The translations under genes were made by a program, and so were the position numbers. 64,000 nucleotides of DNA from Yimella lutea. GTDB lineage: Bacteria > Actinomycetota > Actinomycetes > Actinomycetales > Dermatophilaceae. This document shows, piece by piece, positions 1-64,000 of this stretch (the first letter of the stretch is position 1; each line of letters starts with the position of its first letter). The notes beneath the pieces were generated by a model, which did no database searches, was not told the origin of the DNA, and worked only from the letters and a program-made list of their open reading frames with translations. The DNA is taken from contig NZ_VFMO01000001.1 of assembly GCF_006715095.1 (NCBI RefSeq), forward strand, positions 558,001 to 622,000, written 5' to 3'.

Positions 1-690
1 GATTACCGCATTTCGGACGTGCGGCTTGAGGGGGCCGGGACGGCGTTCACGCTGAAAACCCCCGCCGGGCAGTCACTCTCGTTCCGTACTCCGCTGCTGG
101 GTGACTACAACGTGCACAATGTCGCGGGCGCGTCGGCGTTGCTGCTGGAGATGGGCATGGACGCCGACACGCTCGTCGCGGCGGCGCAGACCATCCCGCA
201 GGTGCCCGGCCGGTTCGAGCGGGTCCCGGCCGCTGCGGATCGCGGGTTCGAGGTGATCGTCGACTACGCCCACACCGACGATGCACTCCGCGCCCTGCTC
301 GAGGTGGCCCGTGAGGTGACCTCGACGCGAGGTGATGATGCCCGGCTGATCGTGGTGTACGGCGCTGCAGGAGAACGGGATCCGGCCAAGCGCGCACCGA
401 TGGGGACGGTGGCCTCCCGACTGGGCGACATCAACATCATCACCACCGACGACGCGTACTCCGAGGACCCGCAGGCCATCGCCGACGAGGTGATGAGCGG
501 TGCCGACAGTTCGAACACGGCGGTCGTGCTCGAACGCCGCGAAGCTATCCGTCAAGCCCTGGACGAGGCGCGTCCGGGCGACGTCGTGGTGGTCGCCGGC
601 AAGGGTCACGAACGCGTCCAGCACCTGCCCACGGGTGACATCGACTTCCACGACCCGACCGTCGTCACCGAGCTGCTCGCCGACCGTTGA
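1..690 (+). CDS. murE: Mur ligase, MurE family (5' end cut by window)
   Basis: This is the C-terminal 229 residues of an ATP-dependent amino-acid ligase of peptidoglycan precursor synthesis; the reading frame is open from base 1 and the ATP-binding start lies outside the window. The visible part has the GDYNVHN linker typical of MurE, the DYAHTDDAL segment that opens the C-terminal domain, and a closing GKGHE motif. Where meso-diaminopimelate-adding MurE enzymes carry DNPR, this protein reads TTDDAYSEDP, so the usual DAP-recognition arginine is missing. That would fit an enzyme adding another diamino acid such as L-Lys, or a MurE-like paralogue; no other division-cluster genes follow. The internal GTG at 19 is only the first possible start codon in the window, not the real start. 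Confidence 0.8.
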   Translation, partial: DYRISDVRLEGAGTAFTLKTPAGQSLSFRTPLLGDYNVHNVAGASALLLEMGMDADTLVAAAQTIPQVPGRFERVPAAADRGFEVIVDYAHTDDALRALLEVAREVTSTRGDDARLIVVYGAAGERDPAKRAPMGTVASRLGDINIITTDDAYSEDPQAIADEVMSGADSSNTAVVLERREAIRQALDEARPGDVVVVAGKGHERVQHLPTGDIDFHDPTVVTELLADR

Positions 691-713
691 TCGGGTGCTT
701 CGTCCGCGGGAGT

Positions 714-762
714 GGTTTCGGCGCACGCTGATTCGTTCCTCATCGGCGTGGCTCAACCAGCG
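714..762 (-). repeat. 49-bp stem-loop repeat, copy 1
   Basis: Minus-strand copy of a 49-bp unit: 12-bp left flank CGCTGGTTGAGC, 9-bp stem, 9-nt loop GAGGAACGA, 9-bp stem, 10-bp right flank CGCCGAAACC. The stem here pairs 8 of 9 positions. It faces copy 2 as an inverted pair in the 257-bp gap between the Mur ligase and the mycoredoxin gene. Confidence 0.8.
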
Positions 763-810
763 GGAGTTGTGTGGGTCAGCGTCCTGCCGCTGGTCGAGCC
801 CATACCCTCT

Positions 811-859
811 CGCTGGTTGAGCCCTACGCATGAGGAACGAATGCGTAGGCGCCGAAACC
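811..859 (+). repeat. 49-bp stem-loop repeat, copy 2
   Basis: Same layout as copy 1 on the plus strand. Stem CCTACGCAT (823-831) and ATGCGTAGG (841-849) pair perfectly around loop GAGGAACGA. The rest of the gap (691-947) holds no gene I can support. Confidence 0.85.
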
Positions 860-947
860 GCTCGTATTCGTCGGTGTTCCGGCACAGCGGAGGGCAGCGG
901 GCGGCGCACGGTGGAATCCCGATCAACGCTGTGGTGTTGGTGTGGTC

Positions 948-1235
948 ATGAACGTGAGCCAGATCCTTCCCCGCGGCGTCGAGTTGCCGGCCGCGGGCAC
1001 CGTCACGCTGTTCTCCACCGGGTGGTGTGGCTTCTGCCGCCGGTTGAAGGCCGGCCTCGACCGCGAGGGCATCGGTTACACCGAGATCGACATCGAGCGC
1101 TCACCCGCCGCGGCCGAACTCGTCGAGGTGATCAACCACGGCAACCGCACTGTGCCGACCGTGGTCTTCCCGGACGGGGACTGCGAGACCAATCCCTCGC
1201 CGGCACAGGTGCGTTCACGTCTCGGTGGAAACTGA
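948..1235 (+). CDS. Mycoredoxin / actinobacterial glutaredoxin-like protein
   Basis: A 95-residue thioredoxin-fold protein that probably reduces mycothiol mixed disulfides in the cytoplasm. The active site is W-C27-G-F-C30, directly after the first beta strand (TVTLFST), and the cis-proline loop reads TVPTV near residue 69. Length and fold order match the actinobacterial GlrX/mycoredoxin family, although the usual tyrosine between the cysteines is phenylalanine here. I chose the ATG at 948; a GTG six bases upstream (942) is an alternative and neither has a strong ribosome-binding site. The phosphodiesterase gene begins 3 bp downstream, so the two are likely co-transcribed. Confidence 0.85.
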   Translation: MNVSQILPRGVELPAAGTVTLFSTGWCGFCRRLKAGLDREGIGYTEIDIERSPAAAELVEVINHGNRTVPTVVFPDGDCETNPSPAQVRSRLGGN

Positions 1236-1238
1236 GTC

Positions 1239-1736
1239 GTGAGGAGAGTTCTGGTGCTGGCCGACACGCATGCGCCTCGCTTCTGGAAGACGGTGCCGCC
1301 GGCGCTCCTTCCGCTGCTCGAGCAGGCCGACCTGGTCCTGCATGCCGGTGACGTGTGCGTCCCGTCGGTGCTCGACGAACTGGCTGCCTACGCGCCGGTG
1401 CGAGTGGTACTCGGCAACAACGACGGGCCGGACGTGGCGGCGTGGAACGCCGGGGTGCCAGAGACGCTGGAGTGGGAGATCGACGGTCTGCGGGTGGCGA
1501 TGATCCACAACTCCGGTGCGCGCCAGGGTCGTGGCCGCCGGATGCGGCGTCGTTTCCCGGACGCGGAGCTGGTCGTCTACGGGCATTCGCACATCCCGAT
1601 GGACGTGGTCGACGACGGGTGTCATCTGTTCAATCCCGGATCGCCGACCGACAAACGCCGGCAGCCGCGTCCGACTGCCGGGATGCTGGAGATCGAGGCC
1701 GGCGCACTGGCGCGCCACGACCTGATCACCCTCTGA
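1239..1736 (+). CDS. YfcE-type metallophosphoesterase
   Basis: A 165-residue calcineurin-like phosphodiesterase of the small YfcE/MJ0936 group. All metal-binding motifs are visible: D9-T-H11 at the N-terminus, G37-D38, G59-N-N-D62, a histidine in MIHNSG near residue 92, and G-H-S-H near 117-120. These enzymes bind two metal ions and hydrolyse phosphodiesters in vitro; the physiological substrate is not evident from sequence. Start is GTG, 3 bp after the mycoredoxin stop. The length is normal for the family and no extra domain is present. Confidence 0.88.
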   Translation: MRRVLVLADTHAPRFWKTVPPALLPLLEQADLVLHAGDVCVPSVLDELAAYAPVRVVLGNNDGPDVAAWNAGVPETLEWEIDGLRVAMIHNSGARQGRGRRMRRRFPDAELVVYGHSHIPMDVVDDGCHLFNPGSPTDKRRQPRPTAGMLEIEAGALARHDLITL

Positions 1737-1756
1737 AGTGCACCGGGGCGTCGGCC

Positions 1757-2743
1757 TCAGTCGAACGCTGCGTCGACCTCGTCCTTCGGAACGTCGTCGA
1801 GCGAGTCGTGCGTCCACTTCGGGGCACGGTCCTTGTCGACCAACTGCGCACGCACGCCCTCGGCGAAGTCGGCGTGGTGTGACACGACGCGGGCCAGTCG
1901 CAGGTCCTGGGCGAGCACCTCGTCGACCGTTTCCATCGAGGCCGCCCGGCGCAGAGCCGCGAGCGTGACCGAGACCGACCAGGGCGAACGCTGCGCAATC
2001 AGTTCGGCGGCCACCCGGGCCTGCTCGACGGACGAGGTGCGAAGGCGTTCCAGAATGACGGACGCGTCATCCCCTGCGTAACACTCGTCGATCCAATCCT
2101 GCTGTCCGGCAAGTTCACTGCGCACGTGCTGCGCCTCATAGTCAGGTGCGCGTCCGTCGGCGAGCGAGGAGACGACGTCCGGCCACGACGCCGAGTCGAT
2201 GACGGCGTCCGAGAGTCCGGCGTAAACCGCGTCCGCACCGGAGATCATCTGCCCGGTCAGTGCCAGGTGGGTGCCGATCTCGCCAGGCGACGAGGCGAGC
2301 AGGTGCATCGCGCCCACGTCCGGGAAGAAGCCGATGATCGTCTCCGGCATCGCGACCTTGGTGCGTTCGGTCGCCAGCCGCAACGAGCAATGTGCCGACA
2401 CCCCCACGCCGCCACCGAGCACGAACCCGTCCTGGCAGACCACGATCGGTTTGGGGTAGGCGGCCAGGCGGGCGTTCATCGCGTACTCGGCCTCGAAGAA
2501 GTGCTGACCGTCCTGACCGTCGAGGATCTCCGTGCGTACTGCGACGACATCGCCGCCGGCGCACAGCCCACGTTCGCCGGCGCCCTCGATCGTGAGCGAG
2601 CTGATCGCTTCGTCGTGCTCCCACTGCTGCAGTTGCGCATCGACGGCCTCGACCATGGGCAACGTCAGTGCGTTGAGTGCCTTCGGCCGGTCGAGCACGA
2701 TGCGGCCGAGACGCCCCTCCACCTTGAACTCCACGTCAGTCAT
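1757..2743 (-). CDS. 3-hydroxyisobutyryl-CoA hydrolase-like (ECH_2 family)
   Basis: A 328-residue crotonase-fold enzyme. The oxyanion-hole segments GLCAGGDVVAV (about 59-69) and VLGGGVGVS and the catalytic-region motif MPETIIGFFPDVGA match the 3-hydroxyisobutyryl-CoA hydrolase subgroup better than simple enoyl-CoA hydratases, which lack the FPDVG signature and are about 70 residues shorter. The expected role is release of 3-hydroxyisobutyrate from its CoA ester in valine degradation. No other valine-pathway gene is adjacent. It is transcribed away from the GDPD gene, and the gap between them carries two palindromic elements. Confidence 0.82.
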   Translation of the reverse strand: MTDVEFKVEGRLGRIVLDRPKALNALTLPMVEAVDAQLQQWEHDEAISSLTIEGAGERGLCAGGDVVAVRTEILDGQDGQHFFEAEYAMNARLAAYPKPIVVCQDGFVLGGGVGVSAHCSLRLATERTKVAMPETIIGFFPDVGAMHLLASSPGEIGTHLALTGQMISGADAVYAGLSDAVIDSASWPDVVSSLADGRAPDYEAQHVRSELAGQQDWIDECYAGDDASVILERLRTSSVEQARVAAELIAQRSPWSVSVTLAALRRAASMETVDEVLAQDLRLARVVSHHADFAEGVRAQLVDKDRAPKWTHDSLDDVPKDEVDAAFD

Positions 2744-2776
2744 GGCGCCACCTTCTCAGACGGACGCGTCCGCTTG

Positions 2777-2852
2777 GCGTAAGGCGCGACGGTCGCGCCT
2801 TACGCCCGGGCACGAGTCCGTACCACGGCGTAAGGCGCGACGGTCGCGCCTT
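2777..2852. repeat. Two palindromic elements in a divergent gap
   Basis: Copy 1 (2777-2805) has perfect 14-bp arms, GCGTAAGGCGCGAC and its complement, around a single G. Copy 2 (2828-2852) repeats GCGTAAGGCGCGAC with 10 symmetric bp. The copies are 51 bp apart. They lie between the divergent ECH_2 and GDPD genes, so they could be operators or a short interspersed palindrome. A further palindrome CGGACGCGTCCG lies just before copy 1. Confidence 0.7.
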
Positions 2853-2890
2853 GGTGCGGGGTGGCTGCTGAGTGCGGCAGGATTGCAGTC

Positions 2891-3661
2891 GTGCGTGAGA
2901 CACCGCCCCTGGTCATTGCCCATCGCGGATCGAGCCAGGCTCACCCCGAGCACACACTGAGGGCGTACGAACAAGCCTTCGAGGACGGAGCGGACGGCGT
3001 CGAGTGCGACGTCCGGCTGACGTCCGACGAGCAGCTCGTGTGCGTCCACGACCGCACACTCGACCGCACCAGCAGCGGCACCGGCGTCGTCTCCCAGTTG
3101 ACGCTGGAACAGTTGCAGGAGTTCGAGTGGGGCTCCTGGAAGGGCGAGGGTCACACCGGCTCGCTGCTCACCCTCCGGGAACTGATCGAGACGCTGCTCG
3201 ACGGGCCGCGCAAGCTGCAACTGGTGATCGAGACCAAGCACCCGTTCTGGCAACCGGCTCGCATCGAGGAAGTGCTCGCCGAGGTGCTGGAGGAGTACGG
3301 ACTGCTCGATACGGCGACTGCCGATCTGCAGGTGCGACTCATGTCGTTCTCGTCCCGGGCAGTCGCGCGCTTCGTACGGTTGGCGCCAGAACTCGAGCGG
3401 GTGCAGTTGGTCGAGACCGTGCAACTGCTTCGCTACCGCACCTGCGTCGGTCCGAATGCCTCGATCGCCGGTCCCGGTATCGGGTTGCTGCGCCGGGACC
3501 GCAAGTTCGTGGCCCGCCATCACGCGGTCGGCAACCACGTGCACGCCTGGACCGTCGACTCGCCCGAGGACATCCAGTTGTGCCTCGACCTCGGCGTCGA
3601 CGCGATCATCACCAACCGACCCGCTGCAGTTCGAGAGGCTGTCGAGCGCGCCTACTCCTGA
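2891..3661 (+). CDS. Glycerophosphodiester phosphodiesterase (GDPD)
   Basis: A 256-residue TIM-barrel phosphodiesterase. The catalytic signature is near the start (AHRG, residues 10-13, then EHT), followed by the metal-binding VECDV and the second histidine in CVHDRTLDRT. The C-terminal HAWTVDSPEDI strand is typical of the family. It likely hydrolyses glycerophosphodiesters to glycerol 3-phosphate and an alcohol; no signal peptide is present, so it should be cytoplasmic. The GTG at 2891 was chosen because it sits just before the first strand; a GTG at 2861 would add ten non-conserved residues. The ATPase gene follows after 18 bp. Confidence 0.88.
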   Translation: MRETPPLVIAHRGSSQAHPEHTLRAYEQAFEDGADGVECDVRLTSDEQLVCVHDRTLDRTSSGTGVVSQLTLEQLQEFEWGSWKGEGHTGSLLTLRELIETLLDGPRKLQLVIETKHPFWQPARIEEVLAEVLEEYGLLDTATADLQVRLMSFSSRAVARFVRLAPELERVQLVETVQLLRYRTCVGPNASIAGPGIGLLRRDRKFVARHHAVGNHVHAWTVDSPEDIQLCLDLGVDAIITNRPAAVREAVERAYS

Positions 3662-3679
3662 GATGACAAACTTGCGCGC

Positions 3680-4111
3680 ATGACCGAAGACGGCTCGACC
3701 AACGACTCCTGGGTGCGCACCGTGCGCCTTGCCTTCACCAGCGACTCCGTGCCGGAGGTGCGGCGTGTGTTCACCGAGGACCTCGCCGGTTCACTCGTAC
3801 CCATCGAGGTCATCGAGGAGACCGAGACCGTCGTCTCCGAACTCGTCGCCAACGCGTTGCTGCACGGCCGCCCGCTGCCCGACGGCACCATCCGAGTGCA
3901 CTGGAAGGTGCGGCCGCCGCGCATCGAGATCGAGGTCAGCGACGGCGGTGGTGAGCGTTCGCCCCAGCCCAAGCCCCAGACCCCCTGGGCCAACAGCGGC
4001 CGCGGCCTGCGCATCGTGCGTTCCCTCGCCCACGAGTGGGGCGTCGCGGACGAGGACAGCCGCACCACCGTCTGGGCTGCCATGGGTGGCCCGAGTCGTC
4101 GCCGGGTCTGA
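3680..4111 (+). CDS. RsbW-like HATPase_c ATP-binding protein
   Basis: A 143-residue single-domain GHKL ATPase. The N box reads ELVANALLHG (about residues 54-63), the G1 box is VSDGGG and the G2 box is GRGLRIV near residue 110. Stand-alone proteins of this size in actinobacteria are anti-sigma or partner-switching serine kinases of the RsbW/SpoIIAB type. No sigma factor or anti-anti-sigma gene is adjacent, so the partner is unknown. It lies 18 bp after the GDPD gene and is probably expressed with it. Confidence 0.85.
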   Translation: MTEDGSTNDSWVRTVRLAFTSDSVPEVRRVFTEDLAGSLVPIEVIEETETVVSELVANALLHGRPLPDGTIRVHWKVRPPRIEIEVSDGGGERSPQPKPQTPWANSGRGLRIVRSLAHEWGVADEDSRTTVWAAMGGPSRRRV

Positions 4112-4141
4112 CCGGTAGCTCACCTGCGGGCCACCCACCTG

Positions 4142-4190
4142 CGCTGGTTGAGCCCTACGCCTGACGAAGGAAGGCGTAGGCGCCGAAACC
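4142..4190 (+). repeat. 49-bp stem-loop repeat, copy 3
   Basis: Same 12-9-9-9-10 layout as the other copies. Stem CCTACGCCT (4154-4162) and AGGCGTAGG (4172-4180) is perfect, with the last stem pair changed on both sides relative to copy 2. The loop is GACGAAGGA. It lies in the 147-bp gap before the DUF5926 gene. Confidence 0.85.
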
Positions 4191-4258
4191 AAGGTGACGC
4201 GAGGAGCGCATTGAGCCCGGGACCGATTCGGTGCCACGGGTAGGTACGCTGACCCACC

Positions 4259-5134
4259 ATGGGCAAGGCTTCGCGACGTAGAGCACAGAACAAGGCCGCC
4301 GGCATCAAGCCGGCGAAAGTACAACCGGCACCGTACGTCGCCCGACCCTTCGAAGGCCTGCCGAACCAGGCCCAGTGGGTCGCCATGCGCGAGATCGTGC
4401 CGGCCGCGTCCGCCCCGGTGACCGTCGAGGTCGACGGCACCAGCCACGACATCACGCTCGCCACCGTCCTGCCGATGGGTTGGCCGGCGATGAAGCGCGA
4501 CACCGGCGAGATCTTCGTCGCCGTGCAGTCGCTCACCGGCTCCGGTGATGCCAGCCGCGACCTGGCCGAAGTCGTCCGCGCCGCAATCGAACTCGAGGCC
4601 GGCATGCCGCTCGAGGACGCTCCGCGCACCACCGCCGACAGCCCCCGGATGCAGGACTTCGTCAAGAGCGACGACCTCGAGGTCACCGTGCACGACGGGT
4701 TCGACTTCTGGGTCGAGGGCCAGGACCTCGACGAGGCCGGTCGTGCGTCGATGGACCGTGCGAACGAGTCCGTGTCGCCGACGGTTCGGATGAAGGACGT
4801 CCCGTCCGCGTACTGGTGTCAGATCGGTCAGCGCACCTATGTGCGTTGGATCCTCGAGGTCGACGAGGACAAGGCGACGGATGCCCTCGCGCGTCTGCAC
4901 GCTGCCGGTGAGAGCGGCCTCGGCGAGGGACGTCTGCTCGGTGCATTCCGTGCGTACGGCCTGCTCGTCCCGGTGTGGGAGGTGGACGCGTCCGTGGAAG
5001 CGTCCGCGCACGACGCCGAGATGAAGGCGCTCGCCGCCCGTTTCGACAAGGCTGTGAAGAACGACGCCGCGCTCACGCCGCAGGAGCGTCGCGCCCGTAA
5101 CGGCGTCGTGAGTCGCCAGATCACGCTGCGCTGA
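4259..5134 (+). CDS. DUF5926 family protein
   Basis: A 291-residue soluble protein found in actinobacteria and often annotated loosely as SecA-related because of a short basic N-terminus (MGKASRRRAQNKAAG). The rest has no motif of known function; I recognise the family by its overall pattern, including the aromatic region PSAYWCQIGQRTYVRWILEV near residue 185. No signal peptide or membrane segment is visible. The stop TGA overlaps the ATG of the following GT2 gene by one base, so the three genes 4259-7271 probably form one transcript. Confidence 0.75.
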   Translation: MGKASRRRAQNKAAGIKPAKVQPAPYVARPFEGLPNQAQWVAMREIVPAASAPVTVEVDGTSHDITLATVLPMGWPAMKRDTGEIFVAVQSLTGSGDASRDLAEVVRAAIELEAGMPLEDAPRTTADSPRMQDFVKSDDLEVTVHDGFDFWVEGQDLDEAGRASMDRANESVSPTVRMKDVPSAYWCQIGQRTYVRWILEVDEDKATDALARLHAAGESGLGEGRLLGAFRAYGLLVPVWEVDASVEASAHDAEMKALAARFDKAVKNDAALTPQERRARNGVVSRQITLR

Positions 5135-5832
5135 TGCCGGTCCGGCAAGGGGTCATCGCGATCGTCCCGGCCAAGGACGAAGCGGCAAGGATCGAAGCCA
5201 CGGTGCAGGCGGTGTTGAGCCTGCCCGAGGTGCTGAGCGTCATCGTCGTCGACGACGGGTCCGGCGACGGAACACACCAATTGGCAGCGGACGCAGGCGC
5301 TTACGTGTTGCGGCACCCGCGCACGCTCGGCAAGGCGACCGCGATGGACAGCGGTGTCGTCTACGCCGAGCAGCTCGGTTACGGCAGGAGCCCCGTGCTG
5401 TTCGTCGACGCCGATCTGGAGGACTCCGCTCACGAGATCACCCCGCTCATTCGGCCGATCCTTGCGGAGGAGGCTGACATGACCATCGCCACGTTGCCTG
5501 CGCAGAAGACCTCCGGTGGTGGCACCGGACGCGTCGTCCGACTGGCTCGTGATGGCATCCAGGAGGCCACCGGGCGACGTTTCGAGCAGCCGCTCTCCGG
5601 ACAGCGCTGTCTGAACCGGGAGGCCCTCGACGAAGCTCTGCCGTTCGCCACCGGCTGGGGTGTCGAGGTCGGGATGACGATCGATGTCCTGCGGGCCGGT
5701 CTGCGCGTGCAAGAGGTGCCGGTCGCCCTGCACCACCGGGTCACCGGCACCGATCTGGGCGCGCAGTTGCATCGTGCGAATCAGTTCAAGGACGTCTGGA
5801 TCGCGCTTCGCCAACGGCGGGCCAAACGGTGA
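5134..5832 (+). CDS. Family 2 glycosyltransferase
   Basis: A 232-residue GT-A-fold glycosyltransferase. Visible are the nucleotide-binding start IAIVPAKDEAARI, the VVDDGSGDGT motif and the metal-binding LFVDADLED (DxD-like). It lacks C-terminal membrane helices, so it resembles the soluble GT2 group that uses nucleotide sugars, as in dolichol-phosphate mannose synthase-type enzymes or glucosyl-3-phosphoglycerate synthase. Its neighbour downstream is a polyprenol-sugar-dependent GT-C enzyme and overlaps it by 4 nt, so supply of a polyprenyl-phosphate sugar is a reasonable but unproven role. Confidence 0.8.
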   Translation: MPVRQGVIAIVPAKDEAARIEATVQAVLSLPEVLSVIVVDDGSGDGTHQLAADAGAYVLRHPRTLGKATAMDSGVVYAEQLGYGRSPVLFVDADLEDSAHEITPLIRPILAEEADMTIATLPAQKTSGGGTGRVVRLARDGIQEATGRRFEQPLSGQRCLNREALDEALPFATGWGVEVGMTIDVLRAGLRVQEVPVALHHRVTGTDLGAQLHRANQFKDVWIALRQRRAKR

Positions 5833-7271
5833 GGCTGCTTCGGCAGTCACGAATCCCGTTGCTGCTGCTTGCGTTCGGCCTTCTTCTGTTGGTCGGCGCC
5901 GGCCGCACCTCCGCAGCCAAACCTCCTCTCGGACCGGGCGAGTTCGCGCCCGGCCCTTTCGTTCCCTGGTATCCCAGTGCCGCCGTCGTCACGACGATCC
6001 TGTTCGTCGCCTGCATCGCCGGAACGATCGGCGTTCTGCTCGGCCTGTTGCGGATGCCTCCGCGTCCGGCCCGGTGGTGGGCCGTCGCGCTGCTCGGCGC
6101 GGGAGCGCTGCTGACCGGACCGTTCGGTTCGGCTGACCACATCAACTACGCCGCCTACGGTCGCATCGCCGTCAGTGGTGACGACCCGTACGTCGAGTCA
6201 CCGATCAAGTGGCATCAGGGCCTCGACCCGGTGGCCAGTGCCGTGCAGGCGCCGTGGCAGGACACCCCCAGCATCTACGGGCCTATCTCGACCGCGCTGC
6301 AGGCGGTCTCGTCCGCGGTCGGCGGGACGAACCTGCGCGACACCGTCTGGATCTGGCAGTGGTTCGTCGTCTTCGCCTGGGTCGCCGTGCGAATCCTGTT
6401 GCTGCGCATGGCCGCCGACGATGTCTCCCGGCGCCGCGTGGACGTGCTCTGGACCTTCAACCCACTGGTGTTCAGCGTCCTGGTGCTCGGCGCCCATGTC
6501 GACCTCATCGCCGGAGTGTTCGTGCTCGGCGCGCTCTGGGCGATGCACAAGAAGCCTGTGGCGGCAGGGATCTTCGTCGGTTCAGCCTTCGCGACGAAGG
6601 TGACCTACGGCGTCGTCCTGGTGGCGATCCTGTGGGCCTGGCGGACGCTCGACCGCGAGCGACTGAAGTCTTCCGTGCTGCGACTGTTCGGGGGTTTCGC
6701 ATTGGTCGTCGTACCTGCGTATCTGATCGCCGGGCCCAACGTGCTGCGCCAGCTGAAGGCGGCCGGCGGTTCGTTCTCGTACGCGTCCCCGTGGTCGCCG
6801 GTTATCCGGGGGCTTCGCCATTTCATGCCCGAATGGGCCGTCACCGCAGTCGTTTTCGGTCTGTCCGCCGCCGGCATGATCGCGTTCGCCTGGTTCGGCT
6901 ATCGGCTGGCGTGCCGACTCGGACTCGCAGACTCGATCCACGACGACCGCACCCGCGACGCCGTCCTGGGGACGTTCGTGCTGATGACCGCTTACGTGCT
7001 GCTCGCGCCGTACACACTGCCCTGGTACGACGCAGTCACCTGGATGTTGCTGCCGCTGGTGATCCCGTTCGTGTGGGACGCGATCCTGCTGGTGCGCCAC
7101 CTGTTCATGACGCTGGCGTACGTGCCCGGTCGCGCCACCGGGGTCGCGCCGTCCGTGCAGGAATGGACGCTCGGGTTCCGCACCAATGTCACGCCGTACG
7201 TGTGCTGGGCCTCGCTGCTGGCGCTCGCCGCTCTCGCGTGGCGCTCAACGAAAGCAACCGACCACTCGTAG
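5829..7271 (+). CDS. Polytopic GT-C mannosyltransferase, MptB-like
   Basis: A 480-residue integral membrane protein with about a dozen hydrophobic segments. After the first helices it has a long outer loop with GSADHINYAAYGR and GDDPYVESP, which resembles the acceptor-loop region of polyprenol-phosphomannose-dependent alpha-1,6-mannosyltransferases (MptA/MptB group). Those enzymes elongate the mannan core of lipomannan-type glycolipids on the outer face of the membrane. The start is GTG inside a GTGA overlap with the GT2 gene. Assignment to MptB rather than another GT-C member is by general resemblance. Confidence 0.7.
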   Translation: MRLLRQSRIPLLLLAFGLLLLVGAGRTSAAKPPLGPGEFAPGPFVPWYPSAAVVTTILFVACIAGTIGVLLGLLRMPPRPARWWAVALLGAGALLTGPFGSADHINYAAYGRIAVSGDDPYVESPIKWHQGLDPVASAVQAPWQDTPSIYGPISTALQAVSSAVGGTNLRDTVWIWQWFVVFAWVAVRILLLRMAADDVSRRRVDVLWTFNPLVFSVLVLGAHVDLIAGVFVLGALWAMHKKPVAAGIFVGSAFATKVTYGVVLVAILWAWRTLDRERLKSSVLRLFGGFALVVVPAYLIAGPNVLRQLKAAGGSFSYASPWSPVIRGLRHFMPEWAVTAVVFGLSAAGMIAFAWFGYRLACRLGLADSIHDDRTRDAVLGTFVLMTAYVLLAPYTLPWYDAVTWMLLPLVIPFVWDAILLVRHLFMTLAYVPGRATGVAPSVQEWTLGFRTNVTPYVCWASLLALAALAWRSTKATDHS

Positions 7272-7288
7272 CGCAGAACCCACGCCGG

Positions 7289-8218
7289 TCAGGCGTGGGT
7301 CGGGTACTCGTGACCGCCGTGTGCGGGTCCCTCGAACTGGATGGTCGAGTGCTCGATCGCGAAGTCGTCCCGGAGCCTTCGCTGGACGGCGTCAAGCAGT
7401 TGCAACGTGTGCGAATCGCGGAAGCAGGTGTCGTCGACGACCAGGTGTGCGGTCAACACGGGGATCCCGGTCGCAACCTGCGTCGCGTGCAGATCGTGCA
7501 CGTCACGTACGTGGGGAAGGGCCAGGATGCTTTCCCGGACGGCCACGAGATCGAGACCCGGAGGCGTCGACTCCATCAACACGTGCACCGCTTCGCGGAG
7601 CAGGCGGATGGTGCGCGGCACAATCAAGGCGACAATGACCAACGAGGCGAACGCGTCCGCCCGGGTGAAACCGGTGGTCGCGATCACCACAGCGGCAACG
7701 ATCACCGCGACCGAACCGAGGGCATCGTTGGCAACCTCGAGGAACGCCGCTCGCATGTTGAGGTCGGCTGATCGCGAACCGGCCAGCACGGCCATCCCGA
7801 TGGCGTTGCCCACCAGACCGACGATTCCGAAGACGACCATGGCGGTTGAAGTGATCTCGGGCGGCTCGAGCAGTCGCTGGACACTCTCGACCAGAATGAA
7901 CACCCCGACGGCGAGCAGGAGCATCGCCTGCGCAGCCGCCCCGACGATCTCCGCGCGCAGGAATCCCCACGTGCGGAACGGTGTTGCCGGCCGACGCGCG
8001 AGCGTGGCGGCGAGCATCGCCATCGTCAGGCCGGCGACGTCGGTGAGCATGTGGCCGGCGTCGGCCAGCAACGCCAGGCTGCCGGACGCAATCGCGCCCA
8101 CGACTTCAACGACCAGGACGGTGACGGTGATGGCAAGCACGGCCGCCAACCGTCTGCGGTGATCGACCAACCCGGACGCGTGGTCGTGGCCGTGCCCGTG
8201 TCCCTGCGCGCCGCTCAC
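7289..8218 (-). CDS. Cation diffusion facilitator (CDF) family transporter
   Basis: A 309-residue zinc-type cation exporter. The N-terminus is histidine-rich (HGHGHDH, residues 7-13), six membrane helices follow, and a C-terminal metal-sensing domain begins near residue 215. The first transport-site motif is standard, H56-M-L-T-D60. The second, normally HxxxD in helix 5, reads E161-V-A-N-D165, so one histidine is replaced by glutamate. The GTG start overlaps the preceding arsC fragment by 4 nt (GTGA), which makes it the last gene of the arsenic-resistance transcript. The C-terminus is again histidine-containing. Confidence 0.88.
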   Translation of the reverse strand: MSGAQGHGHGHDHASGLVDHRRRLAAVLAITVTVLVVEVVGAIASGSLALLADAGHMLTDVAGLTMAMLAATLARRPATPFRTWGFLRAEIVGAAAQAMLLLAVGVFILVESVQRLLEPPEITSTAMVVFGIVGLVGNAIGMAVLAGSRSADLNMRAAFLEVANDALGSVAVIVAAVVIATTGFTRADAFASLVIVALIVPRTIRLLREAVHVLMESTPPGLDLVAVRESILALPHVRDVHDLHATQVATGIPVLTAHLVVDDTCFRDSHTLQLLDAVQRRLRDDFAIEHSTIQFEGPAHGGHEYPTHA

Positions 8219-8331
8219 CGTTCGACCGCGCCGGCGGACAGGTGGTGGGTGTAGGCCGCGCCCATCTGCGAGCGCCCGGCATTGTGCACGCAGACGAACA
8301 GGACGGACGGGCGATCAGTGTGTTCGGACAT
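8215..8331 (-). pseudogene. arsC N-terminal fragment (38 codons)
   Basis: An ATG with a good ribosome-binding site (GGAAGGA) starts a 38-residue frame whose sequence SVLFVCVHNAGRSQM is the phosphate-binding loop (C-x5-R-S) of low-molecular-weight arsenate reductase. It stops after residue 38, so the other catalytic cysteines and the fold are lost. Its stop overlaps the CDF start (GTGA), so it may still serve to couple translation of that gene. I read it as the head of a truncated arsC. Confidence 0.7.
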
Positions 8332-8366
8332 TCGTGTTCCTTCCGGGCGGGCAGATCGGTGAATGC

Positions 8367-8431
8367 TCAGAGAATCTCGCGCAGCAGCGTAGTGACGCGC
8401 GCCTGATGTCGTCGCGGATTTCGCGGACGAC
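8367..8431 (-). pseudogene. Probable arsC C-terminal remnant
   Basis: Directly after arsA the minus strand encodes VREIRDDIR in one frame and, after a one-base shift in a GCGCGCG run, RVTTLLREIL followed by a stop. Together this resembles the C-terminal helix of actinobacterial arsenate reductases (IRDxI-x-RV-x-x-LL). No upstream arsC body remains. The match is short, so confidence is limited. Confidence 0.45.
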
Positions 8432-8442
8432 CGAGTGGTGGG

Positions 8443-10209
8443 TCAGGCGGGTTGGTGGCTCGACTCGGTGAGTCGGCGGAGAGCCTGCGGGCCGTGGGGC
8501 TCGTCGGCGAGCATCGGGATCATCGCGGTGCGGTCGGCCCGTCGGCTGATTTGGTTCAGGTGTGGCTCCTCGGCGGCGGCGCGGGCGGCGAGGAACGGCG
8601 AGGTGGCGTGCGCTGCGGCCAGCGAGCCGTTCACGACCCAGGCCCACGGGTGGATCTCGGCACGCTCCAGGTCGTTCTGCAACTCGGTCGCCTCCAACAC
8701 CGGGGTGGTGTCGGGCAGGGTCACGATCACGACCTTGGTCAGGTCGGGGTCGCGCAGTCGCATCAGCGGGGTGGTGTACGTGCCGGAGTCGCCCATGCTG
8801 CGGGCGATGTCGCGGTGATACGAACCGGTCGCGTCCATCAACAGCAGCGTGTGCCCCGTAGGCGCGGTGTCCATGACGACGAAGTGACGGCGGGCCTGGT
8901 TGACCATGTGGGAGAACTGTCCGAAGACGGCGACCTCTTCGGTGCACGGCGACAAGAGGTCTTCGGCCAGCCGTGCCCGACCGGCGTCGTCGAGGTTCTT
9001 GCCCTTGCTCGCCATCACCTTGTCGCGGTACTCCTGCGTGGCCAGCTGGGGATCGATGCGCGACACCGTCAGGTTGCCGACCACCTCCTGTTCCAGCACC
9101 TCGTCCAGGTGTGCGGCCGGGTCGGTGGTCGTCAGGTGAACAGCGTGCCCGCGGTCGGCGAGCGCCACGGCGATCGCAGCGGCCACCGTCGTCTTGCCGA
9201 CTCCGCCCTTGCCCATGCACATGACCAGCCCGTGATCGGACGTCGCGAGTTCGTCGACGAGCCCGGCCAACGGGCCCAGGTCCAGTTGCTCGCTGCTTTC
9301 GGCGCCGTCGGGAACCTCGATGTCGGATGCAAGAAGGTTTCGGACGGCGTCCACGCCGACGACCGTGTGCGCCCGTAAAGGAACGGTGGTCAGCGGCAGA
9401 GGCTTCAGGGCGGCGGGCAAATTCTCGATGGCGTCGGTCTCTCGGCGGTGGACCGCGTCGGCCAGGTCGTCACCGGTGGCGGCTGCGGGGAGAACAGCAT
9501 TGACGACGAGGTGTTGGCTGGTGATGCCGATCTGTGCGAGTTCTTCGCTGGTGCGTGCTGCTTCGCGCAAGGTCGCCTGCTGGGCTCGGGCGACCAGCAC
9601 CAGTCGGGTGATGGCGGGGTCGGCCAGGCGGCGGACGGCTTCGGCGTAGACCGCGCGGGTGCGGTCGAGCCCGGCCATCGGGCCCAGGCAGGAGGCGTCT
9701 CCCTTGCCGGCGTCCAGGAAGGAGGTCCACTCACCGGGCAGTTGCAGCAGTCGGATCGTGTGTCCGGTCGGTGCGGTGTCGAAGACGACGTGGTCGTAGT
9801 CGCTGATGCGTTCGTCGTCGGCCAGGAAGCTGGTGAACTCGTTGAAAGAGGCGATCTCGGTCGTGCACGAACCCGAAAGCTGTTCGGTGATCGAGTCGAG
9901 CTCGGCCTGGGGGAGCAGGTCACGGACCGGTGCGATGATCTTCTCCCGGTAGGCCTCGGCGGCCTCGTTCGGGTCGATCTCGAGCGTATCCAGTCCGGGT
10001 ACCTGGGGTACGGGCGTGATTCGGTCACCGACGGTGAGGTCGAACACCTGCCCGACATTGGATGCCGGGTCGGTCGACAGCAAAAGGACGCGCTTGCCGG
10101 ATTCCGCGAGGCTCACTGCTGTTGCGCAGGCCAGCGAGGTCTTCCCGACTCCGCCCTTGCCAGTGAAGAAGACGAACCGGGGGAGTCCTTCCAGAAACGT
10201 CAAGGTCAT
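8443..10209 (-). CDS. arsA: Arsenical pump-driving ATPase ArsA
   Basis: A 588-residue duplicated ATPase. Each half has a deviant Walker A loop, GKGGVGKT at residues 17-24 and again near 335, and the signature DTAPTGHT. Cysteines in SGSCTTEIASF, DASCLGPM and SPCTEEVAVF correspond to the three metalloid-site cysteines of the family. ArsA accepts As(III) or Sb(III) from ArsD and energises the efflux permease. Full length, no frameshift. It follows arsD by 12 bp, and the acr3-arsD-arsA order shows an ATP-driven version of Acr3 export. Confidence 0.95.
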   Translation of the reverse strand: MTLTFLEGLPRFVFFTGKGGVGKTSLACATAVSLAESGKRVLLLSTDPASNVGQVFDLTVGDRITPVPQVPGLDTLEIDPNEAAEAYREKIIAPVRDLLPQAELDSITEQLSGSCTTEIASFNEFTSFLADDERISDYDHVVFDTAPTGHTIRLLQLPGEWTSFLDAGKGDASCLGPMAGLDRTRAVYAEAVRRLADPAITRLVLVARAQQATLREAARTSEELAQIGITSQHLVVNAVLPAAATGDDLADAVHRRETDAIENLPAALKPLPLTTVPLRAHTVVGVDAVRNLLASDIEVPDGAESSEQLDLGPLAGLVDELATSDHGLVMCMGKGGVGKTTVAAAIAVALADRGHAVHLTTTDPAAHLDEVLEQEVVGNLTVSRIDPQLATQEYRDKVMASKGKNLDDAGRARLAEDLLSPCTEEVAVFGQFSHMVNQARRHFVVMDTAPTGHTLLLMDATGSYHRDIARSMGDSGTYTTPLMRLRDPDLTKVVIVTLPDTTPVLEATELQNDLERAEIHPWAWVVNGSLAAAHATSPFLAARAAAEEPHLNQISRRADRTAMIPMLADEPHGPQALRRLTESSHQPA

Positions 10210-10221
10210 ATCGAACTCCGT

Positions 10222-10635
10222 TCAGCAGCAGTCGGATTCGGCGTCGGGACCGCAGGCTTTCGCGGTCGAGGACAGGCCCACATCGGTAACGCCGGCGGGA
10301 AGACCGGCCGGTGCAGTGATACCGGTGAAACGCGAGAGTTCATCGCGGTCCGGATACCGCACGGTCACTCCGTCCACCGTCGTCAACGGCAGACCGGCTG
10401 AACCCGCGACCCGCAGAAAGTCGGCGACGACTTGGTTCGCGGCAAACGCCGATGGATCGTTCCCGAGGTTGTGCCGCTCTATGTCGGCACCCTGATGCTG
10501 CAGGTGATCGAGGTCGGCGGTGAAGCGCACCAACTCCTCGTCCAGTTCCGGCCCGCAGACCCCGGTGTTGCAGCACAGCGCAGGCTCGAAGACGCGGACG
10601 GCCGGGCCCAGGATGGACGGACGCGACTCAGACAT
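10222..10635 (-). CDS. arsD: Arsenite metallochaperone ArsD
   Basis: A 137-residue protein that passes trivalent arsenic to ArsA. The family's essential cysteine set is visible as C21-C22-N-T-G-V-C27, shifted by about nine residues from the classical 12/13/18 positions because the N-terminus is longer. A C-terminal C127 and vicinal pair C136-C137 are also present, as in many ArsD proteins. The start overlaps the end of acr3 by 8 nt, indicating coupled translation. Confidence 0.93.
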   Translation of the reverse strand: MSESRPSILGPAVRVFEPALCCNTGVCGPELDEELVRFTADLDHLQHQGADIERHNLGNDPSAFAANQVVADFLRVAGSAGLPLTTVDGVTVRYPDRDELSRFTGITAPAGLPAGVTDVGLSSTAKACGPDAESDCC

Positions 10636-11737
10636 GATTCTCCTTGGAACTGTCAGTGCTGGTAGAGCGGTCGAAGCGTGGACGCAGGGCGAGGGCGACG
10701 TAGACCAGAGCGACGAGCACGGGCACTTCGATCAGTGGACCGACCACACCGGCGAGTGCTTGGCCGGAGGTGACTCCGAAGGTCGCGATCGCGACGGCAA
10801 TCGCGAGTTCGAAGTTGTTTCTGGCGGCGGTGAAGGCGAGCGTCGTGGTGCGCTCGTAGCTCATGTCGAGAGCTCGGCCGAGCAGGTAACCGCCTCCCCA
10901 CATGACGACGAAGTAGGCCAGGAGCGGGAGTGAGATCCGGGCAACGTCCATCGGGCGAGAGGTGATCTGTTCACCCTGCAGCGCGAACAGGATCACGATG
11001 GTGAACAGCAGGCCGTACAGCGCCCACGGGCCGATCTTCGGCAGGAAGGAACGCTCGTACGCGTCTGCGCCCCAACGCTTCTCGCCGATCCTGCGGCTCA
11101 GGTATCCGGCAAGCAAGGGGATGCCGAGGAAGATCAGAACGGACTTGGCGATCTGCCATGCGGACACGTCGAGCTGGGTCTGGTCGAGTCCGAGCCAGCC
11201 CGGCAGGACAGACAGGTAGAACCACCCGAGAGCCGCGAACGCGATGACCTGGAAGACCGAGTTGATCGCGACGAGTACGGCAGCGGCCTCCCGATCGCCG
11301 CAGGCAAGGTCGTTCCAGATGATCACCATCGCGATGCAACGGGCCAGGCCGACAATGATCAGGCCGGTGCGGTACTCCGGCAGATCGGGCAGGAAGATCC
11401 ACGCGAGGACGAACATCAGGGCCGGGCCGATGATCCAGTTGAGCGCGAGGCTCGCGCCCAACAAACGCCGGTCACCGGAAACGGTGTCGAGCCGGTCGTA
11501 GCGCACCTTGGCAAGCACCGGGTACATCATCACCAGCAGTCCGATGGCGATCGGAAGCGAGACTCCGTCCAACTCCACGGCACCGAGTGTGGATCCGAGG
11601 CCGGGCACCAATCGGCCGAGCAGTAGCCCGATGACCATCGCGGCAAGGATCCAGACCGGAAGGAAGCGATCGAGAGTCGAGAGCTTGGTGGCGACCGATG
11701 GCTCGGACTTCGCGGTGTGCGTCCGCGTGTCGCTCAT
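10628..11737 (-). CDS. acr3: Arsenite efflux permease Acr3
   Basis: A 369-residue membrane protein with ten predicted helices, of the BASS/Acr3 group. The helix-4 segment RCIAMVIIWNDLACGDREAA carries the conserved cysteine needed for As(III) transport and the WNDLACGD motif diagnostic for Acr3; a second motif NSVFQ follows. It exports arsenite across the cytoplasmic membrane, with ArsA presumably energising it. The ATG overlaps the stop of the arsM remnant (ATGA, 11734-11737), so its translation may be coupled to that remnant. Confidence 0.95.
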   Translation of the reverse strand: MSDTRTHTAKSEPSVATKLSTLDRFLPVWILAAMVIGLLLGRLVPGLGSTLGAVELDGVSLPIAIGLLVMMYPVLAKVRYDRLDTVSGDRRLLGASLALNWIIGPALMFVLAWIFLPDLPEYRTGLIIVGLARCIAMVIIWNDLACGDREAAAVLVAINSVFQVIAFAALGWFYLSVLPGWLGLDQTQLDVSAWQIAKSVLIFLGIPLLAGYLSRRIGEKRWGADAYERSFLPKIGPWALYGLLFTIVILFALQGEQITSRPMDVARISLPLLAYFVVMWGGGYLLGRALDMSYERTTTLAFTAARNNFELAIAVAIATFGVTSGQALAGVVGPLIEVPVLVALVYVALALRPRFDRSTSTDSSKENHV

Positions 11738-11919
11738 GGGCGTACCGCCCGGACGATCGCAGCCTTGGCGAACTCGTGCACAGGGTGTAGCAGATCCCCA
11801 CGTCTGTCCATCCGCTCGCTTCGAGCGCGTCTGGGTACTCGGCCTCGCTCAGAGGTGGAGCGAGCGGAGTCGGCGTACCGCTGCCGTACCTGTTCACGGA
11901 TGTCGGACCGGTCGACCAT
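11734..11919 (-). pseudogene. arsM remnant (internally deleted, frameshifted)
   Basis: The 61-codon frame begins with SDIREQVRQRYADSA, the N-terminus of arsenite S-adenosylmethionine methyltransferases, and ends with HEFAKAAIVRAVRP, which resembles their C-terminus. Between them the +1 frame encodes SEAEYPDALEASGWTDVGI, again the ArsM tail. The whole SAM-binding core and catalytic cysteines are absent. It is therefore a head-to-tail deletion derivative. It overlaps acr3 by ATGA and is the first open frame of the operon. Confidence 0.65.
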
Positions 11920-11975
11920 GAGTTGTCCCTCGGATTAGATGAACGTCGATACAGCAACCCTGGCGGATTGCTTCG

Positions 11976-11989
11976 ATATTTGTCAATAT
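11976..11989. promoter_or_regulatory. Candidate ArsR operator
   Basis: Inverted repeat ATATT-TGTC-AATAT ends 6 bp before the chosen arsR start and lies in the gap shared with the divergent acr3 operon. An AT-rich dyad here in otherwise GC-rich DNA suits an ArsR binding site controlling both directions. Confidence 0.55.
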
Positions 11990-11995
11990 GGACGG

Positions 11996-12343
11996 ATGAC
12001 GAAGCTCGCGCCTGCTCCCGCCGCCGACTGCTGTGCACCTGGTGAGCCGGCCGGACTGTGCGTCTCGGATGCCGAGGCTGCTGCGGTGCTGCTCAAGGCC
12101 GTGGCCGACCCGGTGCGGCTTCGTCTGTTCTCCCGGATCGCCGCGGTTACCGATTCGCTGTGCGTCTGCGACATTCAGGACGTCGGGGTGTCCCAGCCGA
12201 CGGTCTCGCACCACCTGAAGAAACTGCGCGAAGCCGGGCTCATCGACTGCGAGCGCCGCGGCACGTGGGTGCACTACTGGCCGACCGAACTCGGCAAAGA
12301 GGTCAACCGTGCGGTGAGCACACTGGCGAGACTTCGGGCCTGA
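11996..12343 (+). CDS. arsR: ArsR-family arsenic-responsive repressor
   Basis: A 115-residue winged-helix repressor. The metal-sensing motif is C56-V-C58-D-I at the start of the DNA-recognition region, followed by the helix-turn-helix VSQPTVSHHLKKLREAGLI. The N-terminus adds a vicinal pair C12-C13 and C22. It should bind its operator without arsenite and release it when As(III) binds. The ATG at 11996 is preferred over 11939, because the AT-rich dyad at 11976-11989 and probable promoter would otherwise lie inside the gene. Transcribed divergently from the acr3 operon. Confidence 0.92.
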   Translation: MTKLAPAPAADCCAPGEPAGLCVSDAEAAAVLLKAVADPVRLRLFSRIAAVTDSLCVCDIQDVGVSQPTVSHHLKKLREAGLIDCERRGTWVHYWPTELGKEVNRAVSTLARLRA

Positions 12344-12407
12344 CCGGCGCGGGGGCCAAGACAGCCCCGCCACGCGACCCGAGCAAGCTCGATATCCGAG
12401 GGTCGGA

Positions 12408-14435
12408 TCAGATGTGGATCGTCGGGTCCTGCTCGCGGCGAAGGGTCTGAGCCGCGAGTGCAAGAGCGAACGCCAGGGCGAGTCCGATTCCGTTGAGCAG
12501 CAAAGCGAGTCCGGAGTCGTTGAGCACGAATCCGAAGGTCCAGAGCACCAGCAGACCGATCAAGGTCTCGCGGCCGAAGCGGACGCGGGCAAGCGCGTCA
12601 TCGAGCGCCCGGCCAGGACGTGAGGTCGGTCGGGCAATCATCCAGATCAGCACGGCGAGGGCGATGGGCACGAGCGGGCTGAACGGCGTCCCGAACACCA
12701 ACTGCACGTTCGCACCGAGCTTGTCCCCGACGACGCCGAGACCCTCGCCGTCGATCACCTGTTGCACGAATTTGCCCAGGTGGGTGCGGGATTCGGCCGG
12801 ACGAAGCCAGTCGGCGAACGCGAGCACTGCCGCCACGGCCAGCGCGGCCACCCCGGCGAACAGCACCAGACGCAGACGCAACCGGACGGCGAGCGCGAGC
12901 AGGGCCAGCACCACGGCGGCCAGCACGACGGCCGGCGGACCGCCGAAGTCCGCTCCCCAGCCGGGCCATCCGTCGATGATCACGGTGGCCAGGCCGGCGA
13001 GGGCGATGGTGACCGCCGCGAGGCGTCGTTCACCGCGGACGATCAGCGCGCCGGCACCGAGGCCGGCCGCGATCAGGGCACTGGTGGCGAAGAGTCCGAA
13101 CCCCACGTTGCCCATGCCGTAGAAGCGGCCGCCGTTGATCGGTTGCAGGCCGAGCAGCGATCCGAACTGAAGCCTCGAACCGTGCATCACGTCGGCACCG
13201 ATGACCACCCAGGTGGCGATCGCGACGGCGATGATCGGGCCGGTCGGGGTGCGGCGCCACCGACCGGCGTACGCGATCGCCGCGATGATGCCTGCGAACA
13301 GCAGCGTGAACACCACCAGCCAGACCGGCGCCGCGGGCCAGGCCGCCCATGGTGACAAGGCGCTGAGGAAGGTGGCAGCCGGAACGGCGGCCCACACGGT
13401 GAGGACTGGTGGCAGCCAGCCGACGACACGAGTGCGGCTGCGCCACAGCAGGATCCCGAGGGTGAGTCCGAGCAGGGCCCAGCCGGCGAAGAACGGGACG
13501 CTGAGGTCGAACACGCCGCGCAACTGGTCGTCGGTCTGCCGCGCCTGATTGACCAGCGAGGACGACGGAGTCTCATTGGGAGCCAGTTGCAACGGTGATC
13601 CCTGCACCTGCGAGGGCACGGGACCAAGTGGTGCGAGGAATGTCGCGGTCAGGTCGGGCAACTGGACGATGCCCGACTGGCGCACGGACGCCGACCACAG
13701 CGTGCCGTGCTTCACCGAGTTTCCGAGCACGAACAGCATTCGAAGCCGTGCGTCGCCGGGCTCCTGCCGGCCGGGTCCGTCGGAGAGACCGGTGACGATC
13801 ACCGTCGCGGACGCGGGGATGCCGGCGAACGCCTCGTTCAGCTGGGCCATCGTGGTGCGCGCCGAACCGCCGGATGCGTCGACGAGGGTGAGGGCGCACT
13901 TGTCGTAGCGAGCGCCTTTCGCCGAGGGGGTGAACGAGTCGACCGTGCCGTCACTGCCCAAGGCGCCCAGGGCCGCGTCCTGGCCCACGGCAGCGACGCA
14001 CTTGCCGGCTGCGCGGTAGCGGTCGGCGAGCAGGCCGATCCGGTCGGCCTCGTCGGTGTTCCACGACGACCGGTCGGCGAACCTGGCACCGCTCCCGGCG
14101 ACCGCCGGCTTCGGCGGATCGGTGCAGAGCGCAGGAACAGACACACCTCGTCCTGCAGAGAGGCTGAGCCAGGCGTCCGTCGAACACGTACCCGTCTTGC
14201 CGCCACGAGGCGTCACCGAACCGATCGCGCCGTAGTCGAGCGTCTCCCGCAGATCCGGGTACGCGGCGCGGGTGACATCAGCCCAGCGAAGACCGGGTGC
14301 GGCGATCACGACGATCGACCGGTCGGCCTTCAGATCGGTGCGGTCGGGGGCGCGATCGACCAGGTTCACGAACCCCAGGAGAGCGGCGAAGGAGACCAGA
14401 GCAGCCAGGACGACGAGGGTGTACCGGCGGGTCAT
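12408..14435 (-). CDS. Large membrane protein with ALP-like ectodomain (paralogue A)
   Basis: A 675-residue protein of unknown function. One N-terminal helix (about 5-27) is followed by a roughly 300-residue outer domain with IVVIAAPGLRWADV, TCSTDAWLSLSAG and VIVTGLSDG; these loosely recall the metal-site regions of alkaline-phosphatase-superfamily proteins, but the metal ligands look incomplete. Eight or nine helices follow, including the motif NGGRFYGMGNVGFGLFAT. The C-terminus is cytoplasmic. It is paralogous to the gene at 15685-17793 and divergent from a GT87 gene, suggesting envelope-polysaccharide work. ATG at 14435 was chosen because it starts the first helix; the open frame extends 33 codons further. 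Confidence 0.7.
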   Translation of the reverse strand: MTRRYTLVVLAALVSFAALLGFVNLVDRAPDRTDLKADRSIVVIAAPGLRWADVTRAAYPDLRETLDYGAIGSVTPRGGKTGTCSTDAWLSLSAGRGVSVPALCTDPPKPAVAGSGARFADRSSWNTDEADRIGLLADRYRAAGKCVAAVGQDAALGALGSDGTVDSFTPSAKGARYDKCALTLVDASGGSARTTMAQLNEAFAGIPASATVIVTGLSDGPGRQEPGDARLRMLFVLGNSVKHGTLWSASVRQSGIVQLPDLTATFLAPLGPVPSQVQGSPLQLAPNETPSSSLVNQARQTDDQLRGVFDLSVPFFAGWALLGLTLGILLWRSRTRVVGWLPPVLTVWAAVPAATFLSALSPWAAWPAAPVWLVVFTLLFAGIIAAIAYAGRWRRTPTGPIIAVAIATWVVIGADVMHGSRLQFGSLLGLQPINGGRFYGMGNVGFGLFATSALIAAGLGAGALIVRGERRLAAVTIALAGLATVIIDGWPGWGADFGGPPAVVLAAVVLALLALAVRLRLRLVLFAGVAALAVAAVLAFADWLRPAESRTHLGKFVQQVIDGEGLGVVGDKLGANVQLVFGTPFSPLVPIALAVLIWMIARPTSRPGRALDDALARVRFGRETLIGLLVLWTFGFVLNDSGLALLLNGIGLALAFALALAAQTLRREQDPTIHI

Positions 14436-14543
14436 GCGCTCAAGGGTAGGCGTCCACCCGTGCTGCAGTTCGACGGTGCCGAGCTGCGACCGCCGCATGA
14501 TCCCGGGACTCGCCTGCTGCCGGTGGACAGGCACAATGTCCGG

Positions 14544-15809
14544 GTGACCGATCAGACCCGCCGCCGACTCGCCTGGGTCGGTGCGGCGGCCCTGATCCTG
14601 GCCTCACTCGCACCGCTCGTCTGGCTGCACCTGATCGATGCCCGGCCGGGTCGCTGGCAGGTGGACCTGGAGGTCTACCGCAATGCCGGCATCTCCCACC
14701 TGATCGGCCGGCCGGTGTACGAGTCGCTCACGCCGCCGCCGCAGCTGCTGCCGTTCACCTACCCGCCGTTCCCGTCGATGCTCGCGGTCCCGCTGGCACT
14801 CATTCCGTTTCACGTCGCCGGCGTGCTCTGGTACGCGCTCCAGGCACTGACCAATGTCGCGATCGTCTGGATCGTCGGACGACGCTGGTGGACCAAGCCA
14901 GAATGGTGGCGTCCGCTGACCTTCGGTCTGGCGCTCGCGGTCGCCCAGCACATGCTGCCTGTCACCGACGGGTTCCGGTTCGCGCAGGTCGGTGCGTTCC
15001 TGCTGCTGCTCGTGCTGGCCGACTTCACCCGGTGGCGTCCGGTGCGTCGGATCCCGTTCGGTGTGTTGACCGGGTTCGCCGCCGCGATCAAGCTCACCCC
15101 GGCGATCTTCATCGTTCACCTCGCGATCACCCGTCAGTGGCGCGCGTTCTGGACCGCGACCGGCACAGCGGCTGGGCTCACGCTCCTGGCTGCGGCGGTC
15201 GACTTCCAGACCTCGGTCGACTTCTGGTTCGGCGCGTTGCTCGACCCTCACCGGCTCGGTTCCAACGCCGGTGTCTCCAACCAGTCGATCCGCGGCATGA
15301 TCTACCGCCTGCGTGGCGACAACCTGGCCGGGTCCTTGATCTGGATCGTGCTGGTGGTGGCCGTCCTGTTCGTCGGGATGCGGATCGCCAAGCAGGCCCA
15401 CGAACGGCGCAACACTCTCGCTGCGGTCGCCGCGGTCGCCCTGGTTGGTGTGCTCATCTCGCCGGTGTCCTGGATCCACCACCACAACTGGCTGTTGGTG
15501 GTCTTCCCGGTGCTGATCAGTCTCGCGGGACGCGACCGCAAGCGGCTGGCGATCATCGGGCTGCTGTTCGTGACGTACACGCTCAAGTGGCCGTGGTGGG
15601 CGTTCTGGGCGATGAACTCCCCGGGCGACATCGCGACCGACTGGTCGCTCAACCCGTTCTGGCAGCTGTTGGCGAACAGCTACGTCATCGCTGCGTTCGG
15701 GGCTCTCCTGCTGATCGGGAAATGGCTGCGATCCGCGCCCGTTGCATCACGACCAGCGGAGCCAGCAGCATCAGCCCGGCCGCAGGGATCCCCGTCCCCG
15801 AGTCGTTGA
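14544..15809 (+). CDS. GT87-family polyprenol-linked mannosyltransferase
   Basis: A 421-residue integral membrane GT-C enzyme. It has DLEVYRNAG after the first helix, where the catalytic aspartate of GT87 enzymes lies, and LPFTYPPFP, followed by about ten helices. Relatives include PimE, which adds mannose from polyprenyl-phosphomannose to glycolipids outside the membrane. Start is GTG at 14544; the upstream open frame is antisense to the neighbouring gene and not coding. The last 125 bp overlap the 3' end of the convergent paralogue B gene. It sits between two copies of the same membrane-protein family. Confidence 0.8.
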   Translation: MTDQTRRRLAWVGAAALILASLAPLVWLHLIDARPGRWQVDLEVYRNAGISHLIGRPVYESLTPPPQLLPFTYPPFPSMLAVPLALIPFHVAGVLWYALQALTNVAIVWIVGRRWWTKPEWWRPLTFGLALAVAQHMLPVTDGFRFAQVGAFLLLLVLADFTRWRPVRRIPFGVLTGFAAAIKLTPAIFIVHLAITRQWRAFWTATGTAAGLTLLAAAVDFQTSVDFWFGALLDPHRLGSNAGVSNQSIRGMIYRLRGDNLAGSLIWIVLVVAVLFVGMRIAKQAHERRNTLAAVAAVALVGVLISPVSWIHHHNWLLVVFPVLISLAGRDRKRLAIIGLLFVTYTLKWPWWAFWAMNSPGDIATDWSLNPFWQLLANSYVIAAFGALLLIGKWLRSAPVASRPAEPAASARPQGSPSPSR

Positions 15810-17793
15810 CCGCGAAGCCGATGATCCAGCAAACGGTGACGGCGGCCATTCCGTTCTGCAGCACCGGCAGGTGCGCGAAGATCGGGCGCAGTGGTGCACC
15901 CAACGGGGTTTGCGGGCGCAGCAGGACGTAGCTCAGCAGCAACGGGATCAGCGGCACGAGCAGCGACAACGGACTCTCGGTCAGCATGTTCCAGTTCGCC
16001 TGCCACACCCGCTCGGCGCGGGAGAAGTTGCCGTTCATCACGGCTTGGGCGAAGAAGTCACCCAGGTGGGTCCGTTCGGTCGGGCCGCGCAGGTAGTCCA
16101 AGGCCGCCATGCCGACGACGACCAATCCCGCGGCCGCGCTGATGATCAGGAAGCGCAACCAGGTCAGGCGCAGCCCGGCGGCGTTGATCGTGAGGTACGC
16201 GAACGCGGGGAGCATCGCGATCGGCCCGCCGGCTTCGGCACCCCACCCGGGGTAACCGTCGACGACGATCGCCGCCACGCCGACCAGGGCCACGGTGAGC
16301 GCTGCCAGTCCGTGACGTCCCTCGTCGTGCCGGGTCAGCGGGCTGGCGACGATCGCGGCGAACAACAGGGCCGCGGTCGCGAAGAAGGCGAAACCTACGT
16401 TGCCCATGCCGAAGAAGCGTCCGCCGTACACCGGTTGAAGTCCGAACATCGACAGCAGTTGCAGGTCGTCCCCGTGGGTGACGTCCAGGGCGATCACCGT
16501 TCCCGTGATCAGACACAGCGCGGCCGTCGAACCACCGAGCCAGCGCCGCCACGGCCCCAGCAGAGCGACCGCTGCCAGTATGACTGCGATGAGCACGACC
16601 CCGCCGACGAGAAAAAGTCTGGGCCGGTCGTGCCGCCACCACGGGTAGGCGTTGACCAGGAAGGTCGACACCGGCATTGCGACGGCGGTCGCCGCGACGA
16701 AGGCGACGAACTGGTGCGCTGCTGCGCGCAGCTTGTCGCGGCCGCGGGCGGCCAGCACCATTGCATACCCGGCAGCGAGGAGCACGACGATCACGACGTA
16801 GAAGCCGATGACGAAGTCCCGGACCGTCGCGTGCTCGACGTGCAGCGCGTGGCTGAGTTCAGCCGTACGCAGCACCGGAGCGGTCGGACTGCCGGACGGC
16901 TGGACCAGCAGGTTGCGTCCCTCGGGCAGGTTCGGGGCCTTGTCGCCTGCGCGGGAGAAGATGAACGCGGACAGGTCGGTGAGCTGGACGATGCCGCGCT
17001 GACGGGTCGAGGCCGACGTGAGCAGCCCGTGCTGGACGCCGGGGCCGACCACGACCACGGGGTGCAGGCGCTCCGGACCGGCGTCGTCCCCGAAGGAGCC
17101 GACCACAATCGTCGAGCGCGGGGGAGCGCTGTCGAGAATGCGCCGCAGGAAGGTGTCGTCCGGACGGTCGAGGCTGATGAAGGTGATGTTGCATCGGTTG
17201 ATGTCGACCGCGCGAGGGTCCGGGGAGTAGTGCCCGACGACGCCGTTCCTGTCGGCGGCGCCGAGGGCCGCGTCCCGGCCGCCGGCAGCGATGCACCGCC
17301 CGGACGTGGACTGGCTGAACAGGCTGCCGACGGCACCGATCGGAGCCGGCTGCTGGCGCGCCAGCGTGGCCCGTCGCCAGGACGGCCAGTCGGGGAAGTT
17401 TGCCGAACCATCCGGGTACGTTTCGGGTGCGGGTGTCACCGGGCACGGTTCGGTGGGTTCGCCGGGCGGGGTCGCGCGCACGGATTTCCACAGGGTGGTG
17501 CGGACCCCGGCGGAGAGGCTGAGCCAACTGTGCGGCGAGCAACTGTGATCGGACATGCCGCGGGTCGTCATCGCGCCGACCGCACCCTCCCGGGCGAGGT
17601 CCCACAGGGCGGACGTACGTGCGTCCGGACCGTCGGTCAGCGTCAGGCCGCGAACCGAGATGACGATGAGCGGACCGGGTTGGTCGCTCACCGGCTGGAC
17701 CTTTGGTCGGGCCTGGACAGCAGACCACGCGACCGACGCTGCGATGCACGCCATCACCGTGAATGCGGTGATGAGGATCCAGCGGCGCAGCAT
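15685..17793 (-). CDS. Large membrane protein with ALP-like ectodomain (paralogue B)
   Basis: A 702-residue protein sharing the whole plan of the gene at 12408-14435: N-terminal helix, outer domain with LIVISVRGLTLTDG and SPHSWLSLSAG, then a polytopic part with YGGRFFGMGNVGFAFFAT and VVDGYPGWGAEAGGP. The two copies are clearly related across their length but divergent in the outer domain. Function unknown; the alkaline-phosphatase comparison is inference. Its 3' end overlaps the GT87 gene by 125 bp in convergent orientation. Confidence 0.7.
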   Translation of the reverse strand: MLRRWILITAFTVMACIAASVAWSAVQARPKVQPVSDQPGPLIVISVRGLTLTDGPDARTSALWDLAREGAVGAMTTRGMSDHSCSPHSWLSLSAGVRTTLWKSVRATPPGEPTEPCPVTPAPETYPDGSANFPDWPSWRRATLARQQPAPIGAVGSLFSQSTSGRCIAAGGRDAALGAADRNGVVGHYSPDPRAVDINRCNITFISLDRPDDTFLRRILDSAPPRSTIVVGSFGDDAGPERLHPVVVVGPGVQHGLLTSASTRQRGIVQLTDLSAFIFSRAGDKAPNLPEGRNLLVQPSGSPTAPVLRTAELSHALHVEHATVRDFVIGFYVVIVVLLAAGYAMVLAARGRDKLRAAAHQFVAFVAATAVAMPVSTFLVNAYPWWRHDRPRLFLVGGVVLIAVILAAVALLGPWRRWLGGSTAALCLITGTVIALDVTHGDDLQLLSMFGLQPVYGGRFFGMGNVGFAFFATAALLFAAIVASPLTRHDEGRHGLAALTVALVGVAAIVVDGYPGWGAEAGGPIAMLPAFAYLTINAAGLRLTWLRFLIISAAAGLVVVGMAALDYLRGPTERTHLGDFFAQAVMNGNFSRAERVWQANWNMLTESPLSLLVPLIPLLLSYVLLRPQTPLGAPLRPIFAHLPVLQNGMAAVTVCWIIGFAVNDSGTGIPAAGLMLLAPLVVMQRARIAAISRSAGEPRTQR

Positions 17794-17890
17794 CAGGTCA
17801 GCCTAGGTGCCCCGCCTGTGCCGTACCGAAACGAAAGGCGGCCCCGGGTTCGATCGTGACGAACGCTTCACCCGCAGCTGGCAGCGTTGC

Positions 17891-18520
17891 TCACAGGGGC
17901 AGCCAGTGCGGCAGGTCGACCCCCGCCAGCTGCAGCGCCATCGTGGCGGCGAAGAACAGGCAGATGCAGCCGGCGATGCGTCGGATCGTGGCCAGCCGGA
18001 TGCGCTGCAGCAAGGTGCGTCCGAGCAGCGCGGCCAGACCGGAGACCAGCGCCAGCGCAAGGAAGGCGCCGACGCCGACCGCCCACGGGTTGCCGCCGCG
18101 GGCCACGAATCCGGCGGTGGCGAGCTGGGACAGGTCGCCCCACTCGGCGAGGAACAGCACCAGGAAGCTGGTCGAGATGACCTTCAGGCCCTGGGCCGAT
18201 TTCGTCGCCTTGGCACCGAACTCCTCCTCGACCTCGTGCTCCTCCTCGTCCGCCCTTGATGCGCCCTTGAGCAGCAGCACACCGGCAACGAAGAACAACA
18301 CCATGACGACGGCCTTGACCGGCGTTTCGGGCAGCCGTCCGAGCAGGCCACCGAACGCGACCGCGACGACCGTCTGCACGAGGAAGGCGGATGCGACGCC
18401 GATCCAGACCAGCAGTGGCCGGTACTTCGTCGACAACACCAAGGTGGCGATGAACGTCTTGTCCGGGAGTTCGAGGATGAAGAGCGTCGTGAAGACGGTG
18501 AAGGCGAGTGCGAGATCCAT
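17891..18520 (-). CDS. GDT1/TMEM165 (UPF0016) family cation transporter
   Basis: A 209-residue membrane protein made of two homologous three-helix halves. Each half has the family's acidic motif: E-L-P-D-K-T near residue 17 and E-W-G-D-L-S near residue 126. A charged cytoplasmic loop (DEEEHEVEEE) lies between them. Bacterial members export manganese, and eukaryotic members move Mn or Ca with proton exchange. It is divergent from the DUF4446 gene with only 36 bp between the starts. I see no manganese riboswitch in that space. Confidence 0.87.
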   Translation of the reverse strand: MDLALAFTVFTTLFILELPDKTFIATLVLSTKYRPLLVWIGVASAFLVQTVVAVAFGGLLGRLPETPVKAVVMVLFFVAGVLLLKGASRADEEEHEVEEEFGAKATKSAQGLKVISTSFLVLFLAEWGDLSQLATAGFVARGGNPWAVGVGAFLALALVSGLAALLGRTLLQRIRLATIRRIAGCICLFFAATMALQLAGVDLPHWLPL

Positions 18521-18556
18521 GTCCGCGCCAGGTTAGTGCCCGACTAACCTGCCCAG

Positions 18557-19042
18557 GTGACCTCCACCGCTGTGGCGCTGCTCGCCCTCGTCGTCGCGGT
18601 GCTCGCATTGGCGGGTGCTGCGGTGGCCGTCCTGCGTCTGCGCGCGGTGCAGCGCAACTTCGAGGTGCTCTGGGGCTCCAGCGAACGCGGTCACGATGTT
18701 GCATCCGTGGTGAAGGCGGAGCACGACCGCATTAGTGCACTCGACCAGCGGATCACCGCACTCGCAGGACGCGTGGATGGAGTGCACGAGCACGTCGCCG
18801 CCGGGCTGCGACACGTCTCGGTGGTCCGTTACGACGCGTTCGGCGACATGGGCGGACGCCTGTCGTTCTCGGCCGCGATCCTGGACGACTCCGGGGATGG
18901 TCTGGTGATCAGTTCGATCCATGCCCGCGGTGAGTCACGCACCTACGCCAAGGGCGTGATCGACGGGCGCAGCGAGATCACGCTGTCACCCGAAGAGCGC
19001 CAGGCCCTCGCTGCGGCGCGATCGGACCACCGCGATGCCTGA
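18557..19042 (+). CDS. DUF4446 family membrane-anchored protein
   Basis: A 161-residue protein with one N-terminal membrane helix (about 5-28), a heptad-like stretch (ISALDQRITALAGRVDGVHEHV, about 59-80) likely to form a coiled coil, and a compact domain with HVSVVRYDAFGDMGGRLSF that identifies DUF4446. The biochemical role of the family is not known. GTG start. It ends 48 bp before pheA and may be read with it. Confidence 0.82.
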   Translation: MTSTAVALLALVVAVLALAGAAVAVLRLRAVQRNFEVLWGSSERGHDVASVVKAEHDRISALDQRITALAGRVDGVHEHVAAGLRHVSVVRYDAFGDMGGRLSFSAAILDDSGDGLVISSIHARGESRTYAKGVIDGRSEITLSPEERQALAAARSDHRDA

Positions 19043-19090
19043 GCGCCGATTCTTGCGACTTGCAACGGCACCCGCACCGATGAGGATCAC

Positions 19091-20029
19091 ATGAGCTACG
19101 GATACTTCGGACCTCGCGGCACCTTCACCCAGGCCGCGCTTGCCTCGTACCTCGAATCCAACGGCGTTGCAGCCGAGTTGGAGCGTTCGGTGCCGTTCTC
19201 GACCGTGCCCGCGGTGCTGGACGCCGTGATGTCGGGCGAGGTCGACTTCGGTGTCGTCCCGATCGAGAACTCGGTCGAGGGCGGGGTCTCTGCGACGCTC
19301 GACGCGCTCAACGCCCGCGAGGACCTGTTCATCAGGGCCGAGGTTCTCGTACCGATCACGTTCGTCCTTGCAGCGCGTCCCGGAACGCCGCTGGAGTCCA
19401 TTGATGCGGTGGGTTCGCACTCGCACGCCTGGGCACAGGTGCGCGGGTGGATGAGCACCAACACCCCTGCGGCACAGTACGTTCCGACCCTCTCCACGGC
19501 AGCTGCGGCCGAGGCGCTCGCGTCGGACGATGACGTGCCCTATCAGGCTGCGGTCTGTGCCCGGATGGCTGCGGAGACGTTCGGGCTGGAGGTGCTGGCC
19601 GAGGGAATCGGCGACAACGCGTCCGCGGTGACCCGCTTCGTCGTGGTGTCGGGGCCGGGCAAGCTGCCGGCCTCGACCGGGGCCGACAAGACGACGCTGA
19701 TGCTCTTCCAGCACGACGACCACGCCGGTGGTCTGCTGGCGTTGCTCGAGCAGTTCGCCGCCCGTGGGATCAACATGACCCGTTTGGAGTCGCGTCCGAC
19801 CGGTGTGGCGATGGGCTCGTACTGCTTCTCGATCGACTTCGAGGGTCACCTGGAGGATGCCCGCGTGGCGGAGACCTTGAAGTCGCTGCACCGCGTGGCG
19901 GCGAAGGTGCGCTTCTTCGGTTCCTACCCGCGGGCCGACCGGCGTCCGGCAACTGTGGTGCCGACGGCGACGGACGAGGCGTTCGTTGAATCGCAGACGT
20001 GGTTCGAGATGTTGCGTGTGGACAGTTAG
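19091..20029 (+). CDS. pheA: Prephenate dehydratase
   Basis: A 312-residue enzyme that converts prephenate to phenylpyruvate in phenylalanine synthesis. The catalytic domain (1-185) shows GPRGTFTQAA, VPIENSVEGGV and the TRF motif (VTRFVVVS). A regulatory ACT domain follows, with GALL-like GGLLALLEQFAARGI and the phenylalanine-binding ESRPT. There is no chorismate mutase domain, as usual for actinobacteria. Its stop TAG shares bases with the stop TAA of the convergent HNH gene. Length is typical. Confidence 0.95.
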   Translation: MSYGYFGPRGTFTQAALASYLESNGVAAELERSVPFSTVPAVLDAVMSGEVDFGVVPIENSVEGGVSATLDALNAREDLFIRAEVLVPITFVLAARPGTPLESIDAVGSHSHAWAQVRGWMSTNTPAAQYVPTLSTAAAAEALASDDDVPYQAAVCARMAAETFGLEVLAEGIGDNASAVTRFVVVSGPGKLPASTGADKTTLMLFQHDDHAGGLLALLEQFAARGINMTRLESRPTGVAMGSYCFSIDFEGHLEDARVAETLKSLHRVAAKVRFFGSYPRADRRPATVVPTATDEAFVESQTWFEMLRVDS

Positions 20030-21570
20030 GACGCTGCCCCGGTGCTCCATTGCTGCACCCCTTCGCCGGGCTGGTGCCAGGTCACGCCTTCATCGGTGAC
20101 GGTCGCAGTCAGGTTGTCGCGGTGGACGATGCGGTGGTGGGTGCTGCACATGAGTGCCGAGTTGAGCAGCGAGGTCTCGCCGCCGTGCCACCAGTACTTC
20201 ACATGGTGGACCTCGCACATGACCGGCGGTCTGGTGCACCCCGGATGAGTGCAGTGTCGATCTCGTTGAATCACTGCTGCTCGGAGTTCCTTGTCGACCA
20301 GTCGACGTTTTCGACCGACGTTCAACGGTTGGCTCTTCGATCCGAGCACCATCGGGATGATCTCGGCGTCGCAGGCCAGTTGTCTGACCGTGTCGGGCGT
20401 CATCCCGACTCCGCCTTGGCTGTAACCGAGGCCGGACAGGACTCCGGCGAGGTGTTCGTAGTTGATGGTGACCACGATTCTCGCGGTGCCGGCAGACTTG
20501 GTCTGACCGTCGTTGTCGACCGTCTGCGCGGCAATACGGATGAGTTCGGTGAATGCATCGGCGCGGCGCTTCCCGGGGGTGCGCAGATCGGGCTCGCCCT
20601 TGCTCTTCGAACTGTCGTGGTGAGCATAGCCGTCGGCCTCGTCCGTCCGATGGTTGTGGTGCACGTTGTCGCAGCACTCGGAGGCCGGCGAAGGGGCGGC
20701 CATCGCCTGGATCGCGTGCTTCACCTTCTCGGCGTTGTCGGGGCTGAGGTCGGCGATGAGCCGTACCAACCCGTTCGGCAGGTTGGACCACGACAGCGAC
20801 TCGTGCCGCTGCATAGCGTCTTCCTTGGCATCAGGCTGGTCGTCGTCAGCGAAGCGGGCGACGATCCGGCGGGTGAGTTCACGGACTGCCTTCGCGCCGG
20901 ACCCGGGCGGCAGGCAGAGGAACGCGCCCAACAACTCGTCGCGATCGGCGCCCGGCAGTATCGCGGTGACCGGTCCGATCTCGTGCAGTGCGGTCGCCGC
21001 GATGGCGGTGTTGGTGCGTCCGCTGATGATCGCGTCCAGCACCAGTGCGTTCTTGGGTGCACGACAGGCTTGGGCAAGCTTCGCCAGGCGCGAGCAGTGT
21101 CCGGGCTCCAGTCCGGCGACGACCTGGAGGGGTTCCTCCGGATCGGCGTCCGTCGCCGCGCTCGGCTCCTGATCGATCGGGACGAGAGGGCCGGCCGCGC
21201 CTGTGCCCGCCTCACCCATGACGGCGGTGATCGATTCGCCGCGGGACAGGCGGCCGATCCACTGCGCTGCGTCGGCTGCCGTGGAAGAGGCCACCAGGCC
21301 GCGATCGATCGCATCGGTCGTCAGGGCGACCACAAGCGCCTCGGTCTGTTGCATGTGCGCGAGCGCGGAGCGTGCGGCCGCGGTGAGTTCGGCGTCGGTG
21401 AGGTTCGTACTGATGTCGGCCAGGCGCCGCACGGCCGGCAGCGCACCGGCCACGGTGTCGACGCAGCCGGCTGCCTCACCGGGGCGACTGGGCGCAGCCT
21501 CGCGCATCCCGAACGCGATCGGGCCCTGGGCCAGCGGGTCGTGCGGCAGTGGAATGTCGTCGATGGCCAT
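20026..21570 (-). CDS. DUF222 / HNH endonuclease domain protein (13E12-type)
   Basis: A 514-residue protein with an N-terminal helical DUF222 region and a C-terminal HNH nuclease motif: RDRHCTHPGC, CEVHHVKYWWHGGET and MCSTHHRIVH, giving the zinc-binding CxxC pairs and HH catalytic site. Such genes are abundant, mobile-looking and variable in copy number in actinobacteria; their function is unclear. The ATG at 21570 is preferred over 21609 because GGGGAGGGG lies eight bases before it. It ends in a 4-nt convergent overlap with pheA. Confidence 0.85.
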   Translation of the reverse strand: MAIDDIPLPHDPLAQGPIAFGMREAAPSRPGEAAGCVDTVAGALPAVRRLADISTNLTDAELTAAARSALAHMQQTEALVVALTTDAIDRGLVASSTAADAAQWIGRLSRGESITAVMGEAGTGAAGPLVPIDQEPSAATDADPEEPLQVVAGLEPGHCSRLAKLAQACRAPKNALVLDAIISGRTNTAIAATALHEIGPVTAILPGADRDELLGAFLCLPPGSGAKAVRELTRRIVARFADDDQPDAKEDAMQRHESLSWSNLPNGLVRLIADLSPDNAEKVKHAIQAMAAPSPASECCDNVHHNHRTDEADGYAHHDSSKSKGEPDLRTPGKRRADAFTELIRIAAQTVDNDGQTKSAGTARIVVTINYEHLAGVLSGLGYSQGGVGMTPDTVRQLACDAEIIPMVLGSKSQPLNVGRKRRLVDKELRAAVIQRDRHCTHPGCTRPPVMCEVHHVKYWWHGGETSLLNSALMCSTHHRIVHRDNLTATVTDEGVTWHQPGEGVQQWSTGAAS

Positions 21571-21692
21571 ACCGGTCACCCCTCCCCAGAAGTGCTCTAC
21601 CTGATGCATTAATCGTACATGTGTTCGAAGATGAATGGAAGAGGATCGGTTATGAATTTCGTTCGCCGGCAGCGAAATTCACCTACCGGCGG

Positions 21693-21730
21693 GTATCCAC
21701 AGCCCCTTGTTCTGGCGCTGGTTGTCCACA
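21693..21730 (+). other. Two DnaA-box-like 9-mers
   Basis: GTATCCACA (21693-21701) and TTGTCCACA (21722-21730), same orientation, 29 bp apart. The second equals the actinobacterial DnaA-box consensus. They sit in a lower-GC gap upstream of the HNH gene. Two boxes are too few for a replication origin. Confidence 0.4.
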
Positions 21731-21755
21731 GGCCGCGGACGCCGGTTGACGGCGG

Positions 21756-22261
21756 CTACCGAGCCGGACGAAGCGATTGTTCGACGATCGGCCACCAATG
21801 GCGCGCGTCCAGAGACTGACGCGCTGCATCGAGCGTGACCCACGTGCCCGCCACCACGGGTTCCACCTGCGCATCGACCACGATCACCGGCAAGTGAGCG
21901 TGCGGGACCGGGTGCGGATACGTGTCGTCCGGATGGGGAACGACATTGCGCACGTATCCGGTGCACCGTGTCGTCAGATCGGCGCGCCCAGTATCTGCGA
22001 CATCAGATCCGCGATTCCGTCCTGCGCCGAACCCGTTGACCGGGCGGTCCCAGGAACTTCGTCGGCAGGTCGAGTCCCTTCTCGGACTTCACGACGAAGA
22101 ACTCCGAACTCTTCCGGCGTGGGCCGGCGCAGCAGCAGGCGCACGATGATCGCCGGCTCGTAGTCCCAGCAGTCCTGCCCGACCCAGACCTCGGCGGTGC
22201 TGCCGGCGGGGAGCCAGGGTGCGGACGGCGTTTCGCTGAGCAGCTTCTCTGACTCGTGAAT
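21756..22261 (-). pseudogene. Frameshifted NUDIX-like hydrolase
   Basis: Three minus-strand frames together spell one protein. Frame 1 gives AEVWVGQDCWDYEPAIIVRL, frame 2 gives SEFFVVKSEKGLDLPTKFLG, frame 1 resumes with DGIADLMSQILG, and frame 3 gives VRNVVPHPDDTYPHPVPHAH and LDARHWWPIVE before a stop at 21756. The order and style fit a NUDIX-fold protein of about 165 residues. No start codon with a ribosome-binding site is visible and at least three frame shifts are needed, so the gene looks dead. Sequencing error at all three sites is unlikely but cannot be excluded. Confidence 0.55.
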
Positions 22262-22381
22262 GGAGCAAAGCTAGGCAACGTCTGCAGCCGGTCGTGGTGT
22301 GGCGGTCGCCTGCTCCTACGAGGCGCCTGTTGAAGGCGCCTTCGGTCCCTGGGGCAGGACGAAGACGAAGCGACCCCGAAG

Positions 22382-23167
22382 TCAGGCCGGACGAACCCAG
22401 ACCACGTAGTTGTTCAGGTGGTGACCGTCGACGACCTTGGACGCACGGTCGCAGGTGATGAGCGCGACGACCGGGGTTTGCGAGGAGCCCCAGACGCGGG
22501 CGTCCCTGGTGAGTGCGGTCTTGTTGATCGACTGCCGCTCGGTGACCTTCCAGGCCAGGGTGCGTCCGTTGCTGCACTTCACCGAGACGGACGCGCCGAT
22601 CGCGACGCGGTCGAGTTCGTAGAAGTCGTCCGGCCCGTCGTACGTCACGTGACCGGCGACGACGGAAACGCCCTTGTCGCCGGGCTGCGGCGATTTGTCG
22701 TACCACATGGTGGTGCGGGCGGGCGGGTAGATCTGGCCCTGGGAGTTCGTGCCCATGGCGACGATCGGCTCGGTGATCCCGACGCTCGGGACGTCGACCC
22801 TCGTCGGCACGCAGCCCTGTCCGGGGGTCGCAGCGATCGATGTCGGACGACTGTTGTCCTTCGGCTGGGGCACCACCGTCGACGTCGTCGAAGAGCCGGC
22901 CGGGCTACTGGTCGCTGAGGTCGGAGTCGATACGGATGTCCCCGGGGCAGAACCGGATTCGGGGGACGAGGATGCACCGCTGGTGCCGCTGGAGGTCTGG
23001 TTCGTCGAGCCAGGATCGGCAGGGGCCGAACTGGTGCCCGAGACGCCGGTCGTCCCGGAGGTGGCCGACGTGGCGGCGCCGTCGCCCGAGTCGTCGGAGC
23101 ACCCGGCGAGCAGTCCCGTCGCCAGGGCGGTTGCGGCCAAGGTGGCGGGAACGAGTGCGGAGCGCAT
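22382..23167 (-). CDS. Class F sortase-like lipoprotein
   Basis: A 261-residue exported protein. The signal peptide ends in a lipobox LLAGC (cysteine near residue 22), then comes a Ser/Thr/Gly-rich linker of about 85 residues and a sortase domain. The catalytic histidine is in VVAGHVTYDG, the nucleophile in ALITCDR, and the supporting arginine is probably VWVRPA at the end. Class F sortases in actinobacteria are often orphans without a defined LPXTG substrate nearby, as here. The ATG at 23167 starts the signal peptide; the longer open frame upstream belongs to a pseudogene. Confidence 0.82.
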   Translation of the reverse strand: MRSALVPATLAATALATGLLAGCSDDSGDGAATSATSGTTGVSGTSSAPADPGSTNQTSSGTSGASSSPESGSAPGTSVSTPTSATSSPAGSSTTSTVVPQPKDNSRPTSIAATPGQGCVPTRVDVPSVGITEPIVAMGTNSQGQIYPPARTTMWYDKSPQPGDKGVSVVAGHVTYDGPDDFYELDRVAIGASVSVKCSNGRTLAWKVTERQSINKTALTRDARVWGSSQTPVVALITCDRASKVVDGHHLNNYVVWVRPA

Positions 23168-23207
23168 CGGATCAGTCCTTGCTCGGGCCGGTCGGGACGC
23201 GTTCAGC

Positions 23208-23463
23208 CTAGGCGGTCGCGCGCTGCTCCGCTGCCGCCTGGTGACGCATCGCGTGGGCGATGCGTCCGGAGTCGATGCGCAGTTCCCGCAGGTTGCCGCT
23301 GATCGGGTTGGTGTAGCCGATGAACCACGTTCCCTCAGCACCGCAGCGCCCGGCGCTTGATGTCCGCGGGAGACGACGGGGCGTCCGTGCTCGTCCAGCA
23401 CGCCGAGATCGCCGATGAGCGGTTCCAATCCCTGGGTGTATCCGGTGATCGAAGCAGGCTCGC
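23208..23463 (-). pseudogene. Flavin-containing monooxygenase C-terminal remnant
   Basis: One frame reads ITGYTQGLEPLIGDLGVLDE and GRPVVSRGHQAPGA; after a frameshift another reads GTWFIGYTNPISGNLRELRI and DSGRIAHAMRHQ to a stop at 23208. This is the C-terminal quarter of a FAD/NAD(P)-dependent oxidoreductase of the flavin-monooxygenase type. The nucleotide-binding domains are missing and the 5' side ends near the secreted-protein gene. It is a truncated, frameshifted pseudogene. Confidence 0.65.
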
Positions 23464-23551
23464 TTACGTGCCGGGAACCATGAATCGCAGTTCGACGTCG
23501 CACTGCCGGTTCACACGCCCCGCGCGGCGGGGCCCGAGAGGGAGAAACACC

Positions 23552-24007
23552 ATGAAGAACACGGTTCGTACGCGGGCAGCGGCAGCGCTGGTGGTAGCCG
23601 GAATGGCGGCGGGGATCGGCGTCGTCGCCTCACCCGCAGCGCAGGCGGTCGACGACGACATCCAGACCTGCCGGGTCAAGACCAGTAGCGGCACAGTGAT
23701 GGCGTCCTACAAGGTGACGCGATACAACGGCAAGCTGCGCGACAAGGTCGTCATCAAGCCGATCTACTACAAGACCAACAGCAACTACACCTTCCGCGGA
23801 CTGTCCGCAGTGATGATGCAGCACAGCTGGGTCGGCGGAAATCGGTGGGGGGGCTACTACATCACGCGAGGTGTGTGGGACACGATCACGATGGAGTCCG
23901 CGCGCGGCACGAACGCCCGCGGGGCCGAGGTGCACATCCGACTCGACCACAAGAAGCTCGGGTCGTACGCCGACGTGGACAAGACCTGCAAGGTCTTCTT
24001 CTACTGA
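23552..24007 (+). CDS. Small secreted protein of unknown function
   Basis: A 151-residue exported protein. A classical signal peptide (basic start, hydrophobic core AAAALVVAGMAAGIGVV, cleavage after AAQA near residue 32) precedes a basic mature domain of about 119 residues with two cysteines (TCRVKT near its start and KTCKVFFY at its end) that could form a disulfide. It is rich in Tyr, Lys and Trp. I recognise no family. The ATG at 23552 has a good ribosome-binding site (GAGGGAG). A terminator follows the stop. Confidence 0.75.
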   Translation: MKNTVRTRAAAALVVAGMAAGIGVVASPAAQAVDDDIQTCRVKTSSGTVMASYKVTRYNGKLRDKVVIKPIYYKTNSNYTFRGLSAVMMQHSWVGGNRWGGYYITRGVWDTITMESARGTNARGAEVHIRLDHKKLGSYADVDKTCKVFFY

Positions 24008-24021
24008 CCGATGTTCAACAA

Positions 24022-24047
24022 CGCCGGCACCTCACGGGGTGCCGGCG
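24022..24047. terminator. Bidirectional stem-loop terminator
   Basis: Arms CGCCGGCACC and GGTGCCGGCG pair perfectly around a 6-nt loop, between the secreted-protein gene and the convergent SRPBCC gene, whose stop lies in the loop. Confidence 0.7.
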
Positions 24048-24478
24048 CTTCGTCGTTCCAGAGCGCGCATGCCTGCGCGCATCATCAGTCGATGGTTGAG
24101 GACCAGCACCGGTGCGCCGATGCTGGTTGCAAGACCGTAGCCCCGCTTGGTGGCGACGGCCTCCTGGTCGTAGACCAGTCGGGCTCGTCCGGCTTCAGGG
24201 GAGACGACGAACTGCGTCCAACCGGTCAGGTCGCCCTCAAGCGAGGCCTTGAGCGTCCCACTGGTGGAATCTTCCACCAGCGCAATCAGCTTGATTCGGA
24301 ACGTGATCGGTAGTACTGAGCGAATGGCGACGTGGCCGCTGACGTCGTCGATGCGTTCGACCGAATGCACCTGCGGCCACCACAGCGGCCAGCTGTCGAT
24401 GTCGCGCAATGCCTCGAAGACCCGGCCGGGCGCGGCGTCCAGATCGAACTCGGAGTGGAACCGGAAGAGGCGGGTCAC
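24032..24478 (-). CDS. SRPBCC (START-like) family protein
   Basis: A 148-residue protein of the polyketide cyclase/START-like fold, recognised by the opening FHSEFDLDAAPGRVFEALRD, the WPLWWPQV turn and the long C-terminal helix. These domains bind hydrophobic ligands or act as cyclases/dehydratases; no catalytic residue can be assigned. It overlaps the lipid-kinase gene by 4 nt, so a lipid-related role is plausible. Confidence 0.78.
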   Translation of the reverse strand: MTRLFRFHSEFDLDAAPGRVFEALRDIDSWPLWWPQVHSVERIDDVSGHVAIRSVLPITFRIKLIALVEDSTSGTLKASLEGDLTGWTQFVVSPEAGRARLVYDQEAVATKRGYGLATSIGAPVLVLNHRLMMRAGMRALERRSAGTP

Positions 24479-25407
24479 GAGGGTTTCGACGAACGAGGAA
24501 CCCGCACCACGAGCGACTTCGGTTTGATCGAGATCCGGACGGCGAGCGCGTGCTCGTGCACCTCACCATCGATCTCGACGCGGGTCGGTTCCTCGCACTC
24601 GATCCGGATCGACTCCGCGGTGCGGTGCCGCACCTGGGACGTGGTCCGGGTCGAGGCCGACAGCACCTGCGTGATCAACGGCGCCCATGAGGCGCGCTCG
24701 GCAGACAGTTCGAGGACGTCCAGGACGCCGTCGTCGGGCTCGGCGTCCGGCATCAGGCGAACGCCACCGGTCAGGCGTCCGCAATTGCCGACCAGCACGG
24801 TTGTCAGTGGACGCTCATCCTCGAAGTCGTTGTCGTCCAATGCGATTCGCATCGGCGTGCGCCTGGCGTTGATGTGCCGCAGTCCCGCGATCGGGTAGGC
24901 GAGCCAGCCGGCTCGCGCCTTGAGGCGTTCGGACGTCGACGCCATGATCTCGGCGTCCAGCCCGCACCCGGTCATCACCGTGCAGATCGCGGACTCGTCC
25001 GCGACCCCGTCCCCGGTGGTGTCGATCTCCACGAACAGCGTGTCGATCGCCCGGTCGCGGCCGGCGAGCGCTGCCCGCAGCGCGACCTTGCGATTGCGGA
25101 TCGGCAAGCCCAGGTTGCGGGCGAGCAGGTTTCCGGTGCCGGCAGGAAGGATCGCGAGCGGGATGCCACTTCCGAGGAGCGTGGTCGAGACGTTCCGGAC
25201 CGTCCCGTCGCCGCCGAGGGCAACGACCAGATCGACCTGGTCGGAGATCGCCTGTTGGGTCTGACCGAACCCCGGATCCTCGATCGTCGTCTCGTGCCAG
25301 ACGGGCGCCGCCCAGCCATGACGACGCATCACCTGCTCCACCTCGCGGTGCAGCAGGCGCATGTCCTTGATCTTGATCGGGTTGACGACCATCGCAGCGC
25401 GCTTCAT
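24475..25407 (-). CDS. Diacylglycerol/lipid kinase family protein
   Basis: A 310-residue kinase of the DAGK_cat/YegS family. The nucleotide-binding motif is [14 protein letters not shown] (about 60-73), followed by [16 protein letters not shown] and, in the C-terminal domain, the DGVLDVLEL segment with the family's acidic motif. It lacks membrane helices, as in soluble DgkB/YegS-type enzymes that phosphorylate diacylglycerol or related lipids. The first residues ([12 protein letters not shown]) form the usual first strand. Translationally coupled to the downstream SRPBCC gene. Confidence 0.85.
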
Positions 25408-25490
25408 GGCGGGCCCAAGCCTGCCAGCCGATGCGGCCTTGCGGTAAACCGGGAGGTAATGGGTCTGGCTCAGCGACTAGCCTGGCTCGC

Positions 25491-26804
25491 GTGATCGACA
25501 TCAAGTTGCTGCGCGAGAACCCCGACGCCGTCAAAGCCAGCCAGCGTGCCCGTGGCGAGGACGAGTCCGTCGTCGACAAGATCCTGGACGCCGACAAGGC
25601 GCGCCGATCCTCACTCGGTGAGTTCGAGCAGCTGCGCGCGCAGCAGAAGTCGGTCAGCAAGGAGGTCGGCGCGGTGATGGGCCGCCTCAACAAGGCGAAG
25701 AAGGCCGGCGAGGACGTCAGCGAACTCGAGGCCGAGGCCGACCGCGTCCGTGGCGAAGCCGCCACCCTCGCCGCACGGGTCAAGGAACTGGACGCCGCCG
25801 CCGACATCGAGGGCGATGCGTTCACCGCCCTGATGCGTCAGGTCGGCAATGTCGTCATCGACGGTGTGCCCGCCGGTGGGGAGGAGAACTTCGTCACCAT
25901 CGAGGAGCGCGGCACCAAGCCGACCTTCGACTTCGAGCCGCTCGACCACCTCGCCCTCGGCGAGAAGCTGGGCGCCATCGACATGGAGCGCGGCGCGAAG
26001 GTGTCGGGCTCGCGGTTCTATTACCTCAGGGGTCAGGGCGCGGTGCTCGCCCAGGCGCTGATGGCGTACTGCCAGCAGATCGCCCGCGAAGAGGGACTCA
26101 CCCCGCTGATGGTGCCCAACCTCGTGCTGCGCCGGACGATGGCGGGCGCCGGGTTCATCGACAGCCACGCCGACGAGGTCTACCTGCTCGAAGCCGACGA
26201 CCTGTTCCTCACCGGCACCTCCGAGGTGGCGCTCGCCGGCTACCACGCCGACGAGATCCTCGATCTGAACAATGGTCCGCTGCGTTACTCGGCGACGTCC
26301 ACCTGTTACCGCCGCGAGGCCGGTTCGTACGGCAAGGACACCCGCGGCATCTTCCGCGTGCACCAGTTCACCAAGACGGAGATGTTCATCTACTGCAAGC
26401 CCGAGGACGCCGAGGCCGAGCACGACCGCCTGCTGCGCATCGAGAAGCGGGTGCTGGACGGACTCGAGGTGCCCTACCGGATCATCGACGTCGCCGCCGG
26501 CGACCTGGGCGGGCCCGCCGCACGCAAGTTCGACTGCGAGGCATGGGTGCCCACGCAGGACACCTACCGCGAGCTCACCTCGACCTCGAACTGCACCACC
26601 TACCAGGCCCGCCGCCTCGGTGTCCGATACCGCGGCGCCGACGGCAAGCCGGAGGTCGCGGCGACGCTGAACGGCACGATGCTCACCGACACGCGTCCGA
26701 TCGTCGCCCTGCTGGAGAACCACCAGCAGGCGGACGGTTCGGTGCGGGTGCCGGCCGCGCTGCAGCCGTTCGTCGGCACGGACGTCCTCAAGCCGATCGC
26801 CTAG
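25491..26804 (+). CDS. serS: Seryl-tRNA synthetase
   Basis: A 437-residue class II aminoacyl-tRNA synthetase. The N-terminal arm ([18 protein letters not shown], then a long helical hairpin to about 110) binds tRNA-Ser. Class II motif 2 is visible in the segment ending [12 protein letters not shown] and motif 3 in [19 protein letters not shown] at 25491 was chosen because the conserved MIDIK start lies there; the open frame extends 60 bp further upstream without homology. It stands alone, with the divergent lipid kinase upstream. Confidence 0.96.
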
Positions 26805-26917
26805 GTCGAGCGCTTCTACCGCTACTTGTTCCAGCGCCGCGCGACGGTCCTGCACTAACCTCGCTCTGGGGAACCGTCGGTGCCCATCATCGGCGCTTGG
26901 ATCAAGAGGAGTTGGAC

Positions 26918-27859
26918 GTGTCCGACAATCAGGGAGCAGGCGGCTGGGATCAGCCGACTCACGCCATGCCGAAGTTGCCGCCGCAGGGCGGGCAGTCCGA
27001 CCCTCAGCAGGGCGGTTACGGACAACAACCGCAGCAGGGCGGCCCCGGCTACGGCCAGGGTCAGCAGGGTGGCGGTCAGTACGCAAACCCGCAGCAGGGT
27101 GGCCCGGGGTACGGCCAGGGTCAGCAGGGTGGACCCGGCTACGGCGGCCCTGCGCAGGGTGGTCAGTACGGCGGCCCGCAGGGTGGTCAGTACGGCGGCC
27201 CGCAGGGTGGTCCCGGCTACGGACAGCCGCAGCACCCGCAGCAGGGCGGCCCGTACGGTAACCAGCCGCAGGGTCAGTGGAACCAGCCGCAGGGCGGGTA
27301 CGGCCAGCCCGGCTATTCCGGTGCTTCCGCCACCACGACCCGTCCGAGCGGTCTGGGCAAGACGTTGGGTTGGGCGTTGCTCGCTCTCGGTCTGCTGCTC
27401 GCGCTGGTCACCTTCGGCACGTGGGCCAGCGCCAACGTGAAGATGAACACTTCCGGCTACAACCTCGACATGAGCTACTCGATCAACGGCTTCGGCAGCG
27501 AGTCCTACGAGGGCCTCCCGCCCGGCGCCGACAAGCCGGACGAGTCCGATCAGGAAGGTCGTGACCCGTTCGGTCTGCCGATCCTGTTGATGGGCATCGG
27601 TATTGCGGCGATGGGTGTGCTGCGCGGGCTCGGTAAGGGAGGTCGCATCGGCGGCATCGTCGCCGCTGCGCTCGGCGCCATCGCGACGATCTTGGCGTTG
27701 CTCGACTGGAGTGAGGTCAAGGAGGACATGGACAAACTCAAGGACACCGCAACCAGCGGTGCGCAGGTCGACATCAGCACCGGTTGGGGCCTGTGGATGG
27801 CTCTGCTGCTCGGACTGGCCACCATCGCGGTGGGACTGGTCTCGGCGTTGAAGAAGTAG
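26918..27859 (+). CDS. Membrane protein with Q/G/Y-rich N-terminal tail
   Basis: A 313-residue protein. Residues 1 to about 140 are a low-complexity tail of repeated GGPGYGQ and PQGGQYG units; two exact 24-bp repeats (27156-27203) encode part of it. About four hydrophobic segments follow (GWALLALGLLLALVTFGTWA, then two in the 210-260 region and GLWMALLLGLATIAVGLVSA at the end). No known domain is recognised. GTG start with a strong ribosome-binding site (AAGAGGAG). The tail resembles prion-like, phase-separating sequences. A terminator follows. Confidence 0.75.
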   Translation: MSDNQGAGGWDQPTHAMPKLPPQGGQSDPQQGGYGQQPQQGGPGYGQGQQGGGQYANPQQGGPGYGQGQQGGPGYGGPAQGGQYGGPQGGQYGGPQGGPGYGQPQHPQQGGPYGNQPQGQWNQPQGGYGQPGYSGASATTTRPSGLGKTLGWALLALGLLLALVTFGTWASANVKMNTSGYNLDMSYSINGFGSESYEGLPPGADKPDESDQEGRDPFGLPILLMGIGIAAMGVLRGLGKGGRIGGIVAAALGAIATILALLDWSEVKEDMDKLKDTATSGAQVDISTGWGLWMALLLGLATIAVGLVSALKK

Positions 27860-27876
27860 CCGACGAACGTTTGCGG

Positions 27877-27908
27877 AAGGGCGGGGTGCCGGTCGGCGCC
27901 CCGCCCTT
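27877..27908 (+). terminator. Stem-loop terminator
   Basis: Perfect 10-bp arms AAGGGCGGGG and CCCCGCCCTT with a 12-nt loop, 18 bp after the stop of the Q/G-rich membrane-protein gene. Confidence 0.75.
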
Positions 27909-27945
27909 CGCCATGCACGCAGGGTCGTGCTCGTACAGTGACGAC

Positions 27946-28731
27946 GTGACGAAACTCCTGGTCGGTCTCGACATCGACGGCACCACGATCCACTACGACG
28001 GTCACGCGTCCGACCGCGTCCGTAAGGCGGTGTCCGAGACGATCGCCGCCGGGCACGAGGTGGTCATCGCGACCGGTCGCTCGGTCACCGGCACGATGCC
28101 GATCGTCGAACTGCTCGGTCTGGAGGCGGGTTACCTCGTCTGCTCCAACGGTGCAGTGACGGCGCAGATCGACCCACAGGAACCGCACGGTTACCGGCTG
28201 ATCGACAGCATCACCTTCGATCCGCGTCCGGTGCTCGACCGGTTGAAAGGTGCATGGCCGGACGGACTCGTCGCCATCGAGGTCATCGGCGAGGGTTACC
28301 TGGTCAGTGACCACTTCCCGGACGGCGAACTCGTCGGCGAGGTGCGCGTCGTGCCCTGGGAGGAACTCGCACAGCCGACCACCCGAATCACCTTCCGCTC
28401 ACCGAGCGGCACCGCCGAGCAGTTCGTCGAGCTCGCCGAGGGCCTCGGACTGCACGGCGTGAACTACGGCGTCGGCTACACCGCCTGGCTCGACATCAAC
28501 CCCGAGGGTGTCAGCAAGGCGTTCGCGTTGGAGAAGATCCGCAAGCACCTGGAGATCGACCTTGCCGACACCGTCGCGGTGGGCGACCATCGCAACGACC
28601 TGGAGATGCTCACCTGGGCCGGGCGTGGTGTGGCGATGGGTCAGGCGCCGGACGACGTGAAGGCTGTCGCGAACGAGGTGACCGGTACCGTCGAGGAAGA
28701 CGGTCTCGCGCAGGTGCTGGAGTCGCTGTGA
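27946..28731 (+). CDS. Cof-type HAD-IIB phosphatase
   Basis: A 261-residue HAD-superfamily hydrolase. Motif I is G-L-D-I-D-G-T-T near residue 7, motif II lies in the segment VVIATGRSVTG, and motif IV is AVGDHRNDLEML near residue 212; a C2B cap domain lies between. Such enzymes dephosphorylate sugar phosphates, flavin nucleotides or similar metabolites; the substrate cannot be told. GTG at 27946 begins the first strand; the frame open before it crosses the terminator. The RNA methyltransferase gene starts 18 bp later. Confidence 0.85.
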   Translation: MTKLLVGLDIDGTTIHYDGHASDRVRKAVSETIAAGHEVVIATGRSVTGTMPIVELLGLEAGYLVCSNGAVTAQIDPQEPHGYRLIDSITFDPRPVLDRLKGAWPDGLVAIEVIGEGYLVSDHFPDGELVGEVRVVPWEELAQPTTRITFRSPSGTAEQFVELAEGLGLHGVNYGVGYTAWLDINPEGVSKAFALEKIRKHLEIDLADTVAVGDHRNDLEMLTWAGRGVAMGQAPDDVKAVANEVTGTVEEDGLAQVLESL

Positions 28732-28749
28732 GCGATTCCGAGGCGAGTC

Positions 28750-29559
28750 ATGGCTGAGTTGACCATCACGTCCGCGGCGAACCCACGCCTGAAGCAGCTG
28801 ATCTCACTACGGCGCAGGCGAACTCGTGAAGAACTCGGCCTGACCCTGCTCGAGGGGTACGACGAACTCGTGCTCGCGCTCGAAGCCGGCGTCCGGTTAC
28901 GCACGTTGTACTTCTGCCCGGAGCTGATGCTCGACGCCGACGTGCAGCAGCAGGTGGTGGACGAGGAACGCGACAACGGGGTCGAGGTGGTGCGGCTGGC
29001 GCGGCAGGCGTTCGAGAAAGTCGCGTATCGCGAAGGCGCGGACGGCTTCCTCGCTGTGGCTCCGTCCGTCCGACACGGGCTGGACCAGTTGGACCTGCCG
29101 GCCGACCCATTGGTGCTCGTTGCCGAGGGAGTGGAGAAGCCGGGCAACCTGGGTGCGATGTTGCGCACTGCGGACGCCGCCGGTGTCGACGCGGTCATCG
29201 CTGCCGACCCGGTGACCGACTGGGGCAACCCCAACGTGGTGCGCGGCTCGAAGGGCACGGTGTTCTCGGTGCCGGTCGCCTCCGCTTCCACGGATGAAGC
29301 TCTGAACTATCTGCATCGCAACGGTATTCACCTGCTCGCCGCAACGCCCGACACCGAGCTTCTGCATACCGACGCCGACCTCACCGGACCGGTCGCCATC
29401 GCGGTCGGCACCGAGAAGTACGGCCTGAGCGACGAAGTGCTGGAGCGGGCGGACGCGCGGATCAGGATCCCGATGGTGGGTCGCGCCAACTCGCTCAACG
29501 TCTCGACGTCCGCCGCGATCGTGCTGTACGAGGCGGTGCGTCAACGTGCCCGACGCTGA
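28750..29559 (+). CDS. SpoU/TrmH-family RNA 2'-O-methyltransferase
   Basis: A 269-residue SPOUT methyltransferase. An N-terminal substrate-binding domain (1-100, LKQLISLRRRRTREE) precedes the trefoil-knot catalytic domain, with motif 1 KPGNLGAMLRTADAAG, motif 2 AVGTEKYGLSDE and motif 3 IPMVGRANSLNVSTSAAI. It likely methylates a ribose in rRNA or tRNA using SAM. Which position is not evident. Its 3' end overlaps the longest possible frame of the VOC gene. Confidence 0.88.
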   Translation: MAELTITSAANPRLKQLISLRRRRTREELGLTLLEGYDELVLALEAGVRLRTLYFCPELMLDADVQQQVVDEERDNGVEVVRLARQAFEKVAYREGADGFLAVAPSVRHGLDQLDLPADPLVLVAEGVEKPGNLGAMLRTADAAGVDAVIAADPVTDWGNPNVVRGSKGTVFSVPVASASTDEALNYLHRNGIHLLAATPDTELLHTDADLTGPVAIAVGTEKYGLSDEVLERADARIRIPMVGRANSLNVSTSAAIVLYEAVRQRARR

Positions 29560-29653
29560 GCGCCCTCACCTGCGAGTGGTCCGACCAGGGGAGGCCCCCG
29601 TGAAGGTGACCCCGATTACGTTCCGGACTGATCGCAGTGGCACGATCTATGGC

Positions 29654-30307
29654 ATGCGAGTCGACCATGTGGTTTATGCCGCTGAGGCCGAGGGCTTGAT
29701 CCCCACGGCGAAGCGTCTGGGGGAGGCGCTGGGTGTCGAACCCGGCGACAGCGGGGTTCACCCCCGCTTCGGAACGCGCAACGTGATCATCCCGTTGGCG
29801 AACCGGCGTTTCATCGAGGTCGTCGAGGTGCTCGACCACCCGGCGTCCGACAAGGCACCGTTCGGCCAGGCCGTCCGCGCCCGTTCCGAGCAGGGTGGCG
29901 GCTGGCTGGGCTGGGTCGTCGAGGTTGCCGACATGGGGGCCGCCGAGAAGCTCGTCGGTCGCACCGCTGCGCCCGGCAACCGGCACCGTCCGGACGGCAC
30001 CGAGGTCACCTGGACACAGTTGGGTGTCAAGGGTCTGATGTCCGATGCTCAGGTGCCGTTCTTCATCGCGTGGGACGGCAACGCGCCGCACCCGTCCGAG
30101 ATCGGCGACACCGCTGCCGACCTGAGGGCAATGACCATCGCCGGTTCGCCCGACCGCGTGCGTGAGTGGCTCGGTCTGCTCGGTGAGCCGGGCGTCGACC
30201 GCGACGAGTGGGAGCCCGACATCGACTTCGAGTTCGTCGCGCCGCACGGCACGCCCTGCGTCCTGTCGGTCACGTTCGACACACCCGGCGGACGCGTCGA
30301 GATCTGA
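29654..30307 (+). CDS. Glyoxalase-like (VOC superfamily) protein
   Basis: A 217-residue protein of the glyoxalase-like group with paired beta-alpha-beta units: MRVDHVVYAAEAEGLI at the start, IIPLANRRFIEVVEV, then a second half ending in CVLSVTFDTPGG. It probably binds a metal and a small substrate, but the reaction is unknown. ATG 29654 matches the usual N-terminus of this family; the frame is open back to 29546, which would add 36 residues unlike the family. A terminator follows. Confidence 0.75.
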   Translation: MRVDHVVYAAEAEGLIPTAKRLGEALGVEPGDSGVHPRFGTRNVIIPLANRRFIEVVEVLDHPASDKAPFGQAVRARSEQGGGWLGWVVEVADMGAAEKLVGRTAAPGNRHRPDGTEVTWTQLGVKGLMSDAQVPFFIAWDGNAPHPSEIGDTAADLRAMTIAGSPDRVREWLGLLGEPGVDRDEWEPDIDFEFVAPHGTPCVLSVTFDTPGGRVEI

Positions 30308-30313
30308 TCAACC

Positions 30314-30346
30314 ACGAACCCCGTCTCCCGATGAGGCGGGGTTCGT
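30314..30346 (+). terminator. Stem-loop terminator
   Basis: Perfect arms ACGAACCCCG and CGGGGTTCGT around a 13-nt loop, just after the VOC gene and before the csoR promoter. Confidence 0.8.
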
Positions 30347-30367
30347 CGTTCTCGGCCCACCGTCGAA

Positions 30368-30393
30368 ATACCCCGGAGGGGTATAGTGACTGC
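30368..30393 (+). promoter_or_regulatory. CsoR operator with overlapping -10 box
   Basis: The 17-bp palindrome ATACCCC-GGA-GGGGTAT (30368-30384) matches the G/C-tract operator bound by CsoR-type copper repressors. A -10 box TATAGT (30382-30387) overlaps its right end and lies 6 bp before the csoR ATG, so the csoR message is probably leaderless and self-repressed. Confidence 0.85.
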
Positions 30394-30675
30394 ATGGTTG
30401 GTTACACCGGGACCAAGGACGACTACCTCAAGCGGCTACGCCGGATCGAAGGTCAGGTGCGCGGCATCCAGCGCATGGTCGAGGACGACACCTATTGCAT
30501 CGATGTCCTCACTCAGGTCAGCGCGATCACCAAGGCGCTGCAGGCAGTCAGCCTCGGGTTGCTGGAGGACCACATCGGACACTGCGTCGTCGACGCTGCC
30601 CGTGAATCGGACGAGGCCGCCCAGGCCAAGGTACGGGAGGCGTCCGACGCCATCGCACGCCTCGTGAAGAGCTGA
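30394..30675 (+). CDS. csoR: Copper-sensing repressor CsoR
   Basis: A 93-residue all-helical repressor. The Cu(I) ligands are visible as C35 (DDTYCIDVL), H60 and C64 (EDHIGHC), the same spacing as characterised CsoR proteins. The N-terminal KDDYLKRLRRIEGQVRGIQRM helix is the DNA-binding face typical of the family. It should release its operator when Cu(I) binds. It is followed after 15 bp by copZ. No copper ATPase gene is adjacent, which is unusual. Confidence 0.95.
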   Translation: MVGYTGTKDDYLKRLRRIEGQVRGIQRMVEDDTYCIDVLTQVSAITKALQAVSLGLLEDHIGHCVVDAARESDEAAQAKVREASDAIARLVKS

Positions 30676-30690
30676 CGAAGGAGAATTCCA

Positions 30691-30903
30691 ATGGAAACCA
30701 AGAAGATCACCGTCTCGGGCATGACCTGCGGCCACTGCGTGGGTGCGGTCACGGAAGAACTCACGTCGATCGACGGTGTGCAGGACGTGCAGATCGACCT
30801 CGTCGCCGGCGGTGATTCGCCCGTCACGATCACCAGTGACGCCCCGATCGCGGACGCCGACATCGCGGCTGCTGTCGACGAGGCGGGCTACCAGCTCGCC
30901 TGA
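30691..30903 (+). CDS. copZ: Copper chaperone CopZ (HMA domain)
   Basis: A 70-residue heavy-metal-associated domain with the metal site M11-T-C13-G-H-C16. The beta-alpha-beta-beta-alpha-beta pattern fits copper chaperones. It hands Cu(I) to export ATPases or to CsoR. A good ribosome-binding site (GAAGGAG) precedes the ATG. It shares the copper-controlled transcript of csoR. Confidence 0.93.
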   Translation: METKKITVSGMTCGHCVGAVTEELTSIDGVQDVQIDLVAGGDSPVTITSDAPIADADIAAAVDEAGYQLA

Positions 30904-31011
30904 CTCTCGCGCCATGGGTCGATGATCGGTACCCGCCGAGCGCTGCACGTCAGGTGCCGGAAGGAGCGGGAGTCACATCCAGGGACACCCCAACGACGGT
31001 CTCGGCTCAAG

Positions 31012-31077
31012 TTGGTGGCCGCCGGGTGAGTTGGTGGTCCTTGACGGACTTCGACCTGCGCCCATGGCCACCAACTC
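31012..31077. repeat. Inverted repeats in a 211-bp gap
   Basis: GTTGGTGGCC (31012) and GAGTTGGTGG (31028) can each pair with the segment GGCCACCAACTC near 31066-31077, giving alternative 10-bp stems. The rest of 30904-31114 shows no gene. It may end the copZ and the idi transcripts, which converge here. Confidence 0.5.
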
Positions 31078-31114
31078 CGCCGTAGGCCACCACATCACGA
31101 CCCCGACCTGGGCC

Positions 31115-31657
31115 TCAATCAGCGAGTTCTTCCGGAAGTTCGGCCACCTGCAACGCGCACCACGGACTCACGTCGCGTTCGCCGGAGAGCACCTGTGAAC
31201 GGAAGGCGGCCCAGTCGTGCCACTCGATGGCGGCGACCTCAGCCGGGTCGGGGCTCAGGTCGTCCGGCTCGGTGCAAACGGCGACGTAGACCGGACAGAC
31301 TTCGTTCTCGACGATTCCGTTGTCCATCACCGCGCGATACCGGAAATCCGGTAGAGCCGGGCGGAGATCGGTGAGTTCGATGCCGAGTTCTTGGCGGGTG
31401 CGGCGCCGGACGGCGTCCTCGACCGACTCGCCAGGAGCAGGGTGGCCGCAGCAACTGTTCGTCCACGCACCGGGCCAGGTCTCCTTGCGCAGCGCCCGTT
31501 TGGTCACCAGCACGCGTCCGGACTCATCGATGACGTAGCAGGAGAACGCAAGGTGCAGGGGTGTCGATTCGTTGTGCACCTCGCTCTTGGGGCAGGTGCC
31601 GACGGCGTTGCCGTGCTCGTCCAGCAGGACGACTTCTTCAATGGTCTGTGCAGTCAT
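31115..31657 (-). CDS. idi: Isopentenyl-diphosphate isomerase type 1
   Basis: A 180-residue NUDIX-fold enzyme that interconverts IPP and DMAPP. The catalytic cysteine lies in TNSCCGHP and the catalytic glutamate in the segment NGIVENEVCPVY; RALRKETWPGAWTN is also conserved. ATG at 31657 has a strong ribosome-binding site (AGGAGG) and overlaps the stop of the PAP2 gene (ATGA). It is the last gene of the carotenoid operon and raises DMAPP supply for CrtE. Length is normal. Confidence 0.94.
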   Translation of the reverse strand: MTAQTIEEVVLLDEHGNAVGTCPKSEVHNESTPLHLAFSCYVIDESGRVLVTKRALRKETWPGAWTNSCCGHPAPGESVEDAVRRRTRQELGIELTDLRPALPDFRYRAVMDNGIVENEVCPVYVAVCTEPDDLSPDPAEVAAIEWHDWAAFRSQVLSGERDVSPWCALQVAELPEELAD

Positions 31658-32532
31658 CTGCTGCCTCCTGAACTCGGGATACGGAGTACTGGTGCGTTCG
31701 GTGCCGGGCTCGGCGAAGGTGCTGAGGTGCTGGACGGACGCAGCTTCCGGCTCACCGCGATCGCGACGACGGCGACCAGCCAACCGACAAGCACATCAAT
31801 GACGTAATGCTCTGCGGTGAGCACGAGCGTCACTGCCATTCCCACGACGTAGGTACCGAGCAGGACGCGTCCGCGTCGTCCGAAGTGGGGCGCGAGGAAC
31901 AGCGCCACCAGCAGCGCGGCTCCGGCGTGAAGCGACGGCATCGCCGCTACCGGGTTGCTGCCGTCCTGCAGACGTTCGAGCAGCTGCCCGATCGGTCGCA
32001 GATGCAGGTAGTCCCAGCCGCTGGCCGAGGTGCGAACGACCGGTCCGATCTCACCGCGGTCCGACGCCCACCACGGCGGCGCGGCCGGGTAGAGCACGTA
32101 CCCGGCCATGCCGAGGGTGCTGAAGACCAGGACGGCGCCGATCCAGCGCGTGAACCGGGCGCGGATGCGGAACCACGCCACCGCCGTCACCAACGGGATA
32201 CCCATGAAGTGGGTCACATAGATGACCGACGCGACGGCGTCGTACCAGTGCGGTTCCCCCGTCGCGAAGTGCTCCTGCATCCAGACGGTCGGCACCGCTG
32301 CGAAAAAGCTGCGGTCGACGTCCGCGGGGCCGGAAACCTGCAGTCCGATGCCGATGCGGTTGGTGGCGTGGGTCGGGTCGTCGAGCAGCGGCGCGGTGAT
32401 CCAGTGGGTGAGCGCGTACCCGATCAGGATGAGGGACAGCGGCGACAGCGCGATCAGCAACTGGGCAATGGGCCCGTGCCGCGTTGGTTCGACCTTTCGC
32501 TCGGCCGTCGGGGTCACGGTCGAATTCGTCAT
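31654..32532 (-). CDS. PAP2-family membrane phosphatase in carotenoid operon
   Basis: A 292-residue membrane protein with about six helices. The phosphatase motifs AAMPSLHAG and AEHYVIDVLVGW supply the two catalytic histidines of the PAP2 family; the arrangement resembles the inositol-phosphorylceramide-synthase-like branch. It overlaps both neighbours by ATGA, so it is a true member of the carotenoid operon. Possible roles are release of a lipid phosphate (prenyl or undecaprenyl) or a transfer step in carotenoid decoration; sequence alone does not decide. The C-terminal tail is Ser/Pro-rich. Confidence 0.82.
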   Translation of the reverse strand: MTNSTVTPTAERKVEPTRHGPIAQLLIALSPLSLILIGYALTHWITAPLLDDPTHATNRIGIGLQVSGPADVDRSFFAAVPTVWMQEHFATGEPHWYDAVASVIYVTHFMGIPLVTAVAWFRIRARFTRWIGAVLVFSTLGMAGYVLYPAAPPWWASDRGEIGPVVRTSASGWDYLHLRPIGQLLERLQDGSNPVAAMPSLHAGAALLVALFLAPHFGRRGRVLLGTYVVGMAVTLVLTAEHYVIDVLVGWLVAVVAIAVSRKLRPSSTSAPSPSPAPNAPVLRIPSSGGSR

Positions 32533-33011
32533 CGCGCCCGCCGCAGGAGTGGCTCAGTGCGGAAGCGGTTGTATCGCTGAATCGCTATGAACGGCAGGTT
32601 GATCGCAATCCCGTACCCGATGAGCACGGCAGCGATCGCGGGCGGGTTCCACAGCATGAACACCGGGCCGGCGAGCATCGCCCACCAGTGGCCGAGTTCG
32701 GCGCGGCGGGTCTCGCGGACGAACAGTTCCAGACCGGATTTGTCGAGGGCTGGCAGCTCGCGTTTGCTGACCCCGCCTGCGAACAGTGCGCCGGCCTCCG
32801 GCAGAGCGTCCTTCCACCGGTTGATCCGCAGCCGGCGGCGGTACCAGCGTCCGCCCTGCTCGAAGGCGAGCGGGCGCAACAGCCGGTGATCTCGGGCGAG
32901 CCACTGCGGGGTGAGTCGGTGGGCTGCGTATCCCGTCGCCGCATGGATGACACCCCAGGCGGCGATGTCGGCCAACACGGTCCAGCCCTGCGGCATGACG
33001 TAGTCGAGCAT
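32529..33011 (-). CDS. CrtO-like glycosyl-carotenoid acyltransferase
   Basis: A 160-residue membrane protein similar to glycosyl-4,4'-diaponeurosporenoate acyltransferase, the last enzyme of staphyloxanthin synthesis. The recognisable block is LRINRWKDALPEAGALFAGG followed by SKRELPAL. The two end segments are hydrophobic (IAAWGVIHAATGYAA, and PPAIAAVLIGYGIAINLPF). It would add a fatty acyl group to the sugar placed by the neighbouring CrtQ-like enzyme. It overlaps the GT gene by one base (TGATG) and the PAP2 gene by four. Confidence 0.78.
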   Translation of the reverse strand: MLDYVMPQGWTVLADIAAWGVIHAATGYAAHRLTPQWLARDHRLLRPLAFEQGGRWYRRRLRINRWKDALPEAGALFAGGVSKRELPALDKSGLELFVRETRRAELGHWWAMLAGPVFMLWNPPAIAAVLIGYGIAINLPFIAIQRYNRFRTEPLLRRAR

Positions 33012-34105
33012 CACGCCCCCAACCGCACGGTCCGCCCGCGCCAGCGCACCGAGCCACGCAGGGTGTTCACGGTGGAGATTGCGAACAACAGGTCGAAGGT
33101 CAGGAGGGGCAGCGGGAACAGTGCCCAGGTCCACCAGCGGAAGGACCCGACACGGCGCAGAATGACCCGGAGTTGGAGCGCGAACACCACCCACGCGAGC
33201 AGCCATATGCCTGCGTCAAGAGCCTCGTCAGCCGTCCACATGGCGAGCAGTGTGTTCACGGCGACGAGGTGGTGGGCGCAGATCCACAGCCCGGTGGCAA
33301 GGCCGGCCCGCGGATCAGTGGCGGCTGCACCGGACGCCATGTTCTTGGTCCATCCGGCGACCAGCTGTCGAATCCCGTTGGGATAGCTGCGCATTCGGAT
33401 CTGCGAACCACCGGCAACGCAGTACACCGACAGCCCGGCCTTCTCGTAGGCGGCTGCCAGTTCGACGTCGTCCAGGATCTCCCCACGCACCGCTGCGTGC
33501 CCGCCTGCGCGCTCGTAGTCGTCTCGGGAGGTGAGCAGGCAGGGGCCGAAGGCCATCGGACGTCGTCCGACTCCGGACGCGAACACACCGCTGGCCATCA
33601 CCGCGACGGCGTTGAAGTATGCCGACAGTTGCTCATAAGTGCGCTGCACCCGGTGGTACGGCTGCACGGAGATCAGGCCGCCGAACCTTCGATGCAGGTC
33701 GACGATGCCGCCGAGGGCGCCGGACGCGAGCACCGTGTCGGCGTCCAGGAACAGCAGTAGTTCCGCGTCGGTGGAGTTGGCTCCGACGTGACAGGCCCAC
33801 GCCTTGCCGGTCCACCCCGGCGGAGGGGTGCCGGGCGAGATCACCTCGACGCCGGCCTCGCGGGCGAGGGCGACCGTCGCATCCGTCGATGCGTCGTCGA
33901 TGACGAGCACCCGCACCGGGACGGTCGACCGGTCCAAGGATTCGAGTAAGGCCGGCAAGGAGTTCTGCTCGTTGCGAGCCGGGATGATCGCGCACACGTC
34001 ACCGGCGGCGCTTCCGCTCGCAGCGACGACGCGGAACCGGAGCATCAGCCCGTAGCCGGCGAGTACGGCGGCGACGAGCACCACCGCGTACAGCACCTCA
34101 AGCAT
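33011..34105 (-). CDS. CrtQ-like carotenoid glycosyltransferase
   Basis: A 364-residue membrane-bound GT2 enzyme. One N-terminal helix is followed by a GT-A domain: CAIIPARNEQNSL, LVIDDASTDAT, the PPPGWTGKAWAC segment typical of 4,4'-diaponeurosporenoate glycosyltransferase, LLFLDADTVL, and DDVELAAAYEKAG. Three C-terminal helices complete it. In staphyloxanthin synthesis CrtQ esterifies a carotenoid carboxylate with glucose; here the acceptor must be a C40 product. It overlaps the P450 gene by 8 nt. Confidence 0.82.
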   Translation of the reverse strand: MLEVLYAVVLVAAVLAGYGLMLRFRVVAASGSAAGDVCAIIPARNEQNSLPALLESLDRSTVPVRVLVIDDASTDATVALAREAGVEVISPGTPPPGWTGKAWACHVGANSTDAELLLFLDADTVLASGALGGIVDLHRRFGGLISVQPYHRVQRTYEQLSAYFNAVAVMASGVFASGVGRRPMAFGPCLLTSRDDYERAGGHAAVRGEILDDVELAAAYEKAGLSVYCVAGGSQIRMRSYPNGIRQLVAGWTKNMASGAAATDPRAGLATGLWICAHHLVAVNTLLAMWTADEALDAGIWLLAWVVFALQLRVILRRVGSFRWWTWALFPLPLLTFDLLFAISTVNTLRGSVRWRGRTVRLGA

Positions 34106-35477
34106 GGTGATCCGCAGGAGTCAGTCGCAGGGGCATCCCGCCGCGCGGATGCACAGCAACGAGCGTCTCCGGCTCCGGCCGCGTCCAGCCCGGAGGCGTG
34201 TCGAGCCGGTAGGACGACAACAGTTCGCCGATCACCACGAGCATCTCGCCGAGCGCGAAGTCACGTCCGATGCACAGCCGCGGACCCTGTCCGAGCGGGA
34301 TGTAGCCCGATGTCGGAGCGCCCTGGATGAATCGCTCCGGCCGGAATTGCGTTGGCTCGGGCCAGGATTTGCCTCGTCGGTGCAACAGCCACGGGCTGAT
34401 GATCGCCAATGTGCCTGCCGGGAGGTCGACGTCGCCGACCCGCTCGGCAGCGAGTGAACGCCGGGAGATCGCCCAGGCAGGCGGGTACAAGCGCAGAGCC
34501 TCGTCGATGGCCGCACGGGTGATCGGCAGTTGCTCGCGGGGGGTCAACATGGAAACCGGCGAACCGAGCGCGCCGAGTTCGGCGCGCATCCGATCCTGAA
34601 TCTCGGTGTGCTCGGCCAGCAACATGAGCGTCCAGCTGAGCGCGGCGGCGACGGTCTCGTGACCGGCGATCACCATCGTGATCAGTTCGTCCCTGATCTC
34701 GACGTCGGTGAGCTCGCTGTCGATGAGCAGACCGAGCAGATCGTCGCCGTGAAAGTCAGGCGTCGAGGGCGCGGCGGTCCGGCGTCGAGCGGCGATGATG
34801 TCGACAGCCACCGCGTCGAGTTCCCTCCGCGCCGAACGCAATCGGAGGTTCGTACGGGTCGGCGCCCACTGTGCGGTCGGCAGCACCGATCGACCGAGGC
34901 GGACGATGAACTCGGCCGCGGCGCTGGATGCGTCGAGGAGGCGTTCGGTGCTGGCGGTGAGGTCGCTGGAGAAGATGGCACGGCCGACTGCGTCCAGGCC
35001 GATGCGATGCATCAGCGGACTGACGTCGACGACGGACCCCGAGTGGGCAGTAGGGTTTTGATCGGCAAGGACGGTGCGTGCGGCGTCACGCACCTGCTCG
35101 CTGACTGCCTCCAGACGCCGGCGGTGGAAAGCCGGCGCGGCCAGGCGTCGGTGCTCGATCCAGTTCGGTTCGGCGCAGGCAAGCAGGCCGGGCCCGGTCA
35201 CCCGGGCCAGCGCGGCATACTGCACGGTCTGCTTGCCCCAGTTGCGAGCCGAGGTCTGCAGCACCTGGCGAACGTGAGCAGGGTCGTTCAGCAACACGGC
35301 CGGTGCACCGGGCACGGGGAAGGCGACGGTGTCGCCGAAGCGTTCGGTCACCTCGGTCAGGAAGGTGAGCGGGTCGCGACGCACCGACCGAAAGGCACGC
35401 GCCATGTCGGCCGAACTCGGCCCTGGCACACCGATATCGGCCGGTTGCAGCGCTGCCAGCCGGGCAGCGAGATTCAT
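34098..35477 (-). CDS. Cytochrome P450 in carotenoid operon
   Basis: A 459-residue P450. The oxygen-activating I-helix reads TMVIAGHETVAA, the K-helix EALRLYPP contains ExxR, PERF follows, and the heme loop is YIPLGQGPRLCIG with the ligand cysteine. The N-terminal segment GPGLLACAEPNWIEHRRLAA resembles CYP175-type beta-carotene hydroxylases. Its place between the cyclase and the glycosyltransferase suggests that it installs the hydroxyl or carboxyl group that is later glycosylated. ATG 35477 overlaps crtYd (ATGA); the open frame extends 15 codons upstream. Confidence 0.88.
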   Translation of the reverse strand: MNLAARLAALQPADIGVPGPSSADMARAFRSVRRDPLTFLTEVTERFGDTVAFPVPGAPAVLLNDPAHVRQVLQTSARNWGKQTVQYAALARVTGPGLLACAEPNWIEHRRLAAPAFHRRRLEAVSEQVRDAARTVLADQNPTAHSGSVVDVSPLMHRIGLDAVGRAIFSSDLTASTERLLDASSAAAEFIVRLGRSVLPTAQWAPTRTNLRLRSARRELDAVAVDIIAARRRTAAPSTPDFHGDDLLGLLIDSELTDVEIRDELITMVIAGHETVAAALSWTLMLLAEHTEIQDRMRAELGALGSPVSMLTPREQLPITRAAIDEALRLYPPAWAISRRSLAAERVGDVDLPAGTLAIISPWLLHRRGKSWPEPTQFRPERFIQGAPTSGYIPLGQGPRLCIGRDFALGEMLVVIGELLSSYRLDTPPGWTRPEPETLVAVHPRGGMPLRLTPADHHA

Positions 35478-35806
35478 GCCGATGCCTTCTCCCGACGTCC
35501 CGACCAGACCCAGACCGCGCAACTGGTGAGCACCAACGCGAATCCGAAAGCGAGGTCCTCGACAGGGGCGAAGAGAAGGCGTCCACGTCCGAACGCTACG
35601 ACCTCGGAGTCGCCGATGATGACGTCAGGGTTGTACTGCACGATGCGGCGGCCGGTCAGCCAGCCGTTGGTCAGGATCTGGAAGAACACGATGATCGCGT
35701 ACGACAACCACCACGTGCGGGACGTGGTCAGCCGGGTGCGCAGACCCCAGCGGTCGACAGCGATGCTCGCCACGACCCCGAGGACGGCCAGGACGGTGTA
35801 CGACAT
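35474..35806 (-). CDS. crtYd: Lycopene cyclase subunit, CrtYd/CrtYf type
   Basis: A 110-residue three-helix membrane protein of the heterodimeric lycopene cyclase family. The segment FFQILTNGWLTGR and the acidic VEDLAFGFALVL near the end match the second subunit. Together with the upstream subunit it closes a ring on lycopene ends. Beta versus epsilon ring type cannot be read from the sequence. One-base overlap (TGATG) with crtYc. Confidence 0.85.
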   Translation of the reverse strand: MSYTVLAVLGVVASIAVDRWGLRTRLTTSRTWWLSYAIIVFFQILTNGWLTGRRIVQYNPDVIIGDSEVVAFGRGRLLFAPVEDLAFGFALVLTSCAVWVWSGRREKASA

Positions 35807-36171
35807 CAGCGTTCCTGTCCGTCGGCCGGGTCACGTCGGACCGTTGCGCGAATACCGCCGTGGCGCAGGACTGTTCGGACCCCTTCGAAGGTGATGACGC
35901 TGACGATGGGGATTACGACGAAGAAGAGGATCTCCTCCGGTGGCAGACCGCCGATACGCCAGGGCAGGGTCTGATCGGCGTCGAACCACCAGTGTCCGGC
36001 GTGGGTCACCAGCACGTCCCAGATCAGGAACGGAGTTCCGGCGAGGACCACGGTGAGCAGCAGCCGGCGCCACCTGCGGCCCAGCTCCAGCCCGAACGCG
36101 GGGATCAACGGCAGCGTCGCGCCCACGCAGAACACCAGCATCGCCAGGTAGGCGAAGCGTTCGAGACTCAT
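35806..36171 (-). CDS. crtYc: Lycopene cyclase subunit, CrtYc/CrtYe type
   Basis: A 121-residue membrane protein with three helices, the first subunit of the heterodimeric lycopene cyclase. The diagnostic PEEILFFVVIP motif is present (LPPEEILFFVVIPIV near residue 80). ATG 36171 overlaps the crtI stop (ATGA), which settles the start; a longer open frame upstream is a shadow of crtI. No lycopene elongase (UbiA-type) gene is present, arguing against a C50 product. Confidence 0.87.
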   Translation of the reverse strand: MSLERFAYLAMLVFCVGATLPLIPAFGLELGRRWRRLLLTVVLAGTPFLIWDVLVTHAGHWWFDADQTLPWRIGGLPPEEILFFVVIPIVSVITFEGVRTVLRHGGIRATVRRDPADGQER

Positions 36172-37745
36172 CGACCGTCCACCAGGGTCGGGGAACTGGA
36201 CCGATCGCCGGTGAGGCGCTTGAGCACGAGTTCGGCGCTGATCAGGCACATCGGTAGTCCGACGCCCGGCACCGTGCTGGCACCCGCGTAGTAGAGCCCG
36301 TCCACTTTCGACGACACGTTCGACGGGCGCAGGAAGGCGCTCTGGCGCAGCGTGTGCTCCAGACCGAGCGCGCCGCCGCGCCAGGCGTTGTAGTCGTCGG
36401 CGAAGTCGGCGGGACCGATGGTGTGCCGCACCAGGATTCGCTCCCGCAGATCGGGTACGTCCGCCCACTGCGTAATTTGGTCGATGGCCGCATCGACGGC
36501 TCGCTCGACCTGCTCGTCGCCGGTGCCGTCCGGGCCGCCGTGGCCGATCTCGGTGTCGGCAGGGACAGGAATCAGCACGAACAGGTTCTCGTGCCCCTCG
36601 GGGGCCACGCTCGGGTCGGTCGCCGACGGCTTGCAGACATAAATGGACGCGGGTTCGGGGACGCGCGCAGCTTTGCCGAAGATGTCGCCGAAATTCTGTT
36701 TCCAGTCCGCGGTGAAGAACAAGGAGTGATGTGGCAGCTGCGGCATCTCACCTTCCACACCGAGGAGGGCGAGCACCGCACCGGGCCCGGGTGAGCGCTT
36801 GGTCCACGCCTTCTCCGGGTGGGTCTGCTGCTTCTCGGGGAGCAGGGTGGTCTCCAGGTGGTGCAGATCGGTCGCACCGACGACGACGTCGGCCTCGATC
36901 ACGGACGCTGCGCCATCCGCGCTGAGGTGCTCGACGCCGGTCACGGTGGGCTTGGCGGACCCGTCGGTCAGAATCCGGGTGACAGCCGAGCCTGTGTGCA
37001 ACCGGGCTCCGTGCTTCTCGGCAAGCGCCGCGATCACGCGGATGAGTTCGGTGAAACCACCCTGTGGGTAGAGCACCGATCCGGCGATGTCGAGCCGGCT
37101 CATCAGGTGGTACATGCTCGGCGTGCGATCCGGTGAAGAACCGAGGAAGACCGCCGGGTATCCCAGGATCTGACGAATTCGGTTGTCGCTGAAGCGGTCC
37201 GCGACGAACCCTTCGAGCGACTGGGTCAGCAACCGGGATAGTTTCGGACTGCGCCGGATGACGTCGGTGCCGAAGAACGACGCCGTCGAATCGAAGTTGG
37301 AGTAGAGGAAGCGGCGCATCGCCATGTCGTACGTGTCCTGCGCCGACGACAGGTAAGCGTCCAGGCTCTTGCCCGCGCCCGGCTCCAGCGACTCGAAGAC
37401 GGCCCGGTTGACATCGCGGTCCGGACGGACGTCGACGGACTCGGGGTGATCCTGGAAGAACACTCGATAGCTCGGGTCGAGCCGGACCAGGTCGAGTTCA
37501 TTCTCGACGGTGGTGCCGAGAAGCTCGAAGAAGTGCTCGAACACTTCGGGCATCAGGTACCAGGACGCGCCGGTGTCGAACCGGAAACCGTCCCGCTCCA
37601 GGCTGCCGACGCGGCCGCCCAGTACGTCGTTCTTCTCCAACAGATCGACGTCGTGGCCCTGGGCCGCGAGCAGACCCGCAGTGGCCAGACCGGCGATCCC
37701 ACCACCGATGACCACGACCCGTCGCGAACCGGTACCCGCCGTCAT
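36168..37745 (-). CDS. crtI: Phytoene desaturase CrtI
   Basis: A 525-residue FAD-dependent desaturase. The N-terminal dinucleotide fold is VVVIGGGIAGLATAGLLAA followed by EKNDVLGGRVG; the C-terminal signature is LYYAGASTVPGVGLPMCLIS. It turns colourless phytoene into lycopene or another desaturated product; the number of desaturation steps is not evident. Both ends overlap neighbours by ATGA. Typical length. Confidence 0.95.
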   Translation of the reverse strand: MTAGTGSRRVVVIGGGIAGLATAGLLAAQGHDVDLLEKNDVLGGRVGSLERDGFRFDTGASWYLMPEVFEHFFELLGTTVENELDLVRLDPSYRVFFQDHPESVDVRPDRDVNRAVFESLEPGAGKSLDAYLSSAQDTYDMAMRRFLYSNFDSTASFFGTDVIRRSPKLSRLLTQSLEGFVADRFSDNRIRQILGYPAVFLGSSPDRTPSMYHLMSRLDIAGSVLYPQGGFTELIRVIAALAEKHGARLHTGSAVTRILTDGSAKPTVTGVEHLSADGAASVIEADVVVGATDLHHLETTLLPEKQQTHPEKAWTKRSPGPGAVLALLGVEGEMPQLPHHSLFFTADWKQNFGDIFGKAARVPEPASIYVCKPSATDPSVAPEGHENLFVLIPVPADTEIGHGGPDGTGDEQVERAVDAAIDQITQWADVPDLRERILVRHTIGPADFADDYNAWRGGALGLEHTLRQSAFLRPSNVSSKVDGLYYAGASTVPGVGLPMCLISAELVLKRLTGDRSSSPTLVDGR

Positions 37746-38608
37746 CGCAGGTCCTGACGAACGGCATTGCCGGCGATGCGCAGCTTGACGTGTCCGGGCA
37801 CACGAACCCGTTTGCGTCGGATCTGCTCGGCCGGCGTGGCGCGTAGACGGACGCCTAGTTCGGCGAACGTGTCGTGTGCGGCCTGGACGGCTCGTCGGCT
37901 GGACGGCGGGAGGTGGTCGATGGCGTTCTGGGCGGCCGCGAGGTCGGCGTCGATGTCGTTCAGGATGCGGTCGCGATCGGCGTCGGTGAAGTTGTCGGGG
38001 TCGACCCCGGGGAAGTAGCCACGGTCGAGGGTATCCGTGTCCTGGGCGAGGTCGCGCAGGAAGTTGATGTTCTGGAACGCGGCGCCGAGCCGTCGCGCTC
38101 CCGGCGCCAGTTCGTCGTACCGCGCGGACCGGTCCGTCTCGGTCGCCAGGAAGACCCGCAGGCACATCAACCCGACGACCTCCGCCGACCCGTAGACATA
38201 ACGGTCGATGCTTTCGAGGGTGTGCGGTGCGGGGTCGAGGTCACGCGCCATCGATGCGAAGAAGGGGTCAATGAGGTCATCGCCGATGTCGCAGGCCCGA
38301 GCGGTCAGCGCGAAGGCGTGCACAATGAGGTTTGCGCTGTAGCCGGTGACCAGGGACTGGCGGACGTCGGCGAGGAGCGCGTCCAGCATGGCCGAGCGCT
38401 CGGTGCTGCCCAGGTCCGCATCCGGGTTGTCGACGATCTCGTCGGCGATCCGGACCAGTGCGTACACGTTGCGGACGTGGCCGCGCACCGGCTCACGCAG
38501 TAGCCGGGATGCCATCCCGAACGAGCTGGAATACCGGCGGATCACCAGGTCGGCACCGGCCCGGGCCACCGAGTCGTAGAGCTCGTTCGTGCCGTGAACA
38601 CTCCTCAT
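37742..38608 (-). CDS. crtB: Phytoene synthase CrtB
   Basis: A 288-residue head-to-head prenyl synthase joining two GGPP molecules. The first aspartate-rich motif is in VRIADEIVDNPDADL and the second in NFLRDLAQDTDTLDRGYFP. SSSFGMASRLL near the start is also conserved. It follows crtE with an ATGA overlap, and the pairing with a GGPP synthase indicates a C40 rather than C30 pathway. Confidence 0.94.
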   Translation of the reverse strand: MRSVHGTNELYDSVARAGADLVIRRYSSSFGMASRLLREPVRGHVRNVYALVRIADEIVDNPDADLGSTERSAMLDALLADVRQSLVTGYSANLIVHAFALTARACDIGDDLIDPFFASMARDLDPAPHTLESIDRYVYGSAEVVGLMCLRVFLATETDRSARYDELAPGARRLGAAFQNINFLRDLAQDTDTLDRGYFPGVDPDNFTDADRDRILNDIDADLAAAQNAIDHLPPSSRRAVQAAHDTFAELGVRLRATPAEQIRRKRVRVPGHVKLRIAGNAVRQDLR

Positions 38609-39687
38609 GCCGCTTCGCTGTCGTCGAGCAGCAGGGTGAGGCTGTCGGTGATGATCGACGGCAGTTCCGTGGGCAGGCCGAGCGCCGTGATGTGCGCCTG
38701 CGCGAGGCGCAGGTGCTCGTGCATCAACCCGGTCGCGAACTCTCGGGAGCCGTTTCGGGTCAGCAATCGGCGCACTTCTGCCAGCTCGGCGTCGCCGAGG
38801 TCGCGTCCGAGATGACTGTCGATCTCGTCCCACTCGTCGGTGGAACGTGCGTGGCTCAGCAGCGGGGTCTGCTTGCGGGTGCGCAGATCGCAGGTCGTGC
38901 TCTTACGGGTCAGATCCGGATTGCCGAACACACCCAGCAGGTCGTCGGCGAGCTGGAAGGCGACGCCAAGGTGTCGTCCGACGACATCGCACTCCTGCAC
39001 GATGTCGGGTCCGGCACCTGCGAGCAGCGCGCCCGCCTGCAACGGAAGGGAGAAGGAGTAGGCGCTCGTCTTGTGTTCTGCCATCGCCAGGCTGGCGTCG
39101 GTGGATGCCGGTTCCAGTCCGAGCGAGAGGCGGACGTCGGCCAGTTCGCCCGCGGTCGTGATCTGCAGCGCAGTGTCGAACAGGTCGAGCAGACGGTTCG
39201 TGACGGCGGGGGAGACGCCGCAGGTGGCGATCGCGCGCAACGCCGTGGCCATGGCCAGGTCTCCGGCGAGAATCCCTGCGGTGAAGGCGAGTTCGGCGGC
39301 TGCGTCCTCGTCCGCGCCGTGCTCTCGAGCCCAGGTGCGGAAGGTGCCACTGACGTTCGGACGCCCGCGACGGATGTCATCCCCGTCGATGACGTCGTCC
39401 TGGATGACGAAGGCGGTGTGCAGTAATTCGATCGCCGCACCGACCTGTGCGACAGCCTCGTGCTCGGTGCCGTCGAACGTGTCGTGAGCGGCACGGACGA
39501 GAGCCGGCCGGAATCGCTTTCCTCCGATGCTCGCGTCCTCGAGTGCATTCCACAGACGCGTGTGGTCCGGGCTGCTCAAAGCGGCCCTGCTGCGCCCATC
39601 CCCGAGCATCGCCGAAAGGGCCCGGTCGGCGGCCGCGGTGTCGCGCCAATGACAAGCAGCCGGCCGAGTACCGGTCTGAGTGGCCAT
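38605..39687 (-). CDS. crtE: Geranylgeranyl diphosphate synthase CrtE
   Basis: A 360-residue trans-prenyltransferase. GGKRFRPALV opens the active site; the first Asp-rich motif is QDDVIDGDD and the second is DDLLGVFGNPD, in which the last Asp of DDxxD is Gly, as in many actinobacterial CrtE proteins. It makes GGPP for CrtB. A good ribosome-binding site (AAGGAG) precedes the ATG, and it is the first gene of the ten-gene carotenoid operon. Confidence 0.93.
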   Translation of the reverse strand: MATQTGTRPAACHWRDTAAADRALSAMLGDGRSRAALSSPDHTRLWNALEDASIGGKRFRPALVRAAHDTFDGTEHEAVAQVGAAIELLHTAFVIQDDVIDGDDIRRGRPNVSGTFRTWAREHGADEDAAAELAFTAGILAGDLAMATALRAIATCGVSPAVTNRLLDLFDTALQITTAGELADVRLSLGLEPASTDASLAMAEHKTSAYSFSLPLQAGALLAGAGPDIVQECDVVGRHLGVAFQLADDLLGVFGNPDLTRKSTTCDLRTRKQTPLLSHARSTDEWDEIDSHLGRDLGDAELAEVRRLLTRNGSREFATGLMHEHLRLAQAHITALGLPTELPSIITDSLTLLLDDSEAA

Positions 39688-39734
39688 CGAGTCTCCTTGG
39701 TCGTGGATTTCTCAGACTGACCGCCGTGCCATCA

Positions 39735-39756
39735 AGATGTCAAAGCTTTGTCCAAG
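39735..39756 (-). promoter_or_regulatory. Candidate CarH-type operator and -35 of carotenoid operon
   Basis: On the minus strand, CTTGGACAAAG (39756-39746) and CTTTGACATCT (39745-39735) are abutting 11-bp direct repeats sharing CTTkGACA. The second contains a perfect -35 hexamer TTGACA (39743-39738), 51 bp before the crtE start. CarH photoreceptors bind tandem 11-bp direct repeats over the -35 region, so this is a good candidate site. A clear -10 is not visible. Confidence 0.5.
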
Positions 39757-39797
39757 GTTTCGCACTGCTGTCGCACGCAAGGGGTTAGGTTGAGCCG

Positions 39798-40691
39798 GTG
39801 GCCAATGAACCTAGCATGCGGATCGGGCGCCTCGCCGAACTCGTCGGCGTCTCGAGCGATGTACTGCGCGTATGGGAGCGCCGGTACGGGCTGTTCGAGC
39901 CCGAGCGCACGCCCGGAGGATACCGCCTGTACTCCGAGGCCGACCTCGACCTCGCACGCAGGGTGCTCGCCTTGCGGGAGAAGGGCGTGCCGATTTCGGC
40001 CGCCGTTTCCGCAGTCACCCAGGGCCGACCGATTCGCTCGGCGAGCGCGGAGCAGGGGTTGCGACTGCGCCGCGAACTCGATTCTGCTGCAGGTGAATTC
40101 GACGAGTTCACGTTCGTGTCGGTGCTCGACCGCGCTATCGACGAGTTCGGTGTCGCCGATACCATTCACGACATTCTGATGCCGCACCTGCAGCAGGTGG
40201 GCACGGAATGGGAAGCGGGTCGGATCAGCGTCGCGCAAGAACACTTCGTCAGCCATATCGTTCGTCGAAGGGTCGGCTCGCTGGCCAGGCTGGTGGACGA
40301 CGCGGACGCTCCCATCGCGGTGCTGGCCTGCCCGCCCAAGGAGTTGCATGACATCCCGCTGCTCGCGCTCGGCGTCCTGATGTCCGATGCCGGATGGCGG
40401 GTGCGTTACCTCGGGCCCAACACCCCGCTGAAGGACCTCTACGGAGCATGCGAACGACTCGACCCCGACCTCATCATCATGTCGGGCACCCGGCGCACCG
40501 TCTTCGAGGCCCGTGCAGGAGCCCTGCGTCGGCTCTCGCAACGCTGGCCGATGGCCATCGGGGGACGAGGCGCGACGCCCTCGGTCGCCGCCGTGATCGG
40601 TGCCGACCGCTTGCCCGAACACCTCCGAGACTCAGCCGAATTCCTGCTGACGTCCCGGGATCAATATCGTCGGCCCGCCGCCGGTCAGTAG
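39798..40691 (+). CDS. MerR-family B12-binding regulator (CarH/LitR type)
   Basis: A 297-residue regulator divergent from the carotenoid operon. An N-terminal MerR winged helix (MRIGRLAELVGVSSDVLRVW, ERRYGLF) is followed by a four-helix cap and a cobalamin-binding domain. The photoreceptor signature W-x9-E-H is present in EWEAGRISVAQEH, and the lower-ligand motif reads E-L-H-D-I-P with the histidine kept but the usual Asp and Gly changed. CarH/LitR proteins repress carotenoid genes in the dark with adenosylcobalamin and release DNA in light. GTG 39798 chosen; ATG 39816 is possible. Confidence 0.87.
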   Translation: MANEPSMRIGRLAELVGVSSDVLRVWERRYGLFEPERTPGGYRLYSEADLDLARRVLALREKGVPISAAVSAVTQGRPIRSASAEQGLRLRRELDSAAGEFDEFTFVSVLDRAIDEFGVADTIHDILMPHLQQVGTEWEAGRISVAQEHFVSHIVRRRVGSLARLVDDADAPIAVLACPPKELHDIPLLALGVLMSDAGWRVRYLGPNTPLKDLYGACERLDPDLIIMSGTRRTVFEARAGALRRLSQRWPMAIGGRGATPSVAAVIGADRLPEHLRDSAEFLLTSRDQYRRPAAGQ

Positions 40692-40743
40692 ACACTCCCG
40701 GCGTCTGCCGGTCCGTTCACCACGATTGCCTCGGAGGAAGCTT

Positions 40744-42126
40744 ATGAGCTCGTCCCGTCTTGCCCTGGTCACCGGAGCAACCGGCCACGTCGGCGGCCGT
40801 TTGGTGCCGGCACTCCTCGACGCGGGTTTCCGCGTGCGGGTGCTCAGTCGTCACCCCGATTCACTTGCGTCGGCATGGGCCGAGCGCGTGGAGGCAGTCG
40901 AGGGTGACGCTTGCGAACCTGCTGACCTGGCGAAGTGCCTCGCCGACGTCGATGTCGCGTACTACCTGCTGCACTCGATGGACGGCGAGGGTGACTTCGA
41001 GGAACGCGACCGAAAAATGGCGTCCAGATTCGCCTCTGCTGCAAGGAAGTCCGGCGTCGACCGGATGGTCTACCTGAGCGGACTGCACCCCTCTGGCGAA
41101 TTGTCGCCGCACCTCGCATCGCGGGTGGAGGTCGGCAAGATCCTGCTCGCCTCCGGTGTGCCGACCGCCGTGCTGCAGGCCGGCACCGTGATCGGCGAGG
41201 GATCGGCGTCCTTCGACATGCTGCGTCACCTGTCCGAGCGACTGCCGCTGGTCATCGCTCCCCGCTGGCTGAAGAGCAAGATCCAGCCGATCTGCGACGA
41301 CGACGTCATCCATTACCTCGTCGGCGCGGCTGACTTGCCGCAGGAGGTGAACCGCGCCTTCGACATCGCCGGCCCGGACGTGCTCACCTACGCCGACATG
41401 ATGCGCCGGTATGCGTCCGCAATCGGGTTGCCAAAGAGGCGGATTGCGACCGTTCCGGTGCTCACGCCGAACCTCGCCGGTCATTGGGTCGGGCTCGTCA
41501 CCCCCGTGTCGGCAGGGGTCGCCAAGCCGTTGGCCGGGAGCCTGGTGCATGACGCAGTTGCATCGGAGAACGACATCGACGAGTACGTGTCACCGCCCGA
41601 GGGTGGACTCGCCGGGTTCGAGGAATCGGTGCACCGCGCGACCAAGGACGTCGACACCCGCGCGTGGTCGCGTTCGGTCAAGACCTCCGCGGCGATCGTG
41701 GGGGTAACAGCCCTTGCGGGTTCGTTGCTGACCGACCCGAACAGCCGCTGGTACAAGAGCCTCGACCTGCCGCCGTGGCAGCCGCCGACCTGGGTCTTCC
41801 CGGTCGCGTGGACGACGCTCTACACCACGACCGCGCTCGCGTCCGCCGCGACGATGGCTGAATCGCCTGTGGCGCAGACGAATTCGTACAAGAAGGCGCT
41901 CGCGGTCAACATGGTGCTGAACGCGGGGTGGAGCGGTGTGTTCTTCCGAGCACACAAGCCCGCGGCCGCGACGGTCGTGGCCGCTGCATTGGCCGTGAGC
42001 AGTGCCGACCTGGCCCGACGTGCGGACGTGTCCAACCGCGGCTTGCGTACGGTCGCGCTCGGTGCCTACGCGGCATGGTGCACCTTCGCCACCGCCCTCA
42101 GCGGGGACATCGCCCACCGCAACTGA
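40744..42126 (+). CDS. NAD(P)-binding SDR fused to TspO/MBR domain
   Basis: A 460-residue two-part protein. Residues 1 to about 290 are an atypical SDR/NmrA-like domain with LVTGATGHVGGRLVPALLDAG and YYLLHSMDGEGDF. Residues from about 320 to the end are a five-helix TspO domain, marked by WYKSLDLPPWQPPTWVFPVAW and later hydrophobic helices. TspO proteins bind tetrapyrroles and respond to light or oxidative stress. ATG 40744 has a strong ribosome-binding site (GGAGGAAG). It follows the CarH-like gene by 52 bp and is probably in the same light-response unit. Confidence 0.85.
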   Translation: MSSSRLALVTGATGHVGGRLVPALLDAGFRVRVLSRHPDSLASAWAERVEAVEGDACEPADLAKCLADVDVAYYLLHSMDGEGDFEERDRKMASRFASAARKSGVDRMVYLSGLHPSGELSPHLASRVEVGKILLASGVPTAVLQAGTVIGEGSASFDMLRHLSERLPLVIAPRWLKSKIQPICDDDVIHYLVGAADLPQEVNRAFDIAGPDVLTYADMMRRYASAIGLPKRRIATVPVLTPNLAGHWVGLVTPVSAGVAKPLAGSLVHDAVASENDIDEYVSPPEGGLAGFEESVHRATKDVDTRAWSRSVKTSAAIVGVTALAGSLLTDPNSRWYKSLDLPPWQPPTWVFPVAWTTLYTTTALASAATMAESPVAQTNSYKKALAVNMVLNAGWSGVFFRAHKPAAATVVAAALAVSSADLARRADVSNRGLRTVALGAYAAWCTFATALSGDIAHRN

Positions 42127-42146
42127 CGCCGCGATACCGTCGGCGC

Positions 42147-43646
42147 GTGACTGACGACGTCCCGGTGCAAGGACTGAATGAGGTTCTCGCCCGCCGCTAC
42201 CTGACCGGCGATGAAGCTCGTGCCGACAAGGTGGCCAAGCGTCACGCCCAGGGACGGCGCACCGCCCGCGAGAACATCGCCGACCTCGTCGATGACGGGT
42301 CGTTCATCGAGTACGGGCGCTTCGTCACGCCTGCCCAGGAGCAGCGGCGTCCCCTCGCCGACCTCGTGGTCGAGGCGCCGGCCGACGGCATCATCGGCGG
42401 CACTGCGACCGTCGACGGTGCGCCGTGTGCGGTGCTGTCCTACGACTACCTGGTCATGGCCGGCACGCAGGGAATGCGCGGGCACCACAAGACCGACCGC
42501 CTGGTCGAGACCGCCCTTCGCATGAACGTCCCGACGGTGTTCTTCACCGAAGGCGGCGGGGGACGTCCGGGAGACACCGACCTGCCCGGGGTCTCTTACC
42601 TCGACCTCGACCTGTTCGCGATCTGGGGCGCCGCACGCATCCCGAAGATCGCGATCGTCTCGGGACGATGCTTCGCCGGAAATGCAGTGCTCGCCGGATG
42701 TGCCGACCTGCGGATCGCCACTCCGGACGCGAACCTCGGCATGGCCGGACCGGCCATGATCGCCGGTGGTGGCCTGGGTCAGTTCGCGCCCGAGGAGATC
42801 GGTCCGGTCAACGTCCAGTGCGCGAACGGGGTGCTCGATGTCGTGGCGGAGGACGAAGAGGGAGCCGTCGAGGTCGCCCGGCGCATCCTGGGCTATCTCG
42901 GGGCCCGCGCCCACGAACCGGACGCGCCGTCCGAGGAGCATAATCTCGCCCGGGAGATCCTGCCGCACAACGAACGGGAGTCCTTCGACGTCCATCGGGT
43001 TATCGAGACCCTCGCCGACACGGACTCGATCACCTGGCTGCGCTCTGGGTGGGCGCCTGAGCTCGTCACGTGCATCGCGCGTGTCGAGGGGATGCCGGTC
43101 GGTTTCATCGCGAACCAGTCGGCGCACCTCGCCGGGGCGCTGACCACCGCGGCGTCCGCGAAGGGAGCGGACTTCCTCGACCTGTGCGAGCGCTGGCAAC
43201 TTCCCGTGGTGTCGCTCGTCGACACTCCCGGCTTCATGGTGGGCCCGGACGCCGAGCAGGATGGACTGGTCCGTGAAGCGTCCAGGCTGGTGACCGCCGG
43301 CGCGCGGCTCACCACGCCGCTGGTGGGTGTGGTGCTGCGACGCGGGTACGGGCTCGGAGCGCAGGCGATGCTCGGCGGGAGCACGCACCGCCCGCTGCTG
43401 ACCGTCGCGTGGCCGGACGCCCACCTGGGTCCGATGGGTCTGGAAGGTGCAGTCCGCCTCGGCATGGCCAAGGAGCTCGCCGCTCTGCCGGCCGAGGAGC
43501 GTGAACAGACGGTCAAGGAACAGACGGCTCTCATGCAGCAGCACGCCAAGGCGCTCAACGCCGCCCGGGTCTTCGAGATCGACGACGTGATCGACCCGGC
43601 CGAAACCAGGTCGTTGATCGCCCGCACCTTCGTTCGCGCACGCTGA
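42147..43646 (+). CDS. Acyl-CoA carboxylase beta (carboxyltransferase) subunit
   Basis: A 499-residue biotin-dependent carboxyltransferase with two crotonase-like halves. Visible are GTQGMRGHHKTDR, GGGGRPGD, SGRCFAGNAVLAGCADL in the N half, and VDTPGFMVGPDAE and LRRGYGLGAQAM in the C half. It resembles propionyl/acetyl-CoA carboxylase beta chains; substrate choice is uncertain and the biotin-carrying alpha chain is not in the window. GTG 42147 chosen because homology begins there. Confidence 0.87.
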   Translation: MTDDVPVQGLNEVLARRYLTGDEARADKVAKRHAQGRRTARENIADLVDDGSFIEYGRFVTPAQEQRRPLADLVVEAPADGIIGGTATVDGAPCAVLSYDYLVMAGTQGMRGHHKTDRLVETALRMNVPTVFFTEGGGGRPGDTDLPGVSYLDLDLFAIWGAARIPKIAIVSGRCFAGNAVLAGCADLRIATPDANLGMAGPAMIAGGGLGQFAPEEIGPVNVQCANGVLDVVAEDEEGAVEVARRILGYLGARAHEPDAPSEEHNLAREILPHNERESFDVHRVIETLADTDSITWLRSGWAPELVTCIARVEGMPVGFIANQSAHLAGALTTAASAKGADFLDLCERWQLPVVSLVDTPGFMVGPDAEQDGLVREASRLVTAGARLTTPLVGVVLRRGYGLGAQAMLGGSTHRPLLTVAWPDAHLGPMGLEGAVRLGMAKELAALPAEEREQTVKEQTALMQQHAKALNAARVFEIDDVIDPAETRSLIARTFVRAR

Positions 43647-43714
43647 CTTCTGCGGCCCGTGGTCGACCGCTGCGTCCAGGCTCAACCAGCGGTGGTGGAT
43701 GAGCTCGCAATCTC

Positions 43715-43763
43715 CGCTGGTTGAGCCGTACGGATGAGGAACGAATCCGTACGCGCCGAAACC
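43715..43763 (+). repeat. 49-bp stem-loop repeat, copy 4
   Basis: Stem CGTACGGAT (43727-43735) and ATCCGTACG (43745-43753) is perfect, with two stem pairs swapped on both sides relative to copy 2; loop GAGGAACGA is identical. A partial inverted half (GGCTCAACCAGCGG, 43679-43692) precedes it. It lies between convergent accD-like and purB genes. Confidence 0.85.
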
Positions 43764-43806
43764 GCTCGCGTTCCTCGTTGTTCCCGCCCAGGGCGACTCC
43801 GCGTTC

Positions 43807-45219
43807 TCAGCGGTCTAGGTAGGCGACGAGCTGCGGGGCCAGGCCGACGTAGGTGGCGGGGGTGAGGGCGAGCAGGCGGGCCTGCACCTCCTCGGGCAGG
43901 CCGAGTCCGCGGACGAACTCCTGCAGGTCGTCGGAGTTGATCCGACGTCCGCGGGTGAGTTCCTTGAGCCGCTCGTACGGCTGCTCCATCCCGGGAACTC
44001 CTTGTGCGCCGAGGGCCCTCATCGCCGACTGGATCGGCTCACCGAGCACCTCCCAGTTCGCGTCGAGGTCGGCCGCCATGGCCTCCGGGACGGCGTCGAG
44101 GCCGGCGAGGCCACGTCCGGCGTTGTCGATAGCGAGCAGCGAATGGCCGAACGCGGTGCCGATGTTGCGCTGCATCGAGGAGTCGGTGAGGTCACGCTGC
44201 AGGCGCGACTGCACGAGGGTGGACGCGAGAACGTCCAGCAGTGCGCTGCTGACCTCGAGGTTCGCCTCGGCGTTCTCGAAGCGGATCGGGTTGACCTTGT
44301 GCGGCATCGTCGACGATCCGACCGTGCCCTGGCCGCGCACCTGGGCGAAGTAGCCCATCGAGATGTAGGTCCACACATCCGTGCACAGGTTGTGCAGGAT
44401 GCGGTTGAAGCGGGCGATGTCGCTGTAGAGCTCGGCCTGCCAGTCGTGGCTCTCGATCTGCGTGGTCAGCGGATTCCACTGCAGCCCAAGGCTTTCGACG
44501 AACGTCCGGCTGATCTCCACCCAGTCGGTGCTCGGGACGGCGGCGGTGTGGGCGCCGTAGGTGCCGGTCGCACCGTTGATCTTTCCGAGGAATTCCGCTC
44601 GCTCGATGCGCTTGAGCTGGCGGCGCAGTCGGTGCGCAAGGACCGCGAGTTCCTTGCCCATCGTGGTCGGGGTCGCCGGCTGCCCGTGCGTGTGTGCCAG
44701 CAGCGGAACGTCCTTGAGGTCGTTCGCCATGGTGGAGACGGCGTCCACCAATGCAGTCGCACGGGGCAGCCAGACCTGCTGGGTCGCGCCCTGCACCATC
44801 AGCGCGTACGAGAGGTTGTTGATGTCCTCGCTCGTGCACGCGAAGTGGATGAGTTCGGCCAGACCCTTGGCGTCGTCCTCGCCGACGATCGCGGTCAGTC
44901 GCCGCTTGAGGTAGTACTCCACCGCCTTGACGTCGTGGACGGTCTCGCGCTCGATCTCGGCGAGTTCAGTGACGTCGTCCTGGTCGAAGTTCTCGACGAC
45001 GTCACGAAGTTGCTGCTGCTCGGACTCGGTGAGCGTACGGACGCCGGGCACCGCGCCCTGGGCGGTGAGATGGATCAGCCACTCGACCTCGACGTTGACC
45101 CGTTGCCGGTTGAGCGCCGCCTCGGACAGGTGGTCGACGAGCGGGGAGACCGCAGCGCGGTAACGACCGTCGAGTGCTCCGAGGGCGATGGGCGGCTGGG
45201 TGTCGGCGAGGGAACGCAT
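43807..45219 (-). CDS. purB: Adenylosuccinate lyase
   Basis: A 470-residue fumarase/aspartase-superfamily enzyme acting twice in purine synthesis (SAICAR to AICAR, adenylosuccinate to AMP). The signature GSSTMPHKVNPIRFEN holds the catalytic serine loop; HTHGQPATPTTMGKE gives the conserved histidine region. The start IALGALDGRYRA resembles the E. coli-type subfamily. ATG 45219 is preferred; a GTG at 45228 would add three residues. A long inverted repeat lies just upstream. Confidence 0.94.
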   Translation of the reverse strand: MRSLADTQPPIALGALDGRYRAAVSPLVDHLSEAALNRQRVNVEVEWLIHLTAQGAVPGVRTLTESEQQQLRDVVENFDQDDVTELAEIERETVHDVKAVEYYLKRRLTAIVGEDDAKGLAELIHFACTSEDINNLSYALMVQGATQQVWLPRATALVDAVSTMANDLKDVPLLAHTHGQPATPTTMGKELAVLAHRLRRQLKRIERAEFLGKINGATGTYGAHTAAVPSTDWVEISRTFVESLGLQWNPLTTQIESHDWQAELYSDIARFNRILHNLCTDVWTYISMGYFAQVRGQGTVGSSTMPHKVNPIRFENAEANLEVSSALLDVLASTLVQSRLQRDLTDSSMQRNIGTAFGHSLLAIDNAGRGLAGLDAVPEAMAADLDANWEVLGEPIQSAMRALGAQGVPGMEQPYERLKELTRGRRINSDDLQEFVRGLGLPEEVQARLLALTPATYVGLAPQLVAYLDR

Positions 45220-45247
45220 GGCCCACATTCTTCCAGCGCTCCCGTAC

Positions 45248-45319
45248 GCCGAGTGGCCGGGATATGAACCAGCGGCCGGGCGATAACCCGGCCACCAGTT
45301 CGTGACCCGGCCACTCGGC
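45248..45319. terminator. Inverted repeat between VOC gene and purB
   Basis: Arms GCCGAGTGGCCGGG (45248-45261) and CCCGGCCACTCGGC (45306-45319) are perfect over 14 bp, with a nested CCGGG/CCCGG stem inside. Placed after the VOC stop and before purB on the minus strand, it could terminate the VOC transcript or act as a leader element for purB. Confidence 0.55.
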
Positions 45320-45327
45320 GAAAGGGG

Positions 45328-46092
45328 TCAGGCCTCTTCTACCTCGACGATGCCGAACACCTCGCCGTGCTTGGCCTGGATGATCGCCTCCGGACCCATC
45401 GGGGAGTCGAAGGTCATCAGGATGAATCCGTCGAGTTCCTGCGCCAATTGCGCCGAGGAGTCGCGGTCGGCGACGCCGAAGTGGGGCAGCCAACTGGCGG
45501 ACGCATCGTCCGGCAACTGGTCGGCCAGGTGGATGCTGCAGATGCGGGTGCCGTCGGGCAGCGCCGCCACAACGCCGTATTCGTCGGCGTCGACGTAGGT
45601 GTAGCCGAAGACCTCGGCGTAGAACGCGCGGGCAGCGTCGAGGTCCTTGGTCAGCAGGGTGCTCCAGGCGACCGTGCCGGCCTCGCCGCTGATCCCGAAG
45701 CCGGGGTGCTCACCGCCCTGCCAGAGACCGAAGACGGCGCCGGTCGGGTCGCTGCAGAACGCCATGCTTCCCGATGCACCGACTTCCTGCGGTGGCAGGA
45801 TGATTTGCCCACCCGCTTGGGCCACCCGCTGGACGAAGGTGTCGACGTCGTCCACCGCGAGGTAGGTGTTCCACACGGTCGGCGCGTTCTCGTCCTGGGT
45901 GAGCGTGATCCCCGCAGCCGGGTGGTCGTCCTTCAGACAGATCGCGTAGTCGTCGTCGCTGTCGACGACGCGCCACCCGAACAGGCGCCCGTAGAAATCC
46001 TTCGCGTGATGCAGTCCACGGTGTGCTTCCTGGTACGAGCAATCGACCCAACAGGGGACGCCGTTGGGCCAGGTGCCGGTGTGAATCGCCAT
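45328..46092 (-). CDS. Tandem VOC-domain protein
   Basis: A 254-residue protein with two glyoxalase/bleomycin-resistance-type domains. Each has the FYGRLFGW or FYAEVFGY helix-strand turn (near residues 33 and 157) and a DPTGAVFGLWQ or AKHGEVFGIVE ending strand. Such tandem proteins bind small hydrophobic or metal-chelating compounds; the substrate is unknown. It starts one base pair from the divergent frame on the other strand and has its own ATG with a ribosome-binding site (AAGGAG). Confidence 0.82.
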   Translation of the reverse strand: MAIHTGTWPNGVPCWVDCSYQEAHRGLHHAKDFYGRLFGWRVVDSDDDYAICLKDDHPAAGITLTQDENAPTVWNTYLAVDDVDTFVQRVAQAGGQIILPPQEVGASGSMAFCSDPTGAVFGLWQGGEHPGFGISGEAGTVAWSTLLTKDLDAARAFYAEVFGYTYVDADEYGVVAALPDGTRICSIHLADQLPDDASASWLPHFGVADRDSSAQLAQELDGFILMTFDSPMGPEAIIQAKHGEVFGIVEVEEA

Positions 46093-46213
46093 GGTGCTCC
46101 TTCGTCCGATATCTCGTTCGACCCTATGTCGCGGGCGGGTCGAAGGTGTCGAATCGGTGCGGGTTTGGCGGATTCCGACTCGCCGACCTCCTCGAACTGC
46201 CTACCCTCGGAAC

Positions 46214-46633
46214 ATGCCTGCTGATGCCGCTACCCGGCGCCTGCTCGCTTCCGAACCCTTCGCGCGCTGCCGCCGGATGGCCGAAGACGCAGCCCATGAC
46301 GACCACCGACTCCGCGTGTTGCTCGCGGAGGTCGAGATGAAGGTCATCGAGTCGGAGTTCTTGCGGGCCAAGCCGATCGCGGTCAACATCGACATCGCCG
46401 CGGCGGTCGTCGAGGCGTTCCTGGAGAGCGGCGAGCCGTACGCGTCCCTGGACGCCACCCGCTCGGCCCGGCTGCGGCTGGTGATCGCCGGCCTGCAGTA
46501 CCTCGTCATGCCGCACGACGCCATCCCGGATGACAGTAGACACGGCCTGATCGACGACCTCACCGTCGTGCGTTGGGTCGCCCGCGTGGCCTCCGGCTCC
46601 GAGGGGCACCCGGTCGACGAACTGGGAGAGTAG
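46214..46633 (+). CDS. DUF1232/YkvA-like small protein
   Basis: A 139-residue, mostly helical protein. The C-terminal half contains AGLQYLVMPHDAIPDDSRHG followed by LIDDLTVVRWVAR, which follows the pattern of DUF1232 (YkvA) proteins: a hydrophobic helix, a P-x-D-x-IPD turn, and a DD-containing helix. No function is known for the family. ATG 46214 was chosen because the upstream open frame runs through the divergent promoter of the VOC gene. Confidence 0.7.
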   Translation: MPADAATRRLLASEPFARCRRMAEDAAHDDHRLRVLLAEVEMKVIESEFLRAKPIAVNIDIAAAVVEAFLESGEPYASLDATRSARLRLVIAGLQYLVMPHDAIPDDSRHGLIDDLTVVRWVARVASGSEGHPVDELGE

Positions 46634-46809
46634 GCGCCGGCCGCACTGGGTGAGGTTGTCACCACACAGCGGAGAAGTCGGAGACAGCCAGCATCAAGTA
46701 GCCGCCGCAGGTGACCAGCCCGAGGAGCACCGCGGTCGAGACCGCGGAGGCGGTCTCGGTGAAGGTCGTTCTGCCGGCCCGGGTTTCGCCGCCGCCCTGC
46801 GTGTCGGGC

Positions 46810-47301
46810 TCAGCGCTGTGACGTGACGGTCTTCAGGTGCTCGACCAGGCCGCGGCAGGCGGCCTCGACCTCGTCCCGGCAGCGGTCGAATCCGACCCCG
46901 TCACCGAAGTAGGGGTCGTCGACCTCGTCCTTGTCGGCGTCCGGATCGAACTCACGCAGCAGTCGGATGTGCGCGCTGCCCTTTCCCGCCTCGACCATCT
47001 GCTCCACCTCGTCCAGGTGGCCACGGTCGGCCACGACAATGAGGTCGCGCTCGGTCAGGTCGTCAGCGCTCAATTGACGTGCCCGGTGCGCAGACCCGTC
47101 GTAACCGCCGGACGTGAGTGCGGTCAGCGTCCGCGGGTCGGCCGGGTCACCGACGTGCCACCCGCCCGTGCCGGCGGAGTCGACAATCACCTTGTCCGAC
47201 AAGCCTTCCCGCTCAACGAGCTCACGCAGGATCACCTCGCCCATGGGGGAGCGGCAGATGTTGCCGGTGCAGACGACGCAGACGCGGTACGGATCGGTCA
47301 T
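46810..47301 (-). CDS. Low-molecular-weight protein-tyrosine phosphatase
   Basis: A 163-residue phosphatase. The P-loop is VCTGNICRSP (C-x5-R-S) at residues 10-19 and the general-acid loop is DDPYFGDG near residue 127. It should dephosphorylate tyrosine residues and may act on envelope or exopolysaccharide kinases, or be secreted as PtpA-type enzymes are. It follows the GNAT gene by 15 bp on the same strand. Distinct from the arsC fragments near 8.3 kb. Confidence 0.9.
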   Translation of the reverse strand: MTDPYRVCVVCTGNICRSPMGEVILRELVEREGLSDKVIVDSAGTGGWHVGDPADPRTLTALTSGGYDGSAHRARQLSADDLTERDLIVVADRGHLDEVEQMVEAGKGSAHIRLLREFDPDADKDEVDDPYFGDGVGFDRCRDEVEAACRGLVEHLKTVTSQR

Positions 47302-47316
47302 GCCGACGATTGTGTC

Positions 47317-48111
47317 TCAGACCCGCGTCCAGATGTACGGGGTCGTGGTGGTGACGGCGGTCAGGCCGCTGCGTTCGAGGATCGGCTGCGACATCGGGGA
47401 GCAGTCGCTTTGCATGAACTTCACTCCGGCTTGCTGTGCGTGCGCCGCCCGAGCCGCGGTCAGCGCGCGATAGATGCCCTGGCCACGGCGGGCAGCGTGG
47501 GTCACACCGCCCCAGAGGCCCGCGAAGTCGGTGCCCGGCACGATCTCGAGTCGTCCGGCACTGATCACCTCGTCGCCGTCCTCGGCCAGCCACATGGTCG
47601 CGTTGCCTCGGGACCGTTCGAGCCGATCGATGGTCTCGACAGCCGTCGCGTCGCCGCCACCGAAGCCGGCGTTCTGCAGGTGATTGGCGCGGGTCACGTC
47701 GTCGGTGAAGTCACCGGCCACCCCGGCCTGCCGGATGCGTACCCCTGGCGGCAGTTCGACATCCTGCACCAGATGTTCGACCGGGCCGACCATCACGGTC
47801 TCCAGTTCCTCGGCCTGGAAGCCCTGCGCGACCAGGCGTTGTCCGAGATCGGCCGGTTGATCGTGCCCCCTGGTCTTCCATTCGAAGCGGGCCACCTCGG
47901 TCTCGTCGCGGTAGTGCGCGATGGTGCGTTCGATGAGTTCGTCGAGGTCATCGACGCCGCCGAGCGAGCGGTAGGTCGTGAAGCCGCCCCAGCCGAAGAC
48001 ACCGCGTACCAGCGGTCCGTCCTTGGTGAAGGAGAGCGCGCCCACCACCTCCGCGTCCCGTCGAAGTTGGTCGTCGTACGCCTGCAGCAGTCGGGCGATG
48101 TCGTCGGTCAT
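47317..48111 (-). CDS. GNAT-family N-acetyltransferase
   Basis: A 264-residue protein with a C-terminal GNAT domain: AGRLEIVPGTDFAGLWGG and the acetyl-CoA loop RRGQGIYRALTAARA near residue 210. The N-terminal 120 residues form a second, degenerate domain. Substrate unknown. ATG 48111 is used; in-frame ATGs at 48120 and 48123 are equally possible, since GAGG lies at the junction. Confidence 0.8.
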   Translation of the reverse strand: MTDDIARLLQAYDDQLRRDAEVVGALSFTKDGPLVRGVFGWGGFTTYRSLGGVDDLDELIERTIAHYRDETEVARFEWKTRGHDQPADLGQRLVAQGFQAEELETVMVGPVEHLVQDVELPPGVRIRQAGVAGDFTDDVTRANHLQNAGFGGGDATAVETIDRLERSRGNATMWLAEDGDEVISAGRLEIVPGTDFAGLWGGVTHAARRGQGIYRALTAARAAHAQQAGVKFMQSDCSPMSQPILERSGLTAVTTTTPYIWTRV

Positions 48112-48169
48112 GGCGGCCATCATCCTCGCCGATCGGCCGCGAGCCCATCTCTTTTCGGGACGGCTCCCG

Positions 48170-48859
48170 TCAGAGGCGAATCCAGGTCGGGGCCTGCTCA
48201 CGGAAGGTTTGCGGAGGGAGGTCACCGGCGCCGCTCGGCACCGCGCCGAGCAATTGACCCTCGGCCAGCGTGCGCAGTCGGTCGACGTTGGTGCGTTCGG
48301 CGAGGTCGGGCTGGTCGGATGCCGACCCGATGACGACGCCGACCAGGTCGAGTCCGCGGATGCGGAGTGCTTCCAGCGTGAGTGCCGTGTGGTTGAGGGT
48401 GCCGAGTCCGGGCCGAACCACCACGACATAGCCGGTACGGATCCCCTTGGCTTCCAACGGGGTACCCAGATCGGCCAGGGTCGCGCCCTCACTGTCGAGC
48501 CGAACGAGCAGCCCGCCGGACCCCTCCACCAGGATGACGTCGTAGCGATCGCTCTGCGCCTGTTCGGCGACGCGTTCGGCATGTTCGCCCACCGTCGGGA
48601 TCGAGGTCTCGGCCAGTTCGGCGGCCACGTCCGGAGCCAGCGGATCGGGCAGCCGCAGGTGCTCGTCGACCTCGACGCCGGCGAGCCGGGCGATCGTTTG
48701 CGCATCGCCGTCCTCGTTCTCACCCACGCCGGTCTGGGCGAGCTTGATCGCCAGGACGCGTTGGCCGCGGGCGGCCAGGGCCGCCGCAATGACCGCCGTG
48801 GCGACGGTCTTGCCGACCTCTGTGTCGGTGCCGGTGATGACGAGGACAGGTGTGCTCAT
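48170..48859 (-). CDS. bioD: Dethiobiotin synthetase
   Basis: A 229-residue P-loop enzyme that closes the ureido ring of dethiobiotin from DAPA, CO2 and ATP. The Walker A motif is GTDTEVGKT (residues 10-18), with the catalytic lysine in LAIKLAQTG and the EGSGGLLV motif near residue 117. It lies 76 bp after bioA on the same strand. Confidence 0.94.
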   Translation of the reverse strand: MSTPVLVITGTDTEVGKTVATAVIAAALAARGQRVLAIKLAQTGVGENEDGDAQTIARLAGVEVDEHLRLPDPLAPDVAAELAETSIPTVGEHAERVAEQAQSDRYDVILVEGSGGLLVRLDSEGATLADLGTPLEAKGIRTGYVVVVRPGLGTLNHTALTLEALRIRGLDLVGVVIGSASDQPDLAERTNVDRLRTLAEGQLLGAVPSGAGDLPPQTFREQAPTWIRL

Positions 48860-48935
48860 GCGACCACTGTCGCACCTCGTCCTGGGATGACTCAGGCCTG
48901 TTGTGGTTTGCGGTACGGACGTTCCTCGAACAGCG

Positions 48936-50225
48936 TCATGCGACAGCCCGGGTCGCCGCCACCATGGCTGCGCCGATCTTCTCCACCTCGTCCGGGGAGC
49001 AGACGTACGGCGGCATCGCGTAGATCAGGTCTCGGAACGGGCGCAGCCACACGCCGTGTTCCAGAGCGACCCGGGACGCTGCGGCGTGGTCGCGCGGCGC
49101 GTCGAGCTGAATGATTCCGACAGCTCCGATCGACCGGACGTCGGCTACTCCCGGCAGTGCACGGGCGGGTTCGATCCTCGAAGACAGCCGTGAGCCAAGC
49201 GAATTCACGCGCTCGAGGAGGTCGTCGCCGAGCAGGTCGATGGATGCGGACGCGACCGCACACGCCAACGGGTTCGCCATGAAGGTCGGCCCGTGCATGA
49301 GGGCGCCGGCAGGATCGGCCGAGACTGCATCGGCGACCTGCGAGGTGCACAACACTGCGGCAAGGGTCAGATACCCGCCGGTCAACGCCTTTCCGACACA
49401 CAGGACGTCGGGGACGACGCCGCACCGGTCGGCCGCCCACATCGTGCCGGTACGGCCGAATCCGGTTGCTATCTCGTCGAACACCAGCAGCGCGCCGGAT
49501 GACCGGGCGAGGTCGCCGAGCACGCGAACCGCCGACGGTGGATGGATCCACATCCCTCCGGCTCCCTGGAGCACCGGCTCGACGATCACCGCGGCGATGT
49601 CGTCCGCGTGCTTTTCGAAGAGTGCTCGCGTCTCGACCTCCCAGGCGGAGATGTCGGCGTCCAACCCACCGGGCGGTTGTGGCGCGAAGATCTGCTGCGG
49701 CAGCACCCCTCGAAAGAGCGTGTGCATCCCGTTCACCGGGTCGGTGACGCTCATCGGGGACATCGTGTCGCCGTGATACCCGTCACGGATCGTGAACACC
49801 TTCGAGCGCGGACGGCCCGCGGCGGCGTGCGCCTGCCAGGCCATCTTCAACGCGACCTCGACGGCGACCGAGCCACTGTCGGCGAAGAACACGTGCTGCA
49901 GCGAGTCACCCGGTGCGAGGCGAATGAGCTTGTCGGCCAACGTGATCGCGGGCTGGTGGGTCAATCCACCGAACATGACGTGCGACATGCGGTCGAGTTG
50001 CGAGCGGGCGGCCGCGTCCAGTTCCGGTACCGCATACCCGTGGATCGCGCACCACCACGAGGCCATGGCGTCGATGACCTCGTGGCGCTCGCCATCGGCT
50101 GTCCGCAACCGAAGTCGCACGCCCGACGCCGACTCGACCAGGTGCGTCGTGGTGGGTCGGGTGGCGGATGCGTATGGATGCCAAAGGTGTTCACGGTCGA
50201 AGTCGAATAGGTCTGGCGACGGCAC
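48936..50225 (-). CDS. bioA: Adenosylmethionine-8-amino-7-oxononanoate aminotransferase
   Basis: A 429-residue PLP-dependent class III aminotransferase converting KAPA to DAPA with SAM as amino donor. The PLP-binding aspartate lies in LLVFDEIATGFGRTGTMWA and the lysine in VGKALTGGYL; the SAM-enzyme signature WWCAIHGYAVPELD is near residue 53. With bioD and bioB it covers the last three steps of biotin synthesis. No bioF (KAPA synthase) gene is in the window. Confidence 0.95.
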   Translation of the reverse strand: MPSPDLFDFDREHLWHPYASATRPTTTHLVESASGVRLRLRTADGERHEVIDAMASWWCAIHGYAVPELDAAARSQLDRMSHVMFGGLTHQPAITLADKLIRLAPGDSLQHVFFADSGSVAVEVALKMAWQAHAAAGRPRSKVFTIRDGYHGDTMSPMSVTDPVNGMHTLFRGVLPQQIFAPQPPGGLDADISAWEVETRALFEKHADDIAAVIVEPVLQGAGGMWIHPPSAVRVLGDLARSSGALLVFDEIATGFGRTGTMWAADRCGVVPDVLCVGKALTGGYLTLAAVLCTSQVADAVSADPAGALMHGPTFMANPLACAVASASIDLLGDDLLERVNSLGSRLSSRIEPARALPGVADVRSIGAVGIIQLDAPRDHAAASRVALEHGVWLRPFRDLIYAMPPYVCSPDEVEKIGAAMVAATRAVA

Positions 50226-50241
50226 CCGCCCATCAAACAGC

Positions 50242-50272
50242 AGGAGGGTCCGGGTAGCGCCCGGACCCTCCT
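50242..50272 (-). terminator. Strong stem-loop terminator
   Basis: Perfect 13-bp stem AGGAGGGTCCGGG / CCCGGACCCTCCT with a 5-nt loop, between the end of the DUF4282 gene and the start of bioA. It should separate the two transcripts. Confidence 0.8.
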
Positions 50273-50288
50273 ACCTCGAAGTAATGCG

Positions 50289-50969
50289 TCAGTCGCGCTT
50301 GCGAGTGAGCTTGGCGACGTTGACCGCCAGTTCCAGCAGAACGCGCGCGCCGAAGATCACGGCACCTACGATGGCCAGGTCGGCGAGCATGTTGAGGACG
50401 GCCGGGAAGACCTTCATCTTCATCGTGACGCTGTTGTCGCCGTCACCCATGGTGTCGCCCATGAAGCCGTGCAGGATGTCGGTCAGACCCCAGAGGATCG
50501 CAGCCGCGCTGATCAGCATGAAGGCGAGCGGCGCGATCTTCTCGGTGAGCGACTTGCTGAACTTGTCGCTGAACATCGCGCCGGCGCCGTCGCCACCACC
50601 GGAGTTACCGGTCGGCTGGAAGCCACTCTGGTTGCCCGAACGGCCGGTGCCGTAGGCGGGAGAGTTGTCGCCGTAGGACTGCTGGCCGTAGGACTGCCCG
50701 GAGTTCTGTGAACCCTGGCCGTAACCCTGCGCGGCAGACGAACCGCCACCCTGGGACCCCCACTCCTGGGTGGACTGCGAACCGGCCTGGTTGTCGGCCT
50801 CGGGCGAACCCCAGTTCTGGCCGAGCGAGCCGCCCTGGCCGCCTGCCTGCTGCTGACCGTAACCCTGGCTCGAACCCTGGCTCGAACCCTGGCCCGCGTC
50901 CCCTTGGCCCCAGTTCTGGCCGAGCGAGCCGCCCTGGCCGTCGTACGACCCGCCTGTCGGCTGTGACAT
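50289..50969 (-). CDS. DUF4282 membrane protein with Q/G/S-rich tail
   Basis: A 226-residue protein. The first 130 residues are low-complexity, with GGSLGQNWG repeated and many GYGQ and QGSS units; the rest is a DUF4282 domain with two membrane helices (PLAFMLISAAAILWGLTDIL, and ADLAIVGAVIFGARVLLELA). Function unknown. ATG 50969 has a strong ribosome-binding site (AGGAGGAAG). It lies inside the biotin gene group but is bounded by a terminator, so it is probably its own unit. Confidence 0.8.
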   Translation of the reverse strand: MSQPTGGSYDGQGGSLGQNWGQGDAGQGSSQGSSQGYGQQQAGGQGGSLGQNWGSPEADNQAGSQSTQEWGSQGGGSSAAQGYGQGSQNSGQSYGQQSYGDNSPAYGTGRSGNQSGFQPTGNSGGGDGAGAMFSDKFSKSLTEKIAPLAFMLISAAAILWGLTDILHGFMGDTMGDGDNSVTMKMKVFPAVLNMLADLAIVGAVIFGARVLLELAVNVAKLTRKRD

Positions 50970-51078
50970 CTGCTTCCTCCTGAAGTCGTGCGGCCTGCCT
51001 CGGCCGCTCGGATCAAACCTAGTTCGCTCGCCGCGCCGACGGTGAGGGTTTCCTCGGCGATTCCGCAAAACGGGTCGT

Positions 51079-51276
51079 TCAACCGCCCTCCAACTCACCG
51101 TGCTGGACGCAGGTCGCGCTCCAGTGTGTCGGGGTGACCTGCACCTTCATCCGGCGTTTGCACTTCGTACAGAACCGCGGAGGTTCCTCGGCCGCCAACC
51201 AGCGTGCGCACACTTCGTGGTCGCCCTCGGCCACCGGCTCACCGCACCGGGCGCAGTAGCGGTCGTCACTCACCAC
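51079..51276 (-). CDS. bsaP: Biotin synthase auxiliary protein BsaP
   Basis: A 65-residue cysteine-rich protein beginning 4 bp after the bioB stop. Six cysteines are visible: C8-x2-C11, C23, C36-x2-C39 and C56, with HEVCARWLA and PPRFCTKCKRRM conserved. It fits the small actinobacterial protein that carries an iron-sulfur cluster and is required by BioB in mycobacteria. Start may be either of two consecutive GTG codons (51276 or 51273). Confidence 0.82.
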   Translation of the reverse strand: MVSDDRYCARCGEPVAEGDHEVCARWLAAEEPPRFCTKCKRRMKVQVTPTHWSATCVQHGELEGG

Positions 51277-51280
51277 CGGC

Positions 51281-52294
51281 TCACAGGGAAGCGTTCAGTG
51301 CCTTGATCGGCATCTGCAACTCGTCGAGCAGTTCGAGGTCCTGCTTGGGATTGCGTCCCAGGGTGGTCAGGTAGTTGCCGACGATGACGGCGTTGATGCC
51401 GCCCAGCAGTCCGTCGCGCGTGCCCAGGTCACCGAGGGTCAACTCGCGTCCGCCCGCGTATCGCAGGATCGTCCGCGGCATCGCCAACCGGAATGCCGCG
51501 ATCGTGCGCAGCGCGTCCTTGGAGTCCATCGGTTCCAGGTCACCGAACGGGGTGCCGGGGCGCGGGTTGAGGAAGTTCAACGGCACCTCGTGTGGCTCGA
51601 GTTCGGCCAGCTGCGAAGCCAATTCGGCCCGCTGCTCCAGCGTCTCGCCCATACCGACCAGGCCGCCGCAGCACAACTCCATGCCGGACGCCTTCACCAT
51701 CTGGCAGGTGTCCCACCGCTCCTCATAGGAGTGGGTGGTGACGACCCGCGGGAAGAACGACCTCGCGGCCTCGAGGTTGTGGTTGTAACGGTGCACACCC
51801 ATCTCGACCATCTGGTCGACCTGTTCCTGGGTGAGCATGCCGAGGGACGCCGCGACCTGGATGTCGACCGCTTCCTTGATCGCCTTCACGCCGTCGCGCA
51901 TCTGCGACATCAGCCGCTCGTCCGGCCCACGGACCGCGGCGACGATGCAGAACTCGGTCGCGCCGGTGGCGGCGGTCTGCTGCGCGGCCTTCACCAACTC
52001 GGGGATGTTCAGCCACACGCTGCGCACCGGGGAGGTGAACTGACCGGACTGGCTGCAGAAGTGGCAGTCCTCGGGGCAGCCGCCGGTCTTGAGCGAGACG
52101 ATTCCCTCGACCTCGACCTCTTCACCGTTGAACTCCAGTCGCACCTCGTGGGCCAGAGCGAGCAGGTCCGGGAGCATCTCGTCCGGCGTGCGCAGCACCT
52201 CGACGATCTCGTCGTAGGTGAGTCCTTCGCCCTTGATGAGGACGCGGTCCCGCGCGCGTTCGAGGATCGAGGTGTTCGCTGTGGTGCTGGTCAT
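51281..52294 (-). CDS. bioB: Biotin synthase
   Basis: A 337-residue radical SAM enzyme inserting sulfur into dethiobiotin. The SAM-cluster motif is C73-P-E-D-C77-H-F-C80, and the second-cluster residues are visible in [13 protein letters not shown] and [14 protein letters not shown] 52294 is used; the longer frame upstream crosses the promoter of the divergent TetR gene. Coupled closely to bsaP. Confidence 0.95.
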
Positions 52295-52383
52295 GGCGCA
52301 CGATCCTGCCGCAGGCCGGCACAGGGCTTTCGCCGGACCCGCTACTCGGCGGTCACCGGGGCCGGCGTGGCGCAACTCACTGA

Positions 52384-52397
52384 GTGCAAAGTTGCAC
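52384..52397. promoter_or_regulatory. Candidate TetR operator over the -35 box
   Basis: Palindrome GTGCAA-AG-TTGCAC. Its right arm TTGCAC can serve as -35, with a plausible -10 AAATAT at 52416-52421 and the TetR GTG start at 52428, giving a nearly leaderless message. It also lies 90 bp upstream of bioB on the other strand. Confidence 0.5.
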
Positions 52398-52427
52398 CCT
52401 CCGCCCCCAAAGGGCAAATATTGACCA

Positions 52428-53033
52428 GTGCCCGAATCCGACCTCCATGAGCTCAGCCGGCGCTCGCTGAACAAGCACCGCACCGCCCAGCGGATCACCC
52501 GCTGCGCCCAGCGGTTGGCCGCCGATCACGGTTACGACGAGTTCACCCTCGACCAACTCGCCGACGCCGCCGAGGTGTCGCGCCGGACGTTGTTCAACTA
52601 CTTCCCCACGAAACTCGACGCCGTCCTCGGAGACGGTCCGCGCATCGACGCCGCCACCCTCGCGACGTTCAAAGCGGGTGGGCCTACGGGGGTCCTGATC
52701 GACGACTGCGTCGAGATGGTCAGGGTCATGTTCGACGACCCGGAACTCGACCGGGCGGCCATGGTCAAGGTGACGCAGTGCTTCGAGCGCAATCCGAAAC
52801 TCACCCATGAGGCCCTGCAGCGCGCACGTCACCACATCGGTGAGTTCGCCGGCGTGATCGGTGAACGAGAAGACCTGCCGCCCGACCACCCGCGCGTCCG
52901 GGTCGCGATCGCCACTTTGCTGGCACTGGTCGAAGTGACCATGCAGCAGTTCGTGGCCGACGAGGGCGCCCACTCCTTCAACGAGTTCTACGCCGCCAAT
53001 CTCCAGGTCGCGCACGACCTGCTCGGCCGCTGA
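52428..53033 (+). CDS. TetR-family transcriptional regulator
   Basis: A 201-residue repressor. The N-terminal helix-turn-helix is [21 protein letters not shown] (about residues 38-58) followed by the KLDAVLG start of helix 4; the C-terminal ligand domain is not specific. It is followed after 44 bp by the MmpL gene, which it most likely controls together with itself. GTG start. Confidence 0.88.
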
Positions 53034-53077
53034 CCGCGATTCCCGACGACTTCCACCCGCACGAGAAGAAAGAAGCT

Positions 53078-55381
53078 ATGGCTACCTTCCTGTACCGCCT
53101 CGGCAGTACGGCCTACCGCAAATGGCCGGTGTTCATCGCCGCCTGGCTGCTGGCCGTGATCGGATTCGGCGCGCTCGCCGGCGCCGTCTCCAAGCCGATG
53201 GCCGACTCCTTCAGCATTCCCGGAATTCCTTCGCTCCAGGCGCAGGACATGCAGAAGAAGCTGTTCCCGGACGCCAAGGACGTCGAGAACGCCGCCACGG
53301 TCAACGTCGTGCTGGCCGCGCCCGAGGGCCACTCGCTGCGCGAGGCGAAGTACCAGCAGGCCGCCGGTGCGCTGGTCAAGGACCTCGCCACCGTCCCGCA
53401 GATGCCGAAGACGCAGATCGCGCCGCCGGTGCCCGCAGCCGATGCGCAGTACAAGATGGCCGTGCAGGGCGCGATGAAGAACGGTGCTCCGAAGGCCGTC
53501 GCCGAGGCGAACGCGAAGGTGCTCCTGCCGCTCTCCGCAGACGGCCGGGTCGGCACGATCACCTTCGATTTCGACGTACCTGCCGTACCGGACGTGAAGC
53601 CGGCGACCAAGGACAAGCTGACCGAGGTGCTTCAAAAGCACGCGAAGACCAGCGGTATGCAGATCGAGGTCAACGGTCAGGGCATGCAGGCGATCCCGGA
53701 GACCGGCGGCAGTGCTGAGCTGATCGGTATCGCCGTCGCCGCGATCGTCCTGATCATCACCTTCGGCTCGCTCGTAGCCGCCGGTATGCCGATCATCGCC
53801 GCGTTCTTCGGTGTCGCGATGGGCATGATCGGGATGTACATCGCTACCGCCTTCACGACCATCGGCACCACCACGCCGATCCTCGCGACGATGATCGGCC
53901 TCGCGGTCGGCATCGACTACACGCTGTTCATCCTGGCTCGCTACCGCGCGGAGCTGCGGCACACCGAGGATCGTGCGCATGCCGCAGGTCTTGCTGTCGG
54001 AAAGGCCGGTTCCGCCGTCGTGTTCGCCGGTCTGACCGTGCTGATCGCCCTGGCGGCGCTCGCCGTCGTCGGCATCCCGTTCCTGACCTCGATGGGTATG
54101 GCAGCTGCCGGCACGGTGTTCTTCGCGGTGCTCGTCGCCCTCACCCTGCTGCCCGCGATCCTCGGAATGTTCAAGAGCAAGGCCTTCGCCGGACGCGTCC
54201 GTCGTCACAAGGACCCGCTGGACGAGGACGGTCGCCCGCTCAACAACGGCGTCCGCTGGGCCCGTTTCCTGGGCAAGAAGCCGGCCGCCATCGTCGCTCT
54301 CGTGGTCGTGTTGCTCGGTGCGCTGGCCGTGCCGATGAAGGACCTGCACCTCGCGTTGCCCACCGACTCCACGGCCGCCAAGTCGACTACGCAGCGCAAG
54401 GCTGCTGACCTGGTCGCCGGGGCGTTCGGCGAAGGGCGGCAGTCCCCGCTGGTGACCGTCGTGGACGGTTCGTCGCTGAAGACCCCGCAGGAGCGCGTCG
54501 CCGCCTACAACAAGGTCGTCCAGTGGGCGGCCGGGCAGGACAACGTCGCGAACGCCCAGATGGTCGCGGTCAACAAGGACATGTCGGGCGCTCAGGTGCT
54601 CATCACGCCCAAGACCGCCGCTGACGACACGAAGACCGAGGACCTGCTGCACGCGCTGCGCGGCGGTGAGTCCGGCATCGAGTCGCAGACCAGGACCGAC
54701 ATCGGGATCACCGGTGTGACCGCCATCCAGACGGACGTCTCGGAGCGGCTGACCGAGGCGCTGCCGATCTACCTCGCGGTGGTCATCGGCCTGGCGTTCC
54801 TCCTGCTGTTGCTGGTCTTCCGGTCGCTGCTGGTGCCGCTGACCGCGACGCTCGGCTTCCTGCTGTCGGTGCTTGCGACGCTCGGTGCGACCGTGCTGAT
54901 CTTCCAGGAAGGCACGTTCGGCCTCGTCGAAGGCGCACCGCTGGTGAGCTTCATGCCGATCATCCTGATCGGTCTGGTGTTCGGCCTGGCGATGGATTAC
55001 CAGGTCTTCCTGGTCACCCGGATGCGGGAGGCGTACGTGCACGGCATGTCGGCCCGCGAGGCGGTGGTCGACGGCTTCCGCCACGGCGCCCGTGTGGTCT
55101 CCGCGGCTGCGGCGATCATGATCTCCGTCTTCGCCGCGTTCATCCTGCAGGACAACTCGCTGATCCAATCGATGGGCTTCGCGCTGGCGATCGCGGTCTT
55201 CTTCGACGCGTTCGTCATCCGGATGACGCTCATCCCGGCACTCATGTACCTGATGGGCGACAAGGCGTGGTCCCTGCCGAAGTGGCTGGACAAGATCCTG
55301 CCGTCGGTCGACGTCGAGGGCGAGAAGCTCGTCGGTATCCACCCGGAGCTGGAGAAGGAGCCGGTGCTCGAGGACGACTGA
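53078..55381 (+). CDS. MMPL-family (RND) membrane exporter
   Basis: A 767-residue transporter with twelve helices in two halves, each with a large outer loop (about residues 40-205 and 420-560). The helix-4 region GLAVGIDYTLFILARYR and its repeat GLVFGLAMDYQVFLVTRMREA carry the proton-relay acidic residues typical of MmpL. Substrates of relatives are lipids or drugs. Paired with a TetR regulator, so likely induced by its substrate or a related hydrophobic compound. Confidence 0.92.
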   Translation: MATFLYRLGSTAYRKWPVFIAAWLLAVIGFGALAGAVSKPMADSFSIPGIPSLQAQDMQKKLFPDAKDVENAATVNVVLAAPEGHSLREAKYQQAAGALVKDLATVPQMPKTQIAPPVPAADAQYKMAVQGAMKNGAPKAVAEANAKVLLPLSADGRVGTITFDFDVPAVPDVKPATKDKLTEVLQKHAKTSGMQIEVNGQGMQAIPETGGSAELIGIAVAAIVLIITFGSLVAAGMPIIAAFFGVAMGMIGMYIATAFTTIGTTTPILATMIGLAVGIDYTLFILARYRAELRHTEDRAHAAGLAVGKAGSAVVFAGLTVLIALAALAVVGIPFLTSMGMAAAGTVFFAVLVALTLLPAILGMFKSKAFAGRVRRHKDPLDEDGRPLNNGVRWARFLGKKPAAIVALVVVLLGALAVPMKDLHLALPTDSTAAKSTTQRKAADLVAGAFGEGRQSPLVTVVDGSSLKTPQERVAAYNKVVQWAAGQDNVANAQMVAVNKDMSGAQVLITPKTAADDTKTEDLLHALRGGESGIESQTRTDIGITGVTAIQTDVSERLTEALPIYLAVVIGLAFLLLLLVFRSLLVPLTATLGFLLSVLATLGATVLIFQEGTFGLVEGAPLVSFMPIILIGLVFGLAMDYQVFLVTRMREAYVHGMSAREAVVDGFRHGARVVSAAAAIMISVFAAFILQDNSLIQSMGFALAIAVFFDAFVIRMTLIPALMYLMGDKAWSLPKWLDKILPSVDVEGEKLVGIHPELEKEPVLEDD

Positions 55382-55403
55382 TCCTCGGGCCCACACAGCA
55401 GGC

Positions 55404-55440
55404 GGGGTCGCGCCCTTTTTTCGGGGGAGGGCGCGACCCC
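55404..55440 (+). terminator. Stem-loop terminator with T-rich loop
   Basis: Perfect 12-bp stem GGGGTCGCGCCC / GGGCGCGACCCC; the T run lies in the 13-nt loop rather than after the stem. Follows the MmpL gene. Confidence 0.7.
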
Positions 55441-55505
55441 GTCGTCATACCCGCCCCAGCCCCGGAAAGACGCAAAGTTCGGTCGGTCGCACGCGGCAGT
55501 CCGGA

Positions 55506-55521
55506 TGTGAGTCATGTCACA
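55506..55521. promoter_or_regulatory. CRP/GlxR-like binding site upstream of rpf
   Basis: TGTGAGTCATGTCACA is a perfect TGTGA-N6-TCACA palindrome, the actinobacterial CRP/GlxR consensus. A second overlapping dyad GTCAC-ATTTC-GTGAC (55516-55530) adjoins it. In Mycobacterium tuberculosis CRP is known to control rpfA, so the context supports a real site. Confidence 0.75.
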
Positions 55522-55544
55522 TTTCGTGACCTTCCTGTAACACT

Positions 55545-56532
<988 letters not shown>

Positions 56533-56554
56533 TCACCGGGTAGTCACCCCCCTG

Positions 56555-56595
56555 AACGAATCCCCCGGACGCGTCACGCGTCCGGGGGATTCGTT
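56555..56595. terminator. Very strong terminator, 19-bp stem
   Basis: AACGAATCCCCCGGACGCG pairs perfectly with its complement across a 3-nt TCA loop. It lies between the rpf gene and the convergent M1 peptidase gene and can serve both. Confidence 0.9.
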
Positions 56596-56609
56596 CTGTC
56601 GCGGAACGG

Positions 56610-57914
56610 TCAGCGAGGCAACGGCGGCAGCGGCAGCGCGTACACCCATGCGTCGATCAGGTCGTCGATGCGGACGCCGCTGTGCTCGCCGGCGAACGCC
56701 ACGAATTCCTGTGTGGACACGTTCTTCCCGTTGTAGGCCTTGACCCAGTCCTGCAGCATCGCGAAGAAGCAGGAGTCGCCCAGACGCTTGCGCACCGCGT
56801 GGACGGTGAGCGCGCCGCGCTTGTAGACGCGGTCGTCGAAGACGTCCGCCTGGCCCGGGTCGCCGAGCAACAGATCCTGCGTCTTGCGCGTGAGACCGGC
56901 GTGGTGCTCGGCGGCACGCTCGTCGGTCGAGGGCCCGCCGGACTCCTGTGACCACAGCCACTCGGCGTAGCAGGCGAAGCCCTCGTGCAGCCAGATGTCT
57001 TTGAGCGAGTGCATGGTGACCGCGTTGCCGAACCACTGGTGTGACAGTTCGTGCGCGATCAGACGCTGGGCGTCCCATCCACGGTTGAGGAAGTTCGTGC
57101 CGAAGATCGACAGCGACTGTGCTTCGAGCGGGATCTCCAGCGGCTCGTCGGTGACCACGACGCGGTAGACATCGAACGGGTACGGCCCGAAGAGGCGGGT
57201 GAAGAACTCCAGCATCGCCGGCTGGTCGGCGAACGCACGCTCGAAGGCGGTCCGTCGCGCCGGCGGCACCGCACCGCTCATCGGGACATCGGCCGACTGC
57301 GGCACCTCGACGTACCGCCCGATCTGGACGGTGGCGAGGTAGGGAGCCATCGGCTCGCGTTGTTCGTAGGTCCACACCACGCGTCCAGCGCGGCGGCGGG
57401 AGGCGGTGCGGATCCCGTTGCACACCACCAGGTAGTCGGGGTGGGTCGCGACCGTGATGGTGTAAGTGGCCTTGTTCGACGTGCGGTCGTTGCAGGGGAA
57501 CCAGCTCGGTGCGCCGCCGGGCTGCGCGGCGACGATCGCGCCGTCCGTGAGCTCTTCCCAACCGGCGTCCCCGACCTCGTCCTTCACCGGTACCGGCACG
57601 CCGCGGTAGGCGACCGTCAGGCGGATCTCCTCGCCCTTGGCGAGTTCCTTGGCCAGCTTGATCCGCAGCCGTGAGTCGCGGTGGGTGTAGCGGGCCACCC
57701 GGACCCCGGAGATCTTGACGACCTTCAACGCGTGCAGGTCGACCACCAGTTCGTCGAGCTTCTTGCAGGCGCGGATGTGCAGCGTCGCCTTGCCGGCGAG
57801 GTTGTTGTTCTCGATCGCGTAGTCGAGGTCGAGGTCGTAATGGGTGACCTCGTACGAGGCATCACCGTGCCCGGGCAGGTAAGGATCGACGGGGCTCTTG
57901 CTCAGGGGGCTCAA
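56610..57914 (-). CDS. M1-family metallopeptidase
   Basis: A 434-residue gluzincin with an N-terminal beta domain and catalytic domain. The zinc site is HELSHQWFGN with the third ligand in LHEGFACYAEW, spacing HExxH-x18-E. The usual exopeptidase motif GxMEN is replaced by IPLEAQSLSIFG, as in a short actinobacterial subgroup. The C-terminal armadillo-like domain of long M1 aminopeptidases is missing, in line with the length. No signal peptide; cytoplasmic peptide turnover is likely. Confidence 0.87.
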   Translation of the reverse strand: MSPLSKSPVDPYLPGHGDASYEVTHYDLDLDYAIENNNLAGKATLHIRACKKLDELVVDLHALKVVKISGVRVARYTHRDSRLRIKLAKELAKGEEIRLTVAYRGVPVPVKDEVGDAGWEELTDGAIVAAQPGGAPSWFPCNDRTSNKATYTITVATHPDYLVVCNGIRTASRRRAGRVVWTYEQREPMAPYLATVQIGRYVEVPQSADVPMSGAVPPARRTAFERAFADQPAMLEFFTRLFGPYPFDVYRVVVTDEPLEIPLEAQSLSIFGTNFLNRGWDAQRLIAHELSHQWFGNAVTMHSLKDIWLHEGFACYAEWLWSQESGGPSTDERAAEHHAGLTRKTQDLLLGDPGQADVFDDRVYKRGALTVHAVRKRLGDSCFFAMLQDWVKAYNGKNVSTQEFVAFAGEHSGVRIDDLIDAWVYALPLPPLPR

Positions 57915-57969
57915 CAGGTTTCACCATCTACAGCGGTAGTCATCGGAAGTGGTTGCAGTAGCGACCGGT

Positions 57970-60900
57970 TCACGGCTGGTCGCCTTCGTTCCATGCGCCG
58001 ATCGGGTTGCCCAACCAGCGGGTCTTGTCGGGCACCGACTCCCCGCGCATGACCAACGACACCGGGCCGACGGTAGCCGACCGACCCAGGGTTGCGGCGG
58101 GAAGTATCACGCCGTGCGGGCCGAGCGTCGCGCCTTCCTTGAGCGTCACCGTGTCCATCGACAGGACGCGGTCGTGGAACAGGTGGGTCTGGACGACGCA
58201 GCCGCGGCCGACCGTTGCTCCGTCGCGCAGTTCGATCAGGTCGGCCTCGGGCAGCCAGTACGTCTCGCACCAGACGCCGCGTCCGATCTTGGCGCCCATC
58301 GTCCGCAGCCAGAGGTTGAGCACGGGGGTGCCGGACGCCGAGCGGGCGAGCCATGGGGCGGCGAGCATCTCGACGAAGGTGTCGGCTAGTTCGTTGCGCC
58401 ACACGAACGAACTCCACAGCGGGTGTTCACCGCGGCGGATGCGTCCGACCAGCACCCACTTCGACAAGGACGCCAGGCCGGAGGCGATCGCGCCGCCGAC
58501 CATCAGCACCGGACCGACCAGCACGATCATCGGCACGACGCCCCAGTGACGCTGGATCTCCAGCAACGCCGCGGCCACGGCGACACACAGCCCGAAGGCC
58601 AGCAACACCGGGACGATGCGGCACAGTTCGACGATGCCGCGGGCGATCCGCAGTCTGCGGGCCGGTCGGAACGTTCGGCTGTCGTCGGTCTTGCTGGACT
58701 CGCGACGCAGCTTCACCGGGGGACTGCCCAGCCAGGACGTGCCCGACTTCGGCTTCTCGGACTTGCTCGGTGCGGCGGACAGCACCGCGACGAGGCCGCG
58801 CTTGGGCACCTTGCGGCCGGGTGCGGCCATGCCGGAGTTGCCGAGGAAGGCGCGCTTGCCGATCTTGGTGCGGCCGACGCGCAGGCGTCCGTCATGCAGT
58901 TCGTAGGGGCCCACGAGGGTGTCGTCGGCGAGGAAGGACGCCTCCCCGACGGTGACCAGCTTGGGGATCATCAGGACGGTGGACGCCTCGACGTCCTTGC
59001 CGATGGTGGCACCGAGCGAGCGCAACCAAGCCGGGGTGAGCGCGCTGGAGTAGAGCGGGAACAGCCAGCCGCGCGCTTCGTCCATGAGGCGCAGGGTGCC
59101 CCAGGCGCGCAGAGCCTGCCCGCTGTGCACGGGGAACTCACCTTCCTGAAGCTTGGCCTGCAGCAGTCGGGCGAGCAGCCAGATCGACGCGGTGAGAAGG
59201 GTCAGTCCGGTCAGTCCACCGGCGAGGACCATCGGGACGGCCATCGTCCAGGCCGACCGGTCGTCGAGCACCAGGGAGCCGACGTAGATCGCGGCAGCTG
59301 TGGCAAGTACGGGCAGTCCGGCGATCAACAGGGCGAGCGTGCCGTACGCGAGGGTGAAGATCGGCCGGTGCGGAGGGCGGTCAATCTCCCGCGGCTTCAT
59401 CCTGGCCAGCTTGGTCGCGGGTGCGCCGCTCCAGAACTCCTCGTCCGGCACGGTGCCGAAAACGCCTGAGCCCGGGGCGATCTCGCTGCCTCGACCGACG
59501 ATCGCGCCCGGCGTGAGGGTCGACCGGGTGCCCACCCGGGAGTCCTTGCGGACATGGACCTGCCCGATGTGCAGGCGGTCGCCGTCGAGCCAGTGCCCGG
59601 ACAGGTCGACCTCCGGCTCGATGGAGGCGTACTGACCGACGGTGAGCATGCCGGTGACCGGCGGGATCGTGTGCAGGTCGGCGTCCTTGCCCACCTTGGC
59701 GCCGAGCAGGCGGGCGTACGTCGTCATCCAGGGCGCGCTCGACAGTCGGATCGCACCGCTCTCCTCGGCGATCTTCTCGGCCAGCCACAGTCGCATGTGG
59801 ATCTTGCCGCCGCGGGGGTAGTTACCCGGCTTGAGTCCGGCCAGCGTGATGCGAATCAGGCTGGTCGCCAGCAGGATTCGTCCAGGAGGCGTGAGAAAGA
59901 TCAGCACCAACGGGAGGATCAGCCACCATGACGCCGTTGGGAGATCGCGATCGACCACGAGGGCGGTGAGCTTCGTACCCAGCAGCAACCAGGCGATCCA
60001 GCGCATACCGGCCAGGGCCCGCGTGCCGACCAGCCCTACGTGCTGCCCGATCTGTGTCTTGAGTGGAGTCGGCGGGACGGTGCGTTCCCGCACGTTTGCC
60101 GGAGCGGCCATCGAATCCAGTTGTGTGGCAAGGGCTCCCACCGTCGGATAGTCGTAGATGTCGGCGACGGTCACCTCGGGATGCGTCTGGCGCAGACGGG
60201 ACACCAGCTGCGCCGCGGTCAGGCTGCCGCCGCCGGCCTCGAAGAAATCGTCCTTGGGCGTGGCGACCACGACGCCCATGACCTCCAGCCACAGGTCGGC
60301 GACCATCTTCGCGGTGCCTTCGAGTTCGACAGACTCCTGCCCGACCGGACGCAGCGTGGGCACGGGCCAGGGGAGTGCGTCGCGGTCGATCTTTCCGCTG
60401 GTGCGCGTCGGGAGGGTGTCGACCTCGGCGAGCCGCGGCACCATCGTCGCGGGCAGTTCCGCACGCAGCCGGTCCATCGCCACCGACAGGTCGAAGTCGG
60501 GCTTGGTGGTCAGGTAGCCGACCAGGATCTTGTTGCCGGTGCTGGTCGATCGGATCGCCGCCGCGCCGCCGTGCACTCCGGGCAGCGCGGTGAGGGCGGC
60601 GTCGATCTCACCGAGTTCGATACGGAGTCCGCCGAGTTTGATCTGGTCGTCCGCGCGACCGGCGAAGAGCAGTCCTTCGGAGTCCTTCACCACGTGGTCA
60701 CCGGAGCGGTACGCCCGCTCCCAGCCGAGAGTCGGCATCGGTGCGTACTTCTCGGCGTCCTTGGCCGGGTCGAGGTAGCGCGCGAGGCCGACCCCGCCGA
60801 TGATGAGTTCGCCGGTCTCGCCCTCGGCGACCGGGTTGCCGTCGGTGTCGACGACCTCGAGGTCCCACCCGTCGAGCGGGAGGCCGATGCGGACGGGGCC

Positions 60901-61842
60901 GTCGCCGGTCAGCTGCGCGCCACAGGCGACGACGGTCGCCTCTGTGGGCCCGTAGGTGTTCCAGATCTCGCGGGTCTCGGTGGCGTACCGGGTGCCGAGC
61001 TCGGGCGGGCAGGCCTCGCCGCCGAGGATGAGCAGACGCACCTTCGACAGTGCTTCGGCCGGCCACAGGGCCAGCAAAGTCGGCACCGTCGAGACGACCG
61101 TGATGTCGTTGGCGATCAACCATGGACCGAGGTCCATCCCCGACTTCACCAACGACCGTGGTGCCGGGACGAGGCAGGCGCCGTACCGCCACGCCAGCCA
61201 CATCTCCTCACAGGAGGCGTCGAACGCAACGGAGAGACCGGCCATAACTCGGTCGTCCGGGCCGATCGGGCTGTCCTGCAGAAACATTCGTGACTCGGCA
61301 TCGACGAACGCTGCAGCATTGCGGTGCGTGACCGCGACGCCCTTCGGCTTGCCGGTCGAACCTGACGTGAAGATGATCCAGGCGTCGTCCTCGGTCGTCG
61401 GCGGCTCGACCGACTCCTTGGGTTCGGCCTCACGGCGGACGTCGATCGCCAGGTCATCGCCGAGCACGGCAGCCACCTGCGCCTCGCCGAAGACGGTGCG
61501 GGCGCGCTCGTCCGGGTCGTCCGCGTCCACCGGCACGTAGGCCGCTCCCGCGGCGATGATGCCGAGGATCGCGACATAGAGGTCGGTCGTGCCGGACTTG
61601 ATACGGACGCCGACGCGGTCGCCGCGTCCAACCCCGGCGGTGGCGAGCTGCTCGCTGAGTTCGGTGACCCGCTCGTCGAGTTCGGCGTACGTCAGTACCT
61701 CGCGCCCGTTGTCGAGGGCGGGCGCGTCCGGGCACTCCTGCACGGTCTCGGCGAAGATGTCGACGAGCGTGCGGGGTGCCGGGGCCAGATCGCCTCGCAA
61801 CAAGGACACGGATCCATCGCTTTCGTCGGGAGCAGCGGCCAT
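57970..61842 (-). CDS. Pls/PosA-type orphan NRPS
   Basis: A 1290-residue single-module protein. An adenylation domain (about 25-520) shows IIFTSGSTGKPKGVAVTHRN, NTYGPTEATV, YRSGDHV and RTSGKIDRDAL. A thiolation domain follows with FFEAGGGSLTAAQ, the serine being the phosphopantetheine site. The remaining 650 residues have about six membrane helices and three left-handed beta-helix (hexapeptide-repeat) modules, the C-terminal domain found in epsilon-poly-lysine synthetase and relatives. No condensation or thioesterase domain and no tailoring genes are adjacent. It may join one amino acid into a homopolymer or attach it to another acceptor. Confidence 0.85.
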   Translation of the reverse strand: MAAAPDESDGSVSLLRGDLAPAPRTLVDIFAETVQECPDAPALDNGREVLTYAELDERVTELSEQLATAGVGRGDRVGVRIKSGTTDLYVAILGIIAAGAAYVPVDADDPDERARTVFGEAQVAAVLGDDLAIDVRREAEPKESVEPPTTEDDAWIIFTSGSTGKPKGVAVTHRNAAAFVDAESRMFLQDSPIGPDDRVMAGLSVAFDASCEEMWLAWRYGACLVPAPRSLVKSGMDLGPWLIANDITVVSTVPTLLALWPAEALSKVRLLILGGEACPPELGTRYATETREIWNTYGPTEATVVACGAQLTGDGPVRIGLPLDGWDLEVVDTDGNPVAEGETGELIIGGVGLARYLDPAKDAEKYAPMPTLGWERAYRSGDHVVKDSEGLLFAGRADDQIKLGGLRIELGEIDAALTALPGVHGGAAAIRSTSTGNKILVGYLTTKPDFDLSVAMDRLRAELPATMVPRLAEVDTLPTRTSGKIDRDALPWPVPTLRPVGQESVELEGTAKMVADLWLEVMGVVVATPKDDFFEAGGGSLTAAQLVSRLRQTHPEVTVADIYDYPTVGALATQLDSMAAPANVRERTVPPTPLKTQIGQHVGLVGTRALAGMRWIAWLLLGTKLTALVVDRDLPTASWWLILPLVLIFLTPPGRILLATSLIRITLAGLKPGNYPRGGKIHMRLWLAEKIAEESGAIRLSSAPWMTTYARLLGAKVGKDADLHTIPPVTGMLTVGQYASIEPEVDLSGHWLDGDRLHIGQVHVRKDSRVGTRSTLTPGAIVGRGSEIAPGSGVFGTVPDEEFWSGAPATKLARMKPREIDRPPHRPIFTLAYGTLALLIAGLPVLATAAAIYVGSLVLDDRSAWTMAVPMVLAGGLTGLTLLTASIWLLARLLQAKLQEGEFPVHSGQALRAWGTLRLMDEARGWLFPLYSSALTPAWLRSLGATIGKDVEASTVLMIPKLVTVGEASFLADDTLVGPYELHDGRLRVGRTKIGKRAFLGNSGMAAPGRKVPKRGLVAVLSAAPSKSEKPKSGTSWLGSPPVKLRRESSKTDDSRTFRPARRLRIARGIVELCRIVPVLLAFGLCVAVAAALLEIQRHWGVVPMIVLVGPVLMVGGAIASGLASLSKWVLVGRIRRGEHPLWSSFVWRNELADTFVEMLAAPWLARSASGTPVLNLWLRTMGAKIGRGVWCETYWLPEADLIELRDGATVGRGCVVQTHLFHDRVLSMDTVTLKEGATLGPHGVILPAATLGRSATVGPVSLVMRGESVPDKTRWLGNPIGAWNEGDQP

Positions 61843-61940
61843 ATTGTGCCGCGGTCAGGTGAACGCCGCTGTGTCGGTCGGCATTCGGCCTTCGATGGAC
61901 GAGGCAGAACCGATTTGCTCGCGTCCATAAACTGATTCAC

Positions 61941-63677
61941 ATGGTGGATCCGATCGCAGCCCTGACCTCACACGTCCAGAAGGCCATGGTGGCTGCGCTG
62001 GGCGACGAGTTCGCGAGCGCCGATCCGGTGATCCGTCCGGCCAACAAGAAGCAGACCAGCGCCGACCTGCAGGTCAACGCGGCGATGGCGCTGGCGAAGA
62101 AGGCCGGCAAGAACCCGCGCGAGGTCGCGCAGTCGATCGCGGCCGACCTGCCGCCCGACGACCTGATCGAGTCGGTTGAGGTCGCCGGTCCCGGCTTCCT
62201 CAATGTCACCCTGCACTCGCGATGGATCGCCGAAGCAGCCGCGTCGATGATCGGTGAGCCTTTGCTCGGCACGGTGCTTCCCGAGCAGCAGACGATCGTC
62301 ATCGACTATTCCTCGCCCAACGCGGCCAAGGAGATGCATGTCGGGCACCTGCGCACCACCGTCGTGGGCGACTCACTCGCGCGAACGCTGGAGTTCCTCG
62401 GGCACGACGTCATTCGCCAGAACCACCTCGGCGACTGGGGCACCGCCTTCGGCATGCTGGTCGAGCATCTCCTCGAAGTCGGCGATGGCAGCGATGACGC
62501 AAAGCTGCTGACCATCGACCCCAACGCGTTCTATCGCGCCGCGCGGGCGAAGTTCGATGCGGACGCAGACTTTGCCACTCGCGCTCGTGCCCGTGTCGCG
62601 ACCCTGCAGGGTGGCGACCCCGACAGCCTGCGGCTGTGGAGGGAGATCCTCGACCTCACCAAGGGCTACCTGCGCCGGGTCTACTCCGTTCTCGGGGTCA
62701 CCCTCACCGACGACGACATCGCCGGGGAGTCGTCCTACAACGATGAGCTTGCCGAGGTGTGCAAGACGTTGGAGGACAAGGGAATTGCCGTCATGAGCGA
62801 CGGCGCTCTGTGCATCTTCTCCGACGAGTTCACCGGACGCGACGACAAACCGGTGCCGCTGATCATCCGTAAGTCCGACGGCGGATACGGCTACGCGACG
62901 ACCGACCTCGCGACGATTCGTCGCCGTTCGCTGCAGATGAAGGCCGACCGCGCGATCTACGTCGTGGGCGCGCCGCAGAACCTGCACTTCCGCATGGTCT
63001 GGGCCGCCGCCGACAAGGCCGGCTGGATCAAGGGCACCGAGCCCGTCCACGTGCAGATCGGCAACGTCGTGGGCACGGACGGCAAGATCCTGAAGACCCG
63101 GTCGGGCGACCTGGTGTCGCTGCAGTCGCTGGTCGACGCCGCGCTGGAGCGGGCCGCGACCGTGGTGGCCGAGTCGCGTCCGGAGCTGGATGAGCAGACC
63201 CGCGCCACCATCGCCCACCAGGTGGGGGTCGCCGCGATCAAGTACGCCGATCTGTCGGTCAGCCACGACTCCGGTTACACCTTCGACCTCGACCGGATGG
63301 TCGCCTTCCAGGGCAACACCGGTCCGTACCTGCAGTACGCGACCGCCCGTATTCGTTCGATCCTGGCCCGTGCGGACGTCGTCGACCCGAAGGGTCCGAT
63401 CGTGCTCGGCGAGCCGGCCGAGCGCGACCTCGCCCTGAAGGTGCTGGAGTTCGGCTCGGTCGTCAACCAGGTCGGCGAGAGCCTCGAACCGCACAAACTC
63501 GCCGCGTACCTGTTCGAGCTGGCGACCACTTTCACCGCGTTCTACGAGGCGTGCCCGGTGCTCAAGGCCGAGGACGCCGCCGTCCGTGACTCGCGCCTGG
63601 CGCTGTGCCGGCTGACCCTCGAGGTGCTGACCCGCGGCTTGTCGTTGCTCGGCATCGAGGCGCCCGACCAAATGTAG
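61941..63677 (+). CDS. argS: Arginyl-tRNA synthetase
   Basis: A 578-residue class I synthetase. The HIGH motif is in AAKEMHVGHLRTTVVGDSLA, the second signature is degenerate (GKILKTRSGD) as usual for ArgRS, and the DALR anticodon-binding domain forms the C-terminus, ending at DQM. The N-terminal Add-1 domain (1-110) is also present. ATG 61941 lies seven bases after TAAACT, a possible -10, so the message may be leaderless. Divergent from the NRPS gene. Confidence 0.96.
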   Translation: MVDPIAALTSHVQKAMVAALGDEFASADPVIRPANKKQTSADLQVNAAMALAKKAGKNPREVAQSIAADLPPDDLIESVEVAGPGFLNVTLHSRWIAEAAASMIGEPLLGTVLPEQQTIVIDYSSPNAAKEMHVGHLRTTVVGDSLARTLEFLGHDVIRQNHLGDWGTAFGMLVEHLLEVGDGSDDAKLLTIDPNAFYRAARAKFDADADFATRARARVATLQGGDPDSLRLWREILDLTKGYLRRVYSVLGVTLTDDDIAGESSYNDELAEVCKTLEDKGIAVMSDGALCIFSDEFTGRDDKPVPLIIRKSDGGYGYATTDLATIRRRSLQMKADRAIYVVGAPQNLHFRMVWAAADKAGWIKGTEPVHVQIGNVVGTDGKILKTRSGDLVSLQSLVDAALERAATVVAESRPELDEQTRATIAHQVGVAAIKYADLSVSHDSGYTFDLDRMVAFQGNTGPYLQYATARIRSILARADVVDPKGPIVLGEPAERDLALKVLEFGSVVNQVGESLEPHKLAAYLFELATTFTAFYEACPVLKAEDAAVRDSRLALCRLTLEVLTRGLSLLGIEAPDQM

Positions 63678-63699
63678 GCGCCGTCCACGGTCCTCCCGA

Positions 63700-63767
63700 C
63701 GAGGGCACGCCAGATGCACGAGGGCACTCCGTATACGGAGTGCCCTGATGCATTTGGAGTGCCCTCG
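63700..63767. terminator. Nested palindromes after argS
   Basis: A perfect 24-bp palindrome, GGGCACTCCGTA and its complement (63722-63745), lies inside a second inverted repeat CGAGGGCAC (63700-63708) / GTGCCCTCG (63759-63767). Position between convergent argS and the next gene suggests a bidirectional terminator, although perfect even palindromes can also be protein-binding sites. Confidence 0.6.
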
Positions 63768-63776
63768 CCGGGACGG

Positions 63777-64000
63777 TCAGTCGCGCGGCGCGGTGTTCTT
63801 CGGCGTCAGCAACTCGTCCAGGACCGCTCCGAGGACGGCGAGCAGCGCCTTCTTCCATTGCGGCGTCGGGTCGACCGGCATCGCCAGCTTCTCGCCCTCG
63901 GGGTCGAAGCCGACCTTGTGCACTTCCTTGTCCTTCGGCAGCGCGATGCCGGGGCAGACCGAGTCCTTGTCCATCAGCTTGCCGTTCTGCAGGAAGCCGT
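63777..64000 (-). CDS. Unknown protein (C-terminal end; 5' part outside window)
   Basis: The minus-strand frame is open from the window edge to a TGA at 63777 and gives about 74 residues: GFLQNGKLMDKDSVCPG, KEVHKVGFDPEGEKLAMPV, then a hydrophobic stretch KKALLAVLGAVLDELL and the end NTAPRD. Base composition fits coding use. I do not recognise a family. It is convergent with argS. Confidence 0.55.
   Translation of the reverse strand, partial: GFLQNGKLMDKDSVCPGIALPKDKEVHKVGFDPEGEKLAMPVDPTPQWKKALLAVLGAVLDELLTPKNTAPRD

Follow-up and report, generated by a model that had tools for sequence, protein, structure and literature searches.

A ten-gene carotenoid operon of Yimella lutea that probably makes a thermozeaxanthin-like pigment with transferases related to CrtQ and CrtO

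The window, that is, the whole stretch of 64,000 nucleotides that was analysed from Yimella lutea, contains ten carotenoid genes on the minus strand at positions 31115-39687, in the order crtE-crtB-crtI-crtYc-crtYd-P450-GT2-CrtO-PAP2-idi. Domain matches and coordinates agree with the place, strand and order that an earlier note had given for them. The features are listed below in the direction of transcription, followed by the divergent neighbours.

38605..39687, minus strand: crtE, polyprenyl (geranylgeranyl) diphosphate synthase, 360 aa (PF00348, 141 bits)
37742..38608, minus strand: crtB, phytoene synthase, 288 aa (PF00494, 121 bits)
36168..37745, minus strand: crtI, phytoene desaturase, 525 aa (TIGR02734, 558 bits, cut-off 238)
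35806..36171, minus strand: crtYc, lycopene cyclase subunit, 121 aa (TIGR03462, 60.9 bits, cut-off 39.4)
35474..35806, minus strand: crtYd, lycopene cyclase subunit, 110 aa (TIGR03462, 36.6 bits, cut-off 39.4; orthologues adjoin crtYc in relatives)
34098..35477, minus strand: cytochrome P450, 459 aa, probable carotenoid ring hydroxylase (PF00067, 222 bits)
33011..34105, minus strand: CrtQ-like family 2 glycosyltransferase (GT2), 364 aa (PF00535; kin of the Staphylococcus equorum GT2)
32529..33011, minus strand: CrtO-like membrane acyltransferase, 160 aa, or 161 from the GTG at 33014 (PF18927, 104 bits)
31654..32532, minus strand: PAP2_3-family membrane protein, 292 aa, accessory (PF14378)
31115..31657, minus strand: idi, isopentenyl-diphosphate isomerase, 180 aa (NF002995, 257 bits, cut-off 127)
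39688..39797, no strand: divergent promoter region of 110 bp between crtE and the MerR gene
39798..40691, plus strand: MerR and B12-binding regulator, CarH/LitR-like, 297 aa (PF13411, PF02607, PF02310)
40726..42126, plus strand: NAD(P)H-binding and TspO fusion, 466 aa, adjoining the regulator (PF13460, PF03073)

All nine junctions of the operon overlap, in agreement with the full coupling read earlier: the overlap is 4 nt (ATGA) at six of them, 1 nt (TGATG) at two and 8 nt at one. In the NCBIfam search, no equivalog model scored above its cut-off for crtE, crtB or GT2. The crtYd product, below the TIGR03462 cut-off that crtYc passes, is also below the cut-off of PF18916 (26.1 vs 27). For the divergent regulator, the MerR and B12-binding domains are above their cut-offs and the best NCBIfam match is CarH (NF052513; 155 bits, below the cut-off of 400); it is a probable light switch for the operon. 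Genes similar to the NAD(P)H-binding and TspO fusion adjoin crt genes elsewhere, and its link to the pathway is uncertain.

A genome-wide search returned the operon crtI as the single crtI-family protein above the family cut-off, and no CrtP-like oxidase above it. Since the same model gives 328 bits for the protein in the CrtP position of S. equorum, such an oxidase would have shown in this genome. This agrees with the earlier note, which saw no CrtP-like oxidase, and with only one crtI-family protein above the cut-off the P450 is the likely source of the oxygen function, as that note had proposed. A C30 core of the staphyloxanthin type is not matched: CrtE and cyclases are present, and a CrtP-type terminal oxidase was not found genome-wide.

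The claimed lack of a UbiA-type elongase in the cluster was borne out by the domain search, which found none in the cluster or adjoining the cyclase genes; the two UbiA (PF01040) proteins of the genome lie elsewhere (C1:871836 and C1:2421155). Actinobacterial C50 clusters likewise have crtI and a cyclase pair of the split CarR type (CrtYe/CrtYf-type), but in them an elongase-like frame directly follows the pair, and the window has no such frame. Among 30 cyclase loci, 16 contain an open frame bearing a UbiA-type motif directly after the pair (elongases being called by motif only), and these elongase-linked pairs form a clade of their own (support 98/100). The cyclase pair of the window falls outside this C50 clade, in a P450 clade (98/98), which supports the proposed C40 ring-forming core without elongase.

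In the P450, the haem Cys402, AGHET 271-275, E326 and R329 are invariant in an alignment of 27 rows. It shares about 32% identity with Thermus CYP175A1, the nearest sampled relative with a known role, and the two group together (90/89) against eight other P450s, a grouping that is unsure because CYP175A1 is long-branched. The P450 sequence by itself is weakly suggestive of ring hydroxylation. In a ranking of PDB matches, CYP97A3 and CYP175A1 (fourth) were the best named ones. For a control P450 from Chroococcidiopsis, which lies in a 13-kb stretch without carotenoid genes, 7wzl and CYP97A3 also came top and CYP97C1 was fifth, while CYP175A1 was absent among the best 60 PDB matches listed. As the control ranks 7wzl and CYP97A3 top too, the PDB ranking was dropped as proof, and the ring-hydroxylase case is not based on it. 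P450s at E <= 1e-60 occur in 65 of 394 genomes of the class, and those of 37-47% identity stand apart from crt genes in other actinobacteria. For the tier below 50% identity we examined 22 short loci and 21 wider stretches (17 of 18, the 18th being the G002 relic, plus 4), and no crt cluster was seen near these P450s; crt-like signals were limited to a FAD-motif match of 45 residues to crtI (L199/L220) and a CrtYd-like match of 27 residues (L223). With no crt cluster beside them and no substrate named, these homologues were rejected as independent evidence.

The CrtO-like protein covers positions 2-123 of the 123 of PF18927 (cut-off 27.3), the S. equorum CrtO belongs to the same family (97 bits), and 11 of the 13 invariant positions of the CrtO alignment are kept between the window and S. 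equorum. PF18927 was found in none of 14 control genomes, Thermus composti included, and structure comparison of the CrtO-like model gave no clear match to solved structures. The GT2 matches the S. equorum GT2 in the CrtQ position with 177 bits (E 4e-55), vs 80 bits for the Thermus GT2 and about 40 bits for two background GT2s. In the tree, the window and S. equorum GT2s (the latter long-branched) lie in a 44-row branch of weak support (89/23), from which the Thermus and crtI-linked GT2s are set apart (100/90), and the P450-linked GT2s form a single clade (100/98). The proposal that the transferases belong to the CrtQ/CrtO kind is supported; placement of the two in unrelated families, which the earlier note named as evidence against its reading, was not found.

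Conservation was counted in the best 80 of 316 loci encoding a GT2 relative. CrtO follows GT2 in 75 of these 80, and the P450 is directly upstream of GT2 in 40. These 40 P450 loci include CrtO in every case, crtYc and crtYd in 39 each, and crtE, crtB and crtI on the same strand in 36; one carrier (L064) has no cyclase genes seen at the locus. In the other 40, CrtO occurs 35 times, and the P450 and same-strand upstream cyclase genes do not occur (0 of 40 for each). Two loci without the P450 have cyclase genes in another orientation, both in L102 and a crtYc-like one in L086. Most P450 carriers (29 of 40) are titled Nocardioides, several of them type strains, and some carriers have yellow names (flavus, luteus, flavescens, flava). 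The gene-order comparison that had been suggested gave the same order in Nocardioides, Dermatophilaceae and others, which indicates that the gene set is more than chance. Against the weight of these counts, the P450 and the cyclase genes probably came together once and were then inherited, so that their joint occurrence would not represent many separate events.

The PAP2 protein, whose PSLH and EHY..D motifs are invariant in 11 rows, behaves differently. In four of six relatives (G002, G007, G023, G036) the stretches examined gave no PAP2 match, and in the remaining two, which are close kin, it is internally deleted. Among the 40 P450 loci it is counted present in 31 (including the deleted form in L046) and is not directly downstream in nine, with the gene upstream instead in L053, L063 and L079. 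Because of these absences, deletions and other positions, PAP2 was rejected as a core pathway step and is an accessory protein of the operon.

The closest working analogue is the thermozeaxanthin cluster of Thermus. In the excerpts available of PMC4021367, the T. thermophilus counterparts are assigned to thermocryptoxanthin and thermozeaxanthins, and pigments of this kind are read as heat adaptation. A Thermus brockianus plasmid (L126) encodes MerR, CrtB, phr, a P450, a cyclase, a PlsC-type acyltransferase, GT2, crtI and fni, and its P450 is a CYP175A1 orthologue (515 bits to 1n97). Common to both systems are a C40 lycopene core, a CarR/CrtYcd-type cyclase, P450, GT2 and acyltransferase together, as well as an IPP isomerase and an adjoining MerR-B12 regulator; the thermozeaxanthin-type gene set (P450, CarR-type cyclase, GT2, acyltransferase, C40 core) is complete in the window. 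They differ in that the Thermus acyltransferase is PlsC-type (PF01553), its GT2 belongs to another branch, its cyclase is in one piece, its isomerase is of type 2, and a photolyase gene is present. In the window the acyltransferase is CrtO-type and the GT2 CrtQ-type, the cyclase is split, idi is of the NUDIX type and crtE lies inside the operon. CruC and CruD are known from Chlorobium; the acyltransferase of the window belongs to PF18927 and not to the PlsC-type (CruD-like) PF01553.

Two other systems also pair a glycosyltransferase with an acyltransferase. The staphyloxanthin-type C30 cluster on a Staphylococcus equorum plasmid (L127) has a CrtQ-position GT2 and a CrtO that are both homologous to those of the window, and the two clusters each have NAD(P)H-binding and TspO genes nearby. 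It includes a synthase and a crtI-family gene in the CrtM/CrtN positions and a second crtI-family gene in the CrtP position, and no CrtE, cyclase or P450 is annotated within its 10-kb stretch. Methylobacterium extorquens has, like the window, both a glycosyltransferase and an acyltransferase gene, and deletions show that sugar and then acyl are added to its C30 compound; this is a diacid, the acyltransferase is PlsC-type, and no CrtO homologue was found in the parts available of the source (PMC10448405). For the cluster of the window or its product, no description was found among the matches listed in open-licence PMC, subscription journals being outside the scope.

Taking these data together, the operon probably makes a thermozeaxanthin-like pigment, i.e. 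a ring-hydroxylated C40 carotenoid glucoside fatty-acid ester. Idi and CrtE would provide GGPP, CrtB would join two GGPP into phytoene, CrtI would convert phytoene to lycopene, and the CrtYc/CrtYd pair would cyclise lycopene at one end or at both, giving beta-type rings. Next, the P450 would hydroxylate a ring, probably at C-3 like CYP175A1, the CrtQ-like GT2 would add a sugar, probably glucose, to the ring hydroxyl, and the CrtO-like acyltransferase would esterify the sugar with a fatty acid. The CarH-like B12 regulator would probably turn the operon on in light.

The hydroxyl might instead sit at C-2 or C-4, or a single ring might be formed, giving a gamma-carotene-based glucoside ester that is rubixanthin-like or 2-hydroxylated. 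Sequence is compatible with any such position or ring number, a Deinococcus P450 reportedly makes 2-hydroxy rings, and the sister cyclase clade (L136, L139, L141, L144), in which the G027 cluster contains two genes of the crtI family along with another GT2, may point the same way; the yellow carrier names weakly favour a bicyclic xanthophyll, and we consider this variant unlikely.

About equally unlikely is a staphyloxanthin-like ester on a C40 skeleton, in which the P450 would oxidise a ring or chain methyl stepwise to a carboxylic acid, with GT2 making the glucosyl ester and CrtO acylating it. The staphylococcal CrtQ/CrtO pair, to which both transferases are related, acts on a carboxyl group of the carotenoid, and L101 (Spartobacteria), where the same GT2/CrtO pair occurs, also encodes two members of the crtI family and a protein resembling aldehyde dehydrogenase, which is what a carboxyl route would require. 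However, the genome-wide search gave no CrtP-type oxidase above the cut-off, the ten operon genes include no aldehyde dehydrogenase, and the P450 keeps company with the cyclase genes and, among the sampled P450s with a known role, is nearest to CYP175A1; the ring hydroxyl is the better guess for the target of GT2 and CrtO here. It is very improbable that the operon stops at beta-carotene and its P450 or transferases serve another lipid: the dispensable PAP2 does come from another lipid-enzyme family, but the ten genes all overlap in an order kept over several families, and crtYc-crtYd-P450-GT2-CrtO stays joined where crtE, crtB and crtI are apart (Occultella) or outside the examined stretch (L053, L073).

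The thermozeaxanthin-like reading keeps the C40 core, the P450 oxygen and the transferase kinship of the earlier interpretation; PAP2 as a core step was given up, and a glycosylated, acylated hydroxy C40 carotenoid is already known. Since Thermus makes such a ring-hydroxylated compound, the unusual point is the CrtO-type acyltransferase, together with the CrtQ-type GT2, on a C40 ring-hydroxyl backbone. We see an even chance that actinobacteria, in a single event, took over the CrtQ/CrtO pair of C30 acids for a P450-based C40 ring-hydroxyl route, giving a thermozeaxanthin-like pigment in mesophiles. Such an enzyme set would be partly independent, with a CrtO-type acyltransferase replacing the PlsC-type one.

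If this is true, xanthophyll acyl glucosides would be pigments common in the membranes of Nocardioides and related bacteria and not a thermophile speciality, which bears on whether such pigments are a heat adaptation or a general membrane strategy. The cluster suggests that CrtO-type acyltransferases can act on a C40 xanthophyll glucoside, and it would be a second natural parts set for carotenoid glycolipids. Besides, it predicts a specific product class for the pigment genes of many named actinobacteria.

The carotenoid genes of the window and their divergent neighbours are arranged as follows:

31115-39687, minus strand, ten genes: crtE-crtB-crtI-crtYc-crtYd-P450-GT2 (CrtQ-like family 2 glycosyltransferase)-CrtO (CrtO-like membrane acyltransferase)-PAP2 (PAP2_3-family membrane protein)-idi
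39798-40691, divergent from the operon, MerR-B12 regulator gene
40726-42126, next after the regulator gene, NAD(P)H-binding/TspO fusion gene

The ten-gene order and near-complete junction coupling described in the earlier note hold. Genes overlap at 9 of 9 junctions (six ATGA, two TGATG and one of 8 nt), which makes a single operon with coupled translation very probable; the genome has 3.53 Mb on one contig. A 110-bp gap separates it from the regulator gene, and within this promoter gap (39688-39797) the 10-bp sequence CAAAGCTTTG forms a perfect palindrome that could serve the CarH-like regulator as its operator. The fused NAD(P)H-binding and TspO genes of the window have separate counterparts on a plasmid of Staphylococcus equorum (L127:2922-4966), and in both places they adjoin crt genes. 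Occultella, Kribbella and a Spartobacteria MAG likewise have related NAD(P)H-binding genes close to crt genes, and such genes also occur near a crt-free P450 locus (L208). At 30208-30903, a CsoR-type metal-sensing repressor gene (PF02583) is followed by a small gene that, judged by eye only, looks like one for a CopZ-type metal-binding protein.

The comparison of gene order proposed earlier was run, and the order crtE-B-I-Yc-Yd-P450-GT2-CrtO is retained in the relatives G001, G002, G007, G012 and G023, while in Occultella (G036) crtE-B-I is separate from the rest and divergent. Scanning named genome contigs with the GT2 alignment gave 316 loci encoding a relative, of which the best 80 were kept. 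Among these 80, the P450 is immediately upstream of GT2 in 40; these 40 have CrtO downstream (40 of 40), crtYc and crtYd upstream (39 of 40 each), crtE, crtB and crtI upstream (36 of 40) and PAP2 directly downstream (31 of 40, including L046 with a deleted form). The other 40 have CrtO downstream in 35, with no P450 and no same-strand upstream cyclase gene in any; cyclase genes occur in another orientation in L102 (both) and L086 (a crtYc-like one). Most of the 40 P450 carriers (29) are titled Nocardioides, and the remainder are Kribbella, Knoellia, Flexivirga, Lapillicoccus, Aeromicrobium, Occultella, a Nocardioidaceae MAG, a Dermatophilaceae MAG and two Actinomycetota MAGs. The CrtO family (PF18927) is uncommon: among 296 genomes sampled from the phylum, 14 show a match, 13 of them above the cut-off, while 0 of 14 control genomes do. 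The cluster is real, conserved and functionally coherent.

Where P450 carriers have PAP2 it is well conserved, PSLH and EHY..D being retained in 11 aligned rows. The gene is accessory or has recently become dispensable: 4 of 6 relatives compared gave no match to it, and in the two nearest, different internal deletions have left an open frame of 113 codons in one and 120 in the other. The shortened genes (L021:5429-5767 and L046:11574-11936) keep their overlaps with CrtO and idi, and the rest of the cluster has about 97% DNA identity to the window at both loci. L046 comes from a MAG assigned to another genus of the family (G012), reflecting either horizontal transfer or a binning error. G002 holds its own divergent cluster (about 70% DNA identity) and also a relic, L212:5356-6557, in which a P450 piece is joined to an idi piece; this relic has about 97% DNA identity to the window, suggesting movement of the cluster between lineages. 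The GT2-CrtO pair also occurs in cyanobacteria of the Cyanobium/Synechococcus type (e.g. L090, L106, L113; also L128), where the window's other crt proteins have no match near it.

The backbone is predicted from sequence to be C40, not C50. CarR-type cyclases match in 56 of 119 genomes of the order; in 16 of 30 returned loci examined, the cyclase pair is directly followed by an open frame that carries a UbiA-type motif, called by motif only and not by family search. These 16 pairs form a single clade (98/100, branch supports), and the window pair falls outside it, within the P450-cluster clade (98/98). The earlier claim that the cluster lacks a UbiA-type elongase is borne out: the two UbiA proteins of the genome are both distant from the operon.

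The genome has one crtI-family protein above the cut-off and five Pfam P450 matches, but only one of these, the cluster P450 itself, reaches E <= 0.001 against the window P450. In a tree with eight other P450s, it groups on a long branch with Thermus CYP175A1 (90/89), a known beta-carotene hydroxylase according to PMC5015936. CYP97A3 and CYP175A1 rank high among solved structures for it, but 7wzl and CYP97A3 also come up for a control P450 whose surrounding stretch has no annotated carotenoid genes, so this ranking was dropped as a specific sign of ring hydroxylation; CYP175A1 is not among the 60 structure matches listed for the control. Elsewhere in actinobacteria, P450s of 37-47% identity have no crt cluster beside them in the stretches read. 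Ring hydroxylation is therefore inferred from the logic of the pathway and from gene linkage, to which the tree adds modest support.

Both transferases were placed against the staphylococcal enzymes, as had been suggested. The window GT2 shows full-length kinship with the CrtQ-position GT2 of the S. equorum plasmid (32%, 177 bits), against 80 bits for the Thermus GT2, 70-86 for GT2s linked to other crtI genes and about 40 for two background GT2s. CrtO-paired GT2s share a side of the tree with the staphylococcal one, weakly (89/23), P450-linked GT2s form a single clade (100/98), and the Thermus GT2 joins the crtI-linked ones in a separate group (100/90). The window CrtO clearly belongs to PF18927; 11 of 13 positions invariant across 49 relatives are also kept in S. 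equorum CrtO, and its tree recovers the P450 grouping (85/91).

The Thermus cluster may be regarded as the closest working analogue of the operon. The plasmid of T. brockianus (L126) carries MerR, crtB, phr, P450, a CarR-type cyclase, a PlsC-type acyltransferase, GT2, crtI and fni; its acyltransferase family and GT2 branch differ from those of the window. PMC4021367 lists T. thermophilus genes, including CruC and CruD, for thermocryptoxanthin and thermozeaxanthins, and states that reactions known from S. aureus and Halobacillus were used to complete the glycosyl and acyl steps; on that account, cyclic C40 carotenoids that are hydroxylated, glycosylated and acylated are an already established product class. 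PMC10448405 describes a PlsC-type enzyme of Methylobacterium that acylates a C30 glucoside, and thus the type of acyltransferase need not be tied to the length of the backbone.
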